DNA of 64,000 nucleotides from Clostridium algifaecis. GTDB lineage: Bacteria; Bacillota; Clostridia; Clostridiales; Clostridiaceae. The notes under the pieces are model-generated. The model was not told the DNA's origin, did not search any database, and was given only the letters and a program-made list of their open reading frames with translations. Numbering within the stretch: position 1 is the stretch's first letter; each line of letters starts with the position of its first letter. The position numbers and the translations under genes were made by a program. This document shows positions 1 to 64,000 of this stretch, one piece after another. The DNA is taken from the NCBI RefSeq assembly GCF_017874415.1, contig NZ_JAGGLM010000008.1, positions 1-64,000 of the forward strand. Direction: 5' to 3'.

Positions 1-115
1 ATTTTAGTTTTTGTTTGAAATTCTGGGGGGAATAATCAAAAAGCACCCTTCGGGATTAAGATAAATGGAGGCCTAAGGGTTTCCGAATATACTTTAGTTA
101 AAACAGGAGGAAAAA

Positions 116-949
116 ATGAAGTGCGAAGATAATGGCTTAGAAGGTATTATTGATTTACATATCCATACTGCACCTGATATTAGGGAAAGAAGATTAAATG
201 ACATTGAATTAGTAAAAGAAGCAAAAAGAGTTGGCGCACGTGCTGTTGTTTTAAAATCTCATGTAGTACCTACAATGGATAGAGCATGGATAGCACAACA
301 ATTAGTTAAAGGAATTCATGTATTTGGTGGAATTGTTTTAAACCCTCAAATAGGAGGACTAAATATTGCAGCAGTACAAAATGCTATTAAAATGAATGCA
401 AAAATTATTTGGTTACCAACTTCATTTGCTGCTAATGAACGTAAACAAAAAGGAATGTTAGATGGCGTTGAAGTAATGAATAATGGACAAATTGTTCCTG
501 AACTTCTAGAGATTTTAAAACTAATCGCACAGCATAATGTTGTTCTTGCCACAGGTCATCTATCACCATATGAAATTAGAGTTGTTGTTGAAAAAGCAAA
601 AGAAATTGGTGTGAAAAAAATTTTAATAAATCATCCTGAATGGCCTACTGTAAATATGTCTTTGGATGACCAAAGAGCATTGATAAAATATGATGTGTAT
701 TTTGAAAGATGTTATGCACACCGTGTCAATGGTAAATATGAGAAAAATTTTTCAACAAATTTGAAAGCAATTGAAAGTTTAGGATACGAATCTACAATAA
801 TATCTACTGATGGAGGACAAGTTGAGAATCCTGTTTGGAGTGAAGAATTATATGAGTACGTATCATTCCTAAAGAATTCCGGATTATCTGAAGAGGCTAT
901 TAATAATATGACAAAAAAATATCCGGCAAAAATGTTAGGCCTTGATTAA
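116..949 (+). CDS. DUF6282 family amidohydrolase-like protein
   Basis: A 277-residue soluble protein that I place in the DUF6282 family, within the broad PHP/amidohydrolase group. Near the N-terminus it has an aspartate followed by a HxH motif (DLHIHTAPD, about residues 13-21), the usual start of a metal-binding amidohydrolase barrel; further candidate ligands are the histidine of LATGHLS (about residue 148), of INHPEW (about 173) and the aspartate of ISTDGG (about 234). This argues for a metal-dependent hydrolase, but the substrate is unknown. The start is set by AGGAGG eight bases upstream. It lies 41 bp before the aconitase-like gene on the same strand, so the two are probably co-transcribed. 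Family assignment is from recall; function is inferred only. Confidence 0.75.
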   Translation: MKCEDNGLEGIIDLHIHTAPDIRERRLNDIELVKEAKRVGARAVVLKSHVVPTMDRAWIAQQLVKGIHVFGGIVLNPQIGGLNIAAVQNAIKMNAKIIWLPTSFAANERKQKGMLDGVEVMNNGQIVPELLEILKLIAQHNVVLATGHLSPYEIRVVVEKAKEIGVKKILINHPEWPTVNMSLDDQRALIKYDVYFERCYAHRVNGKYEKNFSTNLKAIESLGYESTIISTDGGQVENPVWSEELYEYVSFLKNSGLSEEAINNMTKKYPAKMLGLD

Positions 950-990
950 GCAATAAATGAAATTTTATTACATTATATAAGGAGGAAGTT

Positions 991-3285
991 ATGATTAAAT
1001 TACATGATGAAGGTGCATATTTATTAAACGGAAATGAGATATATATTGATAACAAAGAATCAAATGAAAAACTTAAAGCTAAATTGGGAAATAGATTTTT
1101 TAATAAAGAAGATGCTAAAAAAAATACAATTGCATATTCAATTTTAAAAAATCATAATAAATCAGATAATGATGAAGATTTAAATATTAAATTTGATGCA
1201 ATGGCTTCTCATGATATTACATTTGTAGGAATCGTACAGACAGCTCGTGCTAGTGGTCTTACAAAATTCCCAATACCATATGTTCTTACTAATTGTCATA
1301 ATAGTCTTTGTGCTGTTGGAGGGACAATTAATGAAGATGATCATTTATTTGGATTATCTGCTGCAAAAAAATATGGTGGAATATATGTACCGCCTCATTT
1401 AGCAGTTATTCATCAATATATGCGTGAAATGATGGCAGGATGCGGAAAGATGATTTTAGGTTCAGATAGCCATACACGTTATGGAGCGTTAGGTACAATG
1501 GCAATAGGTGAAGGTGGTGGAGAACTAGTTAAGCAATTACTATCAAAAACTTATGATATATCATATCCAGAAGTTGTTGGAGTTTACTTAACTGGAAAAC
1601 CACAAAAAGGCATAGGACCACAGGATGTTGCTCTTTCAATAATTGGACAGGTATTTAAAAGTGGTTTTGTTAAAAATAAAGTTATGGAGTTTGTTGGACC
1701 TGGAGTAGGAAACTTATCTGTAGAATACAGAAATGGTATTGATGTAATGACAACAGAGACTACATGTTTAAGTTCTATATGGAGAACTGATAGCAAGGTT
1801 GAGGATTACTTAGAATTGCATGGAAGAAAAGATGCTTATAAAGAATTAAATCCTGGAGAAATTGCATATTACGATAAAATGATATGTGTAGATCTATCAG
1901 AAGTAAAATCCATGATTGCAATGCCTTTCCATCCAAGTAATGTATATACTATTGATGAACTTAATGCAAATCTTTATGATATATTAGATAAGGTAGAAAA
2001 AGATGCACAAGGACGAATATCAAATAAGAGTATCAAAATATCTTTAAAAGATAAAGTAAGAAATAATAGATTGTATGTTGAGCAGGGATGTATAGCTGGA
2101 TGTGCTGGAGGTAACTATGAAAATATCTGTGAAGCTTCTAACATATTACAAGGAAATTCTATAGGAAATGATGAATTCACATTAAGCATTTATCCATCAA
2201 GTCAGCCTGTTTATTATGACTTAGTTAAAAATGGAGTTGCAGCTGAATTAATGCCAACAGGAGCAATACTTAAAACTGCTTTCTGTGGGCCATGTTTTGG
2301 TGGAGGAGATACTCCTGCAAATAATTCATTAAGTATAAGACATACAACAAGAAACTTTCCAAATCGTGAAGGATCAAAACCTAATGATGGACAACTTTCT
2401 TATGTAGCATTAATGGATGCACGTTCAATAGCGGCAACAGCTGTAAATAAAGGATTTATAACAGCAGCTACAGATTTAGATACAAACTTTAATATACCTA
2501 AATATTATTTTAATAAAACAATTTATGATAATCGTGTTTATGATGGATTTAATAAGGCGAAAAAAGATGAGAATTTAAGATTTGGACCTAATATTAAAGA
2601 TTGGCCAACTATGGAAGAACTTTCAGACAATCTAGTTCTAAAAGTATCTTCTTTAATTAAGGATCCTGTAACTACAACAGATGAATTGATACCTTCTGGT
2701 GATACATCTTCTTATAGATCTAACCCATTAAAGCTTTCAGAATTTACTTTATCACGTAAAGATCCTGAATATGTAGGAAGAGCAAAACAGATTCAAAAAT
2801 CAGAAAAGGATAGAATTTCTGGAAAATCTCCTTTTGATGCAAACAATGATTTAGAAAAGGTATTTAATACAGTTAAGAAAGATTTTGATAGTGTAGACTT
2901 TAAAAATACAGCTATAGGAAGTGTAATATATGCTATAAAACCTGGAGACGGATCAGCTAGGGAACAGGCGGCTAGTTGTCAAAAAGTTTTAGGCGGATAT
3001 GCAAATATTGCAAAAGAATATGCTACAAAAAGATATCGTTCAAATTTAATAAACTGGGGTTTAGTTCCTTTCGTTATAAAAGATGAACCGAAGTTTGAAT
3101 GTAACGATTATATATTTATTCCTAATATAAGAGAGGCTATTTCTGAACACCCATCTGAAATAGATGCTTATATAGTAAGAGATAAACTTGAAAACTTCAA
3201 ATTAAAAGTTGATAAATTAACAGATACTGAATTAAAGATTATATTATCAGGATGTTTAATCAATTATAATAGAAATAACAAATAA
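991..3285 (+). CDS. Aconitase-superfamily hydratase (YbhJ-like)
   Basis: A 764-residue full-length member of the aconitase superfamily, similar in length and layout to the uncharacterised E. coli hydratase YbhJ. The [4Fe-4S] ligands expected in aconitases are visible: one cysteine in [11 protein letters not shown] and a pair in [12 protein letters not shown]. The catalytic-region [12 protein letters not shown] and the swivel-domain [10 protein letters not shown] motif (where aconitases have GxGSSREHAA) are present, so it should bind an iron-sulfur cluster and act as a dehydratase/hydratase on a carboxylic acid. Which acid is unknown; it need not be citrate. It follows the DUF6282 gene by 41 bp and has a strong site (AAGGAGGAAG) before its ATG. 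A hairpin terminator follows 26 bp after the stop, closing a two-gene unit. Confidence 0.85.
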
Positions 3286-3310
3286 TAATTACTAATCTTT
3301 ATTTCATATT

Positions 3311-3347
3311 TGACACATTACAATTAATTTTGTAATGTGTCATTTTT
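3311..3347 (+). terminator. Intrinsic terminator after the hydratase gene
   Basis: A perfect 13-bp inverted repeat (TGACACATTACAA / TTGTAATGTGTCA) with a 6-nt loop followed by five T. It sits just after the aconitase-like gene. The remaining stretch to position 3604 (about 255 bp) is AT-rich and holds the promoter region of the next regulator, but I see no clear consensus promoter or protein there. Confidence 0.85.
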
Positions 3348-3604
3348 AAAATATTAGACAAATTTAAATGTAATGCATTTTATAAAATTATGAAGCAAAA
3401 AATATTTACTAATTATATAATATATTTATAAATATGCAACTTAACAATTAAATTTTATTGCTTGATTCAATCAAACTTATGCGGACATATATCAATGTTC
3501 AATTGCACAAATATTAATCGTTATCAATATATTGTTTTTATTTATATGCACATTGTAGTAGAACAAAACTTGACGGTATCATTTATAATAAGGAGGAAAT
3601 TATA

Positions 3605-4753
3605 ATGGGGATTATAAGTAGTAAATTAGCAGAAAGAATAGTAGATAGGACAATGAGGGCAGTTAATAAAAATGTAAATATAATGAATGAACAGGGAATT
3701 ATAATAGCATCAGGTAATAAGGAAAGGATTGGAACTATTCACGAAGGTGCAGTTCTGGCACTTCAGAGAAAATCAGAGTTTAGCATTGATGAAAAGCAGT
3801 GTAGAGAATTGAATGGAGTTCAGCAGGGAACTAATGTAGTTATAGAATTTAAGGATAATGTTGTTGGAGTAATTGGTATTACTGGAAAAAGAGACGAGGT
3901 TATAGGCTATGGCAAACTAATTAAGATGACTGCAGAAATGATGATAGAACAAGCCTATGTTATGAAGGAACTTGAATGGAGTAACAGAATTAAAGAAGAT
4001 ATGATAGTTTCACTTATAAGTAATAACCAAGGATCATTTAATTTACTTGAAAAATATACAAAAAAATTTAAAATATCTGAAAACCATCCCATGGCTATTT
4101 TTATTATTCAGGCTAATTTTAAAGAGATTTCCAGAAGAAAAGATTTGGATATATTGAACAATGTAGTATCAATTTTAGAGGGAACATTAAAAGAATCATT
4201 GGTAGCAGTTATTGATTCAAAAACAATTGTTTTATTATACAAATGTCCAAATAGTAAATACAAATCTATAGATTGCAAAGATAGAATACAGAAAATTCAT
4301 GAAAAGATACAAAAACAGACAGATACTGATGTGAAAATATCGGTGGGAAAAGTATACAATAAGTTATGTGATGTATATAAATCATATGAAATAGCAAAAG
4401 AGACACTTTCGTTTGGTAGGAAAAATCATCCAGATACTAACGTTTATATTTTTGATTCGCTAAAATATGAAATGTTATTTTTTCTAGACAATGCTAAGTG
4501 GAAAATTAATGAATTAAAAGATTCTTATGATTTAATTATTTTAAATGATAAAAATGGCGAATTAAGAGAAACACTAAAAGTTTTCATAGAAGAAAATGGT
4601 GAATTAAATAAAGTATCCAATAGATTATTTATACACAGAAATACTCTTAATTACAGGCTAAAAAAAATATATAAACTTACAAATATGAATCCTAAAAAAT
4701 ATATTGATTTATTCTGGCTTTATTGTACTATTATTAATTTTAGAACTAATTAG
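3605..4753 (+). CDS. CdaR-type sugar-diacid transcriptional regulator
   Basis: A 382-residue transcription factor. The N-terminal ~135 residues are a sugar-diacid recognition domain (starts LAERIVDRTMRAVNKNVNIMN; includes IIIASGNKERIGTIHEGA), the middle is a GGDEF-like PucR-type module, and the C-terminus is a PucR-type helix-turn-helix (VSNRLFIHRNTLNYRLKKI, about residues 338-356). E. coli CdaR activates glucarate, galactarate and glycerate genes; the glycerate kinase two genes downstream fits such a role, so the effector is probably a C3-C6 acid such as glycerate. It is a single gene with AAGGAGG upstream. Regulation of the flanking genes is inferred from synteny only. Confidence 0.88.
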   Translation: MGIISSKLAERIVDRTMRAVNKNVNIMNEQGIIIASGNKERIGTIHEGAVLALQRKSEFSIDEKQCRELNGVQQGTNVVIEFKDNVVGVIGITGKRDEVIGYGKLIKMTAEMMIEQAYVMKELEWSNRIKEDMIVSLISNNQGSFNLLEKYTKKFKISENHPMAIFIIQANFKEISRRKDLDILNNVVSILEGTLKESLVAVIDSKTIVLLYKCPNSKYKSIDCKDRIQKIHEKIQKQTDTDVKISVGKVYNKLCDVYKSYEIAKETLSFGRKNHPDTNVYIFDSLKYEMLFFLDNAKWKINELKDSYDLIILNDKNGELRETLKVFIEENGELNKVSNRLFIHRNTLNYRLKKIYKLTNMNPKKYIDLFWLYCTIINFRTN

Positions 4754-4884
4754 CATTAATTTCATTATGCAATTAAACGAAATTAAGTATTATTATTAAC
4801 TAATATTTGTTTAACTTGATATTGCTTTATCTATTAAAAAAAGTGATAATTGTATATAAATTATTGATTAAGAGGTGAAGCTGT

Positions 4885-5199
4885 ATGAAATTTAGAAAGT
4901 CAGGTTGTAATTATATTGTAAAATTGGATAAGGGTGATGAAGTAATAACAGAATTGACAAAGTTTTGTGAAAATAAGAATATAAGAGCTGCATATTTTAC
5001 TGCAATTGGTGCAGCGTCCAAGGTTAAACTGGGATACTTTGATCCTGTTACAAAAGTATATGATAGTAAAGATATTGTAGAAAATCTTGAAATAACAAGT
5101 TTGATTGGGAATATAGGAAGGCTTGAAAATGATGATGAAGTTAGTTTTATTTCAATACGAAATCTTTTTTATCCTCAAAATGTTTATGCATATACATAA
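4885..5199 (+). pseudogene. PPC-domain (DUF296) DNA-binding protein, C-terminally truncated
   Basis: The 104 residues match the start of the PPC/DUF296 family (KFCENKNIRAAYFTAIGAA, then LGYFDP and EITSLIGNI), whose members are normally about 140 residues. The family continues with a strand containing LHxH and a GGHL motif. Here the reading frame runs off into unrelated residues and stops, while a neighbouring frame just downstream (around 5185-5200) reads MHIH, the expected LHxH position. This suggests a frameshift or small indel with loss of the tail. The start has a good GAGGTGAAG site. It could still yield a short protein, but it lacks the conserved C-terminal core, so I call it broken. 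It lies between the CdaR regulator and glycerate kinase. Confidence 0.6.
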
Positions 5200-5374
5200 A
5201 AAAATGCCTTTGATAACGATTAAAATTTGTGCAAGTGAATATTGTTTCGTATATCAAAAAGTATAATAATAAAATAGAAATTATTGTATGATGGTTTATG
5301 AATCTTGTAAAAACGTATACAAATAATAAAAAATAAAATTTTAAATACATTGTAGTCAGTAAGGGGGAATAAAC

Positions 5375-6514
5375 ATGAAAAAAGATTTTAATATTTTGCT
5401 GGCGCCTGATTCTTTTAAAGAGAGTATGACTGCGAAAGAAGCTTGTGAAGCTATGGAAAAAGGGATTAAGAAAGTAAATAAAGATATTAATTGTATACAG
5501 GTTCCTATGGCTGACGGGGGTGAGGGAACAATGCAGTCACTTGTGGATGCAACAGGTGGAAAGATATACAAATTGAGAGTGGTTGGACCACTGGGGAATG
5601 AAGTAGAATCAGAATATGGAATTTTGGGAGATAAAGAAACAGGAATTATAGAAATGGCCAGTGCAAGCGGTATGGCACTTGTTCCGGCAGAAAAGAGGAA
5701 TCCTCTTGTGACTACAACTTATGGTACAGGACAGTTAATAAAGGATTGTTTGAACCATAAAGTGAAAAAGTTATTAATAGGCATTGGTGGCAGCTCTACT
5801 AATGACGGAGGGGCAGGTGCAATTCAGGCACTTGGTGGAAAATTGACAGACAAAGAAGGAAAAGAAATTGGTTTTGGCGGCGGAGAACTAGATAAGCTTG
5901 CTAGAATTGATTTAACAGACTTTGATAAACGATTGAAGGATGTTGAAGTAGAAGTAGCCTGTGATGTTACAAATCCACTTTGCGGTGAGAAAGGTGCCTC
6001 GAATGTTTTTGGACCACAAAAAGGTGCAACGCGTGAAATGATAAAAACATTGGATGATAATTTAAGACATTATGCAGATGTTATAAAAAAGCAGATTAGT
6101 GTTGATGTAATAAATGTACCAGGATCCGGTGCAGCTGGTGGACTTGGGGCAGGACTTATGGTTTTTTTGGATGGTAAACTTAAAAATGGTATTGATATAG
6201 TTATAAAGTATTCAGACTTAGAAGAAAAAGTAAAAAAAGCGGATATAGTTTTCACAGGAGAGGGGAGTATCGATTTCCAGACACAATACGGAAAGACGCC
6301 AATGGGTGTGGCAATGGTAGCGAAGAAATACAATAAACCAGTGATAGCACTTGCAGGAAGTGTAGGAAAAGATATAGATATATTATACGAAAATGGCATA
6401 GATTCAATTTTTAGCATAGTAAGGGGAGTTACAACCCTTGATTGTGCTATTAAGAAAGGCAAAGAAAATATAGAAAAAACCATTGAAAACATAATAAGGT
6501 TAATAAGCTTGTAA
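5375..6514 (+). CDS. glxK: Glycerate kinase (GlxK/GarK family)
   Basis: A 379-residue glycerate kinase of the GarK/GlxK family, which phosphorylates D-glycerate (to 2-phosphoglycerate in the characterised bacterial enzymes), feeding glycolysis. Hallmarks are the N-terminal LLAPDSFKESMTAKEA, the MADGGEGTMQSL segment (about residues 46-57), the GIGGSSTNDGGAGA motif (about 136-149) and PGSGAAGGLGAGL. Length is the usual one for the family. The ATG follows AAGGGGGAA at normal spacing. It is downstream of a CdaR-type regulator, a regulator class linked to glycerate metabolism in enterobacteria, and is closed by a strong hairpin. Good assignment; position of the phosphate (2- or 3-) is not shown by sequence. 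Confidence 0.93.
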   Translation: MKKDFNILLAPDSFKESMTAKEACEAMEKGIKKVNKDINCIQVPMADGGEGTMQSLVDATGGKIYKLRVVGPLGNEVESEYGILGDKETGIIEMASASGMALVPAEKRNPLVTTTYGTGQLIKDCLNHKVKKLLIGIGGSSTNDGGAGAIQALGGKLTDKEGKEIGFGGGELDKLARIDLTDFDKRLKDVEVEVACDVTNPLCGEKGASNVFGPQKGATREMIKTLDDNLRHYADVIKKQISVDVINVPGSGAAGGLGAGLMVFLDGKLKNGIDIVIKYSDLEEKVKKADIVFTGEGSIDFQTQYGKTPMGVAMVAKKYNKPVIALAGSVGKDIDILYENGIDSIFSIVRGVTTLDCAIKKGKENIEKTIENIIRLISL

Positions 6515-6573
6515 TAGATGAAATAATGAAATATTGTATCTAAATTTAACCTAATATAAATAAATTGCTTCTC

Positions 6574-6625
6574 AGGTTCAGCTGGAGTTTTCTTATAAGG
6601 ATGGCTTTCTCCAGCTGAACCTTTT
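6574..6625 (+). terminator. Hairpin terminator after glycerate kinase
   Basis: A 14-bp perfect inverted repeat (AGGTTCAGCTGGAG / CTCCAGCTGAACCT) separated by 21 nt and followed by TTTTA, 59 bp after the glycerate kinase stop. The stem is strong although the T run is short. Confidence 0.75.
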
Positions 6626-6665
6626 ATGCTTCATATAAAATTAATATTTTTTATATATGTAATAG

Positions 6666-6695
6666 TTGACAAAAAATCATTTTAAAGAATATAAT
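6666..6695 (+). promoter_or_regulatory. glmS promoter
   Basis: Consensus -35 TTGACA (6666-6671) and -10 TATAAT (6690-6695) with an 18-bp spacer. Transcription would begin about 70 nt before the glmS ribozyme core, as expected for its leader. Confidence 0.85.
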
Positions 6696-6770
6696 GTATT
6701 GATGATATATTTAATATCTTTAAATTAATTGTTAAAAGCAGGTGGTATTTAAAAAGTTAAATTAATTTAA

Positions 6771-6960
6771 AGCGCCAGAACTTAAGCGTATGATTCTAAT
6801 TTACAGGTTATAATAAAAATAAACTGTAGGTTTTGCTTAAGTTGACGAGGATGGGGAGTATCGAATCTTCGGCGGGTGCCCCACGGTATCGCACTACCGT
6901 TAACGGCTGATAAAATCAGAAAGTAATTTCTGCAACAACATCAGTCTGGTGTTAAAACCT
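6771..6960 (+). promoter_or_regulatory. glmS ribozyme (glucosamine-6-phosphate riboswitch)
   Basis: The leader carries the conserved glmS ribozyme core: AGCGCCAGAACTTAAGCG at 6771, GTTGACGAGGATGGGG at 6841, the TCGAATCTTCGGCGGG element and a P3-type hairpin with GGTATCGC/CTACCG. In characterised members glucosamine-6-phosphate is the cofactor for self-cleavage just before the first G of GCGCC, and the cleaved mRNA is degraded, giving feedback control of amino-sugar synthesis. It is followed by glmS about 200 nt downstream, which fixes the assignment. The 3' boundary is approximate. Confidence 0.95.
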
Positions 6961-7153
6961 TAATTGGGTATAGGGATATCATATCTATATCTCTAAATGT
7001 CAGTTTTATCCTGTTTTAATTTTAAAAATAAAATTAGTAGGCTTATTTCTTTTACACTTTTTTAAGTTTTGGCAGTAAAAGTTTTTTGTTTGTATACAAT
7101 AAAATTAAAATATATCGGGATAATTCAAATTTATTATTGAAAGGAAGATTATT

Positions 7154-8980
7154 ATGTGCGGAATAGTTGGTTTTGTTGGAATAGATAAGGCATCATCTGT
7201 TTTACTTGAAGGATTGAGTAAACTTGAATACAGAGGATATGATTCAGCGGGTGTTGCTGTAATTGATAAAGATCATATAAATGTAATTAAATGCAAAGGG
7301 AGACTTGCAAACCTTGAAAAGAAGTTAGAAAGTCATCCTTTAAATGGATGTGTAGGAATTGGACATACTAGGTGGGCAACTCATGGAGAACCTTCTGATA
7401 TAAATGCACATCCTCATAGCAATGCAGATGGAACCATAAGTGTAGTTCACAATGGAATAATAGAAAATTATGTTGAATTAAGAAATGAACTTAAGGCAAA
7501 GGGATATAAATTTGTTTCAGAAACAGATACTGAAGTTATTCCACAGCTTATAGATTATTTTTATGATGGAGATTTAGTTGATGCTGTTATGAAAGCAGCT
7601 TCTAAACTTCAGGGAAGCTATGCTATAGGAGTAATATGCTCTAAAGAGCCAGGAAAATTGGTTGCAGCTAGAAAAGATAGTCCACTTGTAGTTGGAGTTG
7701 GAAAAGGTGAATATTTTATAGCATCAGATATACCAGCATTATTAAATCATACAAGAGATGTATATTTCTTAAATGATAATGAATTTGTAGTAATGGACAA
7801 TAGTGGTGTAAAGATATTAGATGAAAATAAAAAAGAAATAAAGAGAGATATATACCATGTTACCTGGAATGCAAATGCTGCTGAAAAAGGTGGATATGAT
7901 CATTTCATGGCAAAGGAAATACACGAACAGCCAAAGGCAATAAAAGATACTATGACATCAAGAATTATGAAAGGCAAACCTGTTACTTTAGATAATATAA
8001 GTTTAACTAAAGAGCAGATTGATAATATAGATAAAATATATATTGTGGCTTGTGGAACTGCATATCATGCAGGAGTGGTTGGAAAATATGCAATAGAAAA
8101 GCTTGCAAGAATACCAGTAGAGGTGGATGTAGCATCTGAGTTCAGGTATAGAGAGCCTATAATAAACAAGAAAACTTTAATGATAATAATAAGCCAGTCT
8201 GGAGAGACAGCAGATACTTTAGCAGCACTTAGGGAGGCTAAAGCAAAGGGAGCAAGAGTAATAGCTGTTACAAATGTAGTTGGCAGCACGGTATCCAGGG
8301 AAACTGATGATGTATTATATACATGGGCAGGACCTGAGATTGCAGTAGCTTCTACGAAAGCTTATGTAACACAGCTTATCGTAATGTATACACTTGCACT
8401 TTTCTTTGCACAGAATAAGGGAACTTTAAGTGATTCTGAAATTGAGAATTTAAAAGCAGAAATGCTAACTCTTCCAGAAAAAGCAGAACAGGTTTTGGAG
8501 AATGAAGATGTAGTTAAAGATTTTGCTTCAAAGAACTATGCTGAAAGTGATATGTTCTATATAGGAAGAGGACTTGACTATGCTGTTGCAATGGAAGGCT
8601 CACTAAAGCTAAAAGAGGTATCTTATATTCATTCAGAAGCTTATGCAGGTGGAGAGTTAAAGCATGGACCTATTGCTTTAATCGAAAAAGGAACTGTAGT
8701 AATTGCAGGAGCTACCCAGCAGAAATTAGTTGAAAAGATGATAAGTAATATAAAGGAAGTAACTACAAGGGGAGCTAAAGTTTTAGCTTTTGCACTTGAA
8801 GGCAGCAAAGAGGTAAAAGATGTGGTTGATAGTGTAATATATGTACCAAAAGTAATAGATGTGTTTGCACCGGTACTTTCTGTAATACCACTTCAGCTTT
8901 TGGCATATTATATGGCAATCAAAAAGGGCTGTGACGTAGACAAACCAAGAAATTTGGCAAAATCTGTAACTGTAGAATAA
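7154..8980 (+). CDS. glmS: Glutamine--fructose-6-phosphate aminotransferase
   Basis: A 608-residue, full-length GlmS: fructose-6-phosphate plus glutamine gives glucosamine-6-phosphate, the first step of peptidoglycan amino-sugar synthesis. The N-terminal Ntn glutaminase begins MCGIVGFVG, with Cys2 the nucleophile after Met removal, and has GHTRWATHGEPS and HNGIIENY. Two SIS domains follow, with ACGTAYHAG, SQSGETADT (sugar-phosphate binding) and the C-terminal PRNLAKSVTVE. The start is fixed by the catalytic Cys and by AAAGGAAG upstream. It is a single-gene unit governed by the ribozyme in its leader and ended by a strong hairpin. Confidence 0.98.
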   Translation: MCGIVGFVGIDKASSVLLEGLSKLEYRGYDSAGVAVIDKDHINVIKCKGRLANLEKKLESHPLNGCVGIGHTRWATHGEPSDINAHPHSNADGTISVVHNGIIENYVELRNELKAKGYKFVSETDTEVIPQLIDYFYDGDLVDAVMKAASKLQGSYAIGVICSKEPGKLVAARKDSPLVVGVGKGEYFIASDIPALLNHTRDVYFLNDNEFVVMDNSGVKILDENKKEIKRDIYHVTWNANAAEKGGYDHFMAKEIHEQPKAIKDTMTSRIMKGKPVTLDNISLTKEQIDNIDKIYIVACGTAYHAGVVGKYAIEKLARIPVEVDVASEFRYREPIINKKTLMIIISQSGETADTLAALREAKAKGARVIAVTNVVGSTVSRETDDVLYTWAGPEIAVASTKAYVTQLIVMYTLALFFAQNKGTLSDSEIENLKAEMLTLPEKAEQVLENEDVVKDFASKNYAESDMFYIGRGLDYAVAMEGSLKLKEVSYIHSEAYAGGELKHGPIALIEKGTVVIAGATQQKLVEKMISNIKEVTTRGAKVLAFALEGSKEVKDVVDSVIYVPKVIDVFAPVLSVIPLQLLAYYMAIKKGCDVDKPRNLAKSVTVE

Positions 8981-9006
8981 TACAGCAAATGGTAAAAATT
9001 AGCAAC

Positions 9007-9052
9007 AAAGGCTATACATTCTTATACAAGAAAGTGTATAGCCTTTATTTTT
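9007..9052 (+). terminator. Terminator after glmS
   Basis: A perfect 12-bp inverted repeat (AAAGGCTATACA / TGTATAGCCTTT) with a 16-nt loop followed by ATTTTTT, 27 nt past the glmS stop. Confidence 0.9.
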
Positions 9053-9137
9053 TAGGTAAGAAAAGTATATTTCAAATCCAATACATAATAAGCTTTTGCA
9101 TAATAGATTTTGAATATATGGTTCCAATAAATGTAAA

Positions 9138-9788
9138 TTATTCAACTATACTTAACAGTTCATTTGGAGCATAAATAATCAAATCTGCACCATACTGCTT
9201 TAAAGTATCCATGTCCCTAAAACCCCATGTTACACTAATGCATTTAACACTTGAATTTTTTGCCGTCATAATATCTACTTCAGAATCACCAACATATAAT
9301 GCACTTTCTGCTTTTGAGCCAAGTTCTTTAAGCGCCTTAAAAACAGTATCGGGTGCCGGCTTTTTAGAAATATTTTCTGATTCTCCAATTGCAACCTTTA
9401 CATATTCTTGAAAATAAACCTTATTAAGTGCCTTTACTGCTTCATCAAATTTATTTGATACAATTGCCATCTTATAATTTTTATTGTATAGCTTTTTTAA
9501 TAGTTCCATAATTCCATCATAAGCACAGGTCTTGTTTTGCATATTTGCTGAATAATGGGTTCTAAAGTCCAAAAGGCATTTTTCATACTGCTCATTACTG
9601 CATTCATCAGGAACAGAAAGTTTCATTAACCTTCCGACTCCATTACCTACAAAGCATCTTACTTCATCTATTTTTCTACATGGAAAATTATTAAGCTTTA
9701 ATGCATAATTAACACTATCAGCTAAATCATCAAGAGTATTTAACAATGTTCCATCCAAATCAAATATTATTGTATCATATTTCTTCAT
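9138..9788 (-). CDS. HAD-family phosphatase (phosphoglycolate phosphatase/PpaX-like)
   Basis: A 216-residue haloacid-dehalogenase hydrolase. The nucleophile motif FDLDGTLLNT is at residues 9-18, motif II SNK is in AIVSNKFDE, the motif III lysine is in SENISKKPAPD and motif IV is YVGDSEVDIMTA. The four-helix cap between motifs I and II marks subfamily I, the group that includes phosphoglycolate phosphatase (Gph), pyrophosphatase PpaX and similar housekeeping phosphatases. The substrate cannot be told from sequence. AGAGAGG stands 10 bases before the ATG. It is a single gene, convergent with glmS. Confidence 0.85.
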   Translation of the reverse strand: MKKYDTIIFDLDGTLLNTLDDLADSVNYALKLNNFPCRKIDEVRCFVGNGVGRLMKLSVPDECSNEQYEKCLLDFRTHYSANMQNKTCAYDGIMELLKKLYNKNYKMAIVSNKFDEAVKALNKVYFQEYVKVAIGESENISKKPAPDTVFKALKELGSKAESALYVGDSEVDIMTAKNSSVKCISVTWGFRDMDTLKQYGADLIIYAPNELLSIVE

Positions 9789-9960
9789 CTATTCATTACC
9801 TCTCTAATAAACTTTAATAACATTCTACTTCACATTTATCTATCATACTATCATTTTTTTCTTGCCAAATCAATAAGCAGCATAATTCTATTCATTAAAC
9901 TGTTGCACAAATTATTGATATTATAATAGATAACTTCTGAGTTTAACTTATCTTGTTGTA

Positions 9961-10050
9961 TTAAAACCGATAAGAGGCAGAGGAAGTCAAGGTGTATGTG
10001 TTGTTAAAAATGAACAAGAGTATAAAGAAAAACTTAAAGAATTAAAGTAA
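9961..10050 (+). pseudogene. Remnant of an ATP-grasp domain protein (central part)
   Basis: Reading from about 9952, the frame gives LVVLKPIRGRGSQGV, then a Lys/Glu-rich end and a stop after 30 codons. LKP-x-RGRGSQGV resembles the ATP-binding strand and glycine loop of ATP-grasp ligases (D-Ala-D-Ala ligase type). There is no start codon or ribosome site and the stop lies far too early, so this is at best a gene scar. A second pair of fragments of a possible ATP-grasp protein lies at 15555-15889. The rest of 9789-10081 shows nothing else. Confidence 0.4.
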
Positions 10051-10081
10051 CCTACTACAAATAACGATAGTTATATAATAT

Positions 10082-11821
10082 TTATTTAATTTTAACAAGC
10101 ATATAAAAGTTGATTTCTTTGGCATTGATACCATTATTGAGGTCATTTCTGTTACCAGATATATTTAAAAATATAAATTTAACTTTTATTTTTTCATTTT
10201 CTTCAGTTAGAGTCATTTCCTCAGGTGATAATGCATTTTCTTTTGAAAGCATACCATATTTATCAATGAGATTTTTTACAAAAGAATTCAAATTTTTAGT
10301 GTAAATTTGATTGCCTTTATAATTTATTTTTATAACAAATGTTTCATGGTTGTAAGAAGCACTTAAAGGTGAAATTGAAGTATTTGCTGCAGCATTTTCC
10401 AGGTTTCTCATATCAAAAAGATAATCATATCCAGTTATATCAATGGGTTTTTCTGATTGATTTGTTATGAAATTAAAGTATCCCATGTAGGAACCATAGT
10501 TTTGAGGCACAAAAGAAAATCCCAATACATTATTCATATCATTTAACTTAAAGCCTTTAGGAACATATTTAACATCCTGAAGATTGTGATTTTTATTAAA
10601 GTAATCGAGTATACTGCTAATTTCAGACTTATCTTCTTTAGAAATATCAGAAGAACTTTGTATTTTCCCGTTCTTAATCATCTTGTTTTTTATAAGAATA
10701 TTTTCAAATCTACTATTTTGACTCATTTTTGAAATAGAGTAACTACTTAAAGGACCAAATACTGAAATTAAAACAACTATAGAAAGAGTAAAAGGAATTA
10801 ATATATTTCTAATTCTTTTAATAAATGATAAATATATCATTATAAAAAATAACCAGATACCTAATATAAGTAGAAAGTATCTTTTTTCCGTTACTCCATA
10901 AGCATTTATACGTATGCCTATAGAAACAAACATCATTACAATAAGGGGTAGAATTATCTTAGGGAAAATTTTAAAAAAATTATTTTGCCATGTATTATGA
11001 TTTTTTATAGGAGTAATAAAAAACAACACTATTGTAACAATGACTGAATACCATAAAACCAGATGTGAAACTAAACCAACAGGCCATTGTTTTGTTATTA
11101 TTATTTTTCCAAAGTATATGTATAATATTATTGTGTACGCAGTTAAAAGAGGCATTACAATATATAAAAGCAGTATTCTTAAAAGCTTTGGATAAGATTT
11201 TACTGATAGTTCTTTATGACTAATTGGTAGTCCAGAAAGAAAGTATAATAGTGAAAATATAAAGACTACAAACAACCATGTATAATAATAAATTTTTCCT
11301 AAGATTTTTATTCCAAGCAATTTATCTATTGTAAATAAAATGGCAGAAAGTCCTGAGTATATTACAATGGAGTAGATTATAGTGATAAAAAGTCCTGTAA
11401 ATATATTTATAACGTACATTTCAAATTGTTCTTTTTTTAGAAAATAGGGAATAAATAAAAAAGCTAAATATAATGCAGTGCTTACAGCAACATATCTTGT
11501 AATAGGAACCATGCCTACGGTATTTAAAAATAAAAAGTAATAAACAATCAAGAATAAAATTCCACATAACTGAACTGATAAAAGCTTAAATATGCTTTTT
11601 TCATTTATTTTCTCAAAGAAAAGTTTTATGCAAAGTGAAATAGGAATTCCTAGTGCTAATATCATAGCAATTCTAGCTAGGGTATTTTCTTTAGGATTAG
11701 TCTCAGATATTACTATAAGTGTTAAGAAAACAGAAGCTGAGAACATTATTGTTAAAGGAAATCTCTTAAGGCTTAAGTACAGACCATTTAAAATAGCTTT
11801 AATATATTCTGCAAATTTCAT
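10082..11821 (-). CDS. DUF4153 polytopic membrane protein
   Basis: A 579-residue integral membrane protein of the DUF4153 type. The N-terminal ~360 residues contain about ten hydrophobic helices, several beginning with charged residues as in IMFSASVFLTLIV and YVAVSTALYLAFLF; the C-terminal ~210 residues form a hydrophilic, probably extracytoplasmic domain. The function of the family is unknown. GGGAGAGGA precedes the ATG. It is monocistronic and divergent from pepF, with about 200 bp of AT-rich DNA between them. The family name is from recall of the fold pattern; the membrane topology is seen directly. Confidence 0.7.
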   Translation of the reverse strand: MKFAEYIKAILNGLYLSLKRFPLTIMFSASVFLTLIVISETNPKENTLARIAMILALGIPISLCIKLFFEKINEKSIFKLLSVQLCGILFLIVYYFLFLNTVGMVPITRYVAVSTALYLAFLFIPYFLKKEQFEMYVINIFTGLFITIIYSIVIYSGLSAILFTIDKLLGIKILGKIYYYTWLFVVFIFSLLYFLSGLPISHKELSVKSYPKLLRILLLYIVMPLLTAYTIILYIYFGKIIITKQWPVGLVSHLVLWYSVIVTIVLFFITPIKNHNTWQNNFFKIFPKIILPLIVMMFVSIGIRINAYGVTEKRYFLLILGIWLFFIMIYLSFIKRIRNILIPFTLSIVVLISVFGPLSSYSISKMSQNSRFENILIKNKMIKNGKIQSSSDISKEDKSEISSILDYFNKNHNLQDVKYVPKGFKLNDMNNVLGFSFVPQNYGSYMGYFNFITNQSEKPIDITGYDYLFDMRNLENAAANTSISPLSASYNHETFVIKINYKGNQIYTKNLNSFVKNLIDKYGMLSKENALSPEEMTLTEENEKIKVKFIFLNISGNRNDLNNGINAKEINFYMLVKIK

Positions 11822-12025
11822 AATATCCTCTCCCTATTATTATTTTAGATTAATTATTATTCTGTTGTATAATTTATAATTTTATTCAACATAACTTAAA
11901 AAATATTATAAAGGCAATAATGTAGTAATATGGAGTAAAAATCTTTATAATTAAAGTAAAATGTAGGAAAAGTAATTGCAAAATTTCCTAAATATTATGA
12001 TTATAGAAAAGGAGCAGAATTTTAT

Positions 12026-13816
12026 ATGGCACAGACAAAAAGAAGAGATGAAATATTAAGAGAAGATAAATGGAATGTAGAGAAAATATATAAAAGTATA
12101 GAAAGCTGGGAAAAGGATTTTGAAAAGTTAAAATCTATGGCACCAAAATTAAGTGAATACGCTGGTAAATTATCTGAAGGTAAGAAGCTTTTAGAATACT
12201 TTAAGCTAAATGAAGAAGTTTCGAGATTGGCAGGAAAACTAGTTATTTTTGCACATATGAAAAATGATGAAGATACTGCTAACCCTACTTTTCAAGTTTT
12301 AAGAGATAAAATATATGCATATATTGCTGAAATAAAAAGTATGGAAGCATTCTTTATTCCTGAAATATTGAGTTTAAAAGAAGGAACTATAGATAAATTT
12401 ATAGAGAATGTTCCGGAATTAAACATGTATAAGTTTTTATTAGAAAAAATTTTGAAAAAGAAGCCTCATGTTTTAAGTGTGGAGCAAGAAGAGCTTATGG
12501 CTTCAGTATCGGATTGCTTGAATGCACCGGAGAAAGTTTATAGCATGCTATCTAATGCTGATATGACTTTTCCTAACATAAAGGATGAGGGTGGAAAAAG
12601 TGTCGAGCTTACTGATGTGAATTATTCAGGTTTTATAAGATCTAAAAAGAGAACTGTTAGAGAAGAAGCATTTAAAGCTTTATTTAATACTTATAAAAAG
12701 TATAAAAATACTTTAGCTGCGTCCCTTACTTCAAATATAAAAAATTTTGTTTTTATATCGAAGACTAGAAAGTATAAAAGTTCAATGGAATGTTCATTAA
12801 AGCCTAATGATATTCCTATAGATGTTTACAATAATACTGTTGATACTATAAATAAAAATTTAAAATCACTGCACAGATATGTGCGCATTAAAAAGAAACT
12901 TTTAGGGCTTAATGAAATGCATATGTATGATTTATATGTTCCTCTAATAGATACTGTAGAAGAACATATAGAATTTGATGAAGCGGTAAAAATAGTAAAG
13001 CAAGCATTAAAACCTTTAGGAGAAGAATATTTAAATATATTTGATGAAGGAATAAAGGATGGATGGGTAGATATATATCCAAATAAAGGCAAAAGAGGAG
13101 GAGCTTATTCTACAGGGGATTATGATACTATGCCTTATGTACTTTTAAATTATGACTATAAGCTTACAGATGTTTCTACCTTGGCACATGAAATGGGCCA
13201 TTCAATACATTCCTATTATTCGAGAAAAAATCAACCTTATATATATTCAAATTATTCTCTTTTCTGTGCAGAGGTGGCCTCAACTACTAATGAAAGCTTG
13301 TTGATGCATTATTTAATTGACAATGAAAAAGATGAAAAAAGAAAGCGCTATCTTATAAATCAAGAATTAGAGCAAATTAGGACTACTGTATTCAGACAGG
13401 TTATGTTTGCTGAATTTGAAAAAGTAACTCATGAAAAAATAGAAAATGGAATACCACTTACAGGAGAAGATTTATGTAAGATTTGGAGAAATTTAAATAA
13501 AAAATATTTTGGACCAGATATGGTTGTAGATGAAGAAATAGATATGGAGTGGTCAAGAATTCCTCATTTCTATTGGGATTTTTATGTATATCAGTATGCT
13601 ACAGGTTATGCAGCAGCACATTCTTTTGCTAATGCAATATTGAAAGACGGAAAAAATGCCGTAGAATCTTATAAGGGATTTTTGAAGAGCGGGTCCAGTG
13701 ATTACCCAATAAATGTACTTAGAAAAGCAGGAGTAGATATGACTGCGCCTAAGCCTTTAGAGGATACTATAAGGAGATTTGATGAATTATTAGATATGTT
13801 AGAACATTACGAATAA
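12026..13816 (+). CDS. pepF: Oligoendopeptidase F (M3 family)
   Basis: A 596-residue cytoplasmic zinc oligopeptidase of the M3B family, which trims short peptides (about 7-17 residues). The zinc motif HEMGH is at residues 388-392 (LAHEMGHSIHSYYS), and the third ligand is expected in FCAEVASTTNESLL about 25 residues later. The C-terminal FYVYQYATGYAAAHSFA and the tail RFDELLDMLE are typical of PepF. Length and start are as expected, with AAAAGGAGCAG before ATG. It stands alone, ending about 60 bp before a hairpin shared with the converging LysR pseudogene. Confidence 0.96.
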   Translation: MAQTKRRDEILREDKWNVEKIYKSIESWEKDFEKLKSMAPKLSEYAGKLSEGKKLLEYFKLNEEVSRLAGKLVIFAHMKNDEDTANPTFQVLRDKIYAYIAEIKSMEAFFIPEILSLKEGTIDKFIENVPELNMYKFLLEKILKKKPHVLSVEQEELMASVSDCLNAPEKVYSMLSNADMTFPNIKDEGGKSVELTDVNYSGFIRSKKRTVREEAFKALFNTYKKYKNTLAASLTSNIKNFVFISKTRKYKSSMECSLKPNDIPIDVYNNTVDTINKNLKSLHRYVRIKKKLLGLNEMHMYDLYVPLIDTVEEHIEFDEAVKIVKQALKPLGEEYLNIFDEGIKDGWVDIYPNKGKRGGAYSTGDYDTMPYVLLNYDYKLTDVSTLAHEMGHSIHSYYSRKNQPYIYSNYSLFCAEVASTTNESLLMHYLIDNEKDEKRKRYLINQELEQIRTTVFRQVMFAEFEKVTHEKIENGIPLTGEDLCKIWRNLNKKYFGPDMVVDEEIDMEWSRIPHFYWDFYVYQYATGYAAAHSFANAILKDGKNAVESYKGFLKSGSSDYPINVLRKAGVDMTAPKPLEDTIRRFDELLDMLEHYE

Positions 13817-13876
13817 ATATGTTATTGTGCTTTAATAAATAATGAATATTATTCTTCACTTAAATTAAATGCACCC

Positions 13877-13911
13877 CGTACCTAGATTTGATTTGCACAA
13901 ATTCAGGTACG
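13877..13911. terminator. Hairpin between convergent pepF and LysR remnant
   Basis: An imperfect 14-bp inverted repeat (CGTACCTAGATTTG / CAAATTCAGGTACG) with a 7-nt loop. It lacks a clear T run, so termination is likely but weakly supported. Confidence 0.45.
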
Positions 13912-13953
13912 TTCCCATTCATAATGCTTTTCCCTTGTATAATCAAATCTGTC

Positions 13954-14769
13954 TTAAAGTAAATTATTCTTTAAAATGGAAATAAATTTTTCTGCCATGT
14001 GAGAAATATATCTATTTTTTTTATACACTACAATAATATTTCTAACAGATGATTTTTCTGGCAAAGCATAGTAGATAGGATGATCTTCTAAATTTGCATG
14101 GCGAATCAAAGTATCAGAAACAATGGTAACACCTAATCCTTTTTGTACAAGTGAATAGGCAGTTTCTAGTTTGTTGATTTGTAAAACAACATTAGGTTTA
14201 AATCCTGCATTATTGCACAAATCTAATAATAGAGTATGAATATGCTGATTTGGTTGTAATAAAATAAATGGGTCATTAGAAAAAATAGAAAAATCAACAG
14301 AATTGTTTTCACTATAATTGTTTTCTATAATTTCTTGTAAAGGAACTTGATATTGCTCTAAGCCTTTATTATTGGGATTATTTTGTGGTACTGCCCAAAA
14401 GAGATGTTCTATTCCGATAGTTTTCATAGTTAACAGGTTATTTTGAATGGGGGAATTACCAATAAAAAAGTCAATACTACCATTTAATACTAAATCCGTC
14501 AATGTTGACATTTCATATTCAACCATATTTATTTTAATACCAGGATATTTTTGATTAAACTCAATAATGGCATCAGTAATCAGAAATGACCCTCGTATAG
14601 GTGTAATTCCAATGGATAATAATCCTTGTTTCAATTCTAAAATATCAGATATTTTATTGTTTAATTCTGCTTCTAAATCTAATATTTTTTGAGCTGTTTT
14701 AATATATTCTTCTCCTATACTAGTTAACTTATTTAAATACCTTTTGTCCGTGGATTTTGAGAATAGGTA
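13954..14769 (-). pseudogene. LysR-family regulator lacking its DNA-binding N-terminus
   Basis: The open frame codes for the linker helix and whole effector domain of a LysR regulator: from about 14769 downwards LFSKSTDKRYLNKLTSIGEEYI (end of the winged helix), the linker KTAQKILDLEAEL, then LSIGITPIRGS and the two-lobed substrate-binding domain to the stop. The first ~45 residues, which should hold the helix-turn-helix, are missing: the frame runs into the coding sequence of the divergent transporter gene. The only in-frame start (TTG at 14634) gives an effector domain alone. A protein without a DNA-binding domain cannot act as a normal regulator, so I call it a truncated pseudogene. Confidence 0.75.
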
Positions 14770-15554
14770 GTTATAGTAAAGCTTTAGTTTCTAACGATGG
14801 AATAACTGTTTTAATGCTTTTAACGTTATTATTTACAGGAACGCAAATGCGACTTAGTGATATACCTGAGGCTTTAAAACGTGGGGGAAGTCACGTGGCG
14901 TTTAAATATTTAGCAGGAGCTGCAAGTTATATTTTTATATTTCATTTTTTTGGGTATAAAGGAATATTTGGTGTGGGCAGTTTAGCAATATTATGTGCAT
15001 TAACTAATAATAATGGCAGTTTGTATATGGGACTTATGGAAAGCTATGGTGATCATGCTGATTTTGTTGCAAGACCAATGTTTAACTTGAACTCAGGACC
15101 AATACTAACGTTGGTTACTATTGGAGCTTCTGGAGGCAGTATAGGCTATCAAGAGTATATAACTGTTTTATTGCCATTATGTGTAGGCATTTTATTATCC
15201 AACATAGATGAAGATATTAGAATAGCAGCAAAAAGAGGAATTGCTTTAGTTTTGCCAATAATGGGGTTTGTTTTAGGTGCGAATATTGATTTTTATAAAA
15301 TTGTAGAAGGAGGATTTGGAGGGGTTATTCTTTTTATTATTGTAATAGTTGTAACTGGATCTGTTGCGTTTATTGTGGATAGAGTTTTGTTAAAAAGACC
15401 AGGATATGGAGGGATGGCAACTGTACAAATAGCAGGAGCAGCTATTTTATCAGCAATTTTCTGCCCATTTATTGTACAGCGGTTTGCAAAACGATTTGGC
15501 TGTCCACAGTATGAGAAAAATTTTGGTGAAAATCCAAAAGAATTAGTGGAGTAA
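14757..15554 (+). pseudogene. kdgT: 2-keto-3-deoxygluconate permease, 5'-truncated
   Basis: A 265-residue frame matches the KdgT (2-keto-3-deoxygluconate:H+ symporter) family from about residue 35 on: RIGSYSKALVSNDG, then LFTGTQMRLSDIPEAL, AILCALTNNNGSLYMGLM and GPILTLVTIGASG. It has about nine hydrophobic helices. Full-length members have about 320-330 residues, so the first helix is lost, and the only start is a TTG without a ribosome site. The missing 5' end coincides with the point where the divergent LysR remnant also breaks off, so one deletion of the shared promoter region probably killed both genes. Confidence 0.75.
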
Positions 15555-15889
15555 AAAAATATATATAAATTTAGCAGTGTTATACAAAAAGCTATCGATA
15601 AAGGAGCTAATATATTTTGGTTAAATACTGTGTTATATGATGGACATTCAATAGAAGAGTTTATTGAAAAAGGATATTATATTGTTGGACAACAACCTTC
15701 TGACATTAGTAAATATATGGAGAGTATTATATATTTGATCTTAATATGAAACCTAATATGACTGGAGCAGGAAGAAAACATCGAGAAAACCAAGACAGCC
15801 TAACAATGATAGCTTCAAAAGCTATGGGATGGGAATACAAAGATTTGCTGATTAATATGTTGGCTACAAGATGGTCTAAAAATAACTAA
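15555..15889 (+). pseudogene. Frameshifted remnant of a probable ATP-grasp protein
   Basis: Two adjacent frames form one broken coding stretch. In the frame continuing after the kdgT stop, about 15573-15720 reads SSVIQKAIDKGANIFWLNT and ends in IVGQQPSDISKYM; about 15722-15889 in the next frame reads YYIFDLNMKPNMTGAG and ends MLATRWSKNN before a stop. The frames meet near 15718, consistent with a single indel, possibly with an internal deletion. D-x-N in IFDLNMKPN resembles the metal-binding end of ATP-grasp ligases. No start codon or ribosome site is visible. I do not recognise the exact family; the ATP-grasp link is tentative. Confidence 0.45.
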
Positions 15890-15927
15890 GATTAAATTAA
15901 TAATAGAGCTTGTAAAGAAAAGTCTAT

Positions 15928-15978
15928 AAAATAGCTTTTATGATAAAATTAAAATATCATAAAAAGCTATTTTTATAT
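15928..15978 (+). terminator. Terminator after the decayed patch
   Basis: A long AT-rich inverted repeat (arm ending ATAGCTTTTATGATA paired with TATCATAAAAAGCTAT) with a short loop and a T-rich tail. It probably ended the old transcript covering the remnants. Confidence 0.75.
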
Positions 15979-16032
15979 TTTCGCTTTTTCTCATTTATAG
16001 ATATAATTATATAGAACGTTAACTTTTAAAAA

Positions 16033-16173
16033 TTAATCTAAATGTTTTTCTGATGGAGCATTAAACTTTGACCTTGAACTTTCAGCTTGTGGGTCATGAT
16101 TTATATGCTTTTTTTTAAATTTACCATCTTCCTTTTTATCAGTATTAGTAGTATGCTTGATTTTATTTTGCAT
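16033..16173 (-). CDS. Small hydrophilic protein, 46 residues
   Basis: A 46-residue highly charged protein (starts MQNKIKHTTNTDKK; contains DGKFKKKHINHDPQAES and ends SEKHLD). It has no membrane segment and is rich in Lys, His, Asn and Asp. A strong GAAAGGGGCG site 5 bases from the ATG makes it a convincing gene despite its size. The motif HDPQAESSRSKF reminds me of the short clostridial proteins named CPC_1213 family; that link is from memory and should be checked. The function is unknown. It is divergent from brnQ, with about 160 bp between them. Confidence 0.7.
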   Translation of the reverse strand: MQNKIKHTTNTDKKEDGKFKKKHINHDPQAESSRSKFNAPSEKHLD

Positions 16174-16334
16174 ATTATCGCCCCTTTCTAATATAAGTTT
16201 TCCTCAAAATTAGTTTTTATGCTCAACTATAAATAGTGTTTTAAATTTATTCATATATCCCACTGATATTGTAAATTTACCTTCTTACTTATATAATTAC
16301 AATATATATTTTTATTATTGGAGGTTTTGAAAAC

Positions 16335-17690
16335 ATGCAAAAAAAATTAAAAACAAAAGAGTATATTTATATTGCTTCCATGTTATTTGGTTTATTTTTT
16401 GGTGCGGGAAATTTGATTTTTCCTGTTTCTATGGGCCAGATGGCTGGAAGTAATGTATGGCCGGCAATTATAGGCTTTTTGATTACTGGTGTTGGTTTAC
16501 CACTCTTGGGAATTGTGGCAATGGGCATTTCACGAAGCAGCGGGCTGTATGAGCTGGCAAGCCGTGTTCATCCATACTATAGCTTGTTCTTTACATGTGC
16601 ATTATATTTAACAATTGGACCTTTTTTTGCGATTCCGAGAACAGCAACGGTATCTTTTGAAGTAGGTTTAGTTCCTTTACTCGCTAAGAGCCAAATCAGT
16701 TTATGGCTTACAATTTTTTCTCTGATTTTTTTCCTGACCGTTTTATGGTTCTCATTAAGGCCATCTAATATTTTAACTTGGGTTGGAAAGATATTAAATC
16801 CACTTTTTTTATTTTTCTTAGCTATTTTAATTATTACTGCTTTTTTAAATCCAATGGGTAGTGTGACACAAATTCCAGTCGCACAAAGCTATCAAAATGG
16901 CAGCTTTTTTAAAGGCTTTTTAGAAGGATATAATACAATGGATGCTTTAGCTTCATTGGCATTTGGAATAATAGTTATAAATGTTGTTCATAATTTAGGC
17001 GTTGAAGATCCAAATAAAGTAGCATTTAGTACTGTAAAATCAGGGGTATTTAGTATGTCTTTCATGGCAATCATTTATGCTTCACTTACTATTATGGGAA
17101 CTCAAAGCAGAGGTATTTTTCCGGTTTCCGCAAATGGCGGACAAGCTTTGACATTAATTTCGGCTCATTATTTTGGTAAAATTGGAGCGGTTCTTCTGGC
17201 AATTACCATTACATTAGCATGTTTAAAGACAGCAGTTGGATTAATTACTTCTTGCAGTGAAACATTCGTAAGTATATTTCCAAATTTATTGAGTTATAAA
17301 AAATATGCTATCCTTTTTTGTGTTGTATCTTTCGCTATTGCAAATGTTGGCTTAAATAACATTATTTCTTTTTCTGTACCGGTATTAATGTTCCTTTATC
17401 CATTAGCAATCACTTTAATTTTGTTAAGCCTATTCGAACGATTATTTCACGGAGACCACTGTGTTTATCAATGGGTTACTGGTTTAACAATATTTGCAGC
17501 CATATTTGATTTCGCAGGGGCTTTACCTAAAGCTACTATAAAATTTTTACACTTAGGTGGAATGATTCAAATAGCTTCTAATCATTTACCTTTCTACAAT
17601 GATGGTATGGGTTGGTTAACACCAGCACTTATTGGATTAGTAATTGGACTTTTACTTCATTTTTCTAGAAAAGGACAAGCAATAGAATAA
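16335..17690 (+). CDS. brnQ: Branched-chain amino acid transporter, LIVCS family
   Basis: A 451-residue inner-membrane carrier for Leu/Ile/Val coupled to a cation gradient. The N-terminal signature FGLFFGAGNLIFPVSMGQMAG (about residues 18-38) and about twelve hydrophobic helices (for example IGAVLLAITITLACLKTAVG) identify BrnQ. Length is normal. ATTGGAGG lies just upstream. It appears monocistronic; the following gene starts about 130 bp later with its own upstream region. No leader element such as a T-box is visible before it. Confidence 0.95.
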   Translation: MQKKLKTKEYIYIASMLFGLFFGAGNLIFPVSMGQMAGSNVWPAIIGFLITGVGLPLLGIVAMGISRSSGLYELASRVHPYYSLFFTCALYLTIGPFFAIPRTATVSFEVGLVPLLAKSQISLWLTIFSLIFFLTVLWFSLRPSNILTWVGKILNPLFLFFLAILIITAFLNPMGSVTQIPVAQSYQNGSFFKGFLEGYNTMDALASLAFGIIVINVVHNLGVEDPNKVAFSTVKSGVFSMSFMAIIYASLTIMGTQSRGIFPVSANGGQALTLISAHYFGKIGAVLLAITITLACLKTAVGLITSCSETFVSIFPNLLSYKKYAILFCVVSFAIANVGLNNIISFSVPVLMFLYPLAITLILLSLFERLFHGDHCVYQWVTGLTIFAAIFDFAGALPKATIKFLHLGGMIQIASNHLPFYNDGMGWLTPALIGLVIGLLLHFSRKGQAIE

Positions 17691-17817
17691 AAGACAAAAT
17701 ATAGTTCACCTTTTGATATATTATAATATTGAAATTTTATTAAAAATTGTCAGATCTCTATCTAAGAAAGTCATATATGTTAAAATAAATGGATGATTTA
17801 TATTTTCAAGAGAGGTT

Positions 17818-18642
17818 ATGATGTATGTGAATTTTTTAATTGAAGTATTTATTAGAACTTTTATCGAGACATTTTATCTGGTAGGCGTCATTATATTTAT
17901 AGGAGTGATTCTTGGAATACTCAGAACTTACTCAATGAGAAACTTTCAGAGGAGTTTTGGCGATACTGCGGTAATGGTAACAGGATTTATAGGAGTGCCT
18001 GTACATGAACTTAGTCATGCTATTTTTGCTATATTATTTGGGCATAGGGTTACGGATATAAAATTACTTCAGAAGCCTGATGAAAATGGAACTATGGGTT
18101 ATGTGAATCATTCATATAATGAATTTAGTATTTATCAGCAGATTGGCAATTTTTTCATAGGCATAGCACCTATTTTAGGTGGGGTTATTTGCATAATTAC
18201 CTTGATGTATTTTATAATACCTGAATCTTATAATCAATTTATAAATATATTGGTAAATAATTTTCATGCTGTAACTTTGGATAAGTCTGTAATTAAGGGA
18301 ATGATAATTTCCTATAAAGGATTAATAAAAACTATTTTTTCATTTAAGAACTTTCAAAATCCATATTTTTATATATTTTTATTTGTTTCAATAAGTATAT
18401 CTTCCCACATATCTTTGAGTAGTGCAGATATAAAAGGTGCTTATAGAGGACTTGTTACATTATTTTCAGTATTGTTACTTATTAATATATTTGGATTATC
18501 AAAGTATTTCATGGCTTTTAATATATTAAAATATAATATGTTAATAACAGGATTTTTGATTATAGCCGTTATTCTTTCAACAGTAACTTTTTTAATAAGT
18601 TTAATTGTATCAATTCTAATCAAAAGGAATAGGATTTATTAA
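17818..18642 (+). CDS. Membrane protein with HExxH motif (M50-like)
   Basis: A 274-residue protein with six or seven hydrophobic segments. HELSH at residues 63-67 (GVPVHELSHAIFAILFG) is a zinc-binding HExxH motif placed next to a membrane helix, as in M50/site-2-protease-like proteins. A second conserved M50 motif (NxxPxxxxDG) is not obvious, so the enzyme may be a distant relative or may have a different role. AAGAGAGG precedes the ATG. It is a lone gene, converging on the nitrilase-like gene with a shared terminator between them. The substrate is unknown. Confidence 0.65.
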   Translation: MMYVNFLIEVFIRTFIETFYLVGVIIFIGVILGILRTYSMRNFQRSFGDTAVMVTGFIGVPVHELSHAIFAILFGHRVTDIKLLQKPDENGTMGYVNHSYNEFSIYQQIGNFFIGIAPILGGVICIITLMYFIIPESYNQFINILVNNFHAVTLDKSVIKGMIISYKGLIKTIFSFKNFQNPYFYIFLFVSISISSHISLSSADIKGAYRGLVTLFSVLLLINIFGLSKYFMAFNILKYNMLITGFLIIAVILSTVTFLISLIVSILIKRNRIY

Positions 18643-18652
18643 AATAAAAAAA

Positions 18653-18702
18653 TTCTTATCACACATTAAAATTTATAATTTTAATGTGCGATAAGAAATA
18701 TT
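18653..18702. terminator. Bidirectional terminator
   Basis: A long inverted repeat (TTCTTATC-ACACATTAAAATT paired with TTTTAATGTGCGATAAGAA) lies between the convergent HExxH protein gene and the nitrilase-like gene. It has A-rich sequence on one side and T-rich on the other, so it can serve both directions. Confidence 0.8.
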
Positions 18703-19516
18703 ATTTTACAAGCATTTCGTAAGTTTTAGGCTTTCTATCTTTAAAAAATGTATAATATGAATCTCTTAACTTTAATGGTATGGATAAATCTAGTTCAGCA
18801 GAAATAATACCTTCAACTTCATCGTTTAATTCAACTATAGGTTTACCTAATGGACTGACTATTTTGCTATGTCCGAAAAAACCTAATGTATCATCATCTC
18901 CAATTCTATTAGCAGCAGCAAGATATATACAATTGTCAAAAGCTCTTGCCCTGGTAACTAAATCCCAATCATCAGAATAAGGCTTTTCCCAATTTGTACT
19001 GACAACCAGTAGATCAGCCCCTTTTAAAGCATAGGTGCGTGCAACTTCTGGAAATGCAGTATCCCAGCAAATCATAACTCCAATTTTACCTATAGAAGTA
19101 TTAAAAACTGGATACTCGCATCCTGGTGTAAAAAATTTTTTCTCAGTATCAAAAAGATGAACTTTTCGATATGTGCCTAATAATCTCCCATTATCATCTA
19201 TAAATGCTGTAGAATTGTATAATAATTTATTATCTTTAGGATCTTTTTCAGGAAAACCAAATACAATATTTGTTTTGTATTTTTTTGCTAACTCGCTTAT
19301 TTTTTTAATGCTATAAGATTCTGAAGCAATTTCAGCTAAGCTATAGAACTCTTCATAACACTCATAACCGGATGTTATTAATTCTGGAAAAACTATTAAA
19401 TTTGTATCTTTATTTTTTTTCATGCATTTGTCTATAAAGGTACACATCTTTTTTAAGTTGACAATAGTATTACATCTTTCGGGCTGTATTTGAATACAGG
19501 ATACATTGATCTTCAT
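18701..19516 (-). CDS. Nitrilase-superfamily carbon-nitrogen hydrolase
   Basis: A 271-residue amidase of the nitrilase superfamily. The catalytic triad is visible: Glu45 in FPELITSG, Lys118 in YRKVHLFD and Cys150 in MICWDTAFPE. Such enzymes hydrolyse amides or carbamoyl-amides; the substrate is not evident. It lies 28 bp after an APC amino acid permease in the same operon, and next to the divergent GABA aminotransferase, so an amide of an amino acid or polyamine derivative (for example N-carbamoylputrescine or omega-amide) is a reasonable but unproven guess. GAAGGTGA precedes the ATG. Confidence 0.85.
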   Translation of the reverse strand: MKINVSCIQIQPERCNTIVNLKKMCTFIDKCMKKNKDTNLIVFPELITSGYECYEEFYSLAEIASESYSIKKISELAKKYKTNIVFGFPEKDPKDNKLLYNSTAFIDDNGRLLGTYRKVHLFDTEKKFFTPGCEYPVFNTSIGKIGVMICWDTAFPEVARTYALKGADLLVVSTNWEKPYSDDWDLVTRARAFDNCIYLAAANRIGDDDTLGFFGHSKIVSPLGKPIVELNDEVEGIISAELDLSIPLKLRDSYYTFFKDRKPKTYEMLVK

Positions 19517-19544
19517 GAAATCACCTTCTTAAATAATGGTTAAA

Positions 19545-20948
19545 TTAGCCTATATTTTCTCTTATTTCTTCTTTGGTACTTGAAGCAATAACATCATTAG
19601 CTTTGCTATTATTTTTAGTAAATTTATAGCTTAATACAAATCCTACAGCTATCCAACCGAGAACGATATAAGGGAACAAGTTTGATGGAAATTCAGGAAT
19701 AGGATAAACATTTGCATATAGTATATAAGATAAAGACAAAATTGCTGCTATTTGTATTGTTAGGTTTATAGGATTGCTAATTTTCTTTTTTCTAAAATAA
19801 ACTATAGCGGCTATACTTGTAAATAGATAAGACACGATTATTGCTAAAGATCCAATAGTTGCATAATATCCAAATACATCAAGTCCACCTTTTTTAAATA
19901 AAGCAATTTGTAGTATTACTGAAATAATTACTGTAAGTATAATTCCTAAGTAAGGAGTATTGTGTTTACTGATTTTCATCATACTCTTGTGTAATAATCC
20001 ATCTCTACTCATTGAAAATAACATTCTTGCACCAGCGCAGACAGCACCAAGTGCACAGGAAAAACAAGAAAGAGATGCTGAAAAAATTAAAAGAGTTCCG
20101 TAAGTATTTGACATATATTTTGCAGATAAATCTGAAAGTGGTAATTCTGAATTTGTTAATGCCTTAAGACCGCTTGCATTAATTCCAAAACCTATAACTT
20201 GAGCGTAGCTTGACAATAGATAAAACAGGCCTGTTACAAAAACTGCACTTCCAATTGCTAAAGGAATATATTTTTTAGGGTTTTTTGTTTCTTCTCCAAG
20301 ACTTGAAGCACTTTCAAAACCTATAAATGATAAAAATGCAAAAACAGATGTACTTGCTAAAGTAGATATATTATTTCCATTAGTTTTAAATGGAACAGCA
20401 CTTAGTCCAGTAGATTTTCCTACTTTAAATATAATAACTAAAGATAATATCAATATCATGAAAATTGATATTCCCTCCATAGTCAGCATTATTCTAGTAC
20501 TTACCTTAGCATCTTTTATTCCTATATATACAATAAGAACTGAAAAAATTAATGCTATAGGAAGCCATCCAATATGAATACCAAATACATCTAGAAATTT
20601 TCCAAAGAATGCTCCTAATTCAGCTGTACAACCAGCAGCTAACATTATATATGCAAGTAAAAGAGACCATCCAGCAGTAAATCCCATTTTTCTGCCTAAA
20701 GACTTTTGAGTAAAAGTATATAGGGAGCCTGAATCTGAAAAATAGTGATTAAATTTTATTATTGAGAAAGAAACAAGACCTACTATAATCATTGAAATAA
20801 AGAAAATAAGTGGCGAAGAAAAAGATGCTGTTTTTGCCATTAGTGATATATTTAATGACATTGCTGCAGTAGGCGCTATAATTGCAACTGATAAAGCTAT
20901 AGTTTCGATAACACTTAAGTTGTTCTTTTTTAAACCGGACTTTTCCAT
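19545..20948 (-). CDS. APC-family amino acid permease
   Basis: A 467-residue amino acid/polyamine/organocation transporter with about twelve hydrophobic helices. The N-terminal IALSVAIIAPTAAM and the segment AFLSFIGFESASSLGEETKNPKKYIPLAI are the well-known APC signatures. The C-terminus is hydrophilic (NSKANDVIASSTKEE). AAGGAGGAA precedes the ATG. It is the first gene of a two-gene operon with the nitrilase-like amidase and is divergent from gabT across 441 bp. Substrate uncertain; GABA, putrescine or another amino acid are all compatible with the surroundings. Confidence 0.88.
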   Translation of the reverse strand: MEKSGLKKNNLSVIETIALSVAIIAPTAAMSLNISLMAKTASFSSPLIFFISMIIVGLVSFSIIKFNHYFSDSGSLYTFTQKSLGRKMGFTAGWSLLLAYIMLAAGCTAELGAFFGKFLDVFGIHIGWLPIALIFSVLIVYIGIKDAKVSTRIMLTMEGISIFMILILSLVIIFKVGKSTGLSAVPFKTNGNNISTLASTSVFAFLSFIGFESASSLGEETKNPKKYIPLAIGSAVFVTGLFYLLSSYAQVIGFGINASGLKALTNSELPLSDLSAKYMSNTYGTLLIFSASLSCFSCALGAVCAGARMLFSMSRDGLLHKSMMKISKHNTPYLGIILTVIISVILQIALFKKGGLDVFGYYATIGSLAIIVSYLFTSIAAIVYFRKKKISNPINLTIQIAAILSLSYILYANVYPIPEFPSNLFPYIVLGWIAVGFVLSYKFTKNNSKANDVIASSTKEEIRENIG

Positions 20949-21049
20949 AATAAATTCCTCCTTAGAACTGATTTATTTTTATACTTTTTATTCAAATAAG
21001 TTCTTTAATTATTTGTCAAAAATATTTTAACTAAATTATTAAATTAATA

Positions 21050-21087
21050 ATTTTATTGGTATTATTATATAATATTATCAATAAAAT
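21050..21087. promoter_or_regulatory. Imperfect dyad in the permease/gabT divergent region
   Basis: In the 441-bp AT-rich gap between the permease and gabT there is a 38-bp imperfect palindrome with outer arms ATTTTATTGGTA and TATCAATAAAAT around an AT-only centre. It lies about 100 bp from the permease start and 300 bp from gabT. It could be an operator, but base composition makes such repeats easy to find. No clear -35/-10 pair or leader RNA was recognised in the rest of the gap. Confidence 0.25.
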
Positions 21088-21389
21088 ATATATGTCTATT
21101 TTATACAAATTAAATAAATTAAATTGTTCAAAAAAGACATACATATTTTATTAATCTGATATATTATAAATATGAAATTTAATAAATATATAATATGAAG
21201 GAACAATGCTATATGTATTCAAATGACAAGTTAGGCACTTAATAATTGTCCTATATGTATATATCAATGATAATGATATTGTGTTAAATTATATGTATAA
21301 ATTTTAATAAAATAATAATTAAAGCAACGTAATAATACGAAATTTTAAATTTGTAATACAAAATATATAATAATTTGGAGGAATAAAAA

Positions 21390-22733
21390 ATGATTGAAGA
21401 GAAGAATGCAAAAATTGTAACAGAGGTACCCGGACCTAAGTCAAAGGAACTTGTTAAAAAAAGAGAAAAGTTTGTAGCTAAAGGAGTTAGTTGTTCTTTT
21501 CCTATATTTGTAGATGAGGCAAAGGGAGCACTTATAAAAGATATAGATGGAAATGTATTTGTTGATTTTGCAGGAGGTATAGGAGTTCAAAATGTTGGAC
21601 ATAGAGATGAAGGAGTAGTTGAAGCAATAAAGGCTCAGCTTGATAAATACATTCATCCAGGATTTCATGTAAATATGTATGAACCATATGTTGATTTAGC
21701 AGAAAAACTTGTAGAAGCTACGCCAGGAAACTATGCAAAGAAAGCTTTATTTCTTAACAGTGGAGCTGAGGCAGTAGAAAATGCTATAAAAATAGCAAGA
21801 GCCTATACAAAAAAAGATGGTATAATTTCACTTCAAGGTTCTTTCCATGGCAGAACTAATTTAACAATGTCAATAACAAGTAAGTACAAGCCTTACAAAA
21901 ATGGATTTGGACCTTTTGCAACTGAGACTTATAAAACAGAAGAAGCTTATTGTTATAGATGTCCACTTGGATGTAAATATCCTGAATGCGGCATAGCTTG
22001 TGCAGAAAAGCTTAGAACAATGCTTAAAACTGTAATTTCAAAAGATATGATAGCTTGCTTAATTGCAGAGCCAGTACAGGGCGAAGGCGGATTCGTAGTA
22101 CCTCCAAAAGAATATTTTAAAGCTCTTCAGGAAATATGTAATGAGAATGATATTGTATTTATTGTAGATGAAGTACAAGCTGGATTTGCTAGGACAGGAA
22201 AATTATTTGCTCATGAGTACTTTGATGTAGATGCAGACATTATAACAATGTCAAAATCTATTGCAAATGGAGTTCCATTAAGTGCAGTTGTAGGTAAAGC
22301 TGAAATTATGGATGCTGCCTGCGTTGGTGGTATTGGAGGAACATATGGAGGAAACCCTCTTGGATGTGTTGCAGCACTTAAGGTTCTAGAAAAAATAGAT
22401 AAGGCTAAGCTCTGTGACAAGTCTAATAAAATGGGAACTTATATAATGACAAGACTTAATGAAATGAAAGAAAAATATGATGTAATAGGTGATGTAAGAG
22501 GTCTTGGAGCAATGATAGGACTTGAATTTGTTAAGGATAGAGCAACAAAAGAGCCTTATGCAGAACTTGTTAAAAAAATCACGGATTATTGTTTTAAACA
22601 TGGTGTAATATTCTTGAATGCAGGACTTTTTGGAAATGTAGTTAGATTTTTGCCACCACTTGTAATGACTGATGAACAATTAAAATATGGACTTGATACA
22701 CTTGAAGATGCAATTAAGAATGGAATTAAATAA
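21390..22733 (+). CDS. gabT: 4-aminobutyrate aminotransferase
   Basis: A 447-residue class-III PLP aminotransferase. It fits GABA transaminase: NSGAEAVENAIKIAR binds PLP phosphate, GSFHGRT follows, the cofactor aspartate is in FIVDEVQAGFARTG and the Schiff-base lysine is in TMSKSIANGVPL. An insertion with four cysteines (YCYRCPLGCKYPECG) is seen in some Gram-positive GabT proteins. It converts GABA and 2-oxoglutarate to succinate semialdehyde and glutamate, and would complete putrescine breakdown with the aminotransferases and dehydrogenase found 11-15 kb away. A TTGGAGGAA site precedes the ATG. Monocistronic with a strong terminator. Confidence 0.92.
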   Translation: MIEEKNAKIVTEVPGPKSKELVKKREKFVAKGVSCSFPIFVDEAKGALIKDIDGNVFVDFAGGIGVQNVGHRDEGVVEAIKAQLDKYIHPGFHVNMYEPYVDLAEKLVEATPGNYAKKALFLNSGAEAVENAIKIARAYTKKDGIISLQGSFHGRTNLTMSITSKYKPYKNGFGPFATETYKTEEAYCYRCPLGCKYPECGIACAEKLRTMLKTVISKDMIACLIAEPVQGEGGFVVPPKEYFKALQEICNENDIVFIVDEVQAGFARTGKLFAHEYFDVDADIITMSKSIANGVPLSAVVGKAEIMDAACVGGIGGTYGGNPLGCVAALKVLEKIDKAKLCDKSNKMGTYIMTRLNEMKEKYDVIGDVRGLGAMIGLEFVKDRATKEPYAELVKKITDYCFKHGVIFLNAGLFGNVVRFLPPLVMTDEQLKYGLDTLEDAIKNGIK

Positions 22734-22793
22734 GAAATTTTTGCTTAAACAAGTATAAGTTTGTATAAATGTTTTAATAATATATGTAGAAAT

Positions 22794-22841
22794 AGGATTT
22801 AGCACTGAAAATAAAACTAATTTCAGTGCTAAATCCTTTGT
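22794..22841 (+). terminator. Terminator after gabT
   Basis: A perfect 17-bp inverted repeat (AGGATTTAGCACTGAAA / TTTCAGTGCTAAATCCT) with a 10-nt loop and a T-rich tail (TTGTTTT), about 60 bp past gabT. Confidence 0.88.
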
Positions 22842-23017
22842 TTTGGCAAGTTGAAACTTAATATTGAATACCATATTATAACATTTAATTTTTTATATAT
22901 ATCCATAAAATACCTCTTATAATAAGTGTAAATTAATTAATATTATAATACAAAATTAAAATTTTAACAAAATAATATATACTATAATATAATAATTATA
23001 TATAAATTGATTACAAA

Positions 23018-23046
23018 TTGCAACTAATTGACATTATTGTTATAAT
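23018..23046 (+). promoter_or_regulatory. Promoter of the AgrA/AgrC-like pair
   Basis: A -35 TTGCAA (23018-23023) and -10 TATAAT (23041-23046) with a 17-bp spacer. Transcription would start about 40 nt before the chosen start codon. The rest of 22842-23064 is plain AT-rich DNA. Confidence 0.5.
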
Positions 23047-23094
23047 ATATATAGAAATAATATAATGAATGCTAAAGTTAGGATGATTAATCAA

Positions 23095-23832
23095 ATGATA
23101 AATATTATAATTTGTGAAGATAATAACATTCAAAGAAAACAGATTGAGACTATTATTATGAAAGAAATAAATAATTCTGAGATTAGCTTACGTATAGCTT
23201 TAAGCACATCTAGTTCTGATGAGGTATTAAAATACATAATAACTTCTAAAGATAAAAATTTTATTTATTTTTTGGATGTGGAACTGGATGTTGATATTAA
23301 CGGAATAGAACTTGCCACTATTATTAGAAAATACGATCTTAAGGGCTATATTATATTTGTTACATCTCATCCAGAATTAACTCTTTTAACATTTAAGTAT
23401 AAGGTACAAGCAATGGATTATATACTCAAATTTAATAAAAAAGAGTTAGAAACTAGAATTATTGACTGTTTAAGATTAGCATATAATAATTTTAAAAAAA
23501 TTAATATTATTGAAAAAGAATATATCACTTTAGATATTGGAAGTGAAATTGTAAATTTTAATCCTGATGAAATTCTTTTTTTTGAAACTTATAAAGATCA
23601 TAAAATTAGACTTCATATGTTTAATGAAAGTATAGAGTTTTATTGCTCATTAAATAAAATACAATTATTGTTACCAGAATATTTTTATAAATGTCATAGA
23701 TCCTATATTGTAAATGTTAGAAATATAAAATCAATTGATAAAAATAATCTTATTATATATATGAATAATGATGATAAGTGCTATATATCAAAGAGATATA
23801 TGAAAGGACTATTAAAAGGATGTCTCATATAA
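23095..23832 (+). CDS. AgrA/ComE-like LytTR response regulator
   Basis: A 245-residue cytoplasmic response regulator. The receiver domain has Glu8-Asp9 and the phospho-acceptor Asp61 (IYFLDVEL), then VTSHPEL and a lysine near 107; the C-terminal ~100 residues are a LytTR DNA-binding domain (EILFFETYKDHKIRLH ... CHRSYIVNVRNIKSI). I chose ATG 23095 (MINIIICEDN) because receiver domains start there and AGGATG lies 11 nt upstream; in-frame ATGs at 23065 and 23083 lack a site. It overlaps the sensor gene by 13 bp. LytTR regulators of this type control peptide signalling and bacteriocin genes, and the secreted peptide operon downstream is the obvious target. Confidence 0.9.
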   Translation: MINIIICEDNNIQRKQIETIIMKEINNSEISLRIALSTSSSDEVLKYIITSKDKNFIYFLDVELDVDINGIELATIIRKYDLKGYIIFVTSHPELTLLTFKYKVQAMDYILKFNKKELETRIIDCLRLAYNNFKKINIIEKEYITLDIGSEIVNFNPDEILFFETYKDHKIRLHMFNESIEFYCSLNKIQLLLPEYFYKCHRSYIVNVRNIKSIDKNNLIIYMNNDDKCYISKRYMKGLLKGCLI

Positions 23833-25154
23833 TTTATTATTGCTTATATTTTTTTATATTATCGATAAATTTTTTACTTATATTTTATAATGTTAGTTAT
23901 ATTGATATTAAGAAAAAATTTATTGTAGGATTTATATTAATAAATACTGCGTTAGATTTAATTATTTTTGAAAGTAAAAACGAGTATTTATTACTTATAA
24001 TATCATCTATACTGTTAATTTATTTTAGCTTTACTAGTTCTAAAAAATTATTGTATTCTATATTTATAGTAATTTTTACAGATATTATTTTTGCAGTTAG
24101 TGATGCCATTGTTGGATTTATCGCATCTATGTTTTTTAATGTAGATTTTAAAACTATTCCTAAAGACTCTTTAGAATATTTTCAAATAGCACTAGTTATA
24201 ACTCTTATATCTTTTATTATAAGTAAGATATTAAATAAATTATTAAGCAATACGAGTATATATAGTTATGAAATTAAAAAAAATTCATTTACCAATATAT
24301 ATTTAATTTTTTATACTGGAATTATATTAATTGCAATATACTTGAATATATTTCAATATAAATATTTAAATAATACATTAAATAAATTTTTTATAATAAA
24401 TGTTATTAGTACACTTAGTTGTTTTGCTATAGTATTGTCATTAATATATTTAAATAATAAAAATATTATAAATAAGTTACAAAAAGAATATAAAGACAAA
24501 GAATTTAGACAGCTTACAGAATATATGAATACAATTGAAACTATGTCAGATGATCTAAGAAGATTTAAACATGATTATATTAATATAATGGAAGTTATAG
24601 ATAGTTATATAAGGTATTCAGATATGGATGGATTAAAATCATTTTATAAAAATGAATTACAACCTGAAAATAATAAAATAATTAATAAAAATAGAAGTTT
24701 ATATTTGCTTAAAAATATAGAAATAAACTCCTTAAAAGGGTTGATATCATCTAAAATACATATTTCAAATTCAAATGATGTTAATACATATATAGAAATT
24801 ACTGATAAAATAGATAAATTGGATATAGATGAAATAGATATATGTAGAATTATAGGCATTTTATTTGATAATGCAATAGAAGCAGCTGTCTTATGTACTA
24901 AAAAGATTATCCGTATAGTAATAGTTAAGAAACAAAATTACATATCTTTTATTATTTGTAATACATGCTCTAAAAATATTCCGCCTATATATAAGATCTA
25001 TGAAAATAAATTTTCAACTAAAGGTGAAGGACGGGGAATAGGTTTGAATACAATTAGAAAAATTATAGATAAAAAGTATTCAAATGTATTTCTGAATACT
25101 AAAGTTAAAAACTGCATATTTACACAAGAGTTAGTTATTAAAAATTTAAGCTGA
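23820..25154 (+). CDS. AgrC-like peptide-sensing histidine kinase
   Basis: A 444-residue membrane sensor. The first ~210 residues hold six or seven hydrophobic helices as in AgrC/ComD; a coiled stretch (NKLQKEYKDKEFRQLTEYMNT) leads to the phospho-histidine region RRFKHDYINIMEVI and a GHKL ATPase with FDNAIEAAV and GEGRGIGLNTIRK. The start is ATG 23820 (MSHIIYYCLYFF), overlapping the regulator gene by 13 bp, with AAAAGG upstream; a start at 23778 would bury most of the N-terminus in the regulator gene. It probably detects a secreted peptide. No agrB-type processing enzyme is present in the window. Confidence 0.9.
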   Translation: MSHIIYYCLYFFILSINFLLIFYNVSYIDIKKKFIVGFILINTALDLIIFESKNEYLLLIISSILLIYFSFTSSKKLLYSIFIVIFTDIIFAVSDAIVGFIASMFFNVDFKTIPKDSLEYFQIALVITLISFIISKILNKLLSNTSIYSYEIKKNSFTNIYLIFYTGIILIAIYLNIFQYKYLNNTLNKFFIINVISTLSCFAIVLSLIYLNNKNIINKLQKEYKDKEFRQLTEYMNTIETMSDDLRRFKHDYINIMEVIDSYIRYSDMDGLKSFYKNELQPENNKIINKNRSLYLLKNIEINSLKGLISSKIHISNSNDVNTYIEITDKIDKLDIDEIDICRIIGILFDNAIEAAVLCTKKIIRIVIVKKQNYISFIICNTCSKNIPPIYKIYENKFSTKGEGRGIGLNTIRKIIDKKYSNVFLNTKVKNCIFTQELVIKNLS

Positions 25155-25155
25155 T

Positions 25156-25298
25156 TTAATCTTTTTTATACAGAGTTTTTGGCATTTTAGGTTCTTTCGC
25201 TACGAGAAATAAACGATTGAAGATGAAGTTTTTGCAAGTGATAAAGCTATTGTAGATAGAGTACTAGCAGTATGTTTTTTTATATTTAATAATTTCAT
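25156..25298 (-). pseudogene. agrD-like cyclic-peptide precursor, frameshifted
   Basis: On the minus strand, convergent with the sensor kinase, GGAGGCG precedes ATG 25298. The first frame gives a short amphipathic leader (MKLLNIKKHTASTLST) and ends SSSIVYFS at a stop at 25200. The frame one base away continues from 25203 with VAKEPKMPKTLYKKD and a stop, which is the acidic EP-x-MP tail typical of AgrD. Together they make a precursor of about 46 residues broken by a single indel. The usual thiolactone cysteine is not visible; serines are there instead. I infer a decayed (or sequence-error-affected) autoinducing peptide gene. No agrB is seen next to it. Confidence 0.6.
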
Positions 25299-25337
25299 AT
25301 TTACGCCTCCCAAGATATAGCTATAAATAAATTATAC

Positions 25338-25372
25338 ATTAGCTTAGTGTTAAACACTAAGCTAATTTTTTA
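25338..25372 (+). terminator. Terminator downstream of the sensor kinase
   Basis: A perfect 13-bp inverted repeat (ATTAGCTTAGTGT / ACACTAAGCTAAT) with a 3-nt loop followed by six T. It is placed to end transcripts from the agrA/agrC pair. From here to about 25690 the DNA is AT-rich and I see no gene. Confidence 0.9.
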
Positions 25373-25700
25373 CTGCATACATTTATATTTTACTATATAA
25401 ATTTACAAATTGTAATATATATACCTAAAAATTCATAAATTAATCCCAAAAGTATATTATTTAATCAAAATACTTATTTAGGGTACATAATATTAATATC
25501 AGGTAACATTTATTGTAAAAAGATAAATTATATGATAATTTTAACATATAATTTATTTCTTTATGAAGAATATTTTAAAGAAAGATAATTTTTAATTATA
25601 AAAGCTTTATTTCATGATTTGCATAGTTTTCTTAATTCGTTCATAAAGGATACCTCACAATATATATTTGATATTAAGTGGGAAAAATCCTTTTGATATA

Positions 25701-25752
25701 GCTTGAGAAGCCTTGAATTCTAACGGACTCAGGTTTTAGCAAGCATTATAAT
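25701..25752 (+). promoter_or_regulatory. Dyad plus -10 before the secreted-peptide operon
   Basis: A long imperfect dyad runs from 25701 to 25744 (outer arms GCTTG/CAAGC, inner arms CCTTGA/TCAGG) and is followed directly by -10 TATAAT (25747-25752). No -35 consensus exists at the proper distance; the dyad occupies that place. This is what an activator-dependent promoter looks like, and the AgrA-like regulator upstream is the natural candidate. Alternatively the dyad folds as RNA on a longer transcript; it lacks a T tract so is not a terminator. Confidence 0.4.
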
Positions 25753-25778
25753 AAATTATATAAATAGGGGGAATTAAA

Positions 25779-26126
25779 ATGAAATTAAAAACACTACTAT
25801 TCACTGGATTAATAGCTACAATGGTTGCTACTCCAGTATTTGCTTATCAAGGTCATGGTATTTACACTAATGAATATAACACTAAACAAGGAATGTGTGG
25901 AAATTATGGCCCAGAACATAGTGTAAAGCTTGGAATAACACATAATAGAAGTGCAAACCAGACTTATGCATTAGCATCTTGTGGCTGTTATGGACATGGT
26001 GTTGGTACTAAAGTTATACTTAGTGGAAATGAACAAGAGCGCCATTCCAAAAATTATGTACAAACTACAAGCTTATGTGCACCTGGAACTCTAACAGCCT
26101 CTGAAATACACAGAGTAGATTATTAG
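25779..26126 (+). CDS. Secreted four-cysteine peptide, putative bacteriocin
   Basis: A 115-residue precursor with a clear Sec signal peptide (residues 1-22, ending TPVFA) and a 93-residue mature part. The mature part has four cysteines (40, 68, 70, 100), many His, Tyr, Asn and Gly residues, and a repeated GHG-containing motif (YQGHGIY and CYGHGVG). I do not recognise the family. Because it follows a peptide-type two-component system and precedes an ABC transporter with MacB-like permeases, the layout recalls lactococcin 972 operons (secreted peptide, membrane protein, ATPase), but the sequence does not match lactococcin 972. GGGGGAA precedes the ATG. Likely an exported antimicrobial or signalling peptide; inferred from context. 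Confidence 0.7.
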   Translation: MKLKTLLFTGLIATMVATPVFAYQGHGIYTNEYNTKQGMCGNYGPEHSVKLGITHNRSANQTYALASCGCYGHGVGTKVILSGNEQERHSKNYVQTTSLCAPGTLTASEIHRVDY

Positions 26127-26167
26127 ATCATGTATTTATTTAGCATTAAATAATTTGGAGGCATTCT

Positions 26168-27268
26168 ATGAGAATTTTGAAAAAGTATCTTAGAAAAACA
26201 CAATTCTTAATATTGTCTTTAACTTTTATATTAATATTCACATCAATAATTGTGGGGCATGTTGAAAAAGTATACCGAATGATATTAGAGGCAAATAATT
26301 TTAAAACAATTAATAGCGTTGCTTTTAATTTTAATGAAAAGAATTTAAGTACAGATAATATAATAAAATCTTTAAAAGAAATGGAATCACAAAAAAATAT
26401 AATAATAATTCATGAAGCAGGGAGAGTTCTTATCCGAGGTGCATCTCAATTCGGAATTTATTTTAATGGAATATATGAAAATGGATACAATTTGTTGGAA
26501 GGAAGATTTTTTAATTTACAAGATTTTAAAGAAAATAAAAAGGTAGTAGTTGTTGGAAAAAATCTTATAAATAGTGAAAGCATCCAAATAGAGAATGGAA
26601 GAAGATATATATACAGAGGAAACGATAAATTTTTGGTTATAGGAGTAATAGGAAAGAAAAATAGTGATACACAATACGATTCTCGTATTTTGTATAATTT
26701 AAATATCGAGCTTGAAGACAAAGATACGAATTACTTGCAGCAGGGGTTTATTTTAGATAGTACAGTAAGAAGTGAAAGCAGTTTAAAAAATATTATTAAT
26801 AGAATTAATAGAAAAAATAATAGTACTCTTATAAAAATAATTTATCAAGATAAGAGTAACAGTCCATTAGTAAGTGCTATACAAAATTCTAGAACTTTAT
26901 TGTTTAATTTTTCATTGATAATATTGTGTATTATTATAACTCTTGTAAGAGCTACAATTCAATGGATAGATAAAATATCTTTAGAATTAGGAATAAGAAG
27001 AATGTACGGGTGCTCAAATAAAAATATTATTTTGCATATAGCTAAAAGATATTTAAGTATATCAGTAGTTTCGCTAGTTATAGCAATTGTATTTCAAAAT
27101 TTATTGATATTAGGTAATGTACTTCAAATACAAAACAGTAGTTTAAATAAATTTAATATAATTGCCAGTTTTATTTTTATATTAATTATAGGGAGTATAG
27201 TAATTGGCATAAGTATATTTAATATAAATAAAACTCAAATAAGTTATCTTATAAAAGGAAAGGTATAA
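26168..27268 (+). CDS. MacB/FtsX-like ABC transporter permease 1
   Basis: A 366-residue membrane protein: one N-terminal helix (ILSLTFILIFTSIIVG), a ~200-residue extracytoplasmic domain with the MacB-like phrases LLEGRFFN and KVVVVGKNLI, then three C-terminal helices (FSLIILCIIITLVRA, SVVSLVIAIVFQNLLIL, IASFIFILIIGSIVIG). This four-helix layout is that of MacB/FtsX-type permeases, which work in mechanotransmission rather than classic import. It is 41 bp after the peptide gene and 2 bp before permease 2, in one operon with the ATPase. Role inferred: export of, or self-protection against, the secreted peptide. Confidence 0.8.
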   Translation: MRILKKYLRKTQFLILSLTFILIFTSIIVGHVEKVYRMILEANNFKTINSVAFNFNEKNLSTDNIIKSLKEMESQKNIIIIHEAGRVLIRGASQFGIYFNGIYENGYNLLEGRFFNLQDFKENKKVVVVGKNLINSESIQIENGRRYIYRGNDKFLVIGVIGKKNSDTQYDSRILYNLNIELEDKDTNYLQQGFILDSTVRSESSLKNIINRINRKNNSTLIKIIYQDKSNSPLVSAIQNSRTLLFNFSLIILCIIITLVRATIQWIDKISLELGIRRMYGCSNKNIILHIAKRYLSISVVSLVIAIVFQNLLILGNVLQIQNSSLNKFNIIASFIFILIIGSIVIGISIFNINKTQISYLIKGKV

Positions 27269-27270
27269 TT

Positions 27271-28518
27271 ATGAAATTTAAATATGCTATTAGAGGACTA
27301 TCACGTAGATTCTTTTATTCATTTTTAATTATTGCCCAATTAATTTTCGGATTTTATTCTATGTATGAAACCATAAATTTATATAAAAGAATGAATTTAG
27401 AGACAAACAAAGCAGAAAACTTTTTTAAAGATAAAAAAGTTTATGCTTTAGAAGTTGGAAGCATACTTAATAGTAGTAATAACATGGATAAAATAATGGC
27501 TGCTTTAAAAAAAATAGAAGGTAATTCCAAGTATACTTTTGTAAAAACTTCAATGACAGGAGAGATGATTCCTGCTTTCAATAATTATTACCAATTTGCA
27601 GCAAGCGATTTTAAATCTAATATTAATGGTAAAACATATTTTCAAATTAAAAATATTGTCATAAATAAATCATATCTTAAAACCTATCCGTTGAGGGTTG
27701 AAAAAGGAAGATTATTTACTAGTAATGATTTTAATTTTATTGGTAAAGATAATTTTGTATTTCCTATTGTTGTTGGATCAAATTATGGTAAATATTTTAA
27801 AGTAGGAGATGAAATTCCAATAGATTCGCGTAAATCTAAACGTATGGGCAAAATAATAGGAATACTTAAAGAAAATGAGTATGGTATTGGAGATATAAGC
27901 CAGATTGGTAATAGATATGTAAATCTAAATAATTATATTATATCTACAGATGCAATTTATGAAGATAAATTTGAGTTATGTGATTTGACATTATATAATG
28001 CAAATTACATTCTATTTGATAGTTCTGAAGATCAATCTGAAATATACAAAGAGCTTACAAAAATCAAAAAAATGTTCAATGATATACCTGCTATAAAAGA
28101 TGCAGGTGTAAGGGATTTGACTAAGTATATAACTCAAGATTCAGATATGCTTAAAGAACAATATGAAATAATTTTTATAACATCTATAAGTGTCATTATA
28201 TTTGTATGTATAACAGTTATTATATCGATATTAGATTCTATAAATAAAAGAAAAAAGGAATATGGTATACATATTATGAGTGGTGGAAAATTATTTGATA
28301 TTGCTGGAATTATGTATTTAGAAATATTTAGTACTTTTTTTATAGCGTATATGATTACAGTATCAGTTATATATTATATAGATGGAAAATTAATAAATAT
28401 TAATAGCTTACTTATTCTATTGATTGCAATGTTAGTTATATCTATAATTTCAGCAATAATTCCTGTCACAAGAATATTTAATTTAAATATTAGTGACTTA
28501 GTTAAAGGAGATGAATAG
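27271..28518 (+). CDS. MacB/FtsX-like ABC transporter permease 2
   Basis: A 415-residue second permease of the same four-helix type, with an N-terminal helix (FFYSFLIIAQLIFGFYSMY), a large extracytoplasmic domain (about residues 40-300, containing LRVEKGRLFTSNDF) and three C-terminal helices including IIFITSISVIIFVCITVI. It differs clearly from permease 1, so the transporter is probably a heterodimer in the membrane. The genes are separated by 2 bp with AAAGG in the end of permease 1 serving as ribosome site. The ATPase gene starts 3 bp later. Confidence 0.8.
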   Translation: MKFKYAIRGLSRRFFYSFLIIAQLIFGFYSMYETINLYKRMNLETNKAENFFKDKKVYALEVGSILNSSNNMDKIMAALKKIEGNSKYTFVKTSMTGEMIPAFNNYYQFAASDFKSNINGKTYFQIKNIVINKSYLKTYPLRVEKGRLFTSNDFNFIGKDNFVFPIVVGSNYGKYFKVGDEIPIDSRKSKRMGKIIGILKENEYGIGDISQIGNRYVNLNNYIISTDAIYEDKFELCDLTLYNANYILFDSSEDQSEIYKELTKIKKMFNDIPAIKDAGVRDLTKYITQDSDMLKEQYEIIFITSISVIIFVCITVIISILDSINKRKKEYGIHIMSGGKLFDIAGIMYLEIFSTFFIAYMITVSVIYYIDGKLININSLLILLIAMLVISIISAIIPVTRIFNLNISDLVKGDE

Positions 28519-28521
28519 ATA

Positions 28522-29190
28522 TTGGAAGTTATAAAATTAAAGGATGTAACTAAAGTTTATCATTCAAAAAATAATAAAGTAAATGCATTAAATAATATAA
28601 ATTTAACAGTAAATAAAGGTGAGTTAATTGCAATAACAGGTCCATCTGGTTCTGGAAAATCTACTTTACTTAATGTAATAGGAACATTAGATAAAATTAC
28701 ATATGGAGAATATATATTAGAAAATAGAAAAGTTGATACCTTAAGTGCTTCTGAAGTTTCTAGAATAAGAAATAAAACTTTTGGATTTGTAGTACAGCAC
28801 TTTGCATTAATTAGTGATTATACAGTATTTGAAAATATAGAAATACCACTAGAATATGCGAAAATTAAACGTAATGATAGAAAATTATTAATAAATGAAG
28901 TAGTTGTTAAATTAAATTTAGATGATAAAATAAACAAAAATATTAAAGAACTTTCTGGTGGTCAATGTCAAAGAGTTGCCATAGCAAGAGCTATAGTTAA
29001 TAATCCTGAAATAATACTTGCAGATGAACCAACTGGAGCATTAGATCAAAAAACAGGACAAGATGTAATGAATATTTTTAAGGATTTAAATAAAGAAGGT
29101 AAAACTGTTATTATAGTAACTCATGATTATAAAATAGCTAGCCAATGTAACAGGATTATAAAGATAGAAGATGGATATATAAAAAATTAG
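28522..29190 (+). CDS. LolD/MacB-type ABC transporter ATPase
   Basis: A 222-residue ATPase that powers the two preceding permeases. Walker A GPSGSGKST (about residues 40-48), Q-loop FVVQHFALI, signature LSGGQCQRVAIARA and Walker B IILADEPTGALD followed by the H-loop THD are all intact. The start is TTG at 28522, supported by AAAGGAG eight bases upstream in the end of permease 2; no ATG is near. It ends the operon that begins with the secreted peptide. Confidence 0.92.
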   Translation: MEVIKLKDVTKVYHSKNNKVNALNNINLTVNKGELIAITGPSGSGKSTLLNVIGTLDKITYGEYILENRKVDTLSASEVSRIRNKTFGFVVQHFALISDYTVFENIEIPLEYAKIKRNDRKLLINEVVVKLNLDDKINKNIKELSGGQCQRVAIARAIVNNPEIILADEPTGALDQKTGQDVMNIFKDLNKEGKTVIIVTHDYKIASQCNRIIKIEDGYIKN

Positions 29191-29339
29191 TGCGATAGCC
29201 ACACAGTTTATTATTTATTCTTTTTACATGAAGATTGAAACTATGAATCCCATGGCAGATATTTTTCTAGAAATTCAGGATGTGATTCAGATTGGACAAT
29301 TGGTAGATTTTTAAACGAAAATTCAAGATATTTGATATA

Positions 29340-29588
29340 TTGTCAAATTTATTGGGAGGTATTATATTTTTTCTGTTTTTTTGTTGGTGGTATCAAAACA
29401 AAAAAAATATAGTAGCATTATTATTAGTAATTTATTCATTAATAGAGCTTTGTAGAATAGCTTTTTTAGAAAAAGTACTAAATTCTAATTTTATAGGTAT
29501 CTTAAATGTAATACAATTATTTTTGATTTTAATTGCTTTTATACTTTATGTGCGATCAGTTATTAAAAATAGAAATAATGAAAAATAA
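29340..29588 (+). CDS. Small membrane protein, possible immunity protein
   Basis: An 82-residue hydrophobic protein with three predicted helices (LLGGIIFFLFFCWWY, IVALLLVIYSLIELC, VIQLFLILIAFILYV) and a charged C-terminus. It starts with TTG and has no clear ribosome site, so its expression is uncertain. Its place between the peptide/ABC operon and another transporter permease suggests an immunity-type membrane protein, but nothing in the sequence proves it. The 150 bp before it contains protein-like but stop-interrupted sequence I could not identify. Confidence 0.35.
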   Translation: MSNLLGGIIFFLFFCWWYQNKKNIVALLLVIYSLIELCRIAFLEKVLNSNFIGILNVIQLFLILIAFILYVRSVIKNRNNEK

Positions 29589-29696
29589 GATAGATAAAGC
29601 TTATATGGTTACTAACATCTATATTTAATTTAGAGTACAAAATAGTATTCAACGTTAAATTGAGTACTAGATTAAATTATATGAGGGGGTTATGAA

Positions 29697-30392
29697 ATGA
29701 TTAAATTAATTAAAATTGAGCTAGAAAAATGCAATCTTAAGAAATATATAAAAAATGCAATTATAGCAAACATTATCATTTTAGGTGGTTTAATTTTTAT
29801 TACCTATCCAATAAAATATTTAAAGATAGATGTAATAACAGACTATTCAATTATTTTTACTATGATAGATAGTTTGGTTAGAGCAACGTTTATGATTTTT
29901 TCTAGTGTACTTATTTCGAATATTATTATTAAAGAATTAAAGAATAGAAAAATGATTACATTATTTTCAGATCCAATAGATAGGAAAAAATCAATTACAT
30001 CTAAAATTATTATTGTTATTATGTTCACTTTCTTAACAATAGTATTGTCAAATATTTTTTTGGGAATTAGTTTTTATTTCTTAAATAAAGTTTATAATCT
30101 AGTACCTACTAAGTTAAATTTAAATATAATAACAATAAGCACCCTAACTATACTTATGTATGCAATTACATCTTCTCTTATGAATTTAATACCTATGTAT
30201 TTTGGGATAATTATGAAATCAACTTTTGTAACAATCTTATCATCTATAGTTTTAGTTTCTATTGTCTGTTCTGACAACAATGGATTTTCATTAAATTCTA
30301 TAATAGCAATTCCTCTGTCACTTGCAGCTTTAGGAATACTGTCTGCATACTTGTCAATAAAACATATAGAAAATTTAGATATAAAAAAATAA
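29697..30392 (+). CDS. ABC-2-type permease-like membrane protein
   Basis: A 231-residue protein with six hydrophobic helices and the N-terminal MIKLIKIELEKCNLKKYIK, resembling ABC-2 permeases of lantibiotic-immunity transporters. The segment FMIFSSVLISNIIIKELKNRKMITLFS is typical of those permeases. A good GAGGGGGT site precedes the ATG. No ATPase gene is adjacent; the nearest is the MacB-type ATPase 500 bp upstream, which normally pairs with other permeases. It might be an orphan or have lost its partner. Likely part of the peptide resistance functions of this region. Confidence 0.65.
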   Translation: MIKLIKIELEKCNLKKYIKNAIIANIIILGGLIFITYPIKYLKIDVITDYSIIFTMIDSLVRATFMIFSSVLISNIIIKELKNRKMITLFSDPIDRKKSITSKIIIVIMFTFLTIVLSNIFLGISFYFLNKVYNLVPTKLNLNIITISTLTILMYAITSSLMNLIPMYFGIIMKSTFVTILSSIVLVSIVCSDNNGFSLNSIIAIPLSLAALGILSAYLSIKHIENLDIKK

Positions 30393-30560
30393 ACTGCCCA
30401 CAAGATATAATTTCGATTATAGATGAATCAAAAGCAGATACTATTGTAAATTCTTTAACCAATGGGAGTAATTAAGATGAAAATCATATAGGGAATCTCT
30501 ATTAAATGATTTTTAACTAAATTTATAAGCATAAAACATAAATAAATAGCTTAAATATAG

Positions 30561-30600
30561 AAGTTGTTGCAAAATAAAAGTTTTGTAACAACTTTTTTAT
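30561..30600 (+). terminator. Terminator after the ABC-2 permease region
   Basis: Inverted repeat AAGTTGTTGCAAAA / GTTTTGTAACAACTT (one mismatch) with a short loop and TTTTTAT tail. The stretch 30393-30560 holds a short stop-bounded phrase (30395-30475) that looks faintly protein-like but has no start. Confidence 0.8.
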
Positions 30601-30692
30601 ATTCTCAAAAAGTAAATGACTGGCTTTATGAAATAATTACTGATAATATAATAAATATAGAACAAATATTGTATTATATTATTAATAATTAA

Positions 30693-30716
30693 TTGACATA
30701 ATGATTAATTTATAAT
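30693..30716 (+). promoter_or_regulatory. TTGACAT element before the PucR gene
   Basis: TTGACA (30693-30698) and TATAAT (30711-30716) separated by only 12 bp, too close for a normal sigma-70 promoter. A near copy with the same 12-bp spacing lies before the aldehyde dehydrogenase gene (32165-32188). A wobble-paired hairpin at about 30778-30805 follows it. Confidence 0.3.
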
Positions 30717-30880
30717 ACTATTTACTAAAACAATGAACTTTTGATAAATTAGAGATATTTATAAATGTTGTGTAAAAGGCTGGATACTTAGAGGTATTCG
30801 GCTTTCTATTATATAAACATTTTTATGAATGTGTATATAAATTTAGTCAAGATTATTAATAATATTCGGGGGTGTTATAT

Positions 30881-32098
30881 ATGATAATTAATTGTGAGAA
30901 CTTAAAAACTTTACCATATGGAGATAAATTAAAGATTGTAGCTGGCAAAAGTGGAATAGACAGACTTATAAAGTGGGCACATCTTATGGAAAATCCAGAA
31001 TATATAGATTGGTTAAAGGGAGGAGAACTGATCTTTATAACAGGTGTCCTAATAAAAGATGATACAAAATCTCTTTTAAAGTTAATTAGAGATTTAAATT
31101 CAAAAAATGCAGCTGGCATAGTTATAAATGTAGGACCATATATTGATAAAACACCAGATGAAGCTATAAAGTTTGCGGATTCCGTTGCATTTCCTATATT
31201 TGAATTGCCGTTTGAAGTTAGATTAATTGATATAACTCAAAGTATATGTAAAGCAATTTTTATGAGCAAAATAGAACAGGAGTCCATGAACAGTTTCATG
31301 AAAAATCTTATTTCTGGAGAAATAAATTACGACGATGAAATAATAAATAGAGCTATGTTTTATGGATATAATCCTGATAGTGACTATTATTCTATAGTTA
31401 TATCTATTGATAATTTTGTGAAACTTGTTAAACACAATGAAATATGGGATGAGGATATAGAATTTAGATTAAAGCAGAAACTTCAGCAGGTTATAGTTGA
31501 TGTAATGCATAAGTATAATAAGAAAATTATCAGCATAATGGAAAGCAACTTTATTATACTTATGGTTCCAATGGAGCAAAAAGAGGGTACAAATGAAATT
31601 AATTTAATTGCTGAAGAAATATATAATAAGGTTCAAATTAAAATAAAGAAAATTGAAATAAGCATTGGCATTGGAAGCAAATGGAATAAAATAGAAAACT
31701 TTAAAAATAGTGTGGAAGAGGCAAGAAAGGCAATAAAAATTATCAGTATTGATGAAAATAAAAATAAATTTTGCAACTATGAACAAATAGGAATATATAA
31801 ACTATTATTTGAAATAGACAAAAAGGATAAAATGAAAAAGATTTATACACATATTTTGGGAGCTTTAATTGATTATGATAATAAAAATTCTACAAAATTA
31901 GTTCAAACTTTAGAAATTTATATAGATAAGAATTGTAATTTAGTACAAGCTTCAGATACATTATTTATACACAAAAACACATTGAAATATAGAATTAAAA
32001 GAATGGAAAATATATTGAATTGTGATCTTAAAAATTTAGATATACTGTTTAATTTAAATTTAGCTTTTAAAATTAGAAAGTTTTTAATGTGCATTTGA
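30881..32098 (+). CDS. PucR-family transcriptional regulator
   Basis: A 405-residue regulator. The N-terminal ~120 residues are the PucR (purine-catabolism-type) sensory domain (DRLIKWAHLMENPEYIDWLKGGELIFITG), a GGDEF-like central region follows (IEISIGIGSKWNKIENFKNSVEEARKAI) and the C-terminus is a PucR helix-turn-helix (ASDTLFIHKNTLKYRIKRMENIL). ATG 30881 was chosen because GGGGGTG lies 6 nt upstream. It is placed at the head of the polyamine block, and PucR regulators often control amine and purine catabolic genes, so it probably activates the aldehyde dehydrogenase and aminotransferase genes. The ligand is unknown. Confidence 0.88.
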   Translation: MIINCENLKTLPYGDKLKIVAGKSGIDRLIKWAHLMENPEYIDWLKGGELIFITGVLIKDDTKSLLKLIRDLNSKNAAGIVINVGPYIDKTPDEAIKFADSVAFPIFELPFEVRLIDITQSICKAIFMSKIEQESMNSFMKNLISGEINYDDEIINRAMFYGYNPDSDYYSIVISIDNFVKLVKHNEIWDEDIEFRLKQKLQQVIVDVMHKYNKKIISIMESNFIILMVPMEQKEGTNEINLIAEEIYNKVQIKIKKIEISIGIGSKWNKIENFKNSVEEARKAIKIISIDENKNKFCNYEQIGIYKLLFEIDKKDKMKKIYTHILGALIDYDNKNSTKLVQTLEIYIDKNCNLVQASDTLFIHKNTLKYRIKRMENILNCDLKNLDILFNLNLAFKIRKFLMCI

Positions 32099-32164
32099 AA
32101 TATTATGTTTATAATAGTTTGATAAAAAAATCAATATTTTTATATTAAATTATTAATTTACGCA

Positions 32165-32188
32165 TTGACATATTAATATAATTATAAT
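32165..32188 (+). promoter_or_regulatory. TTGACAT element before the aldehyde dehydrogenase gene
   Basis: TTGACA (32165-32170) and TATAAT (32183-32188) separated by 12 bp, the same odd spacing as before the PucR gene. It may be a regulator site overlapping the promoter instead of a plain promoter. Confidence 0.3.
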
Positions 32189-32239
32189 AACATTTAATTA
32201 ATCAGATGTTACAATTATATATTAGTGAGGAGGAATAGC

Positions 32240-33712
32240 ATGAGTGAAGTTTTAAAAATGTATATTGATGGTGAATGGAAATTGTCTAAAAGTGGTGATA
32301 CGAGGGATTCCTTAAATCCTGCAAATGGAGAGGTTATAGCAACAGTTACTGAAGGGTCAAGAGAAGATGTAGTATGTGCAATTGCAGCTGCAAAAAGAGC
32401 TTTTTATGAAGACGGATGGATGGATGTTAATGGACTTGAAAGATCTAGACTTTTATTTAAACTTGCAGATATTTTAGAGGAGAGATCAGAAGAATTTTAC
32501 AAACTGGAAACTTTAGATAATGGTAAGCCTATTAGAGAGACAATAGTAGATGTAAGTGATGCAGTAGCTTGCTTGAGATATTATGCAGGACTTACTACAA
32601 AACCTCATGGTATGACTTATGATGTGCCTGACAATATGCAATCCATGGTAGTCAGAGAGCCTATTGGCGTTTGCGGAATGATAATTCCATGGAACTATCC
32701 ACTTCTTATGGCTATTTGGAAGATTGCACCTGCAATAGCAGCTGGAAACACTGTAGTATTTAAGCCTTCTGAGGTTACACCATTAACTGCAATAAAATTA
32801 TTTGAAATTATTGATGAAATAGGTTTCCCAAAAGGAGTTATAAATCTTGTACTTGGAGCAGGACCTGTTGTAGGAGATGAATTAGCTAAAAATAAAGATG
32901 TAGATAAAATTGCATTTACGGGGGGGACAGTCACAGGAAGATCAATTATGCAGGCTGCTACTTCTAACATAAAAAATATATCTTTGGAACTAGGTGGAAA
33001 ATCTCCAAATATTGTTTTCGAAGATGCTGATTTTGATACAGCAGTAGACTATGCATTATTTGGCATATTCTGCAACCAAGGACAAGTTTGTTCAGCTGGT
33101 TCAAGACTTTTACTTCAGGACAGCATATACGATAAATTCATTGAAAAATTAGTAGAAAAAGCAAATAAGATACGTGTTGGGTATGGAACAGATGATGAAA
33201 TAGAAATGGGGCCTTTGATTTCAGAGAATCATATGAATAAAGTATTAAAGTATATTGAAATAGGAAAAACTGAAGGTGCAAAATTGGTCTGTGGAGGACA
33301 TAGAATAACTACGGAAAAACTTAAAAATGGATATTTTGTAGAGCCAACTATCTTTGCAGACACTACTCCTGACATGAGAATTGTAAAGGAAGAGATATTT
33401 GGACCTGTTCTGGCAGTACAGAAGTTTAAAGATGAAAAAGAGGCTATAGCACTTGCAAATGATACATGCTATGGACTTGCAGGAGGAGTATTCACAAATG
33501 ATATCGCTAAGGCTCATAGAGTTATAAGAAAGTTAAGGGCAGGTATAACATGGATAAATACTTATAATCCAACATACAATGAAGCACCATGGGGTGGATA
33601 TAAGCAAAGCGGAATAGGAAGAGAACTTGGAACATTTGGATATGAAGAGTATACAGAAGTTAAACAAATAAATATTAATCTTGATATTAAACCAACAGGA
33701 TGGTTTGATTAG
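32240..33712 (+). CDS. Aldehyde dehydrogenase, probably 4-aminobutyraldehyde
   Basis: A 490-residue NAD(P)+ aldehyde dehydrogenase. The general base glutamate is in SLELGGKSPNIVF, the nucleophile cysteine in FCNQGQVCSAGSRL, and PWNYPLLMAIWKIAPAIAAGNTVVFKPSE is the cofactor-binding motif. It belongs to the betaine/aminobutyraldehyde group by overall sequence. Next to putrescine aminotransferases it most likely oxidises 4-aminobutyraldehyde to GABA. The start is ATG 32240, with GAGGAGGAA 5 nt upstream, rather than the upstream in-frame codons. It is separated from the aminotransferases by a new promoter and a long leader. Specificity is inferred from context. Confidence 0.9.
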   Translation: MSEVLKMYIDGEWKLSKSGDTRDSLNPANGEVIATVTEGSREDVVCAIAAAKRAFYEDGWMDVNGLERSRLLFKLADILEERSEEFYKLETLDNGKPIRETIVDVSDAVACLRYYAGLTTKPHGMTYDVPDNMQSMVVREPIGVCGMIIPWNYPLLMAIWKIAPAIAAGNTVVFKPSEVTPLTAIKLFEIIDEIGFPKGVINLVLGAGPVVGDELAKNKDVDKIAFTGGTVTGRSIMQAATSNIKNISLELGGKSPNIVFEDADFDTAVDYALFGIFCNQGQVCSAGSRLLLQDSIYDKFIEKLVEKANKIRVGYGTDDEIEMGPLISENHMNKVLKYIEIGKTEGAKLVCGGHRITTEKLKNGYFVEPTIFADTTPDMRIVKEEIFGPVLAVQKFKDEKEAIALANDTCYGLAGGVFTNDIAKAHRVIRKLRAGITWINTYNPTYNEAPWGGYKQSGIGRELGTFGYEEYTEVKQININLDIKPTGWFD

Positions 33713-33768
33713 ATTATTAACAATATATCAATAATATACTGATTTTAGAATTAAATAGTTAAATTTTA

Positions 33769-33797
33769 TTGACATTTAATGATAAATTGATTATAAT
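33769..33797 (+). promoter_or_regulatory. Promoter of the putrescine aminotransferase/pot operon
   Basis: Consensus -35 TTGACA (33769-33774) and -10 TATAAT (33792-33797) with a 17-bp spacer. The transcript would have a leader of about 395 nt before the first aminotransferase. Confidence 0.85.
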
Positions 33798-33804
33798 AAA
33801 TATA

Positions 33805-34201
33805 ACATTAAAGTTGATTAATGTTATTCAAATCTATAAGTCAAATAAATTTTTTTCACAAAGAGTGGAAGGGGTGAAAACCGATCTATAAACTATGTAC
33901 AAACAATTTTATAAATGAATATTTAGTAGATTTATTTATAGTAATTTTTTGATCATTTATAGATCACATCAAAATCTAAAACATAGTTCATTATGTTATC
34001 TAATTTTCCTTTATGTTAAATATAATTTTCTGAAATTTTCTGATTATAAACTAATAACTAAATTTAAATTTAATTTATGCAATATTTTGATAAATTTTAA
34101 ATATATATGCTTTAATTTGTAGAATCTTGATGATAGGCAATATTAAGCAATATATTTATAAGCTTTTATGTATGATTAAAAAATAATAATTAAAGAGAGG
34201 A
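33805..34201 (+). other. Long structured 5' leader of the pat/pot operon
   Basis: A 395-nt untranslated leader. It contains a hairpin 33853-33880 (TTTTCAC / GTGAAAA with a purine-rich 14-nt loop), a 10-bp perfect pairing GATCTATAAA (33883-33892) with TTTATAGATC (33956-33965), and an 8-bp pairing AACTATGT (33891-33898) with ACATAGTT (33981-33988). The last two cross each other, so they form a pseudoknot or two alternative folds. No coding frame with a ribosome site and no known riboswitch consensus was found. It may be an unrecognised RNA regulator of the polyamine operon. The 3' half (34000-34200) is AT-rich and featureless to me. Confidence 0.45.
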
Positions 34202-35569
34202 ATGATGTTTTTGATAAAAGACACAGTAGTGGAAGATCTTAAAAGAGTACTTGGTTATATAGAAAAAGGGAAAAATTTAACTGAGGAGGATAAGGATAGG
34301 ATAACTAAAGAAACTGTAGAGTATACACGAGATAACCTTAATCCGGGGTGGCTTAGTTATAGAAAGTCTGTCTCAGATGATTATACAATCGTAGAATGGT
34401 CAGATGGAGGGGAATTTTTCTATGATTTAAATGGTAATGCATATGCTGATTTCTTAGGTGGCTACGGAATATTTACGCCGGGACACAGAAATCCGGAAAT
34501 TTTGAAATCAGTACTTGCGCAAATAGATAGACAACCTATGAACAGCCAGGAACTTTTGGAACCGCTTAGAGGATACCTTGCAAAGATCATGGCAGAAATT
34601 ACTCCTGGTGATCTGAACCATTGTTTCTTTACAAGTGGTGGTGCAGAAGCGGTAGAAATGGCACTTAAACTTGCTAGAATTTCATCAGGCAAAAAATGGT
34701 TTATATCTGCTGTAAATGCATTTCATGGTAAGTCATTTGGAGCACTTTCTGTTACAGGTAAAAATATATTTAGAAAGCCATACCTGCCATTATTGCCGGA
34801 TGTGCAGCATGTTGAGTATGGTGTGGCAGAAGATATAAGAAAAGCTATAAAAAATTTACAAGCTGTTGGTGAGAGCGTGGCAGCAGTTATACTTGAACCA
34901 ATTCAGGGTGAGGCTGGAGTGGTACTTCCTCCTAAAGGATATCTTAAAGAAGTTAGATCCATATGTGATGAATATGATGTATTTCTTATAATAGATGAGA
35001 TACAGACAGGACTTGGACGTACAGGAACTATGTGGCGTTGTGATGCAGAGGAAATAGTACCTGATATTATGACTTTTGGAAAATCTTTTGGAGGAGGACT
35101 TGTTCCAGCGACAGGTATTATAGCCAGACCAAAATTATGGATTGATGAATTAGTGGAAGATCCTAATTTATTGGGATCACCTACATTTGGAGGAAATCCA
35201 TTGTCCAGTGCAGCGGCATTAGCAACTATAAGATATATTATTAAAAATGATATACCAGGAATGTGCAAGAAAAAAGGAGAAAAAATTATTGGAATTTTGA
35301 AATTATTGCAGGAAAAGTATCCTAAATTACTTAAAGAGGTAAGAGGCGCAGGACTTTTGATATCTATGGAATTTCCTGAAACAGAGATAGGATATTTTAT
35401 TGCAAAGAATCTTTTTGACAGGCACTTTCTTACAGCGGGTACTTTAAATAATTCTAAAGTCATTCGTATTGAACCTCCAGCTGTTGTAAGTTATGAATCT
35501 ATAGATAAATTAGGAAAAACTTTAGACGAAGTATTTTCTTTAGCTGTTGATAAATTTAATTTATATTAA
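34202..35569 (+). CDS. Putrescine aminotransferase, first copy
   Basis: A 455-residue class-III PLP aminotransferase close in length and sequence to E. coli YgjG/PatA (459 residues), which transfers an amino group from putrescine to 2-oxoglutarate and forms 4-aminobutyraldehyde. Seen are the N-terminal VLGYIEKGKNLTEEDKDRIT typical of this subgroup, FFTSGGAEAVEMALKLAR, the aspartate in LIIDEIQTGLGRTG and the Schiff-base lysine in TFGKSFGGGLVPATG. GAGAGGA precedes the ATG. It heads the pat-pot operon and is 49 bp before a paralogous copy. Confidence 0.9.
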   Translation: MMFLIKDTVVEDLKRVLGYIEKGKNLTEEDKDRITKETVEYTRDNLNPGWLSYRKSVSDDYTIVEWSDGGEFFYDLNGNAYADFLGGYGIFTPGHRNPEILKSVLAQIDRQPMNSQELLEPLRGYLAKIMAEITPGDLNHCFFTSGGAEAVEMALKLARISSGKKWFISAVNAFHGKSFGALSVTGKNIFRKPYLPLLPDVQHVEYGVAEDIRKAIKNLQAVGESVAAVILEPIQGEAGVVLPPKGYLKEVRSICDEYDVFLIIDEIQTGLGRTGTMWRCDAEEIVPDIMTFGKSFGGGLVPATGIIARPKLWIDELVEDPNLLGSPTFGGNPLSSAAALATIRYIIKNDIPGMCKKKGEKIIGILKLLQEKYPKLLKEVRGAGLLISMEFPETEIGYFIAKNLFDRHFLTAGTLNNSKVIRIEPPAVVSYESIDKLGKTLDEVFSLAVDKFNLY

Positions 35570-35618
35570 TAATTGAAATCGTGAGCTATATCGTATAAAA
35601 TTTAGAAAGGATGAAATT

Positions 35619-37022
35619 ATGTATAATAAAACAGAAATTATCAAAGATTTAGATAGAATTATAGGTTATATTGAAAGTACCGGTGAGTTGGACAAGAAAG
35701 ATAGAGAACTTATTACATCAGAAACTGTAGATAATATCAGAAATTATTTAAATAAAGGATGGATTGATATTAGAAAGTCAACAGATTCTGAAGACGGTAG
35801 AGAAGAAGCAGAACCTGTAATTGAATGGAGTGATGGCGGAGAATATTTTTATGACTTAAATGGTGAAAGATATATTGACTGTCTGGGTGGATATGGAGTA
35901 TTTACTCCAGGGCATAGAAATCCGGAAATTACGAAGTATGTAAAATTGCAGTTATCGCGTCTTGGGTTACATTCTCAAGAATTGCTTGAACCACTGAGGG
36001 CATATCTTGCTAAGACGTTTGAATTAATAACACCTGGAGATTTACAATATGCGTTTTTTACAAATGGTGGTGCAGAGGCTATTGAAATGTCGCTTAAACT
36101 TGCAAGATTATATACAGGCAAAAAGTGGTATATATCAACTTTAAATGCATTTCACGGAAAATCAAATGGAGCTCTTTCTGCTACAGGTAAGGGATTTACA
36201 AGAAAAGCATTTTTACCAATGGTACAGCAAACATTTCATGTTGAATATGGAAATGCAGAAGAGACACGTACTGCTATTAGAAATTTGACACATGTAGGAG
36301 AAGAAGTAGCTGCAGTGATTGTAGAACCTATACAGGGTGAAGGTGGAGTTATAATACCACCTAAAGGATATTTGAAAGAACTTCGTGAAATATGTGATGA
36401 ATATGGTGCATTACTTATATTTGATGAAATACAAACTGGAATGGGACGTACAGGTACTTTATGGAGATGTGAAGCTGAAGGGGTTGTTCCAGATATACTG
36501 GCCTTTGGTAAGGCAATAGGTGGAGGCATAATTCCTATGACAGGTATTGTGGCAAAACCGAAATTATGGACTCAACCTTTGATTGAAAATCCTAATTTGC
36601 TTGGATCTCCTACATTTGGAGGAAATCCTGTTGCATGTTCAGCAGCACTTGCAACTATAAAGTATACACTTGAAAATGATATACCGGGTATGTGCAAGAA
36701 AAAAGGAGAAACTATATTGAAGGAACTTAAAAAATTAAAACTAGATTTTCCAAAGGTTTTAAAAGATGTTCGAGGAGCAGGTCTTCTTATAGCTATGGAA
36801 TTTGATGATAGTAAAATAGGATACTATGTTGCTAAAAAATTATTTGAAAATAAGATATTGACTGCAGGAACTGAAATTAATGCAAAGGTAATTCGTATAG
36901 AACCGCCTGCTTGTATTTCATATGAATCAATCGGCATTCTTTTAAACACTCTTAAAGGAGTACTTCAGGAAACTGAAATAGAATTTAAATTAGCTGATTT
37001 TGCTGCTGCTGCTATTGAATAA
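35619..37022 (+). CDS. Putrescine aminotransferase, second copy
   Basis: A 467-residue paralogue of the preceding gene, alignable over its whole length, with the same IGYIESTGELDKKDRELIT opening, FFTNGGAEAIEMSLKLAR, LIFDEIQTGMGRTG and lysine motif AFGKAIGGGIIPMTG. It differs by a short acidic insertion near residue 62 (GREEAEP) and a longer C-terminus (FAAAAIE). Two tandem copies point to a gene duplication; they may form a heteromer or have different diamine preference (putrescine versus cadaverine). AGAAAGGATG precedes the ATG. Its stop is 60 bp before potD. Confidence 0.9.
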   Translation: MYNKTEIIKDLDRIIGYIESTGELDKKDRELITSETVDNIRNYLNKGWIDIRKSTDSEDGREEAEPVIEWSDGGEYFYDLNGERYIDCLGGYGVFTPGHRNPEITKYVKLQLSRLGLHSQELLEPLRAYLAKTFELITPGDLQYAFFTNGGAEAIEMSLKLARLYTGKKWYISTLNAFHGKSNGALSATGKGFTRKAFLPMVQQTFHVEYGNAEETRTAIRNLTHVGEEVAAVIVEPIQGEGGVIIPPKGYLKELREICDEYGALLIFDEIQTGMGRTGTLWRCEAEGVVPDILAFGKAIGGGIIPMTGIVAKPKLWTQPLIENPNLLGSPTFGGNPVACSAALATIKYTLENDIPGMCKKKGETILKELKKLKLDFPKVLKDVRGAGLLIAMEFDDSKIGYYVAKKLFENKILTAGTEINAKVIRIEPPACISYESIGILLNTLKGVLQETEIEFKLADFAAAAIE

Positions 37023-37082
37023 CTATAAAAATGTTGTGTTTGACATGCATTTACTATAATAATTTGAATTGGAGGTATTAGA

Positions 37083-38159
37083 ATGAAAAAAATTAGAAAT
37101 ATGATAATATTTTCTTCTATAATAACATTACTTTTAACTGCTTTCACAGGTTGTGGAAGTCAAGACAAGGCAACTAAAAATGGATATGCTAAAGAAATAC
37201 ATTTGTATAACTGGACAGAATATATGCCAGACTCAGTTTTTAAAGAATTTGAAAAAGAATATGGCATAAAAGTAATTCAATCAACCTATTCATCAAATGA
37301 AGAAATGATGGCAAAACTTATAGCAGGTGGTACATCACAGTATGATGTTGCTGTTCCAAGTAACTATATTATAAAAGCTTTAAATGACAAAAAACTAATA
37401 CAGCCAATTGATAAAAGCAGTATCAAAAATCTTTCAAATATTAATGGAGATTTTTTAAATCAAAGTTTTGACAAGGGAAATAAGTATACAGTTCCATATA
37501 TGATGAGTATGTCTGTACTTGCAGTAAATAAGAAAAAGTTAAGTCAGCTTGGCATTACAATTAATAGTTACAATGATTTGTTAAACCCTAAATTAAAAGA
37601 AAGTATTGTACTTCCAGATGATCAGCGTGAATGTATAGGTATAGCTCTTAAAGCACTAGGGTATACAGAAAATGAAACAGATCAAGCTAAGATTGATCAA
37701 GCAATGCAGTGGCTTAATAAATTGAAGCCAAACATTAAAGCATATGATAGTGATAGTCCTAAAACATTACTTATTTCAAATGAAGTATCTGTTGGTCTTG
37801 TATGGAATGCTGAAGCAGCTCTTGCTATGAAGCAAAATAAAGATATACAGGTTATATTTCCTAAAGAGCCTTCATCTATGTCTCTTGATAGTTTTGTTAT
37901 ACCAGCCGGTTCAAAACATAAAAAGGAAGCAGAGTTATTTATAAATTTTGTATTACAGCCTAAGATAAGCAAAATGATTTCAGATGTGTATCCATATGCA
38001 AATCCTAATAAGGCAGCTAAATCTTTGCTTGGCAAAGATTATATAAATAATCCTGCAAGTAATTTACCAGAAAGTGAGATAAAGAAAGGAGAATTCCTTC
38101 AAGATATAGGAACTTCAGTTAAATATTACGATAGCGTTTGGACTAAGTTTAAAAATTAG
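37083..38159 (+). CDS. potD: Spermidine/putrescine ABC transporter binding lipoprotein
   Basis: A 358-residue extracytoplasmic binding protein. The N-terminal signal ends in a lipobox (TAFTGCG, Cys about 24), so it is a lipoprotein anchored on the outer face of the membrane. The mature part begins EIHLYNWTEYMPDSVFKEFEKEYG, the standard PotD/PotF polyamine-binder opening, and has YDVAVPSNYIIKAL and LVWNAEAALAM. It gives specificity to PotABC encoded three genes downstream. TTGGAGG precedes the ATG. A PII-type gene lies between potD and potA, which is unusual for this operon. Confidence 0.93.
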   Translation: MKKIRNMIIFSSIITLLLTAFTGCGSQDKATKNGYAKEIHLYNWTEYMPDSVFKEFEKEYGIKVIQSTYSSNEEMMAKLIAGGTSQYDVAVPSNYIIKALNDKKLIQPIDKSSIKNLSNINGDFLNQSFDKGNKYTVPYMMSMSVLAVNKKKLSQLGITINSYNDLLNPKLKESIVLPDDQRECIGIALKALGYTENETDQAKIDQAMQWLNKLKPNIKAYDSDSPKTLLISNEVSVGLVWNAEAALAMKQNKDIQVIFPKEPSSMSLDSFVIPAGSKHKKEAELFINFVLQPKISKMISDVYPYANPNKAAKSLLGKDYINNPASNLPESEIKKGEFLQDIGTSVKYYDSVWTKFKN

Positions 38160-38172
38160 GGGGAGTATTGTA

Positions 38173-38511
38173 ATGAAAAAGATAGAGATAATTACCCGTA
38201 CAGAAAAGTTAAATGATGTAAAAAAAGTATTAGCAAAAAATGAGTATATAGGTATGACGGTGACTGCAGTTATGGGCTGCGGCCACCAAAAAGGAGTTAT
38301 TCCTGAATTCAAAGGTATGGATTTTGAAATCAACCTGCTTCCAAAAGTACAGATCATGACTGTTGTTTTAGATGAGGATGTTGAAGAAATTTTAAGAGAT
38401 ATAAAGGAAACTTTATCTACAGGTACTGTTGGAGACGGAAAAGTTTTTATATCTGATATTAGCGATGTAATGAGAATTCGTACAGGCGAAAGAGGAGAAT
38501 CAATTCTGTAA
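38173..38511 (+). CDS. PII-family signalling protein in the polyamine operon
   Basis: A 112-residue GlnB-like protein with the standard ends MKKIEIITRTEKLNDVKKVL and GTVGDGKVFISDISDVMRIRTGERG (B and C loops for ATP/ADP binding). The T-loop keeps Gln39-Lys40-Gly41 but has Phe46 and Phe51 where E. coli GlnB has Tyr46 and Tyr51, so Tyr51 uridylylation is impossible. Genes lie 13 bp from potD and 33 bp from potA. PII proteins bind ATP/ADP and 2-oxoglutarate and touch partner proteins through the T-loop; a natural partner here is the PotABC transporter or the aminotransferases. That function is inferred. GGGGGAG precedes the ATG. Confidence 0.88.
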   Translation: MKKIEIITRTEKLNDVKKVLAKNEYIGMTVTAVMGCGHQKGVIPEFKGMDFEINLLPKVQIMTVVLDEDVEEILRDIKETLSTGTVGDGKVFISDISDVMRIRTGERGESIL

Positions 38512-38544
38512 ATTAAAAATGCTAACTAAAAGGAGTGGTTTATT

Positions 38545-39678
38545 TTGGACGATTCAATGAACAATGTAATTGAAATCAAAGATGTAGAAAAAATATTTGG
38601 AGATAATGCAGTAATTAAAAAGATTAATCTTAATGTTAGAGAAGGGGAATTTTTAACTTTTCTAGGTCCGTCTGGCTGTGGAAAAACTACTACACTTAGA
38701 ATGATTGCAGGTTTTGAAAATGTTACAAGAGGAACTATTTTAATTGCTGGGGAAAATGTAGAAAATATGAAACCATATCAGAGAAATGTAAATACAGTTT
38801 TTCAAAATTATGCATTATTTCCACATATGAATGTATATGATAATATTGCTTTTGGACTTGTAGAGAAAAAAGTTAAGAAATCAGAAATTAAAGAGAGAGT
38901 CAATGAAATGCTTACTTTAGTACAACTTAGCGGATTTGAAAAAAGAATGCCTTCCCAGATGTCGGGTGGTCAAAAACAGCGTGTAGCTATTGCTCGTGCT
39001 TTAATTAATCGTCCAAAAGTATTACTCCTTGATGAACCATTAGGTGCGTTGGATTTAAAATTAAGAAAACAGATGCAAGTAGAATTGAAACATTTGCAAA
39101 GAAAATTGGGGATTACGTTTATATATGTTACTCACGACCAGGAAGAAGCTCTTACCATGAGTGACAGAATAGTAATTATGAATAATGGAAATATTGAACA
39201 GGTTGGAAAACCGGATGAAATATATGAGCACCCTAAATCTAAATTTGTTGCCAGCTTTATTGGTGAATCAAACATTCTTGAGGCAAACATTGAGAAGATT
39301 GACAGGGACAAGCTAACAGCAATTGTAGAATCAGGGACAATTACAGTTTATGGAAAAAATATGGCTATTGAAGAGATGGTGTATATATCTGTAAGGCCTG
39401 AAAAGCTTAAATGTTCTATTACTCCTGTAGACGGATTTACCCTAAAAGGTTATGTCAAAGAACATATATATGTAGGTTCTATTATAAAAACTGTTATTGA
39501 ATTGCCAAATGGATATAGGCTAAAAATGAATTCCATGTCCGGTACAAAACTTCTTGACATTGATCAATTAGTATATGTTTATTGGAACAAAAATGATGCA
39601 GTCATCATGCGTACTAAAGAAGAAAAAATATACAATATAATAGAAAATGTCCCACAAATTAAGGAGGTGGGATTATGA
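38545..39678 (+). CDS. potA: Polyamine ABC transporter ATPase
   Basis: A 377-residue ATPase of the polyamine importer. Walker A GPSGCGKTT, signature MSGGQKQRVAIARA, Walker B VLLLDEPLGALD and the H-loop THDQEEA are intact, and a C-terminal TOBE-type regulatory domain (about residues 280-355, VYISVRPEKLKC) completes the PotA/MalK architecture. The start is TTG 38545 with AAAGGAGTGG upstream; the first ATG is four codons later. The end overlaps potB by 4 bp (ATGA), a sign of translational coupling. Confidence 0.94.
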   Translation: MDDSMNNVIEIKDVEKIFGDNAVIKKINLNVREGEFLTFLGPSGCGKTTTLRMIAGFENVTRGTILIAGENVENMKPYQRNVNTVFQNYALFPHMNVYDNIAFGLVEKKVKKSEIKERVNEMLTLVQLSGFEKRMPSQMSGGQKQRVAIARALINRPKVLLLDEPLGALDLKLRKQMQVELKHLQRKLGITFIYVTHDQEEALTMSDRIVIMNNGNIEQVGKPDEIYEHPKSKFVASFIGESNILEANIEKIDRDKLTAIVESGTITVYGKNMAIEEMVYISVRPEKLKCSITPVDGFTLKGYVKEHIYVGSIIKTVIELPNGYRLKMNSMSGTKLLDIDQLVYVYWNKNDAVIMRTKEEKIYNIIENVPQIKEVGL

Positions 39679-40526
39679 AAAAAAGAAATAACATTTTACC
39701 GGCAACTATTACAATCGGACCTATAATATTATGGATGTCATTGTTTATTCTTATTCCAATGCTGTACATTTTTGTAATGAGCTTTTTGGAAAAAGGAACA
39801 TATGGTGGCATAGTGGCTAAACTTACACTTAAAAATTACAGCGATTTGCTGAATCCACTTTATATAAACATTTATGTAACTTCGATTTATATAGCTGTCC
39901 TTACAACTGTTATATGTCTGATACTTGGCTACCCTTTTGCGTACATTATATGTAATTCAAGTAAAGGTATGAAGGCCACGCTTGTAACTCTTATAATGCT
40001 TCCATTTTGGATTAATTCGCTTATAAGGACATATGGATGGAATACCCTGCTTAGAACAGAAGGTGTTATAAACACTATATTGTTGAAGATTGGGCTTATA
40101 AATCATCCTTTAACAATGTTATATACGAATGGTGCTGTACTGCTTGGTATGGTGTACACACTTTTCCCATTTATGATTCTTCCTCTATATACTTCTATAG
40201 AAAAATTGGATAAATCATTAATTGAGGCTTCAAATGATCTTGGAGCGAGTCGTATTCACACATTTTTTAGAGTGATTTTACCGCTTACCATGCCGGGGAT
40301 ATTTGCAGGCTCCATACAGGTTTTTATTCCTACTTTAGGATATTTCTTTATATCAGATATGATGGGCGGTGGAAAATCCATACTTATAGGTAATCTTATA
40401 AAGAATCAATTTTTATCTGCGAGAAACTGGCCGCTTGGTGCGTCACTGTCTATATTGCTTATTTTACTTACAATAGTTTTAATGAAGCTGTATGGTAAGA
40501 TAGGCAAAGTAGAAGATATGGTATAG
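39675..40526 (+). CDS. potB: Polyamine ABC transporter permease PotB
   Basis: A 283-residue membrane permease with six helices. The EAA loop that contacts PotA is visible as EASNDLGASRIHTFFRVILPLTMPGI. The N-terminus (ITIGPIILWMSLFILIPMLYIFVMSF) is typical of PotB/PotH. It overlaps potA by 4 bp and is 12 bp from potC. It forms the channel with PotC for spermidine/putrescine import. Confidence 0.93.
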   Translation: MKKRNNILPATITIGPIILWMSLFILIPMLYIFVMSFLEKGTYGGIVAKLTLKNYSDLLNPLYINIYVTSIYIAVLTTVICLILGYPFAYIICNSSKGMKATLVTLIMLPFWINSLIRTYGWNTLLRTEGVINTILLKIGLINHPLTMLYTNGAVLLGMVYTLFPFMILPLYTSIEKLDKSLIEASNDLGASRIHTFFRVILPLTMPGIFAGSIQVFIPTLGYFFISDMMGGGKSILIGNLIKNQFLSARNWPLGASLSILLILLTIVLMKLYGKIGKVEDMV

Positions 40527-40538
40527 GAGGGTAAGTAT

Positions 40539-41348
40539 ATGAAAAAGAAAAAAGAAAAAAAAGGATTAAATGCGGTATCACTAATTTATGCTTGCCTTAT
40601 ATATGCTTTTTTATATCTGCCTATATTGGTAGTTATAATATTCTCTTTTAATACTTCTGAAATGAATGTTAAATTTGAAGGATTTACGCTATCATGGTAT
40701 GTTAAAATGCTTGATAATACAGATTTAATGAATGCATTTAAGACAACTGTAATTGTTGCAGCTGCAAGTACTGCTTTATCAGTATTTATTGGAACAATTT
40801 CTGCTTTTGGAATGTTCAAATTTAAATTTAAGGGGAAATCAGTTATAGATTCACTGCTTTATATTCCTATAGTTATACCTGAAATTGTGTTAGGTATAGC
40901 TCTTCTAGCATTTTTTACAGCTATAAATATGCCAATGGGTTTATTGACACTTATTATAGCACATGTCACATTTTGTGTACCTTTTGTTGTAATTACAGTG
41001 CGTGCAAGACTTTCTGGATATGATATGTCCATTGAGGAAGCCAGCATGGATTTGGGGGCTAATCAATGGAGGACTTTTAGGAGGGTTACTTTGCCTATTA
41101 TTGCACCTGGGGTGGCATCTGGTGCCATGCTTGCACTTACAATATCACTTGATGATGTAATAGTTAGCTTTTTTACATCAGGACCTGATGATATGACATT
41201 GCCAATTAAAATTTTTGGAATGGTTAGAAAAGGAGTATCGCCTGATGTTAATGCGCTGTCAACTGTTATGATTTTAGCTACTATATTGATTATGATCACT
41301 TACAAAATTATTGAAAGAAATTCTGAGAAAAGACAGGGTAGAATTTAA
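40539..41348 (+). CDS. potC: Polyamine ABC transporter permease PotC
   Basis: A 269-residue membrane permease with six helices and the EAA motif EASMDLGANQWRTFRRVTLPIIAPGV. The start of helix 1 (IYAFLYLPILVVIIFSFNTSEMNV) and TISLDDVIVSFFTSGPDDMTLPI are strongly PotC-like. TAGGAGGGT precedes the ATG. It ends the transporter set and is followed after 34 bp by the iron alcohol dehydrogenase. Confidence 0.93.
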   Translation: MKKKKEKKGLNAVSLIYACLIYAFLYLPILVVIIFSFNTSEMNVKFEGFTLSWYVKMLDNTDLMNAFKTTVIVAAASTALSVFIGTISAFGMFKFKFKGKSVIDSLLYIPIVIPEIVLGIALLAFFTAINMPMGLLTLIIAHVTFCVPFVVITVRARLSGYDMSIEEASMDLGANQWRTFRRVTLPIIAPGVASGAMLALTISLDDVIVSFFTSGPDDMTLPIKIFGMVRKGVSPDVNALSTVMILATILIMITYKIIERNSEKRQGRI

Positions 41349-41382
41349 GAATATTTTAAATTTATTAAGAGGGAGCTCGTTT

Positions 41383-42558
41383 ATGTTTAGTTTTTATATG
41401 CCATCACATTTATATATCGGGGAAGGCAGTTTAAAAAAATTAAGTGAAATAGATATTCCGGGAAGTAAGGGGTTGATTGTAACAACTTCGGGAAAATCTG
41501 TAAAAAAGTATGGATATTTAAATAGAGTTCAGGCTTTTTTGGAAATTCAGGGAGTGAAAACTATTGTATACGACAAAGCAAATGCAAATCCAACAAGTAA
41601 AGGTGTGATGGAAGGGGCAAAAATAGCTCGAGAGAATAATTGCGATATTATAATAGGTCTGGGCGGAGGAAGTGCTATAGATACTGCAAAGTGTATAGCT
41701 GCCATGGCTGTTAACCCGGGTGACTTATGGGATTACATTGAGTCAGGAACTGGCAAAAATAAAATGTTGCAGAATAATCCGCTTCCTATAATTGCAATAC
41801 CTACAACTTCCGGTACAGGTACTGAAGCTGATCCATGGGCAGTGACTACAAATGAAAGAACCAAAGAAAAAATTGACTTTGGTAATGATAAAACATTTCC
41901 CTGTATTTCTATCGTAGATCCTGAGCTAATGATGACAGTACCAAAAAAGTTGAGTGTATATCAAGGGTTTGATGCTTTGTTTCATTCTACAGAAGGATTT
42001 ATTGCAGCAGCAGCTAATCCTATAAGTGATGCATTAGCTATAAAAGCTATTGAACTTATTGCAAAATATCTTCCAAGGGCAGCGGCTGACGGCAATGACA
42101 GAGAAGCTAGAAGTAATATGGCTGTGGCAAGTACAATAAGTGGAATTGTAGAGAGTATATCCAATTGTACGAGTGAACATTCAATTGAGCATGCACTAAG
42201 TGGATTTCATCCGGATTTGCCGCATGGTGCAGGGCTTATAGCAATATGTATAGCATATTATGAAAAGTTTTTGGATATTTCAAAAGACAAATACATTATT
42301 ATGGCAAAAGCTATGGGTGAAGACATAGAAGAGTATAGCGATGATAAAAAGCAGTATGCATTTATTTCTGCACTTAAAAAACTACAACTTTCTTGTGGAA
42401 CAGCAAATATCCGACTATCTGATTATGGAGTTGAAAGTGAAAAAATAGGTCAGTATGCCAAATCAGCTTATGATACTATGGGAGAACTTTTTGACATGGA
42501 TCCAAGGAGATTATCTTTTGATGAAACTTGTGAAATAATTGAAAAATCTTTGAAGTAA
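41383..42558 (+). CDS. Iron-containing alcohol dehydrogenase
   Basis: A 391-residue group-III alcohol dehydrogenase. NAD(P) binding is shown by IIGLGGGSAIDTAK and IPTTSGTGTEADPWAVTT; metal ligands are expected at the Asp and His of GFDALFHSTEGF and the His of EHALSGF and LPHGAGL. I chose ATG 41383 (MFSFYMPSHLYIGEG), preceded by GAGGGAG, because family members begin there; an upstream TTG would overlap potC. As the last gene of the polyamine operon it could reduce 4-aminobutyraldehyde or succinate semialdehyde to the alcohol to dispose of electrons; the real substrate is unknown. Confidence 0.9.
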   Translation: MFSFYMPSHLYIGEGSLKKLSEIDIPGSKGLIVTTSGKSVKKYGYLNRVQAFLEIQGVKTIVYDKANANPTSKGVMEGAKIARENNCDIIIGLGGGSAIDTAKCIAAMAVNPGDLWDYIESGTGKNKMLQNNPLPIIAIPTTSGTGTEADPWAVTTNERTKEKIDFGNDKTFPCISIVDPELMMTVPKKLSVYQGFDALFHSTEGFIAAAANPISDALAIKAIELIAKYLPRAAADGNDREARSNMAVASTISGIVESISNCTSEHSIEHALSGFHPDLPHGAGLIAICIAYYEKFLDISKDKYIIMAKAMGEDIEEYSDDKKQYAFISALKKLQLSCGTANIRLSDYGVESEKIGQYAKSAYDTMGELFDMDPRRLSFDETCEIIEKSLK

Positions 42559-42634
42559 TAAGTGATATTATAGTAAATAATATATGTTATAATGTTAAAG
42601 TATTTATACTAAATTACTTTGAGGATGAGAAAAT

Positions 42635-43165
42635 ATGTTTCTATTAATAAATGAATTTGATATTTATATATTGCAATTTATACAAAACAATATGCATACA
42701 CCTGTTCTCGACAAGTTGATGATTTTTGCCACTAAATTGGGAAACAATGGCTTAATATGGATATTTATATCAATATTATTGATAATTATATCAAAAAAAC
42801 ATAAAAAAGCAGGTTTTGTAACTTTGCTTGCTTTATTTATTGGAGCTATGTTGGGAGAGGTAATAATAAAACATATAGTCCAAAGACCAAGACCATTTTT
42901 AGAGATGAATACTATAAAGCTTTTGATCCCAAAACCAAAATCTTTTTCATTCCCGTCAGGGCATACAACTGCAGCATTTGCAGCGGTAGTTGTATTGTCC
43001 AGATATTTTAAAAAATATTCTATTGAATTTTTTATTCTGGCTTTTTTGATAGCTTTTTCAAGAATGTATCTATGTGTACATTATCCAACAGATGTTTTAG
43101 CAGGAATTATTTTAGGCATAATATCCGGCAAAATTGCGCTTGGAATAGCTTCAAAATTTTATTGA
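42635..43165 (+). CDS. PAP2-family membrane phosphatase
   Basis: A 176-residue integral membrane phosphatase with five or six helices. The three phosphatase motifs are seen: KHIVQRPRP (KX6RP-like), PSGHTTAAFA (PSGH) and SRMYLCVHYPTDV (SRX5HX3D). Relatives act on phosphatidic acid, undecaprenyl pyrophosphate or other lipid phosphates at the outer face of the membrane. The N-terminus INEFDIYILQFIQNNMHTPVLDKLM is typical of the small bacterial type. Its end overlaps the convergent phosphatase gene by 7 bp. GAGGATGAG precedes the ATG. Confidence 0.9.
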   Translation: MFLLINEFDIYILQFIQNNMHTPVLDKLMIFATKLGNNGLIWIFISILLIIISKKHKKAGFVTLLALFIGAMLGEVIIKHIVQRPRPFLEMNTIKLLIPKPKSFSFPSGHTTAAFAAVVVLSRYFKKYSIEFFILAFLIAFSRMYLCVHYPTDVLAGIILGIISGKIALGIASKFY

Positions 43166-43776
43166 TTGTTCAAATGGGATGTATCATTTATTGTTAATAT
43201 AATAGGGTTTAAATCATCATCAAAAATAAGTCTGCATATAGAAGTATTTGAAAGTAAAATTTTATGATACATGGTTAGTTTCCAATCAAATAAACCTGTT
43301 AAACCAGCTTTGATTATTCCACCATGAGCTACTATTATAGTTTTTTTATGAGGATGTTTTTTTACTATAGATAGCATGGCATCCTTAGCTCTAATGCAGG
43401 CTCTTTTAAGACTTAAATCTCCACCACATATAGGGCCTTCCTTATCATCGGTTTCCCATTTTATATATTCTTCTTTAAAGTTACTTTTTATTTCAGATAA
43501 AGTGAGTCCCTCCCATTCTCCAAAATTGATTTCACGTAAATTATCAACTACTACAGGAGTTTTATCTGTATTTTTAGCAATTATTTCTGCAGTTTTTCTA
43601 GCTCTTTTTAGAGGACTTACATAAATATAATCAAAATTACCATTCAGATGTTTGGATAATTTTTCAGCCTGCATTATACCATTTTCACTTAAAGCTATAT
43701 CTGAACAACCTTGGAATTTACCTAGTTTATTCCATTCAGTTTCACCATGTCTTATCAATAACAATTCTGTATTCAT
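43159..43776 (-). CDS. Histidine phosphatase (phosphoglycerate mutase-like)
   Basis: A 205-residue histidine phosphatase. The catalytic RHGETEWN (phospho-His at residue 10) and the second His in IVAHGGIIKAGL are present, with REINFGEWEGLT of the acid-proton donor region. Members include phosphoglycerate mutases, CobC (alpha-ribazole phosphatase) and broad phosphatases; GEWEGLTLSEI is compatible with the CobC-like group but no cobalamin gene is nearby. AGGAGATA precedes the ATG. Single gene, convergent with the PAP2 gene (7-bp overlap at the ends). Confidence 0.87.
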   Translation of the reverse strand: MNTELLLIRHGETEWNKLGKFQGCSDIALSENGIMQAEKLSKHLNGNFDYIYVSPLKRARKTAEIIAKNTDKTPVVVDNLREINFGEWEGLTLSEIKSNFKEEYIKWETDDKEGPICGGDLSLKRACIRAKDAMLSIVKKHPHKKTIIVAHGGIIKAGLTGLFDWKLTMYHKILLSNTSICRLIFDDDLNPIILTINDTSHLNNQ

Positions 43777-43883
43777 AAAAAATATCTCCTATGCCAATAT
43801 TAAAAATAATTTTTAAAAGTTTATCTATATAGATACTAAAATATTCATCTTAGTAAGTCAACATAAAATTTTTCACATAATTA

Positions 43884-43913
43884 TTGACAAGTTTAATTTA
43901 AATATGATACTAT
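43884..43913 (+). promoter_or_regulatory. Promoter of the S-box/ROK/hcy operon
   Basis: A -35 TTGACA (43884-43889) with a weak -10 (TACTAT at 43908-43913, 18-bp spacer; or GATACT at 43906). It sits about 25 bp before the first conserved bases of the SAM riboswitch. Confidence 0.6.
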
Positions 43914-43935
43914 AACAATAATTAAATATGGATAT

Positions 43936-44080
43936 TCTTATCTAGAGAGGCGGAGGGACTGGCCCTGTGATGCCCGGCAACCTGATTAATTCAACGGTGC
44001 CAATTCCAGCAGGTAGATGCCTGAAAGATGAGAAACTTGAAGAAAAGCTTTCTTGTTACTCATAACTAGGGAAGCTTTTT
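43936..44080 (+). promoter_or_regulatory. SAM-I riboswitch (S-box) with terminator
   Basis: The aptamer shows all SAM-I landmarks: CTTATCTAGAGAGGCGGAGGGA, CTGGCCCTGTGATGCCCGGCAACC, GGTGCCAATTCCAGCAG and TGAAAGATGAGAA. It is followed by a terminator hairpin (AAAAGCTTTC pairing with GGGAAGCTTTTT, 44043-44080). When SAM is high the downstream transcript should stop. It controls the ROK regulator and the hcyS-hcyF-hcyD-sir-metY genes. Confidence 0.97.
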
Positions 44081-44164
44081 ATGTATCCCGATTTAATAAA
44101 TTTAATTTATAAACTTATCACCAAAAAAGTTAAAAGATTAGTAAAGGTTGCTGAGAGAATAATT

Positions 44165-45289
44165 ATGAATTGCAGTTATGATTTATTTAATAGTATGCGG
44201 CATGAAGAAAAAGATATATTAAACTTACTTCAAAAGAATGGTTCCATGACTAAAAATGATATTTTGTGCAAGCTTAAAATGAAATTGACATCATTAAACC
44301 GTTTGATGGATCCTCTTGAGGAGAATAAAATTATAATCAAGTATTCTATAGGAAAATCAAGTGGCGGAAGAAAACCGGTACTGTATGATGTGAGTCTCTG
44401 TAATTTTTATATAATAGGCATTGAAATATCTAGAGAATATACAGAAGTAGTACTTACTAATTTTAGGATTCAGATAATATATAAAGAAAAATTTAAAATG
44501 GACAGTTCATTTACTCCTTATAAAACAGCATTTAAAATATTGGAGATTATAAATAAAGCTGTAGAAAAGCTAATGATTTGTTCCGTAGGGTTGTTTGGAA
44601 TAGGGGTATCCATACCTGGAAATTTTGAAAATTTTTATTGTAATGGATGGAGTAATGATGAAGTAAAGATTGCTATGGAAAAAGTTTTGGAATGCCCGGT
44701 TGTTATTCAATATGGTGCAACTGCTGCAGCAGTTGCAGAATGTTATTATGGATTTAAGAATGAATTTAAAAATGTCGGCTATTTTAATTGTGGATCTAAT
44801 ATAAGGACAGGTATAATTTTGAATGGCAAAATTTTGGGAGCAAGAAACGATATAGAAGATGCTCTTGGACACATGATTTTAAAAGATTATGGCACTATAC
44901 AGGATTGCTGCTCAGAAAAGGCAATAACAAAAAAATTTGCATCAAAAAATAATTATTCGAGTGAAGTTAGATATAAAGATGTCTGTACTGCAGCCAGTAG
45001 TGGTGATGAAATTGCGCAAAATGTAATAAAAGAAGCAGCTTATATTTTGGGATTAGGTCTTGCAAATTATATAACGATGCTTGACTTGAGGGCTGTAATA
45101 TTAAGCGGCTCGTTGATTGAAAATTCAAAGCTATTTTATGATACTTGCATTAAAACTGTAATAGAAAAATCAAATATTAATGAAAAAAATAAAGTTATTT
45201 TTAAATCAGGTGGATTTTTCAATAAAGATGCAATTTCAGCAGGGGCAGCAGCGGTGGTTGTTGAGAAATACCTGGATAATAACTTTTGA
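44165..45289 (+). CDS. ROK-family transcriptional regulator
   Basis: A 374-residue regulator with an N-terminal winged helix (NLLQKNGSMTKNDILCKLKMKLTSLNRLMDPLEE) and a ROK actin-like domain (YIIGIEISREYTEVVLTN, GIGVSIPGN, GHMILKDYG). The usual zinc motif of ROK proteins (GHxxxxxxGxxCxCGxxGCxE) is degenerate here: only CC remains in IQDCCSEKA. ROK regulators normally sense sugars; in a SAM-riboswitch operon with sulfur genes the ligand is unlikely to be a sugar. I set the start at ATG 44165, since the earlier in-frame ATG (44081) lies in the riboswitch terminator tail. Function in sulfur control is inferred. Confidence 0.8.
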   Translation: MNCSYDLFNSMRHEEKDILNLLQKNGSMTKNDILCKLKMKLTSLNRLMDPLEENKIIIKYSIGKSSGGRKPVLYDVSLCNFYIIGIEISREYTEVVLTNFRIQIIYKEKFKMDSSFTPYKTAFKILEIINKAVEKLMICSVGLFGIGVSIPGNFENFYCNGWSNDEVKIAMEKVLECPVVIQYGATAAAVAECYYGFKNEFKNVGYFNCGSNIRTGIILNGKILGARNDIEDALGHMILKDYGTIQDCCSEKAITKKFASKNNYSSEVRYKDVCTAASSGDEIAQNVIKEAAYILGLGLANYITMLDLRAVILSGSLIENSKLFYDTCIKTVIEKSNINEKNKVIFKSGGFFNKDAISAGAAAVVVEKYLDNNF

Positions 45290-45331
45290 ATAAATTACTT
45301 TATATTGTTGTATACAAAGAGGAGGAAAATT

Positions 45332-45547
45332 ATGATTATAAAAGTAAATGGGGAAGACAAGGAAATAAAAGATGGTGTAAATGTAACTGAAATTTTAAAG
45401 ATCGAAAATGTTGAAATGCCAGATATGGTTTCAGTTCAATTAAATGATGAATTTATAGATAGAGACAAATTTGATGCTACAATTTTAAAGCAGAATGATA
45501 AGATAGACTTTTTATATTTCATGGGAGGCGGATCTTTTGGACTTTAA
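45332..45547 (+). CDS. hcyS: ThiS/MoaD-like sulfur carrier, HcyS type
   Basis: A 71-residue ubiquitin-fold sulfur carrier starting MIIKVNGEDKEIKDGVNVTEIL, with KQNDKIDFLYFMGGG near the end. ThiS-like carriers end in Gly-Gly, to which sulfur is attached as thiocarboxylate. Here Gly65-Gly66-Gly67 is followed by four more residues, SFGL, so a protease must trim the tail first. The JAMM protease two genes downstream is the likely one. This matches the Wolinella HcyS system, in which a C-terminal extra residue is removed. The start is ATG 45332 after GAGGAGGAAA. It overlaps the next gene by 11 bp. A role in homocysteine rather than thiamine or molybdopterin synthesis is inferred from the neighbours. 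Confidence 0.85.
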   Translation: MIIKVNGEDKEIKDGVNVTEILKIENVEMPDMVSVQLNDEFIDRDKFDATILKQNDKIDFLYFMGGGSFGL

Positions 45548-46367
45548 TGAGGAGCAGATTGAGAGATATTCAAGACATATAATACTTTCAGAAGTTGGAG
45601 TGGAAGGGCAGGAAAAACTTTTAAACTCAAAGGTCCTTGTAATTGGAACTGGCGGACTTGGAGCACCTGCTGCAATGTATCTTGCAGCCGCAGGTATTGG
45701 AACTATAGGACTTGTGGATGGAGATGTAGTTGATCTTTCAAATCTTCAAAGGCAGATAATACATCAAACTAAAGATGTAGGAAAACCAAAGGTTCAATCA
45801 GGAAAAGAGACTATAAATGAATTAAATCCAGATGTAGATGTAGTTACTTACAATGAAATCGCAGATTCAAGCAACATATTAGACATTATAAAAGATAAGG
45901 ACTATGATTTTATAATAGATGGAACCGACAATTTTCCAGCTAAGTTTTTGATAAATGATGCTTGTGTGCTTGCAAAGAAGCCATTTTCCCACGGAGGAAT
46001 AATAAGATTTCAGGGACAGCTCACAACTTACATACCGGATAATGGAACACCATGCTATAGATGTATATTCCAATCACCACCACCAGCTGGTGTAGTGCCA
46101 ACTTGCAGGGAAGCAGGTGTTTTAGGAGTTATGGGTGGTGTAATAGGTTCACTTCAAGCTTCAGAAGCTCTTAAATATATTTTGAACATAGGAGACAACC
46201 TTGCTGGATATCTTTTAACTTATAATGCACTCACAATGCAGTTTAGAAAGATAAAGGTATCTAAAAATAAAAACTGTGGAATATGCAGTGACCATCCTAC
46301 TATAACAAATCTTATAGATTATGAGCAGGCGGCTTGTGATCTTAAAACAGGAAAATTAAAAGGGTGA
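45537..46367 (+). CDS. hcyF: ThiF/MoeB-like carrier-activating adenylyltransferase
   Basis: A 276-residue E1-like enzyme that adenylates the C-terminal glycine of the carrier. Visible are the nucleotide loop GTGGLGAPAAMYLAAAG, DGDVVDLSNLQRQIIH, and two zinc cysteine pairs, CYRC and CGIC. A cysteine in VVPTCREAGV is in the position of the catalytic or sulfur-transfer loop. The start is TTG 45537 (MDFNEEQIERYSRHIILSEVGVEGQEKL) with GGGAGGCGG in the end of the carrier gene, giving an 11-bp overlap. Genes hcyS, hcyF and hcyD follow each other with overlaps or very short gaps, so they act together. Confidence 0.9.
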   Translation: MDFNEEQIERYSRHIILSEVGVEGQEKLLNSKVLVIGTGGLGAPAAMYLAAAGIGTIGLVDGDVVDLSNLQRQIIHQTKDVGKPKVQSGKETINELNPDVDVVTYNEIADSSNILDIIKDKDYDFIIDGTDNFPAKFLINDACVLAKKPFSHGGIIRFQGQLTTYIPDNGTPCYRCIFQSPPPAGVVPTCREAGVLGVMGGVIGSLQASEALKYILNIGDNLAGYLLTYNALTMQFRKIKVSKNKNCGICSDHPTITNLIDYEQAACDLKTGKLKG

Positions 46368-46372
46368 TTAAT

Positions 46373-46783
46373 ATGATTTATTTAGATGAATTGGAATATA
46401 AAAAGATTGTTAAACAAGCAAAGGCAGAATTTCCTGATGAATGCTGTGGATATTTAGGTGGAGTTAAAAATGGAGAAGATATATCTATAAAGAAAATATA
46501 TCCTCTTACTAATATAGATCACAGTAATGAACACTTTTCTATGGATCCAAAAGAACAATTTGATTGTATAAAAAGTATGAGAAGTGAAGATTTAAGCATG
46601 GTTGGAAATTATCATTCTCATCCAGAATCTCCATCCAGGCCGTCTGAAGAGGATAAAAGATTGGCTTTTGACCCAACAATATTGTATGGAATTTTATCAC
46701 TTCAAGACAAAGAGCCGGTATTTAATATTTTTAAGGTAGATAAAGAAAAAAATGTAGAAAAACTTAAATATAAACTTGTTTAA
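46373..46783 (+). CDS. hcyD: JAMM metalloprotease, HcyD/Mec type
   Basis: A 136-residue MPN/JAMM zinc protease. The signature is complete: Glu23 in DECCGYLGG, His81 and His83 in NYHSHPES, Ser91 and Asp94 in PSEED (H-x-H-x10-D). Relatives are Mec of Mycobacterium, which releases cysteine from its carrier CysO, and HcyD of Wolinella, which trims HcyS. In this operon it probably cuts the SFGL tail from the carrier. ATG 46373 is used (AAAGGGTGA upstream); an upstream GTG also exists. Gap to the previous gene is 5 bp. Confidence 0.9.
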   Translation: MIYLDELEYKKIVKQAKAEFPDECCGYLGGVKNGEDISIKKIYPLTNIDHSNEHFSMDPKEQFDCIKSMRSEDLSMVGNYHSHPESPSRPSEEDKRLAFDPTILYGILSLQDKEPVFNIFKVDKEKNVEKLKYKLV

Positions 46784-46803
46784 AATAAAGGGGTGAATGT
46801 TTT

Positions 46804-49119
46804 ATGATAGATATTAACGAAGGTAATTACAAGGCTATAGAAGATATTAAAGAAAAATCGGATCAGTATGCAAATGGAACTATAGATCCAGTCAGATTTA
46901 AGGCATTCAGAGTTTCCATGGGATTTTATGAACAGAGAAAAAAGGAAACCTATATGGTAAGGACAAGGGTGCCGGGTGGAGTTATAAATTTAAAGCAATT
47001 TCAGTGCATAAGTGAACTTGGAAGAAAATATGCAGATGGGAAAATTAGATTTACTTCAAGACAGGATATACAGTTTCAAAGTGTTGATTTAAAATCTGCA
47101 TATCCAATAATGAAATCACTTATTGAGGTAGGGATAATTACAAAAGGTACGGGTGGAAATACTGTAAGAAATATAGAATGTTCACCTTTATCAGGAGTTT
47201 CGTTAGATGATGTATTTGATGTAACACCTTATATGAAGGCAGCAACTAATTATCTAATAAAAGATCCAACTACTATGAATATGCCAAGAAAATACAAGAT
47301 AGCTTTTTCAAATAGTCCTGCAGATACTGGAAATGCAGCAATATCTGATCTTGGATTTATAGCTAAAATAGTAGATGGCAAGAGAGGATTTGAATTATAC
47401 GGTGCCGGCGGCTTTGGCGGAAGTCCAAGAGTAGCTATAAAACTTAGAGATTTTATAGAGGACAAGAACATTTTATACTATATTCAAGCGATGAAAAATC
47501 TTTTTGAAGCTGAGGGCGATAGAACTAATAAAAACAAGGCAAGAATAAGATTTATATTGAAGAGGCTTGGAAAAGAAAAATTTGTGGCAAGATTTAATGA
47601 TGAAGTAGATAAATTAAAGTCAGAGGGCAAACTTGATATAAGTGTAAATAAAGATGAATTTATGTTGCACAAGAAATCAAATATTGTAAAAGAAGTTAAG
47701 TTGTCAAAAGGACTTGAAAATGTAATATTCCCTCAGAAACAAGCAGGATATTATTCAGTTTATATTCATCCGCAAAGTGGACATTTACAGGTGGATAATT
47801 TAGATAAGGTACTTAATTTTGTTAAAGATTTAGATTATGAAGTGTCTATAAGGACTACAAATACCCAGGGGTTTTTTATAAGAGATTTGAAAGAGAAAGA
47901 TGCAGGCAAGTTAGCAGGTATAATATCTAGCTTTTCTTCTAAATATAATCTTTTTAACTCATTGACCTGTGTTGGTGCTTCAACATGTCAGCTTGGACTT
48001 TGTCTGTCACAAAATCTTTTGACTGCAATAAAGAAAGAATTTGAGCCATTATCAGATGATTTGAAGGATCAACTTCCAAGGCTTTATATATCAGGGTGTC
48101 CAAATTCATGTGCACAACATGAAAAAGCCCCACTTGGACTTCATGGAAGAGCCAAGAGGACTCAAAATGGATTAATACCCATGTATTCAGTGTCATTTGG
48201 AGGAAGAGTTGGAAGCAGTGCAATAATGGGCGAGGAATACGGTGATATTCCAGCTAAAAAGATACTTGAATTTCTTCATAAATTAGCAGAGTTGAAGTTA
48301 AGTTCGGGATACGAAGATTTTTATGAATTCATAAATAATAATGAGCAGCAGATAAGGGGTTTAGCAGCCGAATATACAAATATAGAGAAATTTGTAGATG
48401 ATGAAGATATTTATTATGATTTTGAAGCTTGTGAAAAATTCTCATTAAAGGGACGTGGACCTGGAGAATGCAGCAGTGGAGTACTTGATGTTATAAAACT
48501 TGATTTATCAAATGCTAAAGCTTCTCTTGACAAGTACAAAGAATTAAAGAATGATAATGATTTATATTTATCAGCGTTGTCATCTGCAAGGACACTTCTG
48601 GTTTTAAGAGGGGTAGACTCAAATAAACACAGAGAAATATTCAAAGAGTTTGAAAAGAATTTTATAGATACTGGATATGTGAAAGCTTCAATAAAGAATC
48701 TGTTTGAAAATCTTCTTGACTATAAACTTGGAGATATAGAGGATATTTCAGATAAATTGGCTGATATAGAATATCTATATAATAAAGTAAAAGCTATGTA
48801 TGAATCATTAAATGGAAAGCTTGAAATAACACTTCCAAAGGAAAAAGAAGTTTTAAAGCAGAATGAAGATGTTGAAAAATCAGAGAACTCAGGTGAATAC
48901 AAGGTTGTTGACTTTAGAGGAGTAAAATGCCCAATAAACTTTGTCAAAGTAAAGATAGAACTTTCTAAAATAAAATCAGGAGAAAAAAGAGGATTTTATT
49001 TAGATGATGGTGATCCAATAAAGAATGTTCCACAAAGTGTAAAAAGAGAAGGGCATAAAATAATTTCTATAGATTCAAATTATGATGGCTATAATCTTAT
49101 AATTATAGAAAAAAAATAA
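46804..49119 (+). CDS. Sulfite reductase with HEPN-like and TusA domains
   Basis: A 771-residue fusion. Residues 1 to about 530 are a siroheme/[4Fe-4S] sulfite or nitrite reductase: TGGNTVRNIECSPLSGV and the cluster ligands Cys389, Cys395, Cys432 and Cys436 (TCVGASTC ... GCPNSC). Residues ~560-690 are helical with SSARTLLVLRG, resembling a HEPN-type segment. Residues 698-771 are a TusA sulfur-transfer domain with its cysteine at 709 (FRGVKCPIN). I infer that sulfite is reduced to sulfide and the TusA part hands sulfur toward the HcyS carrier or MetY. Start after GGGGTG. It sits 20 bp after hcyD and 26 bp before metY. Confidence 0.9.
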   Translation: MIDINEGNYKAIEDIKEKSDQYANGTIDPVRFKAFRVSMGFYEQRKKETYMVRTRVPGGVINLKQFQCISELGRKYADGKIRFTSRQDIQFQSVDLKSAYPIMKSLIEVGIITKGTGGNTVRNIECSPLSGVSLDDVFDVTPYMKAATNYLIKDPTTMNMPRKYKIAFSNSPADTGNAAISDLGFIAKIVDGKRGFELYGAGGFGGSPRVAIKLRDFIEDKNILYYIQAMKNLFEAEGDRTNKNKARIRFILKRLGKEKFVARFNDEVDKLKSEGKLDISVNKDEFMLHKKSNIVKEVKLSKGLENVIFPQKQAGYYSVYIHPQSGHLQVDNLDKVLNFVKDLDYEVSIRTTNTQGFFIRDLKEKDAGKLAGIISSFSSKYNLFNSLTCVGASTCQLGLCLSQNLLTAIKKEFEPLSDDLKDQLPRLYISGCPNSCAQHEKAPLGLHGRAKRTQNGLIPMYSVSFGGRVGSSAIMGEEYGDIPAKKILEFLHKLAELKLSSGYEDFYEFINNNEQQIRGLAAEYTNIEKFVDDEDIYYDFEACEKFSLKGRGPGECSSGVLDVIKLDLSNAKASLDKYKELKNDNDLYLSALSSARTLLVLRGVDSNKHREIFKEFEKNFIDTGYVKASIKNLFENLLDYKLGDIEDISDKLADIEYLYNKVKAMYESLNGKLEITLPKEKEVLKQNEDVEKSENSGEYKVVDFRGVKCPINFVKVKIELSKIKSGEKRGFYLDDGDPIKNVPQSVKREGHKIISIDSNYDGYNLIIIEKK

Positions 49120-49145
49120 TATTTGTAATTAATTGGGGTGAAATT

Positions 49146-50369
49146 ATGAAATTTAATACTAAGCTTATACATGGAAATTCGAAATTGGATGGAACTGGAG
49201 CAACAAATACCCCTATATACCTTTCAAATGCCTATGCACATACAAGTGCAGAAAAGCTTGAAAATATATTTCAGGGTAAGGATATGGGTTATGCATATAC
49301 TAGAATATCTAACCCTACAGTTACTGCTTTTGAAAGAAGAATTGCAAGTATAGAAAATGGCCTCGTAGCTACATCTGCAGCATCTGGAATGAGTGCCATA
49401 TATCTTGCTGTAATGAATGTAGTTCAAAGTGGAGATGAAATAATAGCCTCAAGTGGTCTCTATGGTGGTACATACACTTTAATGAGAAACTTGAAATCTT
49501 TTGGCATAAAGGTTAATTTTCTTGAAGATATAAATGAAGTTACATTAAATACTGCAATAAATGCGAAAACCAAGTTGGTTTTCGCAGAAACTATTGGAAA
49601 TCCAAGACTGGATGTTCTTGATATAGAAGAGGTATCAAAAGTTTGCAGGGATAATAATATCATATTTATTATAGATTCTACTATGACTACTCCATATCTT
49701 GTAAAACCATTTGAATATGGTGCCGATATTGTAATACATTCTACATCTAAATATATAAATGGTACCTCTAATGCAATAGGAGGAGTTATTGTAGATGGCG
49801 GCAGCAGCAAGTATGCAGATGAGAAATACGAAAACTTTAAACCATATACTAAAAAATTTGGGAAAATGGCATTTACAGCTAAATTAAAAGATACCATAGG
49901 AAGAGATATCGGACCTGCATTATCTCCAGCCAATGCATTTCTAAATCTTACAGGTGTTGAAACTTTGTCACTTAGAATGAAGGAGCATTGCAAAAATGCT
50001 CTTGCAGTTGCCAAATTTTTAGAGAGCAGTGAAAAGATAACTAGTGTAAACTATCCTGGACTTGTTAGTTCTAAATATCATAACCTGGCGAAAAAGTACT
50101 ATAAAAATGGATATGGTGGAATTTTGACTTTCAGACTTGGAAACAAGGAAAAGGCTTTTAAATTTTTAGACAACTTAAAGCTTATATTGAACCTTACAAA
50201 TATAGGCGATACTAAATCTATAATAATTCATCCTTCTTCTACTATATGTGCTAATAATACTGAAGATGAGAAAAGGCAAATGGGTGTTTATGATGATCTA
50301 CTCAGATTGTCTGTAGGTATAGAAGATGTAGAGGACATAATAGAAGATATTAAAGAAGCACTTAGATAG
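49146..50369 (+). CDS. metY: O-acetylhomoserine sulfhydrylase, first copy
   Basis: A 407-residue PLP enzyme of the Cys/Met metabolism family. Identity is shown by LIHGN at the start, YAYTRISNPTVTAFERRIA, GSSxLYGGTY-like SSGLYGGTYTLM, the aspartate in FIIDSTMTTPYLVKP and the Schiff-base lysine in IVIHSTSKYINGTSNAIGG. O-acetylhomoserine plus sulfide (or carrier thiocarboxylate) gives homocysteine. In Wolinella MetY accepts sulfur from HcyS thiocarboxylate, and this copy is in the same operon as HcyS-HcyF-HcyD. A second, distinct copy lies at 56300. GGGGTGAAA precedes the ATG. Confidence 0.92.
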   Translation: MKFNTKLIHGNSKLDGTGATNTPIYLSNAYAHTSAEKLENIFQGKDMGYAYTRISNPTVTAFERRIASIENGLVATSAASGMSAIYLAVMNVVQSGDEIIASSGLYGGTYTLMRNLKSFGIKVNFLEDINEVTLNTAINAKTKLVFAETIGNPRLDVLDIEEVSKVCRDNNIIFIIDSTMTTPYLVKPFEYGADIVIHSTSKYINGTSNAIGGVIVDGGSSKYADEKYENFKPYTKKFGKMAFTAKLKDTIGRDIGPALSPANAFLNLTGVETLSLRMKEHCKNALAVAKFLESSEKITSVNYPGLVSSKYHNLAKKYYKNGYGGILTFRLGNKEKAFKFLDNLKLILNLTNIGDTKSIIIHPSSTICANNTEDEKRQMGVYDDLLRLSVGIEDVEDIIEDIKEALR

Positions 50370-50409
50370 TTAAGAATTAATTATACACTATTAATTATTA
50401 ACTATGTTG

Positions 50410-50438
50410 TTGACATGATGACTATTTTTTATTATACT
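50410..50438 (+). promoter_or_regulatory. Promoter of the manganese-riboswitch/ATPase unit
   Basis: A -35 TTGACA (50410-50415) and -10 TATACT (50433-50438) with a 17-bp spacer, about 25 bp before the riboswitch. Confidence 0.8.
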
Positions 50439-50463
50439 TTTACTAATTGATATATGTGTTTAG

Positions 50464-50615
50464 GTTAAAAGGGAGTAACTACCCATAAATTGGGAGATAA
50501 GGTCAACATACTGGTTTTTGATAAAAAAACCTGGCTTTATCATGGCTTTGCCACAGTAAGACTTTTAACACAATGGAATGTACTACATTTCATTGCGTTA
50601 AAGGTCTTTTATTTT
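50464..50615 (+). promoter_or_regulatory. yybP-ykoY (manganese) riboswitch and terminator
   Basis: The leader has the pairing TTAAAAG (50464) with CTTTTAA (50562), GGGAGTAAC, the conserved GGTCAACATACTGG, the CCTGGCTTTATC element and GCCACAGTAAGAC, which align well with the yybP-ykoY motif. A strong terminator hairpin (TTTAACACAATGGAATGT / ACATTTCATTGCGTTAAA, 50564-50602) with a T run follows and shares bases with P1, so metal binding would prevent termination. Members of this class respond to Mn2+ and typically control Mn exporters, which fits the P-type ATPase next to it. Confidence 0.85.
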
Positions 50616-50656
50616 ATGATTAAAAACTAAATTGCAAACAAACGGGAGGAAGTATT

Positions 50657-53473
50657 ATGGAATTTTTTCAAAAGTCTGCTGAAGAAACATTAAAGAAATT
50701 AAAAGTAGATAGAAATAAAGGTCTAAGTAATAATCAAATTATACAAAATCAAAAGTTATATGGAAAAAATGAATTTTCACCAAAGGAGAAAATATCTCTT
50801 TTTAAAAAGGTAATAGAATCTTTAAAGGAACCAATGATATTCATACTTCTTGTAGCGGCACTTATAACAATTGTTATAAATGTCTGCAGATATTTTCAAG
50901 GAACTCATGCATCATTTACAGAAAGCTTTGGAATATTGATTGCAATAATGCTATCTGTTGCGATCGGGATTGTTATGGAAGGCAGGTCTGAAAAAGCATT
51001 TGAATCCTTAAACGATATAAATGAAGATGCTAAAGTAAAAGTTTTGAGAGATGGAAAAATTCAGTATATACATAAAAAGGAATTGACTTTAGGAGACATT
51101 ATAAAAATTGAAGCAGGTGATAAAATTCCAGCAGACTGTAGGTTGATATATTCAATGGAACTTAAAATAGATGAATCCATGCTTACAGGTGAGAGTACTT
51201 CAGTTGGCAAGAATTTCAAGGAAATAATAAATAACGGAAAAAGTCAGCTTCAAGATAAAATGAATATGGTTTTTGCCGGAACTTTTGTGACTTATGGAAG
51301 AGGAGAGGCAGTTGTAACTTCTATTGGTGATGAAACTGAAATGGGAAAAATTGCTGCTAATTTAAAGAATATACAGGATAAGTCAACACCTCTCCAGGAA
51401 AAACTCGAAAAGCTTGCAAAATCAATTACTGCGATTGGTATAGCTGCTGCAGCTTTAATTTTCTGTTATGAAATTTTTGAAATATACAGATTCAATGAGA
51501 TTTCTTTTGATTCAATACAGAATGCATTTATGACAAGCGTGGCACTTATAGTTGCATCTGTTCCGGAAGGACTTCCAACTGTAGTTGCAATGACTCTGGC
51601 TATTAATATAATAAAAATGTCAAAAAGTAATGCTCTTGTTAGGAAGTTGATTGCTTGTGAAACTGTTGGATGTGTAAATGTAATATGTTCTGATAAAACA
51701 GGGACACTCACAAAAAATCAGATGACAGTTATAGATTTTTGGAGCAATGGAAAGTTAATGAATGCCAAAAATCTTAATGATATGTTTATAACAGAAAATT
51801 TTATACTTAATAGTACAGCTGATATAAGTATTGAAAATGGAAGGGTAAAGTTTATAGGAAATCCCACGGAATGTTCTATGTTAAGAGCTTTTTCAGATAC
51901 TATTTGTTCCATAAATCCTGAAAAATGTATACATTTTGGAGATGATAGTTTTATATGTAGGAAAAAATGTGAAAAATATATGGACAATGGTAAAAAGAAT
52001 ATAAGCTATAGGTATATAAGAAATAACTCTAATACAGTATATCAGTATCCATTTAGCTCTGAAAAGAAGTCTATGACTACTATTGTTTCAGAAGATAACT
52101 CCTACAGGGCGTACACAAAAGGCAGTTTTGAGAAGATTGTATTTTTTTCAAGTAAAATTATAGTTGAAGGGAAAGTTAAAGAATTTACAAAAGAATTAAA
52201 GGATGAAATAAACAGAAGGGTAATGTCTTTAGAATCTCAGGGAAAGAGAATACTTGCGTTTTCTCATAAGGATATGGAGGCAGATAATAAAGATTGGCAG
52301 AGCGTTCAAGAAACAGTAGAGAAGGATATGATTTTTGATGGATTTGTATCTATTGCTGATCCACTTAGAGAAGATGTATACGAAGCAGTTAAAAAAAGTA
52401 GAGAATCTGGGATAGGTTTAAAAATATTAACGGGAGATAATAATATAACAGCTGAATCTATCGCAAGACAGCTTGATATAGTAGAGGGCGACAGCTTGAT
52501 TTTAGACGCTTCAAAGATTGATAATATGTCTGACGGAGAATTATTAAATATACTTGATAAGGTAGTAGTAATTGCAAGAAGTAATCCTGAGACTAAGATG
52601 AGAGTTGTAAAACTTCTTAAAAAACAGGGAAATGTAGTTGCAGTTACAGGTGATGGAATAAATGATGCTCCAGCACTTAGAAATGCGGATGTAGGTATTG
52701 CTATGGGTATAACTGGTACAGAAGTTTCTAAGGAAGCTGCAGACATTGTACTTTTAGATGACTCTTTTTCAACTATATTGAAAGCTGTAAAGTGGGGAAG
52801 AGGTATTTATGAGAATTTTCAAAGATTTATACAATTTCAGCTCACAGTTAATCTGGTTGCGGTGCTTACTGTATTTTTATGCGAAATTCTTGGATTTTCA
52901 GCTCCATTTACGACAATACAGCTTTTGTGGGTAAATTTAATTATGGATGGTCCACCTGCACTTTCTCTTGGACTTGAATCGCTTAGGGATTACTTGATGG
53001 AAAGAAAGCCAATAGAGAGAAATGCAAGTATAATAACAAAAAATATGTTATTCAATATTATATTAAATGGATTATATATAGTTTTCATGATTATAATGCT
53101 TGTAAATAATCAAATTTTAGGAGGAACAGAGGCACAACAGACTAGTATTGTATTTACAACTTTTGTGTTATTTCAACTATTTAATTCATTTAATGCTAGG
53201 GAGCTTGGAAATGAAAGTGTATTTTTAAATTTTAAGAAAAATAAACCAATGGTAATTATCATATTGATTACATTCTTGATTCAAATAGTTATAACTCAAT
53301 TTGGAGGAGAAGTTTTTAAAACATCACCATTATCTCTTGATATATGGATTAAAATTATAGCATATACGTTTTCAGTAATAGTATTTTCAGAAATTATAAG
53401 ACTTACCAGAAGAGTATTTAAAATTTTTATTAAAGGAAACGAGTTTAAAGTTGCAGGTGAAAATCAAAAATAA
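50657..53473 (+). CDS. Type-II P-type cation ATPase (Ca2+/Mn2+ exporter)
   Basis: A 938-residue P-type ATPase of the calcium-pump group. The N-terminal cation-ATPase domain is followed by the actuator motif MLTGEST, helix-4 motif VASVPEGLPT, phosphorylated Asp346 in CSDKTGTLTKNQ, and the hinge GDGINDAPALRNADVGIAMG; ten transmembrane helices can be counted. The PEGLP motif and length put it near SERCA/PMCA-type pumps, which transport Ca2+ or Mn2+. The Mn2+ riboswitch in front argues that it exports Mn2+. It sits as a one-gene unit between sulfur genes, and appears functionally separate from them. GGGAGGAAG precedes the ATG. Confidence 0.93.
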   Translation: MEFFQKSAEETLKKLKVDRNKGLSNNQIIQNQKLYGKNEFSPKEKISLFKKVIESLKEPMIFILLVAALITIVINVCRYFQGTHASFTESFGILIAIMLSVAIGIVMEGRSEKAFESLNDINEDAKVKVLRDGKIQYIHKKELTLGDIIKIEAGDKIPADCRLIYSMELKIDESMLTGESTSVGKNFKEIINNGKSQLQDKMNMVFAGTFVTYGRGEAVVTSIGDETEMGKIAANLKNIQDKSTPLQEKLEKLAKSITAIGIAAAALIFCYEIFEIYRFNEISFDSIQNAFMTSVALIVASVPEGLPTVVAMTLAINIIKMSKSNALVRKLIACETVGCVNVICSDKTGTLTKNQMTVIDFWSNGKLMNAKNLNDMFITENFILNSTADISIENGRVKFIGNPTECSMLRAFSDTICSINPEKCIHFGDDSFICRKKCEKYMDNGKKNISYRYIRNNSNTVYQYPFSSEKKSMTTIVSEDNSYRAYTKGSFEKIVFFSSKIIVEGKVKEFTKELKDEINRRVMSLESQGKRILAFSHKDMEADNKDWQSVQETVEKDMIFDGFVSIADPLREDVYEAVKKSRESGIGLKILTGDNNITAESIARQLDIVEGDSLILDASKIDNMSDGELLNILDKVVVIARSNPETKMRVVKLLKKQGNVVAVTGDGINDAPALRNADVGIAMGITGTEVSKEAADIVLLDDSFSTILKAVKWGRGIYENFQRFIQFQLTVNLVAVLTVFLCEILGFSAPFTTIQLLWVNLIMDGPPALSLGLESLRDYLMERKPIERNASIITKNMLFNIILNGLYIVFMIIMLVNNQILGGTEAQQTSIVFTTFVLFQLFNSFNARELGNESVFLNFKKNKPMVIIILITFLIQIVITQFGGEVFKTSPLSLDIWIKIIAYTFSVIVFSEIIRLTRRVFKIFIKGNEFKVAGENQK

Positions 53474-53726
53474 ATATATTTAATCAGTGCTTATTATTTT
53501 GAAATTTTTCTGTCAAAATAGATATGGAAAAAAATAAAATATATGATATAATAGGACAAGCAAGATAGAGTAATACTGCATTTTAAGGGGATAAATTATT
53601 CAAAATGTCAAAAATGGAATGTGAATAAAATTATTGCTTACAGTACAGATATAGGGACTTTATTGAATTATTTTATTCAAACTATATTGTGATAATATTA
53701 AAAATTTGAATGGAGGATGTTTTATT

Positions 53727-55400
53727 GTGTCAGCTGAATTGGAGAACAATAAAGAAATAAGCAGTGATAAAGCTGATTTAACTACGGCAAAGCTTTTAGT
53801 TAAATGTCTTGAAGCTGAAGGGGTGGAGTACATTTTTGGGATACCTGGAGAAGAAAATCTTGATGTTATAAATGCTATATATAATTCTTCTATAAAATTT
53901 ATTACAACAAGACATGAACAGGGAGCTGCTTTTATGGCAGATGTTTATGGAAGACTTACAGGAAAACCAGGAGTTTGCCTTTCAACTTTGGGGCCAGGAG
54001 CAACTAATCTTATGACAGGGGTTGCAGATGCAAATCTTGATGGGGCACCATTGGTTGCAATTACAGGACAGGTTGGAACTAATAGGATGCACATAACTTC
54101 ACATCAGTATCTTGATTTAGTTTCCATGTTCAAACCTGTTACAAAATGGAATAAGCAGATTGTAAGACCTGATACTGCACCCGAAATAGTTAGAAAAGCT
54201 TTTCAAAGAGCTGTCAGTGAAAAACCTGGAGCTGTTCATATTGATTTACCGGAAAATATTGCAGCTATGCCTGTAGTTGGTGAACCACTTAGAAAACCAG
54301 AACCTCAGAAGAGTTTCGCAAGTTACAGCAGCATAGAAAGAGCAGCTGTTGCTATATCAAGAGCAAAGAATCCAATAATATTAGCAGGTAATGCTGCAAT
54401 ACGTGCAAAGGCTAGCAATTCTATAAATGAAATGTCAAATAGGCTTAATATTCCAGTAGCTAATACATTTATGGGAAAAGGAATTATACCTTTTACCAGC
54501 AAATATTCACTCTGGAGTATAGGTTTATTTCAAAAAGATTATATAAACAAGATATTTGAAAAAACTGATTTGGTTATAGCAGTAGGATATGATTTAATAG
54601 AGTATTCACCTAACAAGTGGAATCCAAATGGTGATATAAAGATTATACATGTTGGAACAGAAAAAGCGGAAATCAATAAAAATTACCAACCAATGGTAGA
54701 AGTAGTAGGGGATATATCAGATTCCATATATGAAATTGTAAGGCGTTCTGACAGACAGTATAAACCTGATTATGCATGCGAAATAAGAGAAAACATGAAA
54801 AAGGATTATGAATTATTTGCAGAAGATAAATCATTTCCAATGAAACCACAGAAAATATTGTATGATGTTAGAAAGTTTATGGGTGAGGATGATATTGTAA
54901 TTTCGGATGTAGGAGCACATAAAATGTGGGTTGCAAGAAATTATCACTGTTATAAGCCTAATACATGTATAATATCAAATGGATTTGCATCTATGGGTAT
55001 AGCTATTCCAGGAGCAGTTGCTGCAAAGCTTGTTAACCCTGATAAAAAAGTTTTAGCCGTAACTGGAGATGGTGGTTTTATGATGAATTGCCAGGAGCTT
55101 GAAACAGCACTCAGAATAGGAACACCTTTTGTTACACTTATTTTTAATGACAGCAATTATGGACTTATAAAGTGGAAACAGGAAGAGAGATTTGGAAAAT
55201 CCGCTTATATTAATTTTACTAATCCAAACTTCAAAGCTTTTGCTGAAAGTATGGGGCTTAAGGGATATACTATTAATAAATCTGATGAATTAATTCCAAC
55301 TCTAGAAGATGCTTTTAAGCAAAAAGTACCTTGTGTAATAGATTGTAGGGTTGATTATAGCGAAAATCTAAAGTTGAAGGAACGAATAAAAGAAATATAA
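53727..55400 (+). CDS. alsS: Acetolactate synthase (AlsS-like), no small subunit
   Basis: A 557-residue thiamine diphosphate enzyme that condenses two pyruvates to acetolactate. The family opening EAEGVEYIFGIPGEENLDV, the glutamate in TTRHEQGAAFMAD, GPGATNLMTGVADA and the ThDP/Mg2+ motif GDGGFMMNCQELETALRIG are present. GYDLIEYSPNKWNP matches the catabolic AlsS group better than biosynthetic IlvB. No regulatory subunit gene is adjacent. GTG 53727 has GGAGGATG at good spacing, so I prefer it over the TTG at 53706. An S-box unit starts right after the stop. Product use may be acetoin or branched-chain amino acids. Confidence 0.88.
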   Translation: MSAELENNKEISSDKADLTTAKLLVKCLEAEGVEYIFGIPGEENLDVINAIYNSSIKFITTRHEQGAAFMADVYGRLTGKPGVCLSTLGPGATNLMTGVADANLDGAPLVAITGQVGTNRMHITSHQYLDLVSMFKPVTKWNKQIVRPDTAPEIVRKAFQRAVSEKPGAVHIDLPENIAAMPVVGEPLRKPEPQKSFASYSSIERAAVAISRAKNPIILAGNAAIRAKASNSINEMSNRLNIPVANTFMGKGIIPFTSKYSLWSIGLFQKDYINKIFEKTDLVIAVGYDLIEYSPNKWNPNGDIKIIHVGTEKAEINKNYQPMVEVVGDISDSIYEIVRRSDRQYKPDYACEIRENMKKDYELFAEDKSFPMKPQKILYDVRKFMGEDDIVISDVGAHKMWVARNYHCYKPNTCIISNGFASMGIAIPGAVAAKLVNPDKKVLAVTGDGGFMMNCQELETALRIGTPFVTLIFNDSNYGLIKWKQEERFGKSAYINFTNPNFKAFAESMGLKGYTINKSDELIPTLEDAFKQKVPCVIDCRVDYSENLKLKERIKEI

Positions 55401-55411
55401 AAAATTCTTTA

Positions 55412-55440
55412 TTGACAAATAAAAAAAAAGAATGTATAGT
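55412..55440 (+). promoter_or_regulatory. Promoter of S-box unit A (yezD)
   Basis: A -35 TTGACA (55412-55417), -10 TATAGT (55435-55440), 17-bp spacer. An almost identical promoter recurs at 55899. Confidence 0.85.
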
Positions 55441-55480
55441 AGTTATAAATTAAAAATAAAAACAAAAATTAAATATTAAT

Positions 55481-55636
55481 TTCTTATCAAGAGAGGCAGA
55501 GGGACTGGCCCTATGATGCCCGGCAACCTGGATGAATATTTCCAACGGTGCTAATTCCAGCAGGTAAAACCTGAAAGATGAGAAAAAGAAGAATTTTCAA
55601 GCCCTTCTTGCATTCATCTTGCAAGAGGGCTTTTTA
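55481..55636 (+). promoter_or_regulatory. SAM-I riboswitch A with terminator
   Basis: Aptamer 55481-55585 with TTCTTATCAAGAGAGGCAGA, CTGGCCCTATGATGCCCGGC, GGTGCTAATTCCAGCAGG and TGAAAGATGAG. The terminator (AAGCCCTTCTTGC / GCAAGAGGGCTT, 55599-55636) ends in TTTT. Nearly the same sequence recurs at 55968. It controls yezD. Confidence 0.97.
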
Positions 55637-55681
55637 TATTTAAAATTTTATTTATTTATTTATTTATGGGGAGGGATAGAA

Positions 55682-55840
55682 GTGAATAAAAAAGGACTAT
55701 ATGTTAATAGTATTTCACAGCAGGATTTAAATAAATTACTTGATATGCTTAAGATAATAAGATATGGTTCAGTAACTTTGGTTATTCAGGATGGAAAAGT
55801 TGTACAAATAGAAAAAAGTGAAAAAGTTAGATTGGTATAG
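55682..55840 (+). CDS. yezD: YezD-family protein (DUF2292)
   Basis: A 52-residue small protein of the DUF2292/YezD family: ISQQDLNKLLDMLKIIRYGSVTLVIQDGKVVQIEKSEK is the complete domain. It is found with sulfur-assimilation genes in Firmicutes and its function is not known. GTG 55682 has GGGAGGGAT upstream. It is bracketed by two S-boxes, so it is switched off by SAM. Family from recall; start strongly supported. Confidence 0.85.
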   Translation: MNKKGLYVNSISQQDLNKLLDMLKIIRYGSVTLVIQDGKVVQIEKSEKVRLV

Positions 55841-55898
55841 ATTAATACTCAATCAAACTATATTAAACCATAAATAGATAAAAATTTTAAAATTTGTA

Positions 55899-55927
55899 TT
55901 GACAAGTAAATTAAAACATTGTATAGT
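55899..55927 (+). promoter_or_regulatory. Promoter of S-box unit B (metY2-metK)
   Basis: A -35 TTGACA (55899-55904), -10 TATAGT (55922-55927), 17-bp spacer, nearly the same as the promoter at 55412. Confidence 0.85.
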
Positions 55928-55967
55928 AAGTATAAATTAAAAATAAAACAAAAAATTAAAAATCAAT

Positions 55968-56118
55968 TTCTTATCAAGAGAGGCAGAGGGACTGGCCCTA
56001 TGATGCCCGGCAACCTGGATAAATATTTCCAACGGTGCTAATTCCAGCAGGTAAAACCTGAAAGATGAGAAACCCTAAGGATATAACTTCCTACAGTTTC
56101 TCTGCAGGAAGTTTTTTA
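55968..56118 (+). promoter_or_regulatory. SAM-I riboswitch B with terminator
   Basis: Aptamer 55968-56072 almost identical to unit A (same GAGAGGCAGAGGGACTGGCC and GGTGCTAATTCCAGCAGG elements). The terminator (AACTTCCTACAG / CTGCAGGAAGTT, 56085-56113) with TTTTTT differs from that of unit A. It controls the leader peptide, the second metY, and probably metK. Confidence 0.97.
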
Positions 56119-56181
56119 GTTTATAAATATTTCGGGGAAGTATCTAAACAGTAAATTTAATATAGATTGGATGTGATTATT

Positions 56182-56223
56182 GTGAAAAAGATATGCAAAA
56201 TTTGCAGATGCATGTGCAGATAG
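56182..56223 (+). CDS. Cys-rich leader peptide (13 residues)
   Basis: A 13-codon frame from GTG 56182 (an in-frame GTG three codons upstream would make it 16): residues KKICKICRCMCR after the start, with four cysteines in eight residues. It lies between the S-box B terminator and the second metY. A run of Cys codons in a short leader is the classic way to sense cysteine or Cys-tRNA supply through ribosome stalling. The upstream GGATGTGATT is a weak ribosome site, and I do not see an obvious attenuator hairpin after it, so translation is unproven. Confidence 0.5.
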   Translation: MKKICKICRCMCR

Positions 56224-56299
56224 TTAATAATTTCAATGATTTTAGCAGAAAATAAATATAAAAAAAATTAAGAAAATTAAAATAAAGGGAGAGATATAA

Positions 56300-57580
<1,281 letters not shown>

Positions 57581-57628
57581 TATTTAGAAAACTGAATATA
57601 TTCTAAATTAGGTTGGGGGGTAAATGCA

Positions 57629-58822
57629 ATGGGTAAACTGTTTACATCAGAATCAGTTACAGAAGGGCATCCAGATAAAATCTGCGATCAAATATCAGAT
57701 GCTATTTTAGATGCTATTTTAAAACAAGATGAAAATGGAAGGGTAGCTTGTGAAACCATAGTAAATACAGGACTTGTGCTTGTGGTAGGAGAAATATCAA
57801 CTAAAGCTTATGTAGATATACCTAAAATTGCAAGAAAAACTATTGAAAAAATAGGATATAACCATTCAAGATTTGGATTTGATGCTTCGAATTGTGCCAT
57901 AATAACATCCATAGATGAGCAGTCTTCTGATATTGCACTTGGTGTAAATAAATCTTTAGAGTCTAAAGAGAATGAAAAAGACAGTATTGAAATTGGTGCA
58001 GGAGATCAGGGAATGGTATTTGGATTTGCTTCAGATGAAACACCTGAGTATCTACCTCTTCCAATAGATTTAGCACACAAACTTGCTAGGAGGCTTGCAA
58101 AAGTAAGAAAAGATTCCATAATCCCATATTTGGGACCTGATGGAAAGACACAGGTAACAGTGGAATATGAAGGCGATAAACCTGTAAGGATAGACACTGT
58201 TTTAATTTCATCACAGCATGAAGATGGTATAAGTCATGATGAAATTGAAAATGATATAATAGAAAATGTTATTAAAGAAGTTGTACCTGAAAACTTGATT
58301 GATTCAAATACAAAATATCTTGTAAATCCAACGGGAAGATTTGTAAAAGGAGGCCCTGAGGCTGACTCGGGACTTACTGGAAGAAAGATAATAGTTGACA
58401 CCTATGGAGGATATGGAAGACACGGCGGTGGAGCATTTTCAGGAAAAGATCCAACTAAAGTTGATAGATCAGGGGCATATGCAGCAAGATGGATAGCTAA
58501 AAACTTAGTTGCAGGAGGGGCAGCAGATAAATTAGAAGTTCAAATAGCTTATGCAATAGGTGTAGCAAGGCCAGTATCAATAAGTGTAGAGACATTTGGC
58601 ACAGGAAAAGTAAATGATGATGAAATAGTAGAAATTATAAACAAGTTATTTGATTTGAGACCGTCCGCAATTATAAAGGAACTCGATTTAAAGAAACCAA
58701 TATATGAGAAAACAGCTGCTTATGGGCATTTTGGAAGAACAGATATAGATCTTCCATGGGAAAAACTTAATAGGGTAGATGAAATTAAAAATGAACTAAG
58801 CAGTATTGTCATTTGCTCTTAA
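57629..58822 (+). CDS. metK: S-adenosylmethionine synthetase
   Basis: A 397-residue MetK that makes SAM from methionine and ATP. Motifs [30 protein letters not shown], the P-loop-like [20 protein letters not shown] and [12 protein letters not shown] are intact. It is the enzyme whose product is sensed by the S-boxes, so it closes a feedback loop. It lies 48 bp after metY2, probably in one transcript, and is followed by a strong terminator. GTTGGGGGG precedes the ATG. Confidence 0.97.
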
Positions 58823-58850
58823 TAAAAATATTTAGTTGATCAGAAAACTG

Positions 58851-58891
58851 AAGGCTAAAGTAACTTAATAAGTTACTTTAGCCTTTTTTAG
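58851..58891 (+). terminator. Terminator after metK
   Basis: A perfect 16-bp inverted repeat (AAGGCTAAAGTAACTT / AAGTTACTTTAGCCTT) with a 3-nt loop and a run of T. It separates the methionine operon from nifB-nifH. Confidence 0.93.
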
Positions 58892-58916
58892 TTATTTAAA
58901 AAGGAGATAGTAGAGT

Positions 58917-60161
58917 ATGAGTACAGAAGCAGTAGAAACTCTTGATGAAAAAACACTTAAACACCCTTGCTATAACTGTATTGCACATAAATATGCAAGA
59001 ATGCATATACCGGTGGCTCCAAAATGTAATGTTAGTTGTAATTTTTGCAACAGAAAATATGATTGTGTAAATGAGACAAGACCTGGAGTAACAAGCGAAG
59101 TTTTAACTCCCGAACTTGCAAGGGACAAGTTTAAATTAGTAAAGGATAAAGTGAAAAATTTGACTGTAGTTGGTATTGCAGGACCTGGAGATCCACTGGC
59201 AAATTTTGAAGAAACTAAGAAATCAATAGAATTAATAAAAAAGGAAGCACCAGATATTACATTTTGTCTTTCGACTAATGGATTAATGTTGCCTTTTTAT
59301 GCAGATGAATTAATAAAACTTGGAGTTAGTCATATAACTATAACTATAAATTCAGTAGATCCAAAAATAAGTGGACAGATTTATAAATTTGTAGATTATT
59401 TAGGAGAGAAGCTTGAGGGAGAAGAAGCAGGTAAAGTATTACTTCATAATCAAATTTCTGGTCTAAAATATATTACTAAAAAAGGAATAATATCAAAGAT
59501 AAATATTGTCATGATAAAAGGTCTTAATGATAATCACATACCTGACATAGTTAAAAAAGTAAAAGAATGTGGAGCATATATGACTAATATCATGCCTCTT
59601 ATACCTGTTGCTGGCAGTGTGTTTGAAAATAGACCTACTGTTGATGATTTAGAATTAAATAATATGAGGAAAAAATGTGGCCTTGATTTAAAGCAAATGT
59701 ATCATTGCAAGCAGTGCAGGGCAGATGCAATAGGAACTTTAGAGAATGATATTTCAGGTAAATTTAGAAAATTTGATTTGAAAGAAATAGATGAAAATAA
59801 AATAGGAAGCAAAAAAATAAATTATAGATTTGCAGTTGCTACCAAATCAGGATTAAATATAGATGAACATTTTGGACATGCAACTCAATTATATATATAT
59901 GATGTAATAAATGGTGAGCCTAAGTTTTTGGAAAAGAGGAGTGTGGATAAATACTGTATTGGAATAAATGAATGCAGTGGTCATGATGACAGGATATCAA
60001 AAATTATAAGTGCGGTAAGTGATTGTAATGCAGTGCTGGCACTAAGGGCGGGCCTTGAACCTATAAGCATACTGAATGAAAAAGGGATAAAACTATTTCA
60101 GATGTACAACAAAATAGATAAAGGTATAGAAAGGGCAATAGAATTATTGGAGAAAAATTGA
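58917..60161 (+). CDS. nifB: NifB-like radical SAM protein
   Basis: A 414-residue radical SAM protein with the NifB order: N-terminal HPCYNCIAHKYARMHIPVAP, the cluster motif CNVSCNFC, then a C-terminal NifX-type cofactor-binding domain (FAVATKSGLNIDEHFGHA ... YCIGINECSG). NifB builds the carbon-containing Fe-S core of nitrogenase cofactors. AAGGAGAT precedes the ATG. It is followed 60 bp later by a nifH gene, but no nifD, nifK, nifE or nifN is present before the window ends. The placement between metK and cysteine genes is unusual; a nitrogenase-like enzyme in sulfur metabolism is one possibility (see findings). Confidence 0.9.
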   Translation: MSTEAVETLDEKTLKHPCYNCIAHKYARMHIPVAPKCNVSCNFCNRKYDCVNETRPGVTSEVLTPELARDKFKLVKDKVKNLTVVGIAGPGDPLANFEETKKSIELIKKEAPDITFCLSTNGLMLPFYADELIKLGVSHITITINSVDPKISGQIYKFVDYLGEKLEGEEAGKVLLHNQISGLKYITKKGIISKINIVMIKGLNDNHIPDIVKKVKECGAYMTNIMPLIPVAGSVFENRPTVDDLELNNMRKKCGLDLKQMYHCKQCRADAIGTLENDISGKFRKFDLKEIDENKIGSKKINYRFAVATKSGLNIDEHFGHATQLYIYDVINGEPKFLEKRSVDKYCIGINECSGHDDRISKIISAVSDCNAVLALRAGLEPISILNEKGIKLFQMYNKIDKGIERAIELLEKN

Positions 60162-60176
60162 GAAGTTGTTTAATAA

Positions 60177-61040
<864 letters not shown>

Positions 61041-61053
61041 ACAGTATAAATAA

Positions 61054-61096
61054 AATAATATGCCAATTCTTAAAAAAATTGGCATATTATTTTATA
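61054..61096. terminator. Terminator between nifH and the convergent Cys operon
   Basis: A perfect 15-bp inverted repeat (AATAATATGCCAATT / AATTGGCATATTATT) with an 8-nt loop and a TTTTAT tail. Symmetric enough to serve both convergent genes. Confidence 0.9.
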
Positions 61097-61119
61097 GTAA
61101 TTGTTATTCCTTTAGGATT

Positions 61120-62031
61120 TTAGGAATATAGATTTTTACTAAAGTACCTATCACCTCTATCAGGAAATACAGTTACTATATTACCTTCATCTATAGTATC
61201 TGCGAATTTAAGTGCTGCTGCCAAAGCTGCACCAGAAGAAGAACCAACTATCAAACCTTCTCTTTTAGCTAATTCCTTTACCATTACAAAAGCTTCATCA
61301 TCATTTACTTTTATAACTTTATCTACTAAATTCATATCCATGGTATCAGGTACAAAATCATTACCTATACCTTCAATAGCATATGCTTTTTCAGTGCCAC
61401 CGCCTAAAGTAGAACCTTGTGGATCTGCAAGTATTGCTTTTATATTTTTATTCTGCTCTTTGAAATATCTGGCTATACCTGTAAATGTACCACCACTCCC
61501 GGCTCCAGCTACAAAATAATCTATTTTACCATTTAATTGATTGTATATCTCAGGTGCAGTAGTAAGATAATGAGCCTCTGGATTGTCTTTATTTTGAAAT
61601 TGTCCTAGTGATATGGAATTAGGTATTTTCTTTAGCAATTCTTGAGACTTTTCTATAGCACCACGCATACCTTTTTCCTCTGGAGTATGAATAATTTCTG
61701 CACCTAAAGCTTTCATAAGAACCTGCTTTTCTATAGAAAATTTTTCAGGAACTGCAAATATTACTTTATATCCTTTATTTAATGCACCTAGAGCAATCCC
61801 AAGTCCAGTATTACCTGCAGTAGCTTCAACTATAGTATACCCACTTTTTAATTTACCTGCTTTTTCAGCTTGATTTATCATATAAGCTCCAATTCTATCT
61901 TTCACACTTCCACCTGGATTAAAGTTTTCAAGTTTTGCAAATATATTAACCCCATTTTTTAGTTTAAATCTGTTTATTTTTAATATAGGTGTATTTCCTA
62001 TCATTTCTTTTATATCATTAAAAACTTTCAT
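61120..62031 (-). CDS. Cysteine synthase / cystathionine beta-synthase-type enzyme
   Basis: A 303-residue PLP enzyme of the O-acetylserine sulfhydrylase group. GNTPILKINR, the PLP lysine in NPGGSVKDRIG, VEATAGNTGLGIA and GAGSGGTFTGIARY are present. In one operon with a cystathionine lyase-type gene it resembles MccA (YrhA) of Bacillus, which makes cystathionine from homocysteine and O-acetylserine, so it may be a beta-synthase as well as a cysteine synthase. ATG 62031 is used because GAGGG is just upstream; an ATG at 62046 lies within that site. Gap to the previous gene is 30 bp. Confidence 0.9.
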   Translation of the reverse strand: MKVFNDIKEMIGNTPILKINRFKLKNGVNIFAKLENFNPGGSVKDRIGAYMINQAEKAGKLKSGYTIVEATAGNTGLGIALGALNKGYKVIFAVPEKFSIEKQVLMKALGAEIIHTPEEKGMRGAIEKSQELLKKIPNSISLGQFQNKDNPEAHYLTTAPEIYNQLNGKIDYFVAGAGSGGTFTGIARYFKEQNKNIKAILADPQGSTLGGGTEKAYAIEGIGNDFVPDTMDMNLVDKVIKVNDDEAFVMVKELAKREGLIVGSSSGAALAAALKFADTIDEGNIVTVFPDRGDRYFSKNLYS

Positions 62032-62061
62032 ATTAGAACCCTCCATTAAATATTGTTGAAT

Positions 62062-63204
62062 TTATTTTGCTAGTTCGGCAGCTGATTTTAAATCCTTTAT
62101 TAAATCTTCTTTATTTTCAATTCCAACAGAAAGTCTGGCCAAATTGTCTACTATTCCAACTTTTTGTCTTATTTCGTATGGTATAGCTGCATGAGTCATG
62201 GTGGCTGGATGGCACATTAGTGATTCTACCCCTCCAAGGCTTTCTCCAAAAGTTATAAGCTTTAAGTTCTTGAAAAATTTATTTATATCTATAGTATCTT
62301 TTAATACAAAGGAAATTACAGCACCATATCCTGTAGCTTGTTTTTCCTGAATTTCATGTCCGACATGATTTTTAAGTCCAGGATAATAAACTTTTTCTAC
62401 CAAAGGACTTTTATCTAAAAATTCTGATATATATTTAGCATTCTCCTGATGTCTATCCATTCTTACAGATAAAGTTTTTATTCCTCTTATTAAAAGCCAA
62501 CTATCAAAAGGATTTAATATTCCGCCTGTAGAATTTTGAATAAAGTGAAGCCTATCAGATAGATCCTTGTTATTTACAACTACAAGACCTGCAACTAAAT
62601 CACTGTGACCGCCTAAATATTTAGTGGCACTATGAAGTACTATATCTGCTCCAAGTTCAAGTGGCCTTTGAAGATAAGGAGTCATAAAAGTATTATCAAC
62701 AATTGTTAAAAGTTTTTTGGACTTAGCCAGTTCTGATATTTTTTTAATGTCGGTTATAGTCATAAGCGGATTAGTTGGCGTTTCTATATATATGGCTTTT
62801 ACATCATCTGTAATACTATTTTTTAAACTTTCTATATTGCTTGTATCCACTAGTTCAAAGTTTAAATCAAAATTTTGAAATACTTTAGCGAGTACTCTAT
62901 ACGTTCCTCCATAGACATTGTCAGATAGAATTATCTTATCTCCGGTTTTAAATAAAGTAAGAACTGCTGTTATAGCAGCCATACCTGATGCAAAAGCAAG
63001 TCCACTGTAACCATGTTCAAGATCTGATATTAGTTTTTCAAGTGCTTCCCTGGTTGGATTACCGGTTCTTGAATACTCATAACCGTTGTTTTCTCCTAGT
63101 CCATTTTGTCTATAGGTGGAAGTTTGGTATATAGGTACGCTAACTGCTCCAGTTTGTTTGTCTCCATCTATTCCTCCGTGTATTAATAATGATTCAATGT
63201 TCAT
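62062..63204 (-). CDS. Cystathionine gamma-lyase/synthase-type PLP enzyme
   Basis: A 380-residue enzyme of the Cys/Met PLP family: YEYSRTGNPTREALEKLI, SDNVYGGTYRVL, LTIVDNTFMTPYLQRP and the PLP lysine in IVLHSATKYLGGHSDLVAG, with CHPATMTHAAIP near the end. In Bacillus the counterpart MccB (YrhB) is a cystathionine gamma-lyase/homocysteine gamma-lyase in the methionine-to-cysteine route. Here it is between a methyltransferase (2 bp before) and a cysteine synthase-like gene, so this route is likely. The direction (lyase or synthase) cannot be read from sequence. AAGGAGAAA precedes the ATG. Confidence 0.9.
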   Translation of the reverse strand: MNIESLLIHGGIDGDKQTGAVSVPIYQTSTYRQNGLGENNGYEYSRTGNPTREALEKLISDLEHGYSGLAFASGMAAITAVLTLFKTGDKIILSDNVYGGTYRVLAKVFQNFDLNFELVDTSNIESLKNSITDDVKAIYIETPTNPLMTITDIKKISELAKSKKLLTIVDNTFMTPYLQRPLELGADIVLHSATKYLGGHSDLVAGLVVVNNKDLSDRLHFIQNSTGGILNPFDSWLLIRGIKTLSVRMDRHQENAKYISEFLDKSPLVEKVYYPGLKNHVGHEIQEKQATGYGAVISFVLKDTIDINKFFKNLKLITFGESLGGVESLMCHPATMTHAAIPYEIRQKVGIVDNLARLSVGIENKEDLIKDLKSAAELAK

Positions 63205-63206
63205 GT

Positions 63207-63839
63207 TTATTTCTCCTTTCGTATGCCTCTCGCCATAAATATTCCTGTTTCTGTATATTCTCCTTTACTTGAATATCCTTTGCATTTTAATTCAGTACTT
63301 TCAACTTTAACATCTGTAAATCCAGCTTCTTTCGCCCATTCATTTATTTGCTCATGAGAAAATCCAAGCCATTTATCGTGCATTTCAACTTTTGCCCATT
63401 CTCCATTATGCTTTTCTACATCACATATAACAAAAGTTCCATTATTTTTAAGAATTCTATAAATTTCTTTAAAAGCACCTTTGGCGTCCTCTACATGATG
63501 AAGTGCCATATTTATAAAAACAGCATCTATGGATTCATCAAAAAGTGGAAGATCTGATATAGAGCCTTTTATTGGATATATATTTTTAATATTTCTATTT
63601 GATGCCTCATTGTGAAGTTGTCTGAGCATGTTTTTTGAGTTATCAATAGAAAATACGAGTTTTGCTTCCAATGATAGTGCTAGTGAGATAAAACCTGTAC
63701 CACAGCCAAGGTCTGCACAAATTTTATCTTTTGTATCAAATTGTGAAAGTGCTATATATTTTAATTTATCCTCGAAATATTCTTCTCTTATAACATTCCA
63801 TTTGTCTGCAATAGAATCAAAATAACTCGTAGAATTCAT
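63207..63839 (-). CDS. Class I SAM-dependent methyltransferase
   Basis: A 210-residue methyltransferase with motif I CADLGCGTGFISLAL, motif II VFSIDNSKNML and LALHHVEDAKGAF-type MALHHVEDAK (post I). A Bacillus relative (YrrT) is in the same kind of operon with mccA and mccB, but the two sequences are not close, so I give no gene name. The substrate is unknown. AGGAGGAAAAA precedes the ATG. It is the first gene after the T-box leader. Confidence 0.8.
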   Translation of the reverse strand: MNSTSYFDSIADKWNVIREEYFEDKLKYIALSQFDTKDKICADLGCGTGFISLALSLEAKLVFSIDNSKNMLRQLHNEASNRNIKNIYPIKGSISDLPLFDESIDAVFINMALHHVEDAKGAFKEIYRILKNNGTFVICDVEKHNGEWAKVEMHDKWLGFSHEQINEWAKEAGFTDVKVESTELKCKGYSSKGEYTETGIFMARGIRKEK

Positions 63840-63899
63840 AACTTTTTCCTCCTATTAAATTAAATAAATTTATACTTTTGAGTTCCGGATGCTCAAAAA

Positions 63900-64000
63900 T
63901 AAAAATACCTTCTGCCTCAATTCAGAGGCAGAAGGTTAATTCCGCGGTTCCACTCTGTTTATTCTGTATTAAAAATAATAATATAAATACAGAACAACTC
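63900..64000 (-). promoter_or_regulatory. T-box leader (3' part) with terminator
   Basis: On the minus strand the T-box sequence TGGAACCGCGGAA (63952-63940) is followed by a terminator hairpin ACCTTCTGCCTC / GAGGCAGAAGGT (63936-63907) and a run of U. T-box leaders pair with uncharged tRNA and then favour an antiterminator. Stem I with the specifier codon lies beyond the window end. Control of a methionine-to-cysteine operon suggests a Cys-tRNA (UGC) or Met specifier; the codon must be read from the next bases. Confidence 0.95.

What the first reader, a model, noticed from the sequence alone, without database searches (positions are those of the whole stretch)
45332..46783. Sulfur carrier with a four-residue tail after its glycines, next to a JAMM protease
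The carrier ends Gly-Gly-Gly-Ser-Phe-Gly-Leu, whereas ThiS/MoaD carriers need an exposed Gly-Gly. Directly downstream, with overlaps, are an activating enzyme and a complete JAMM protease. This is a predicted tail-trimming system for a thiocarboxylate carrier. In Wolinella the HcyS-HcyF-HcyD set is known for homocysteine synthesis; this clostridial version has a longer tail (SFGL) and sits in a SAM-riboswitch operon with a ROK regulator and a sulfite reductase-TusA fusion.
Basis: partly seen in the sequence, partly recalled or inferred. Interest (0 to 1): 0.75.

Follow-up and report, generated by a model that had tools for sequence, protein, structure and literature searches.

The report
Sulfur carrier with removable end cap
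A clostridial gene set appears to build methionine's sulfur on a tiny carrier protein made with a disposable four-residue cap that a neighbouring protease probably removes; the system is known from other bacteria, and this is a new member in which the last two cap residues look like by-products of an overlapping gene.

Summary
In detail: the carrier (45332-45547) ends MGGGSFGL, overlaps an E1-like gene (45537-46367) by 11 nt, and an intact JAMM gene (46364-46783), a sulfite reductase-TusA fusion and a MetY follow, behind a SAM riboswitch. This fits the known HcyS-HcyF-HcyD homocysteine system (operon type in Iyer 2006; Wolinella biochemistry 2011, recalled): new member of a known kind.

In the Clostridium clade the closing Gly-Leu/Phe-stop is read off the first codons of hcyF in another frame. 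Among 149 carriers from 123 genomes, capped ones have an HcyD-type JAMM within 5 kb in 39 of 57, uncapped ones in 0 of 92; 18 capped, low-scoring carriers lack it. Nine relatives have the carrier fused in frame to its E1, each with a JAMM nearby; a free carrier end there requires cleavage after GGG.

Trimming by this HcyD is inferred, not shown.

The parts
43935..44034 (+). SAM (S-box) riboswitch ahead of the gene set
   Evidence: Rfam RF00162, 94.6 bits; also upstream of the carrier in 8 of 20 relatives scanned
44081..45289 (+). ROK-family regulator between riboswitch and carrier
   Evidence: Pfam ROK 1.3e-24
45320..45325 (+). likely ribosome site (AGGAGG) of the carrier gene
   Evidence: read from sequence
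45332..45547 (+). HcyS-like sulfur carrier, 71 aa, ends MGGGSFGL
   Evidence: PF02597 9e-11; alignments A1, A2
45533..45544 (+). C-terminal cap SFGL; expected cut Gly67|Ser68
   Evidence: cap present in 116 of 117 distinct carriers of this type; Gly-Leu-stop follows from hcyF codons
45537..46367 (+). HcyF-like E1/ThiF adenylyltransferase, TTG start inside the carrier gene
   Evidence: PF00899 1.6e-84; start inferred
46364..46783 (+). HcyD-like JAMM metalloprotease
   Evidence: PF14464 8.4e-25; catalytic residues invariant; AlphaFold2 model pLDDT 95.8; PDB 2kks homologue
46804..49119 (+). siroheme sulfite reductase fused to C-terminal TusA domain
   Evidence: PF01077, PF03460, PF01206
49146..50369 (+). 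O-acetylhomoserine sulfhydrylase (MetY) of the gene set
   Evidence: PF01053 3.1e-123; groups with HcyS-linked MetYs of Clostridiaceae, apart from the second MetY at 56300

Best explanation
A protein-thiocarboxylate homocysteine (methionine) pathway of the HcyS-HcyF-HcyD type. The carrier is made inactive, its Gly-Gly-Gly end blocked by a disposable cap (here SFGL). The JAMM protease cuts Gly67|Ser68; the E1-like enzyme adenylates the freed glycine; sulfide from the sulfite reductase-TusA protein turns it into a thiocarboxylate; MetY joins this to O-acetylhomoserine; the same JAMM then cuts homocysteine off the carrier. What matters in the cap is that it exists and usually starts with a small or polar residue; its last two residues are set by the overlapping hcyF start. 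Shown here: anatomy, conservation of cap and protease linkage, the overlap constraint, natural carrier-E1 fusions. Inferred: every chemical step, from the Wolinella work (recalled) and QbsD (as cited in PMC6006322).
For: Gene set and motifs. Cap in 116 of 117 distinct carriers of this type. Phylum sample, 149 carriers read: 32 of 32 of this type capped (one as a fusion), 32 of 32 with an HcyD-type JAMM within 2.3 kb; 92 uncapped, none with HcyD within 5 kb; overall 39 with and 18 without against 0 and 92, Fisher p 2.6e-22, not corrected for kinship; in 12 genomes a capped carrier by HcyD coexists with an uncapped one away from it. Nine carrier-E1 fusions, a JAMM nearby in 9 of 9, seven of them without a start codon in the first 14 junction codons. 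SAM riboswitch; MetY in the gene set; homoserine acyltransferase family PF04204 in the genome, 473.9 bits. In Streptomyces the JAMM mutant (by the order in which the mutants are listed) loses the thioacid products (PMC6006322 passages). Six Campylobacterota relatives (L036, L040, L045, L055, L056, L058) end GGGA, which fits the HcyS-Ala of Wolinella (recalled).
Against: No biochemistry here. 18 of 57 capped carriers have no HcyD within 5 kb, 14 of them in genomes without an HcyD hit at E<=1e-10; all 18 score under 72 bits, but caps are not strictly tied to this protease. The profile that defines 'this type' (A2) was built from 27 carriers of which 26 are capped, so the 32 of 32 is partly built in, although the uncapped L110 also passes it. 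L077 and L085 are capped without a JAMM in about 7 kb downstream. L110 is of this type yet uncapped. The window MetY does not group with the Campylobacterota MetYs. The E1 passes NCBIfam's MoeB subfamily cut-off (299.8 vs 266) and the carrier passes the ThiS one (62.1 vs 37.45). No ATP sulfurylase PF01747 in the genome; other sulfurylase types were not searched. Riboswitch not found in 12 of 20 relatives, scanned with about 1.5 kb upstream.
Confidence: 0.85

Rival explanations
1. The extension has no role: it is only the consequence of gene overlap (or stop-codon drift), and the JAMM serves mainly to release homocysteine from the carrier, as Mec+ does for the uncapped CysO (recalled).
For: In the Clostridium clade the last two cap residues and the stop follow from the hcyF start; cap letters are otherwise free; L110 is uncapped.
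Against: Caps also occur in the 79 loci without a long overlap and in 116 of 117 carriers, while the canonical ThiS read in the same genomes end GGG-stop. A carrier with any extension cannot be adenylated at its glycine until it is cut, whatever the cap's origin; fusions make cleavage unavoidable.
Confidence: 0.1
2. It is a ubiquitin-like protein-conjugation system (E1, Ubl, JAMM deconjugase) rather than, or in addition to, sulfur transfer.
For: Same three components as archaeal SAMP and bacterial Bil systems; the E1 scores 337.2 bits with SAMP-activating E1 UbaA (cut-off 450, not reached) and the JAMM 74.1 bits with desampylase (cut-off 130, not reached).
Against: The gene set holds sulfite reductase, TusA, MetY and a SAM riboswitch, and that neighbourhood recurs in named relatives of several phyla. 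No E2 family was among the Pfam hits of the six proteins scanned; E2 genes elsewhere in the genome were not searched.
Confidence: 0.05

Closest known systems
[quoted passage not shown] paper not held; content recalled, existence cited in passages of PMC5764234 and PMC6225789)
   Same: Carrier, E1-like enzyme, JAMM, sulfite reductase and MetY in one cluster; capped carrier (Wolinella side recalled)
   Different: Cap of four residues (SFGL) instead of one Ala (recalled; GGGA seen in Campylobacterota relatives); SAM riboswitch and ROK gene; MetY of another clade than the Campylobacterota ones. The sulfite reductase-TusA fusion is shared with Campylobacterota relatives L036 and L040
Gene neighbourhood type 4e of Iyer, Burroughs and Aravind 2006 (PMC1779556)
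   Same: ThiS/MoaD-like protein, JAB, E1-like protein without rhodanese, SirA (TusA), sulfite reductase, O-acetylhomoserine sulfhydrylase; listed for low-GC Gram-positives
   Different: The section and passages I read do not mention C-terminal caps in this type
Capped carriers with JAMM protease: QbsD system (thioquinolobactin) and PtmS2/PtmS1 (thioplatensimycin), PMC6006322
   Same: Carrier blocked after Gly-Gly (MV, C for PtmS2, PtmS3), JAMM needed to expose it
BilA/BilC of the bacterial Bil operon (PMC11354881, passage)
   Same: A bacterial ubiquitin-like protein whose reactive C-terminal glycine is exposed by a JAB/JAMM protease
   Different: Conjugation system with E1 and E2, two-domain Ubl, no sulfur genes mentioned
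PDB 2k5p/3cwi (deposited as thiamine-biosynthesis protein ThiS) and 2kks (uncharacterized protein)
   Same: Best solved relatives of this carrier (94.4 bits) and this protease (188.7 bits); 2k5p matches through MGGGK
   Different: Deposited without this function; the 78-residue 2k5p chain runs on past the match, whether as tag or cap I did not see. 2kks looks identical over the printed range to the JAMM next to a carrier with an 18-residue cap (L136)

Membership tests
HcyS-HcyF-HcyD homocysteine system | ThiS-fold carrier with residues after the terminal glycines | tested here: met
HcyS-HcyF-HcyD homocysteine system | Adjacent JAMM protease with complete E / HxH(x7)SxxD motif (motif recalled) | tested here: met
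   fold model pLDDT 95.8
HcyS-HcyF-HcyD homocysteine system | E1/ThiF-like adenylating enzyme, no rhodanese domain | tested here: met
   only ThiF family matched
HcyS-HcyF-HcyD homocysteine system | Sulfite reductase and MetY in the same cluster | tested here: met
HcyS-HcyF-HcyD homocysteine system | MetY in the clade of the Campylobacterota (Wolinella-like) MetYs | tested here: not met
   FastTree of 90 rows: window MetY with 4 Clostridiaceae HcyS-linked MetYs (support 100), then a 34-row set (96); L036 and L040 are long branches far from it. Not a defining feature of the pathway in my view
HcyS-HcyF-HcyD homocysteine system | HcyD removes the cap; thiocarboxylate forms; homocysteine is released | not testable with these tools
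   needs protein chemistry
ThiS of thiamine synthesis | Exposed C-terminal Gly-Gly | tested here: not met
   SFGL follows; NCBIfam TIGR01683 nevertheless passes its cut-off (62.1 vs 37.45), a likely source of misannotation
Capped carriers of the PtmS2/QbsD kind | Cap after Gly-Gly plus clustered JAMM | tested here: met
   works like them, different pathway genes
CysO/Mec+ cysteine synthesis (features recalled) | Uncapped carrier next to a cysteine synthase | tested here: not met
   capped; the enzyme in the set is MetY; a cysteine synthase-like frame lies at 61120-62046 on the other strand (name by reading)

The most novel reading that the evidence does not exclude
The cap is a built-in product mimic and lock: its first residue (Ser, Ala, Arg, Gln, Thr, Cys or Asn in 109 of 116) sits where homocysteine or cysteine will later sit, so one JAMM site both arms the carrier and releases the product, and HcyF can charge carrier only where HcyD is present. 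In several lineages the lock is the whole E1: carrier and E1 are one polyprotein that the JAMM must split, as eukaryotes split ubiquitin fusions. The window's overlapped junction has one base more (28 against 27 nt from GGG to the ERYSR codons) than the fused junctions of L194-L200.
Probability: 0.35. Interest if true: 0.6.

Novelty: new member of a known kind. Interest (0 to 1): 0.42.

Why it matters
Carriers of this kind can pass as ThiS (the window's passes the NCBIfam ThiS model; the closest solved one is deposited as ThiS) although their neighbours point to sulfur amino acid synthesis; the cap plus JAMM neighbour is a simple rule of thumb to tell them apart, with the 18 exceptions. The natural carrier-E1 fusions give a ready test of JAMM endoproteolysis in bacteria and a parallel to ubiquitin precursor processing.

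Tried and rejected
Programmed frameshift joining carrier to HcyF in the window: judged unsupported; the codon before the shared GGA varies (TTT, CTT, ATT, TGT, AGT) in relatives, so no slippery site is conserved there.

SFGL as a conserved motif: rejected. Sequencing frameshift: rejected.

MetY as one clade marking thiocarboxylate use: the HcyS-linked label needs 10 changes on the tree, at least 7 forced by supported branches, so these MetYs are not one group.

Cap tied strictly to HcyD: rejected; 18 of 57 capped carriers lack it within 5 kb. Of these, L146 (seen as L189) and L154 (L193) sit beside cysteine synthase-like and sulfite reductase genes, as do the capped L147 (L190) and L149 (L191) that have HcyD nearer ('cysteine synthase-like' is my reading, the other names come from profile searches). 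They may be cysteine-making cousins; not followed further.

Fold comparison of the HcyD model and a model of the fused protein were never run: machine busy.

Limits: one search kept the best 80 of 576 relatives, so nearer ones are favoured; one search did not list all its matches and 149 listed carriers were read; genomes of the genome search are unnamed; counts are not corrected for kinship; three carrier ends that the script mis-parsed (L080, L117, L120) were corrected by hand before the count; in the L131/L132/L135 and L041 carriers the glycine run is longer than three, so the first cap residue is uncertain; one search found no E1 anchor near 19 carriers, which were left out, left out the fusions, and its 114 rows include some species twice (e.g. 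L034/L013, L032/L010). HcyD presence means a hit at E<=1e-10.

Full report
Observation. The carrier frame 45332-45547 encodes 71 residues ending MGGGSFGL. An E1/ThiF-like gene starts at TTG 45537 inside it, a JAMM gene follows (46364-46783), then a sulfite reductase-TusA fusion (46804-49119) and a MetY (49146-50369); family assignments come from Pfam and NCBIfam. A SAM riboswitch (94.6 bits) and a ROK gene stand in front. In 8 of 20 relatives scanned with about 1.5 kb upstream, a SAM riboswitch also precedes the carrier; in seven of these the gap to the carrier is about 135-270 nt, in L003 about 1.3 kb, as in the window.

Cap across relatives. In the family search (206 genomes, 92 with a match) 24 loci, the window's own among them, carry this carrier type and all 24 have an extension; the seven canonical ThiS loci that I read (L002, L026-L031) end GGG-stop. 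In the named collection 576 relatives were found and the best 80 kept: 79 of 80 are extended (L110 is not; L087 is a fusion). The extensions are A in Campylobacterota, and R, Q, C, K, E, SF, SR, SL, AF, CF and many more elsewhere.

Protease linkage. In the 80 named loci a JAMM of this family was found in 72; of the other eight, six contigs end within 2.2 kb downstream, and L077 and L085 have none in reach. In a phylum sample of 398 genomes, searched for the carrier and for HcyD, 149 carriers were read: 32 of 32 of this type are capped (one fused) and have HcyD within 2.3 kb; 92 carriers are uncapped and none has HcyD within 5 kb; in total 39 capped with and 18 capped without. The 18 without, all under 72 bits, are the evidence against a strict link; 14 are in genomes with no HcyD hit at E<=1e-10. 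The profile behind the 85-bit class was built from 27 carriers of which 26 are capped, so that class is partly defined by what it shows; the contrast within the whole set depends on it less.

Where SFGL comes from. In 29 loci (about 24 different junctions) hcyF starts 11 nt inside the carrier gene, at TTG in 23 and GTG in 6, never ATG. The first hcyF codons, typically xTG-GAY-TTT-ARY, read in the carrier's frame give Gly-Leu/Phe-stop. Of the 29, 28 read [STAN]-x-Gly-[Leu/Phe/Ile/Val]; L126 (TSEF) departs because its second hcyF codon is AAT. In the 79 loci without such overlap, the E1 N-terminus still has Phe or Leu at that place in 70 and Thr, Ser or Asn next in 79, so these are features of the E1 protein and the cap letters follow from them. 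In those 79, ATG is the nearest start in 62.

Fusions. Nine loci have the carrier in frame with the E1: L087, L116 and, in one order of 38 genomes, seven (L194-L200; the eighth match there, L201, is a canonical uncapped carrier). The junction in the seven is GGG-[SA]F[DN][FL][ST]EEEIERYSRH, with no start codon in its first 14 codons; L087 and L116 have other, longer linkers with possible start codons. A JAMM lies nearby in 9 of 9. The L194 fusion and the window's E1 are 55% identical over the aligned part. A FastTree of 151 E1 sequences needs three changes for fusion, at least two forced by supported branches. The distance from GGG to the ERYSR codons is 28 nt in the window and 27 in the seven fusions; leaving one base out of the window stretch raises identity with the L194 junction from 19 to 34 of 48. 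Whether the split or the fused state is older I cannot tell.

Prior knowledge. Iyer et al. 2006 (PMC1779556; [quoted passage not shown] PMC6006322 (passages) states that capped carriers typically need a protease, citing QbsD; PMC11354881 (passages) describes BilC exposing the C-terminal glycine of BilA. PMC5764234 and PMC6225789 (passages) cite the Wolinella pathway paper, which is not held. Passages of PMC11323500 and PMC3980101 added nothing on caps. Searches for HcyS with HcyD and thiocarboxylate with JAMM and homocysteine found no held paper; some searches gave lists of 5, 1, 1, 2, 7, 10 and 16 papers, of which I read only the seven named here, in part. So I can say only that I saw no report of carrier-E1 fusions with a JAMM in what I searched and read.

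Structure. The HcyD model is confident (pLDDT 95.8). PDB 2kks and 2k5p are the best solved relatives of protease and carrier.

Verdict. Observation confirmed; tail-trimming reading supported by inference; SFGL itself is not a motif; the system is a new member of a known kind. Chemical steps are inferred throughout.

Noticed in passing
window 55481-55584 and 55968-56071: Two SAM riboswitches in tandem, starts 487 nt apart, ahead of a second MetY-family gene (56300-57580) and a metK-like gene (57629-58822) (metK name by reading).
   Followed up: partly
G000 contig C8: 49146, 56300, 82293, 92816, 102474: Five MetY-family matches within about 55 kb of one contig.
   Followed up: no
L145, L150, L154, L167, L170, L215, L245, L247, L248, L250, L254, L262, L265, L276: ThiS-like carriers with one residue (I, N, L, F, W, C, V or A) after the glycines in genomes without an HcyD hit at E<=1e-10; what frees them is unknown.
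   Followed up: partly
L189, L190, L191, L193: Capped carriers beside cysteine synthase-like genes with sulfite reductase and E1, two with HcyD in the stretch: possible capped cysteine-synthesis cousins.
   Followed up: partly
L042:9246-10526; L131, L132, L135: JAMM domain running on into a sulfite reductase-like stretch in one frame (L042, L131 translations; long open frames for the genomes of L131, L132 and L135).
   Followed up: no
L136: Carrier with an 18-residue cap (SFGKVKAAKAATGKEGAA) whose JAMM looks identical to PDB 2kks over the printed range.
   Followed up: partly
L110:7001-7210: Uncapped carrier (GGG-stop) of this type with MetY directly downstream; contig ends before any JAMM could be seen.
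   Followed up: partly
window 6760-6957: glmS ribozyme, 109.6 bits.
   Followed up: no
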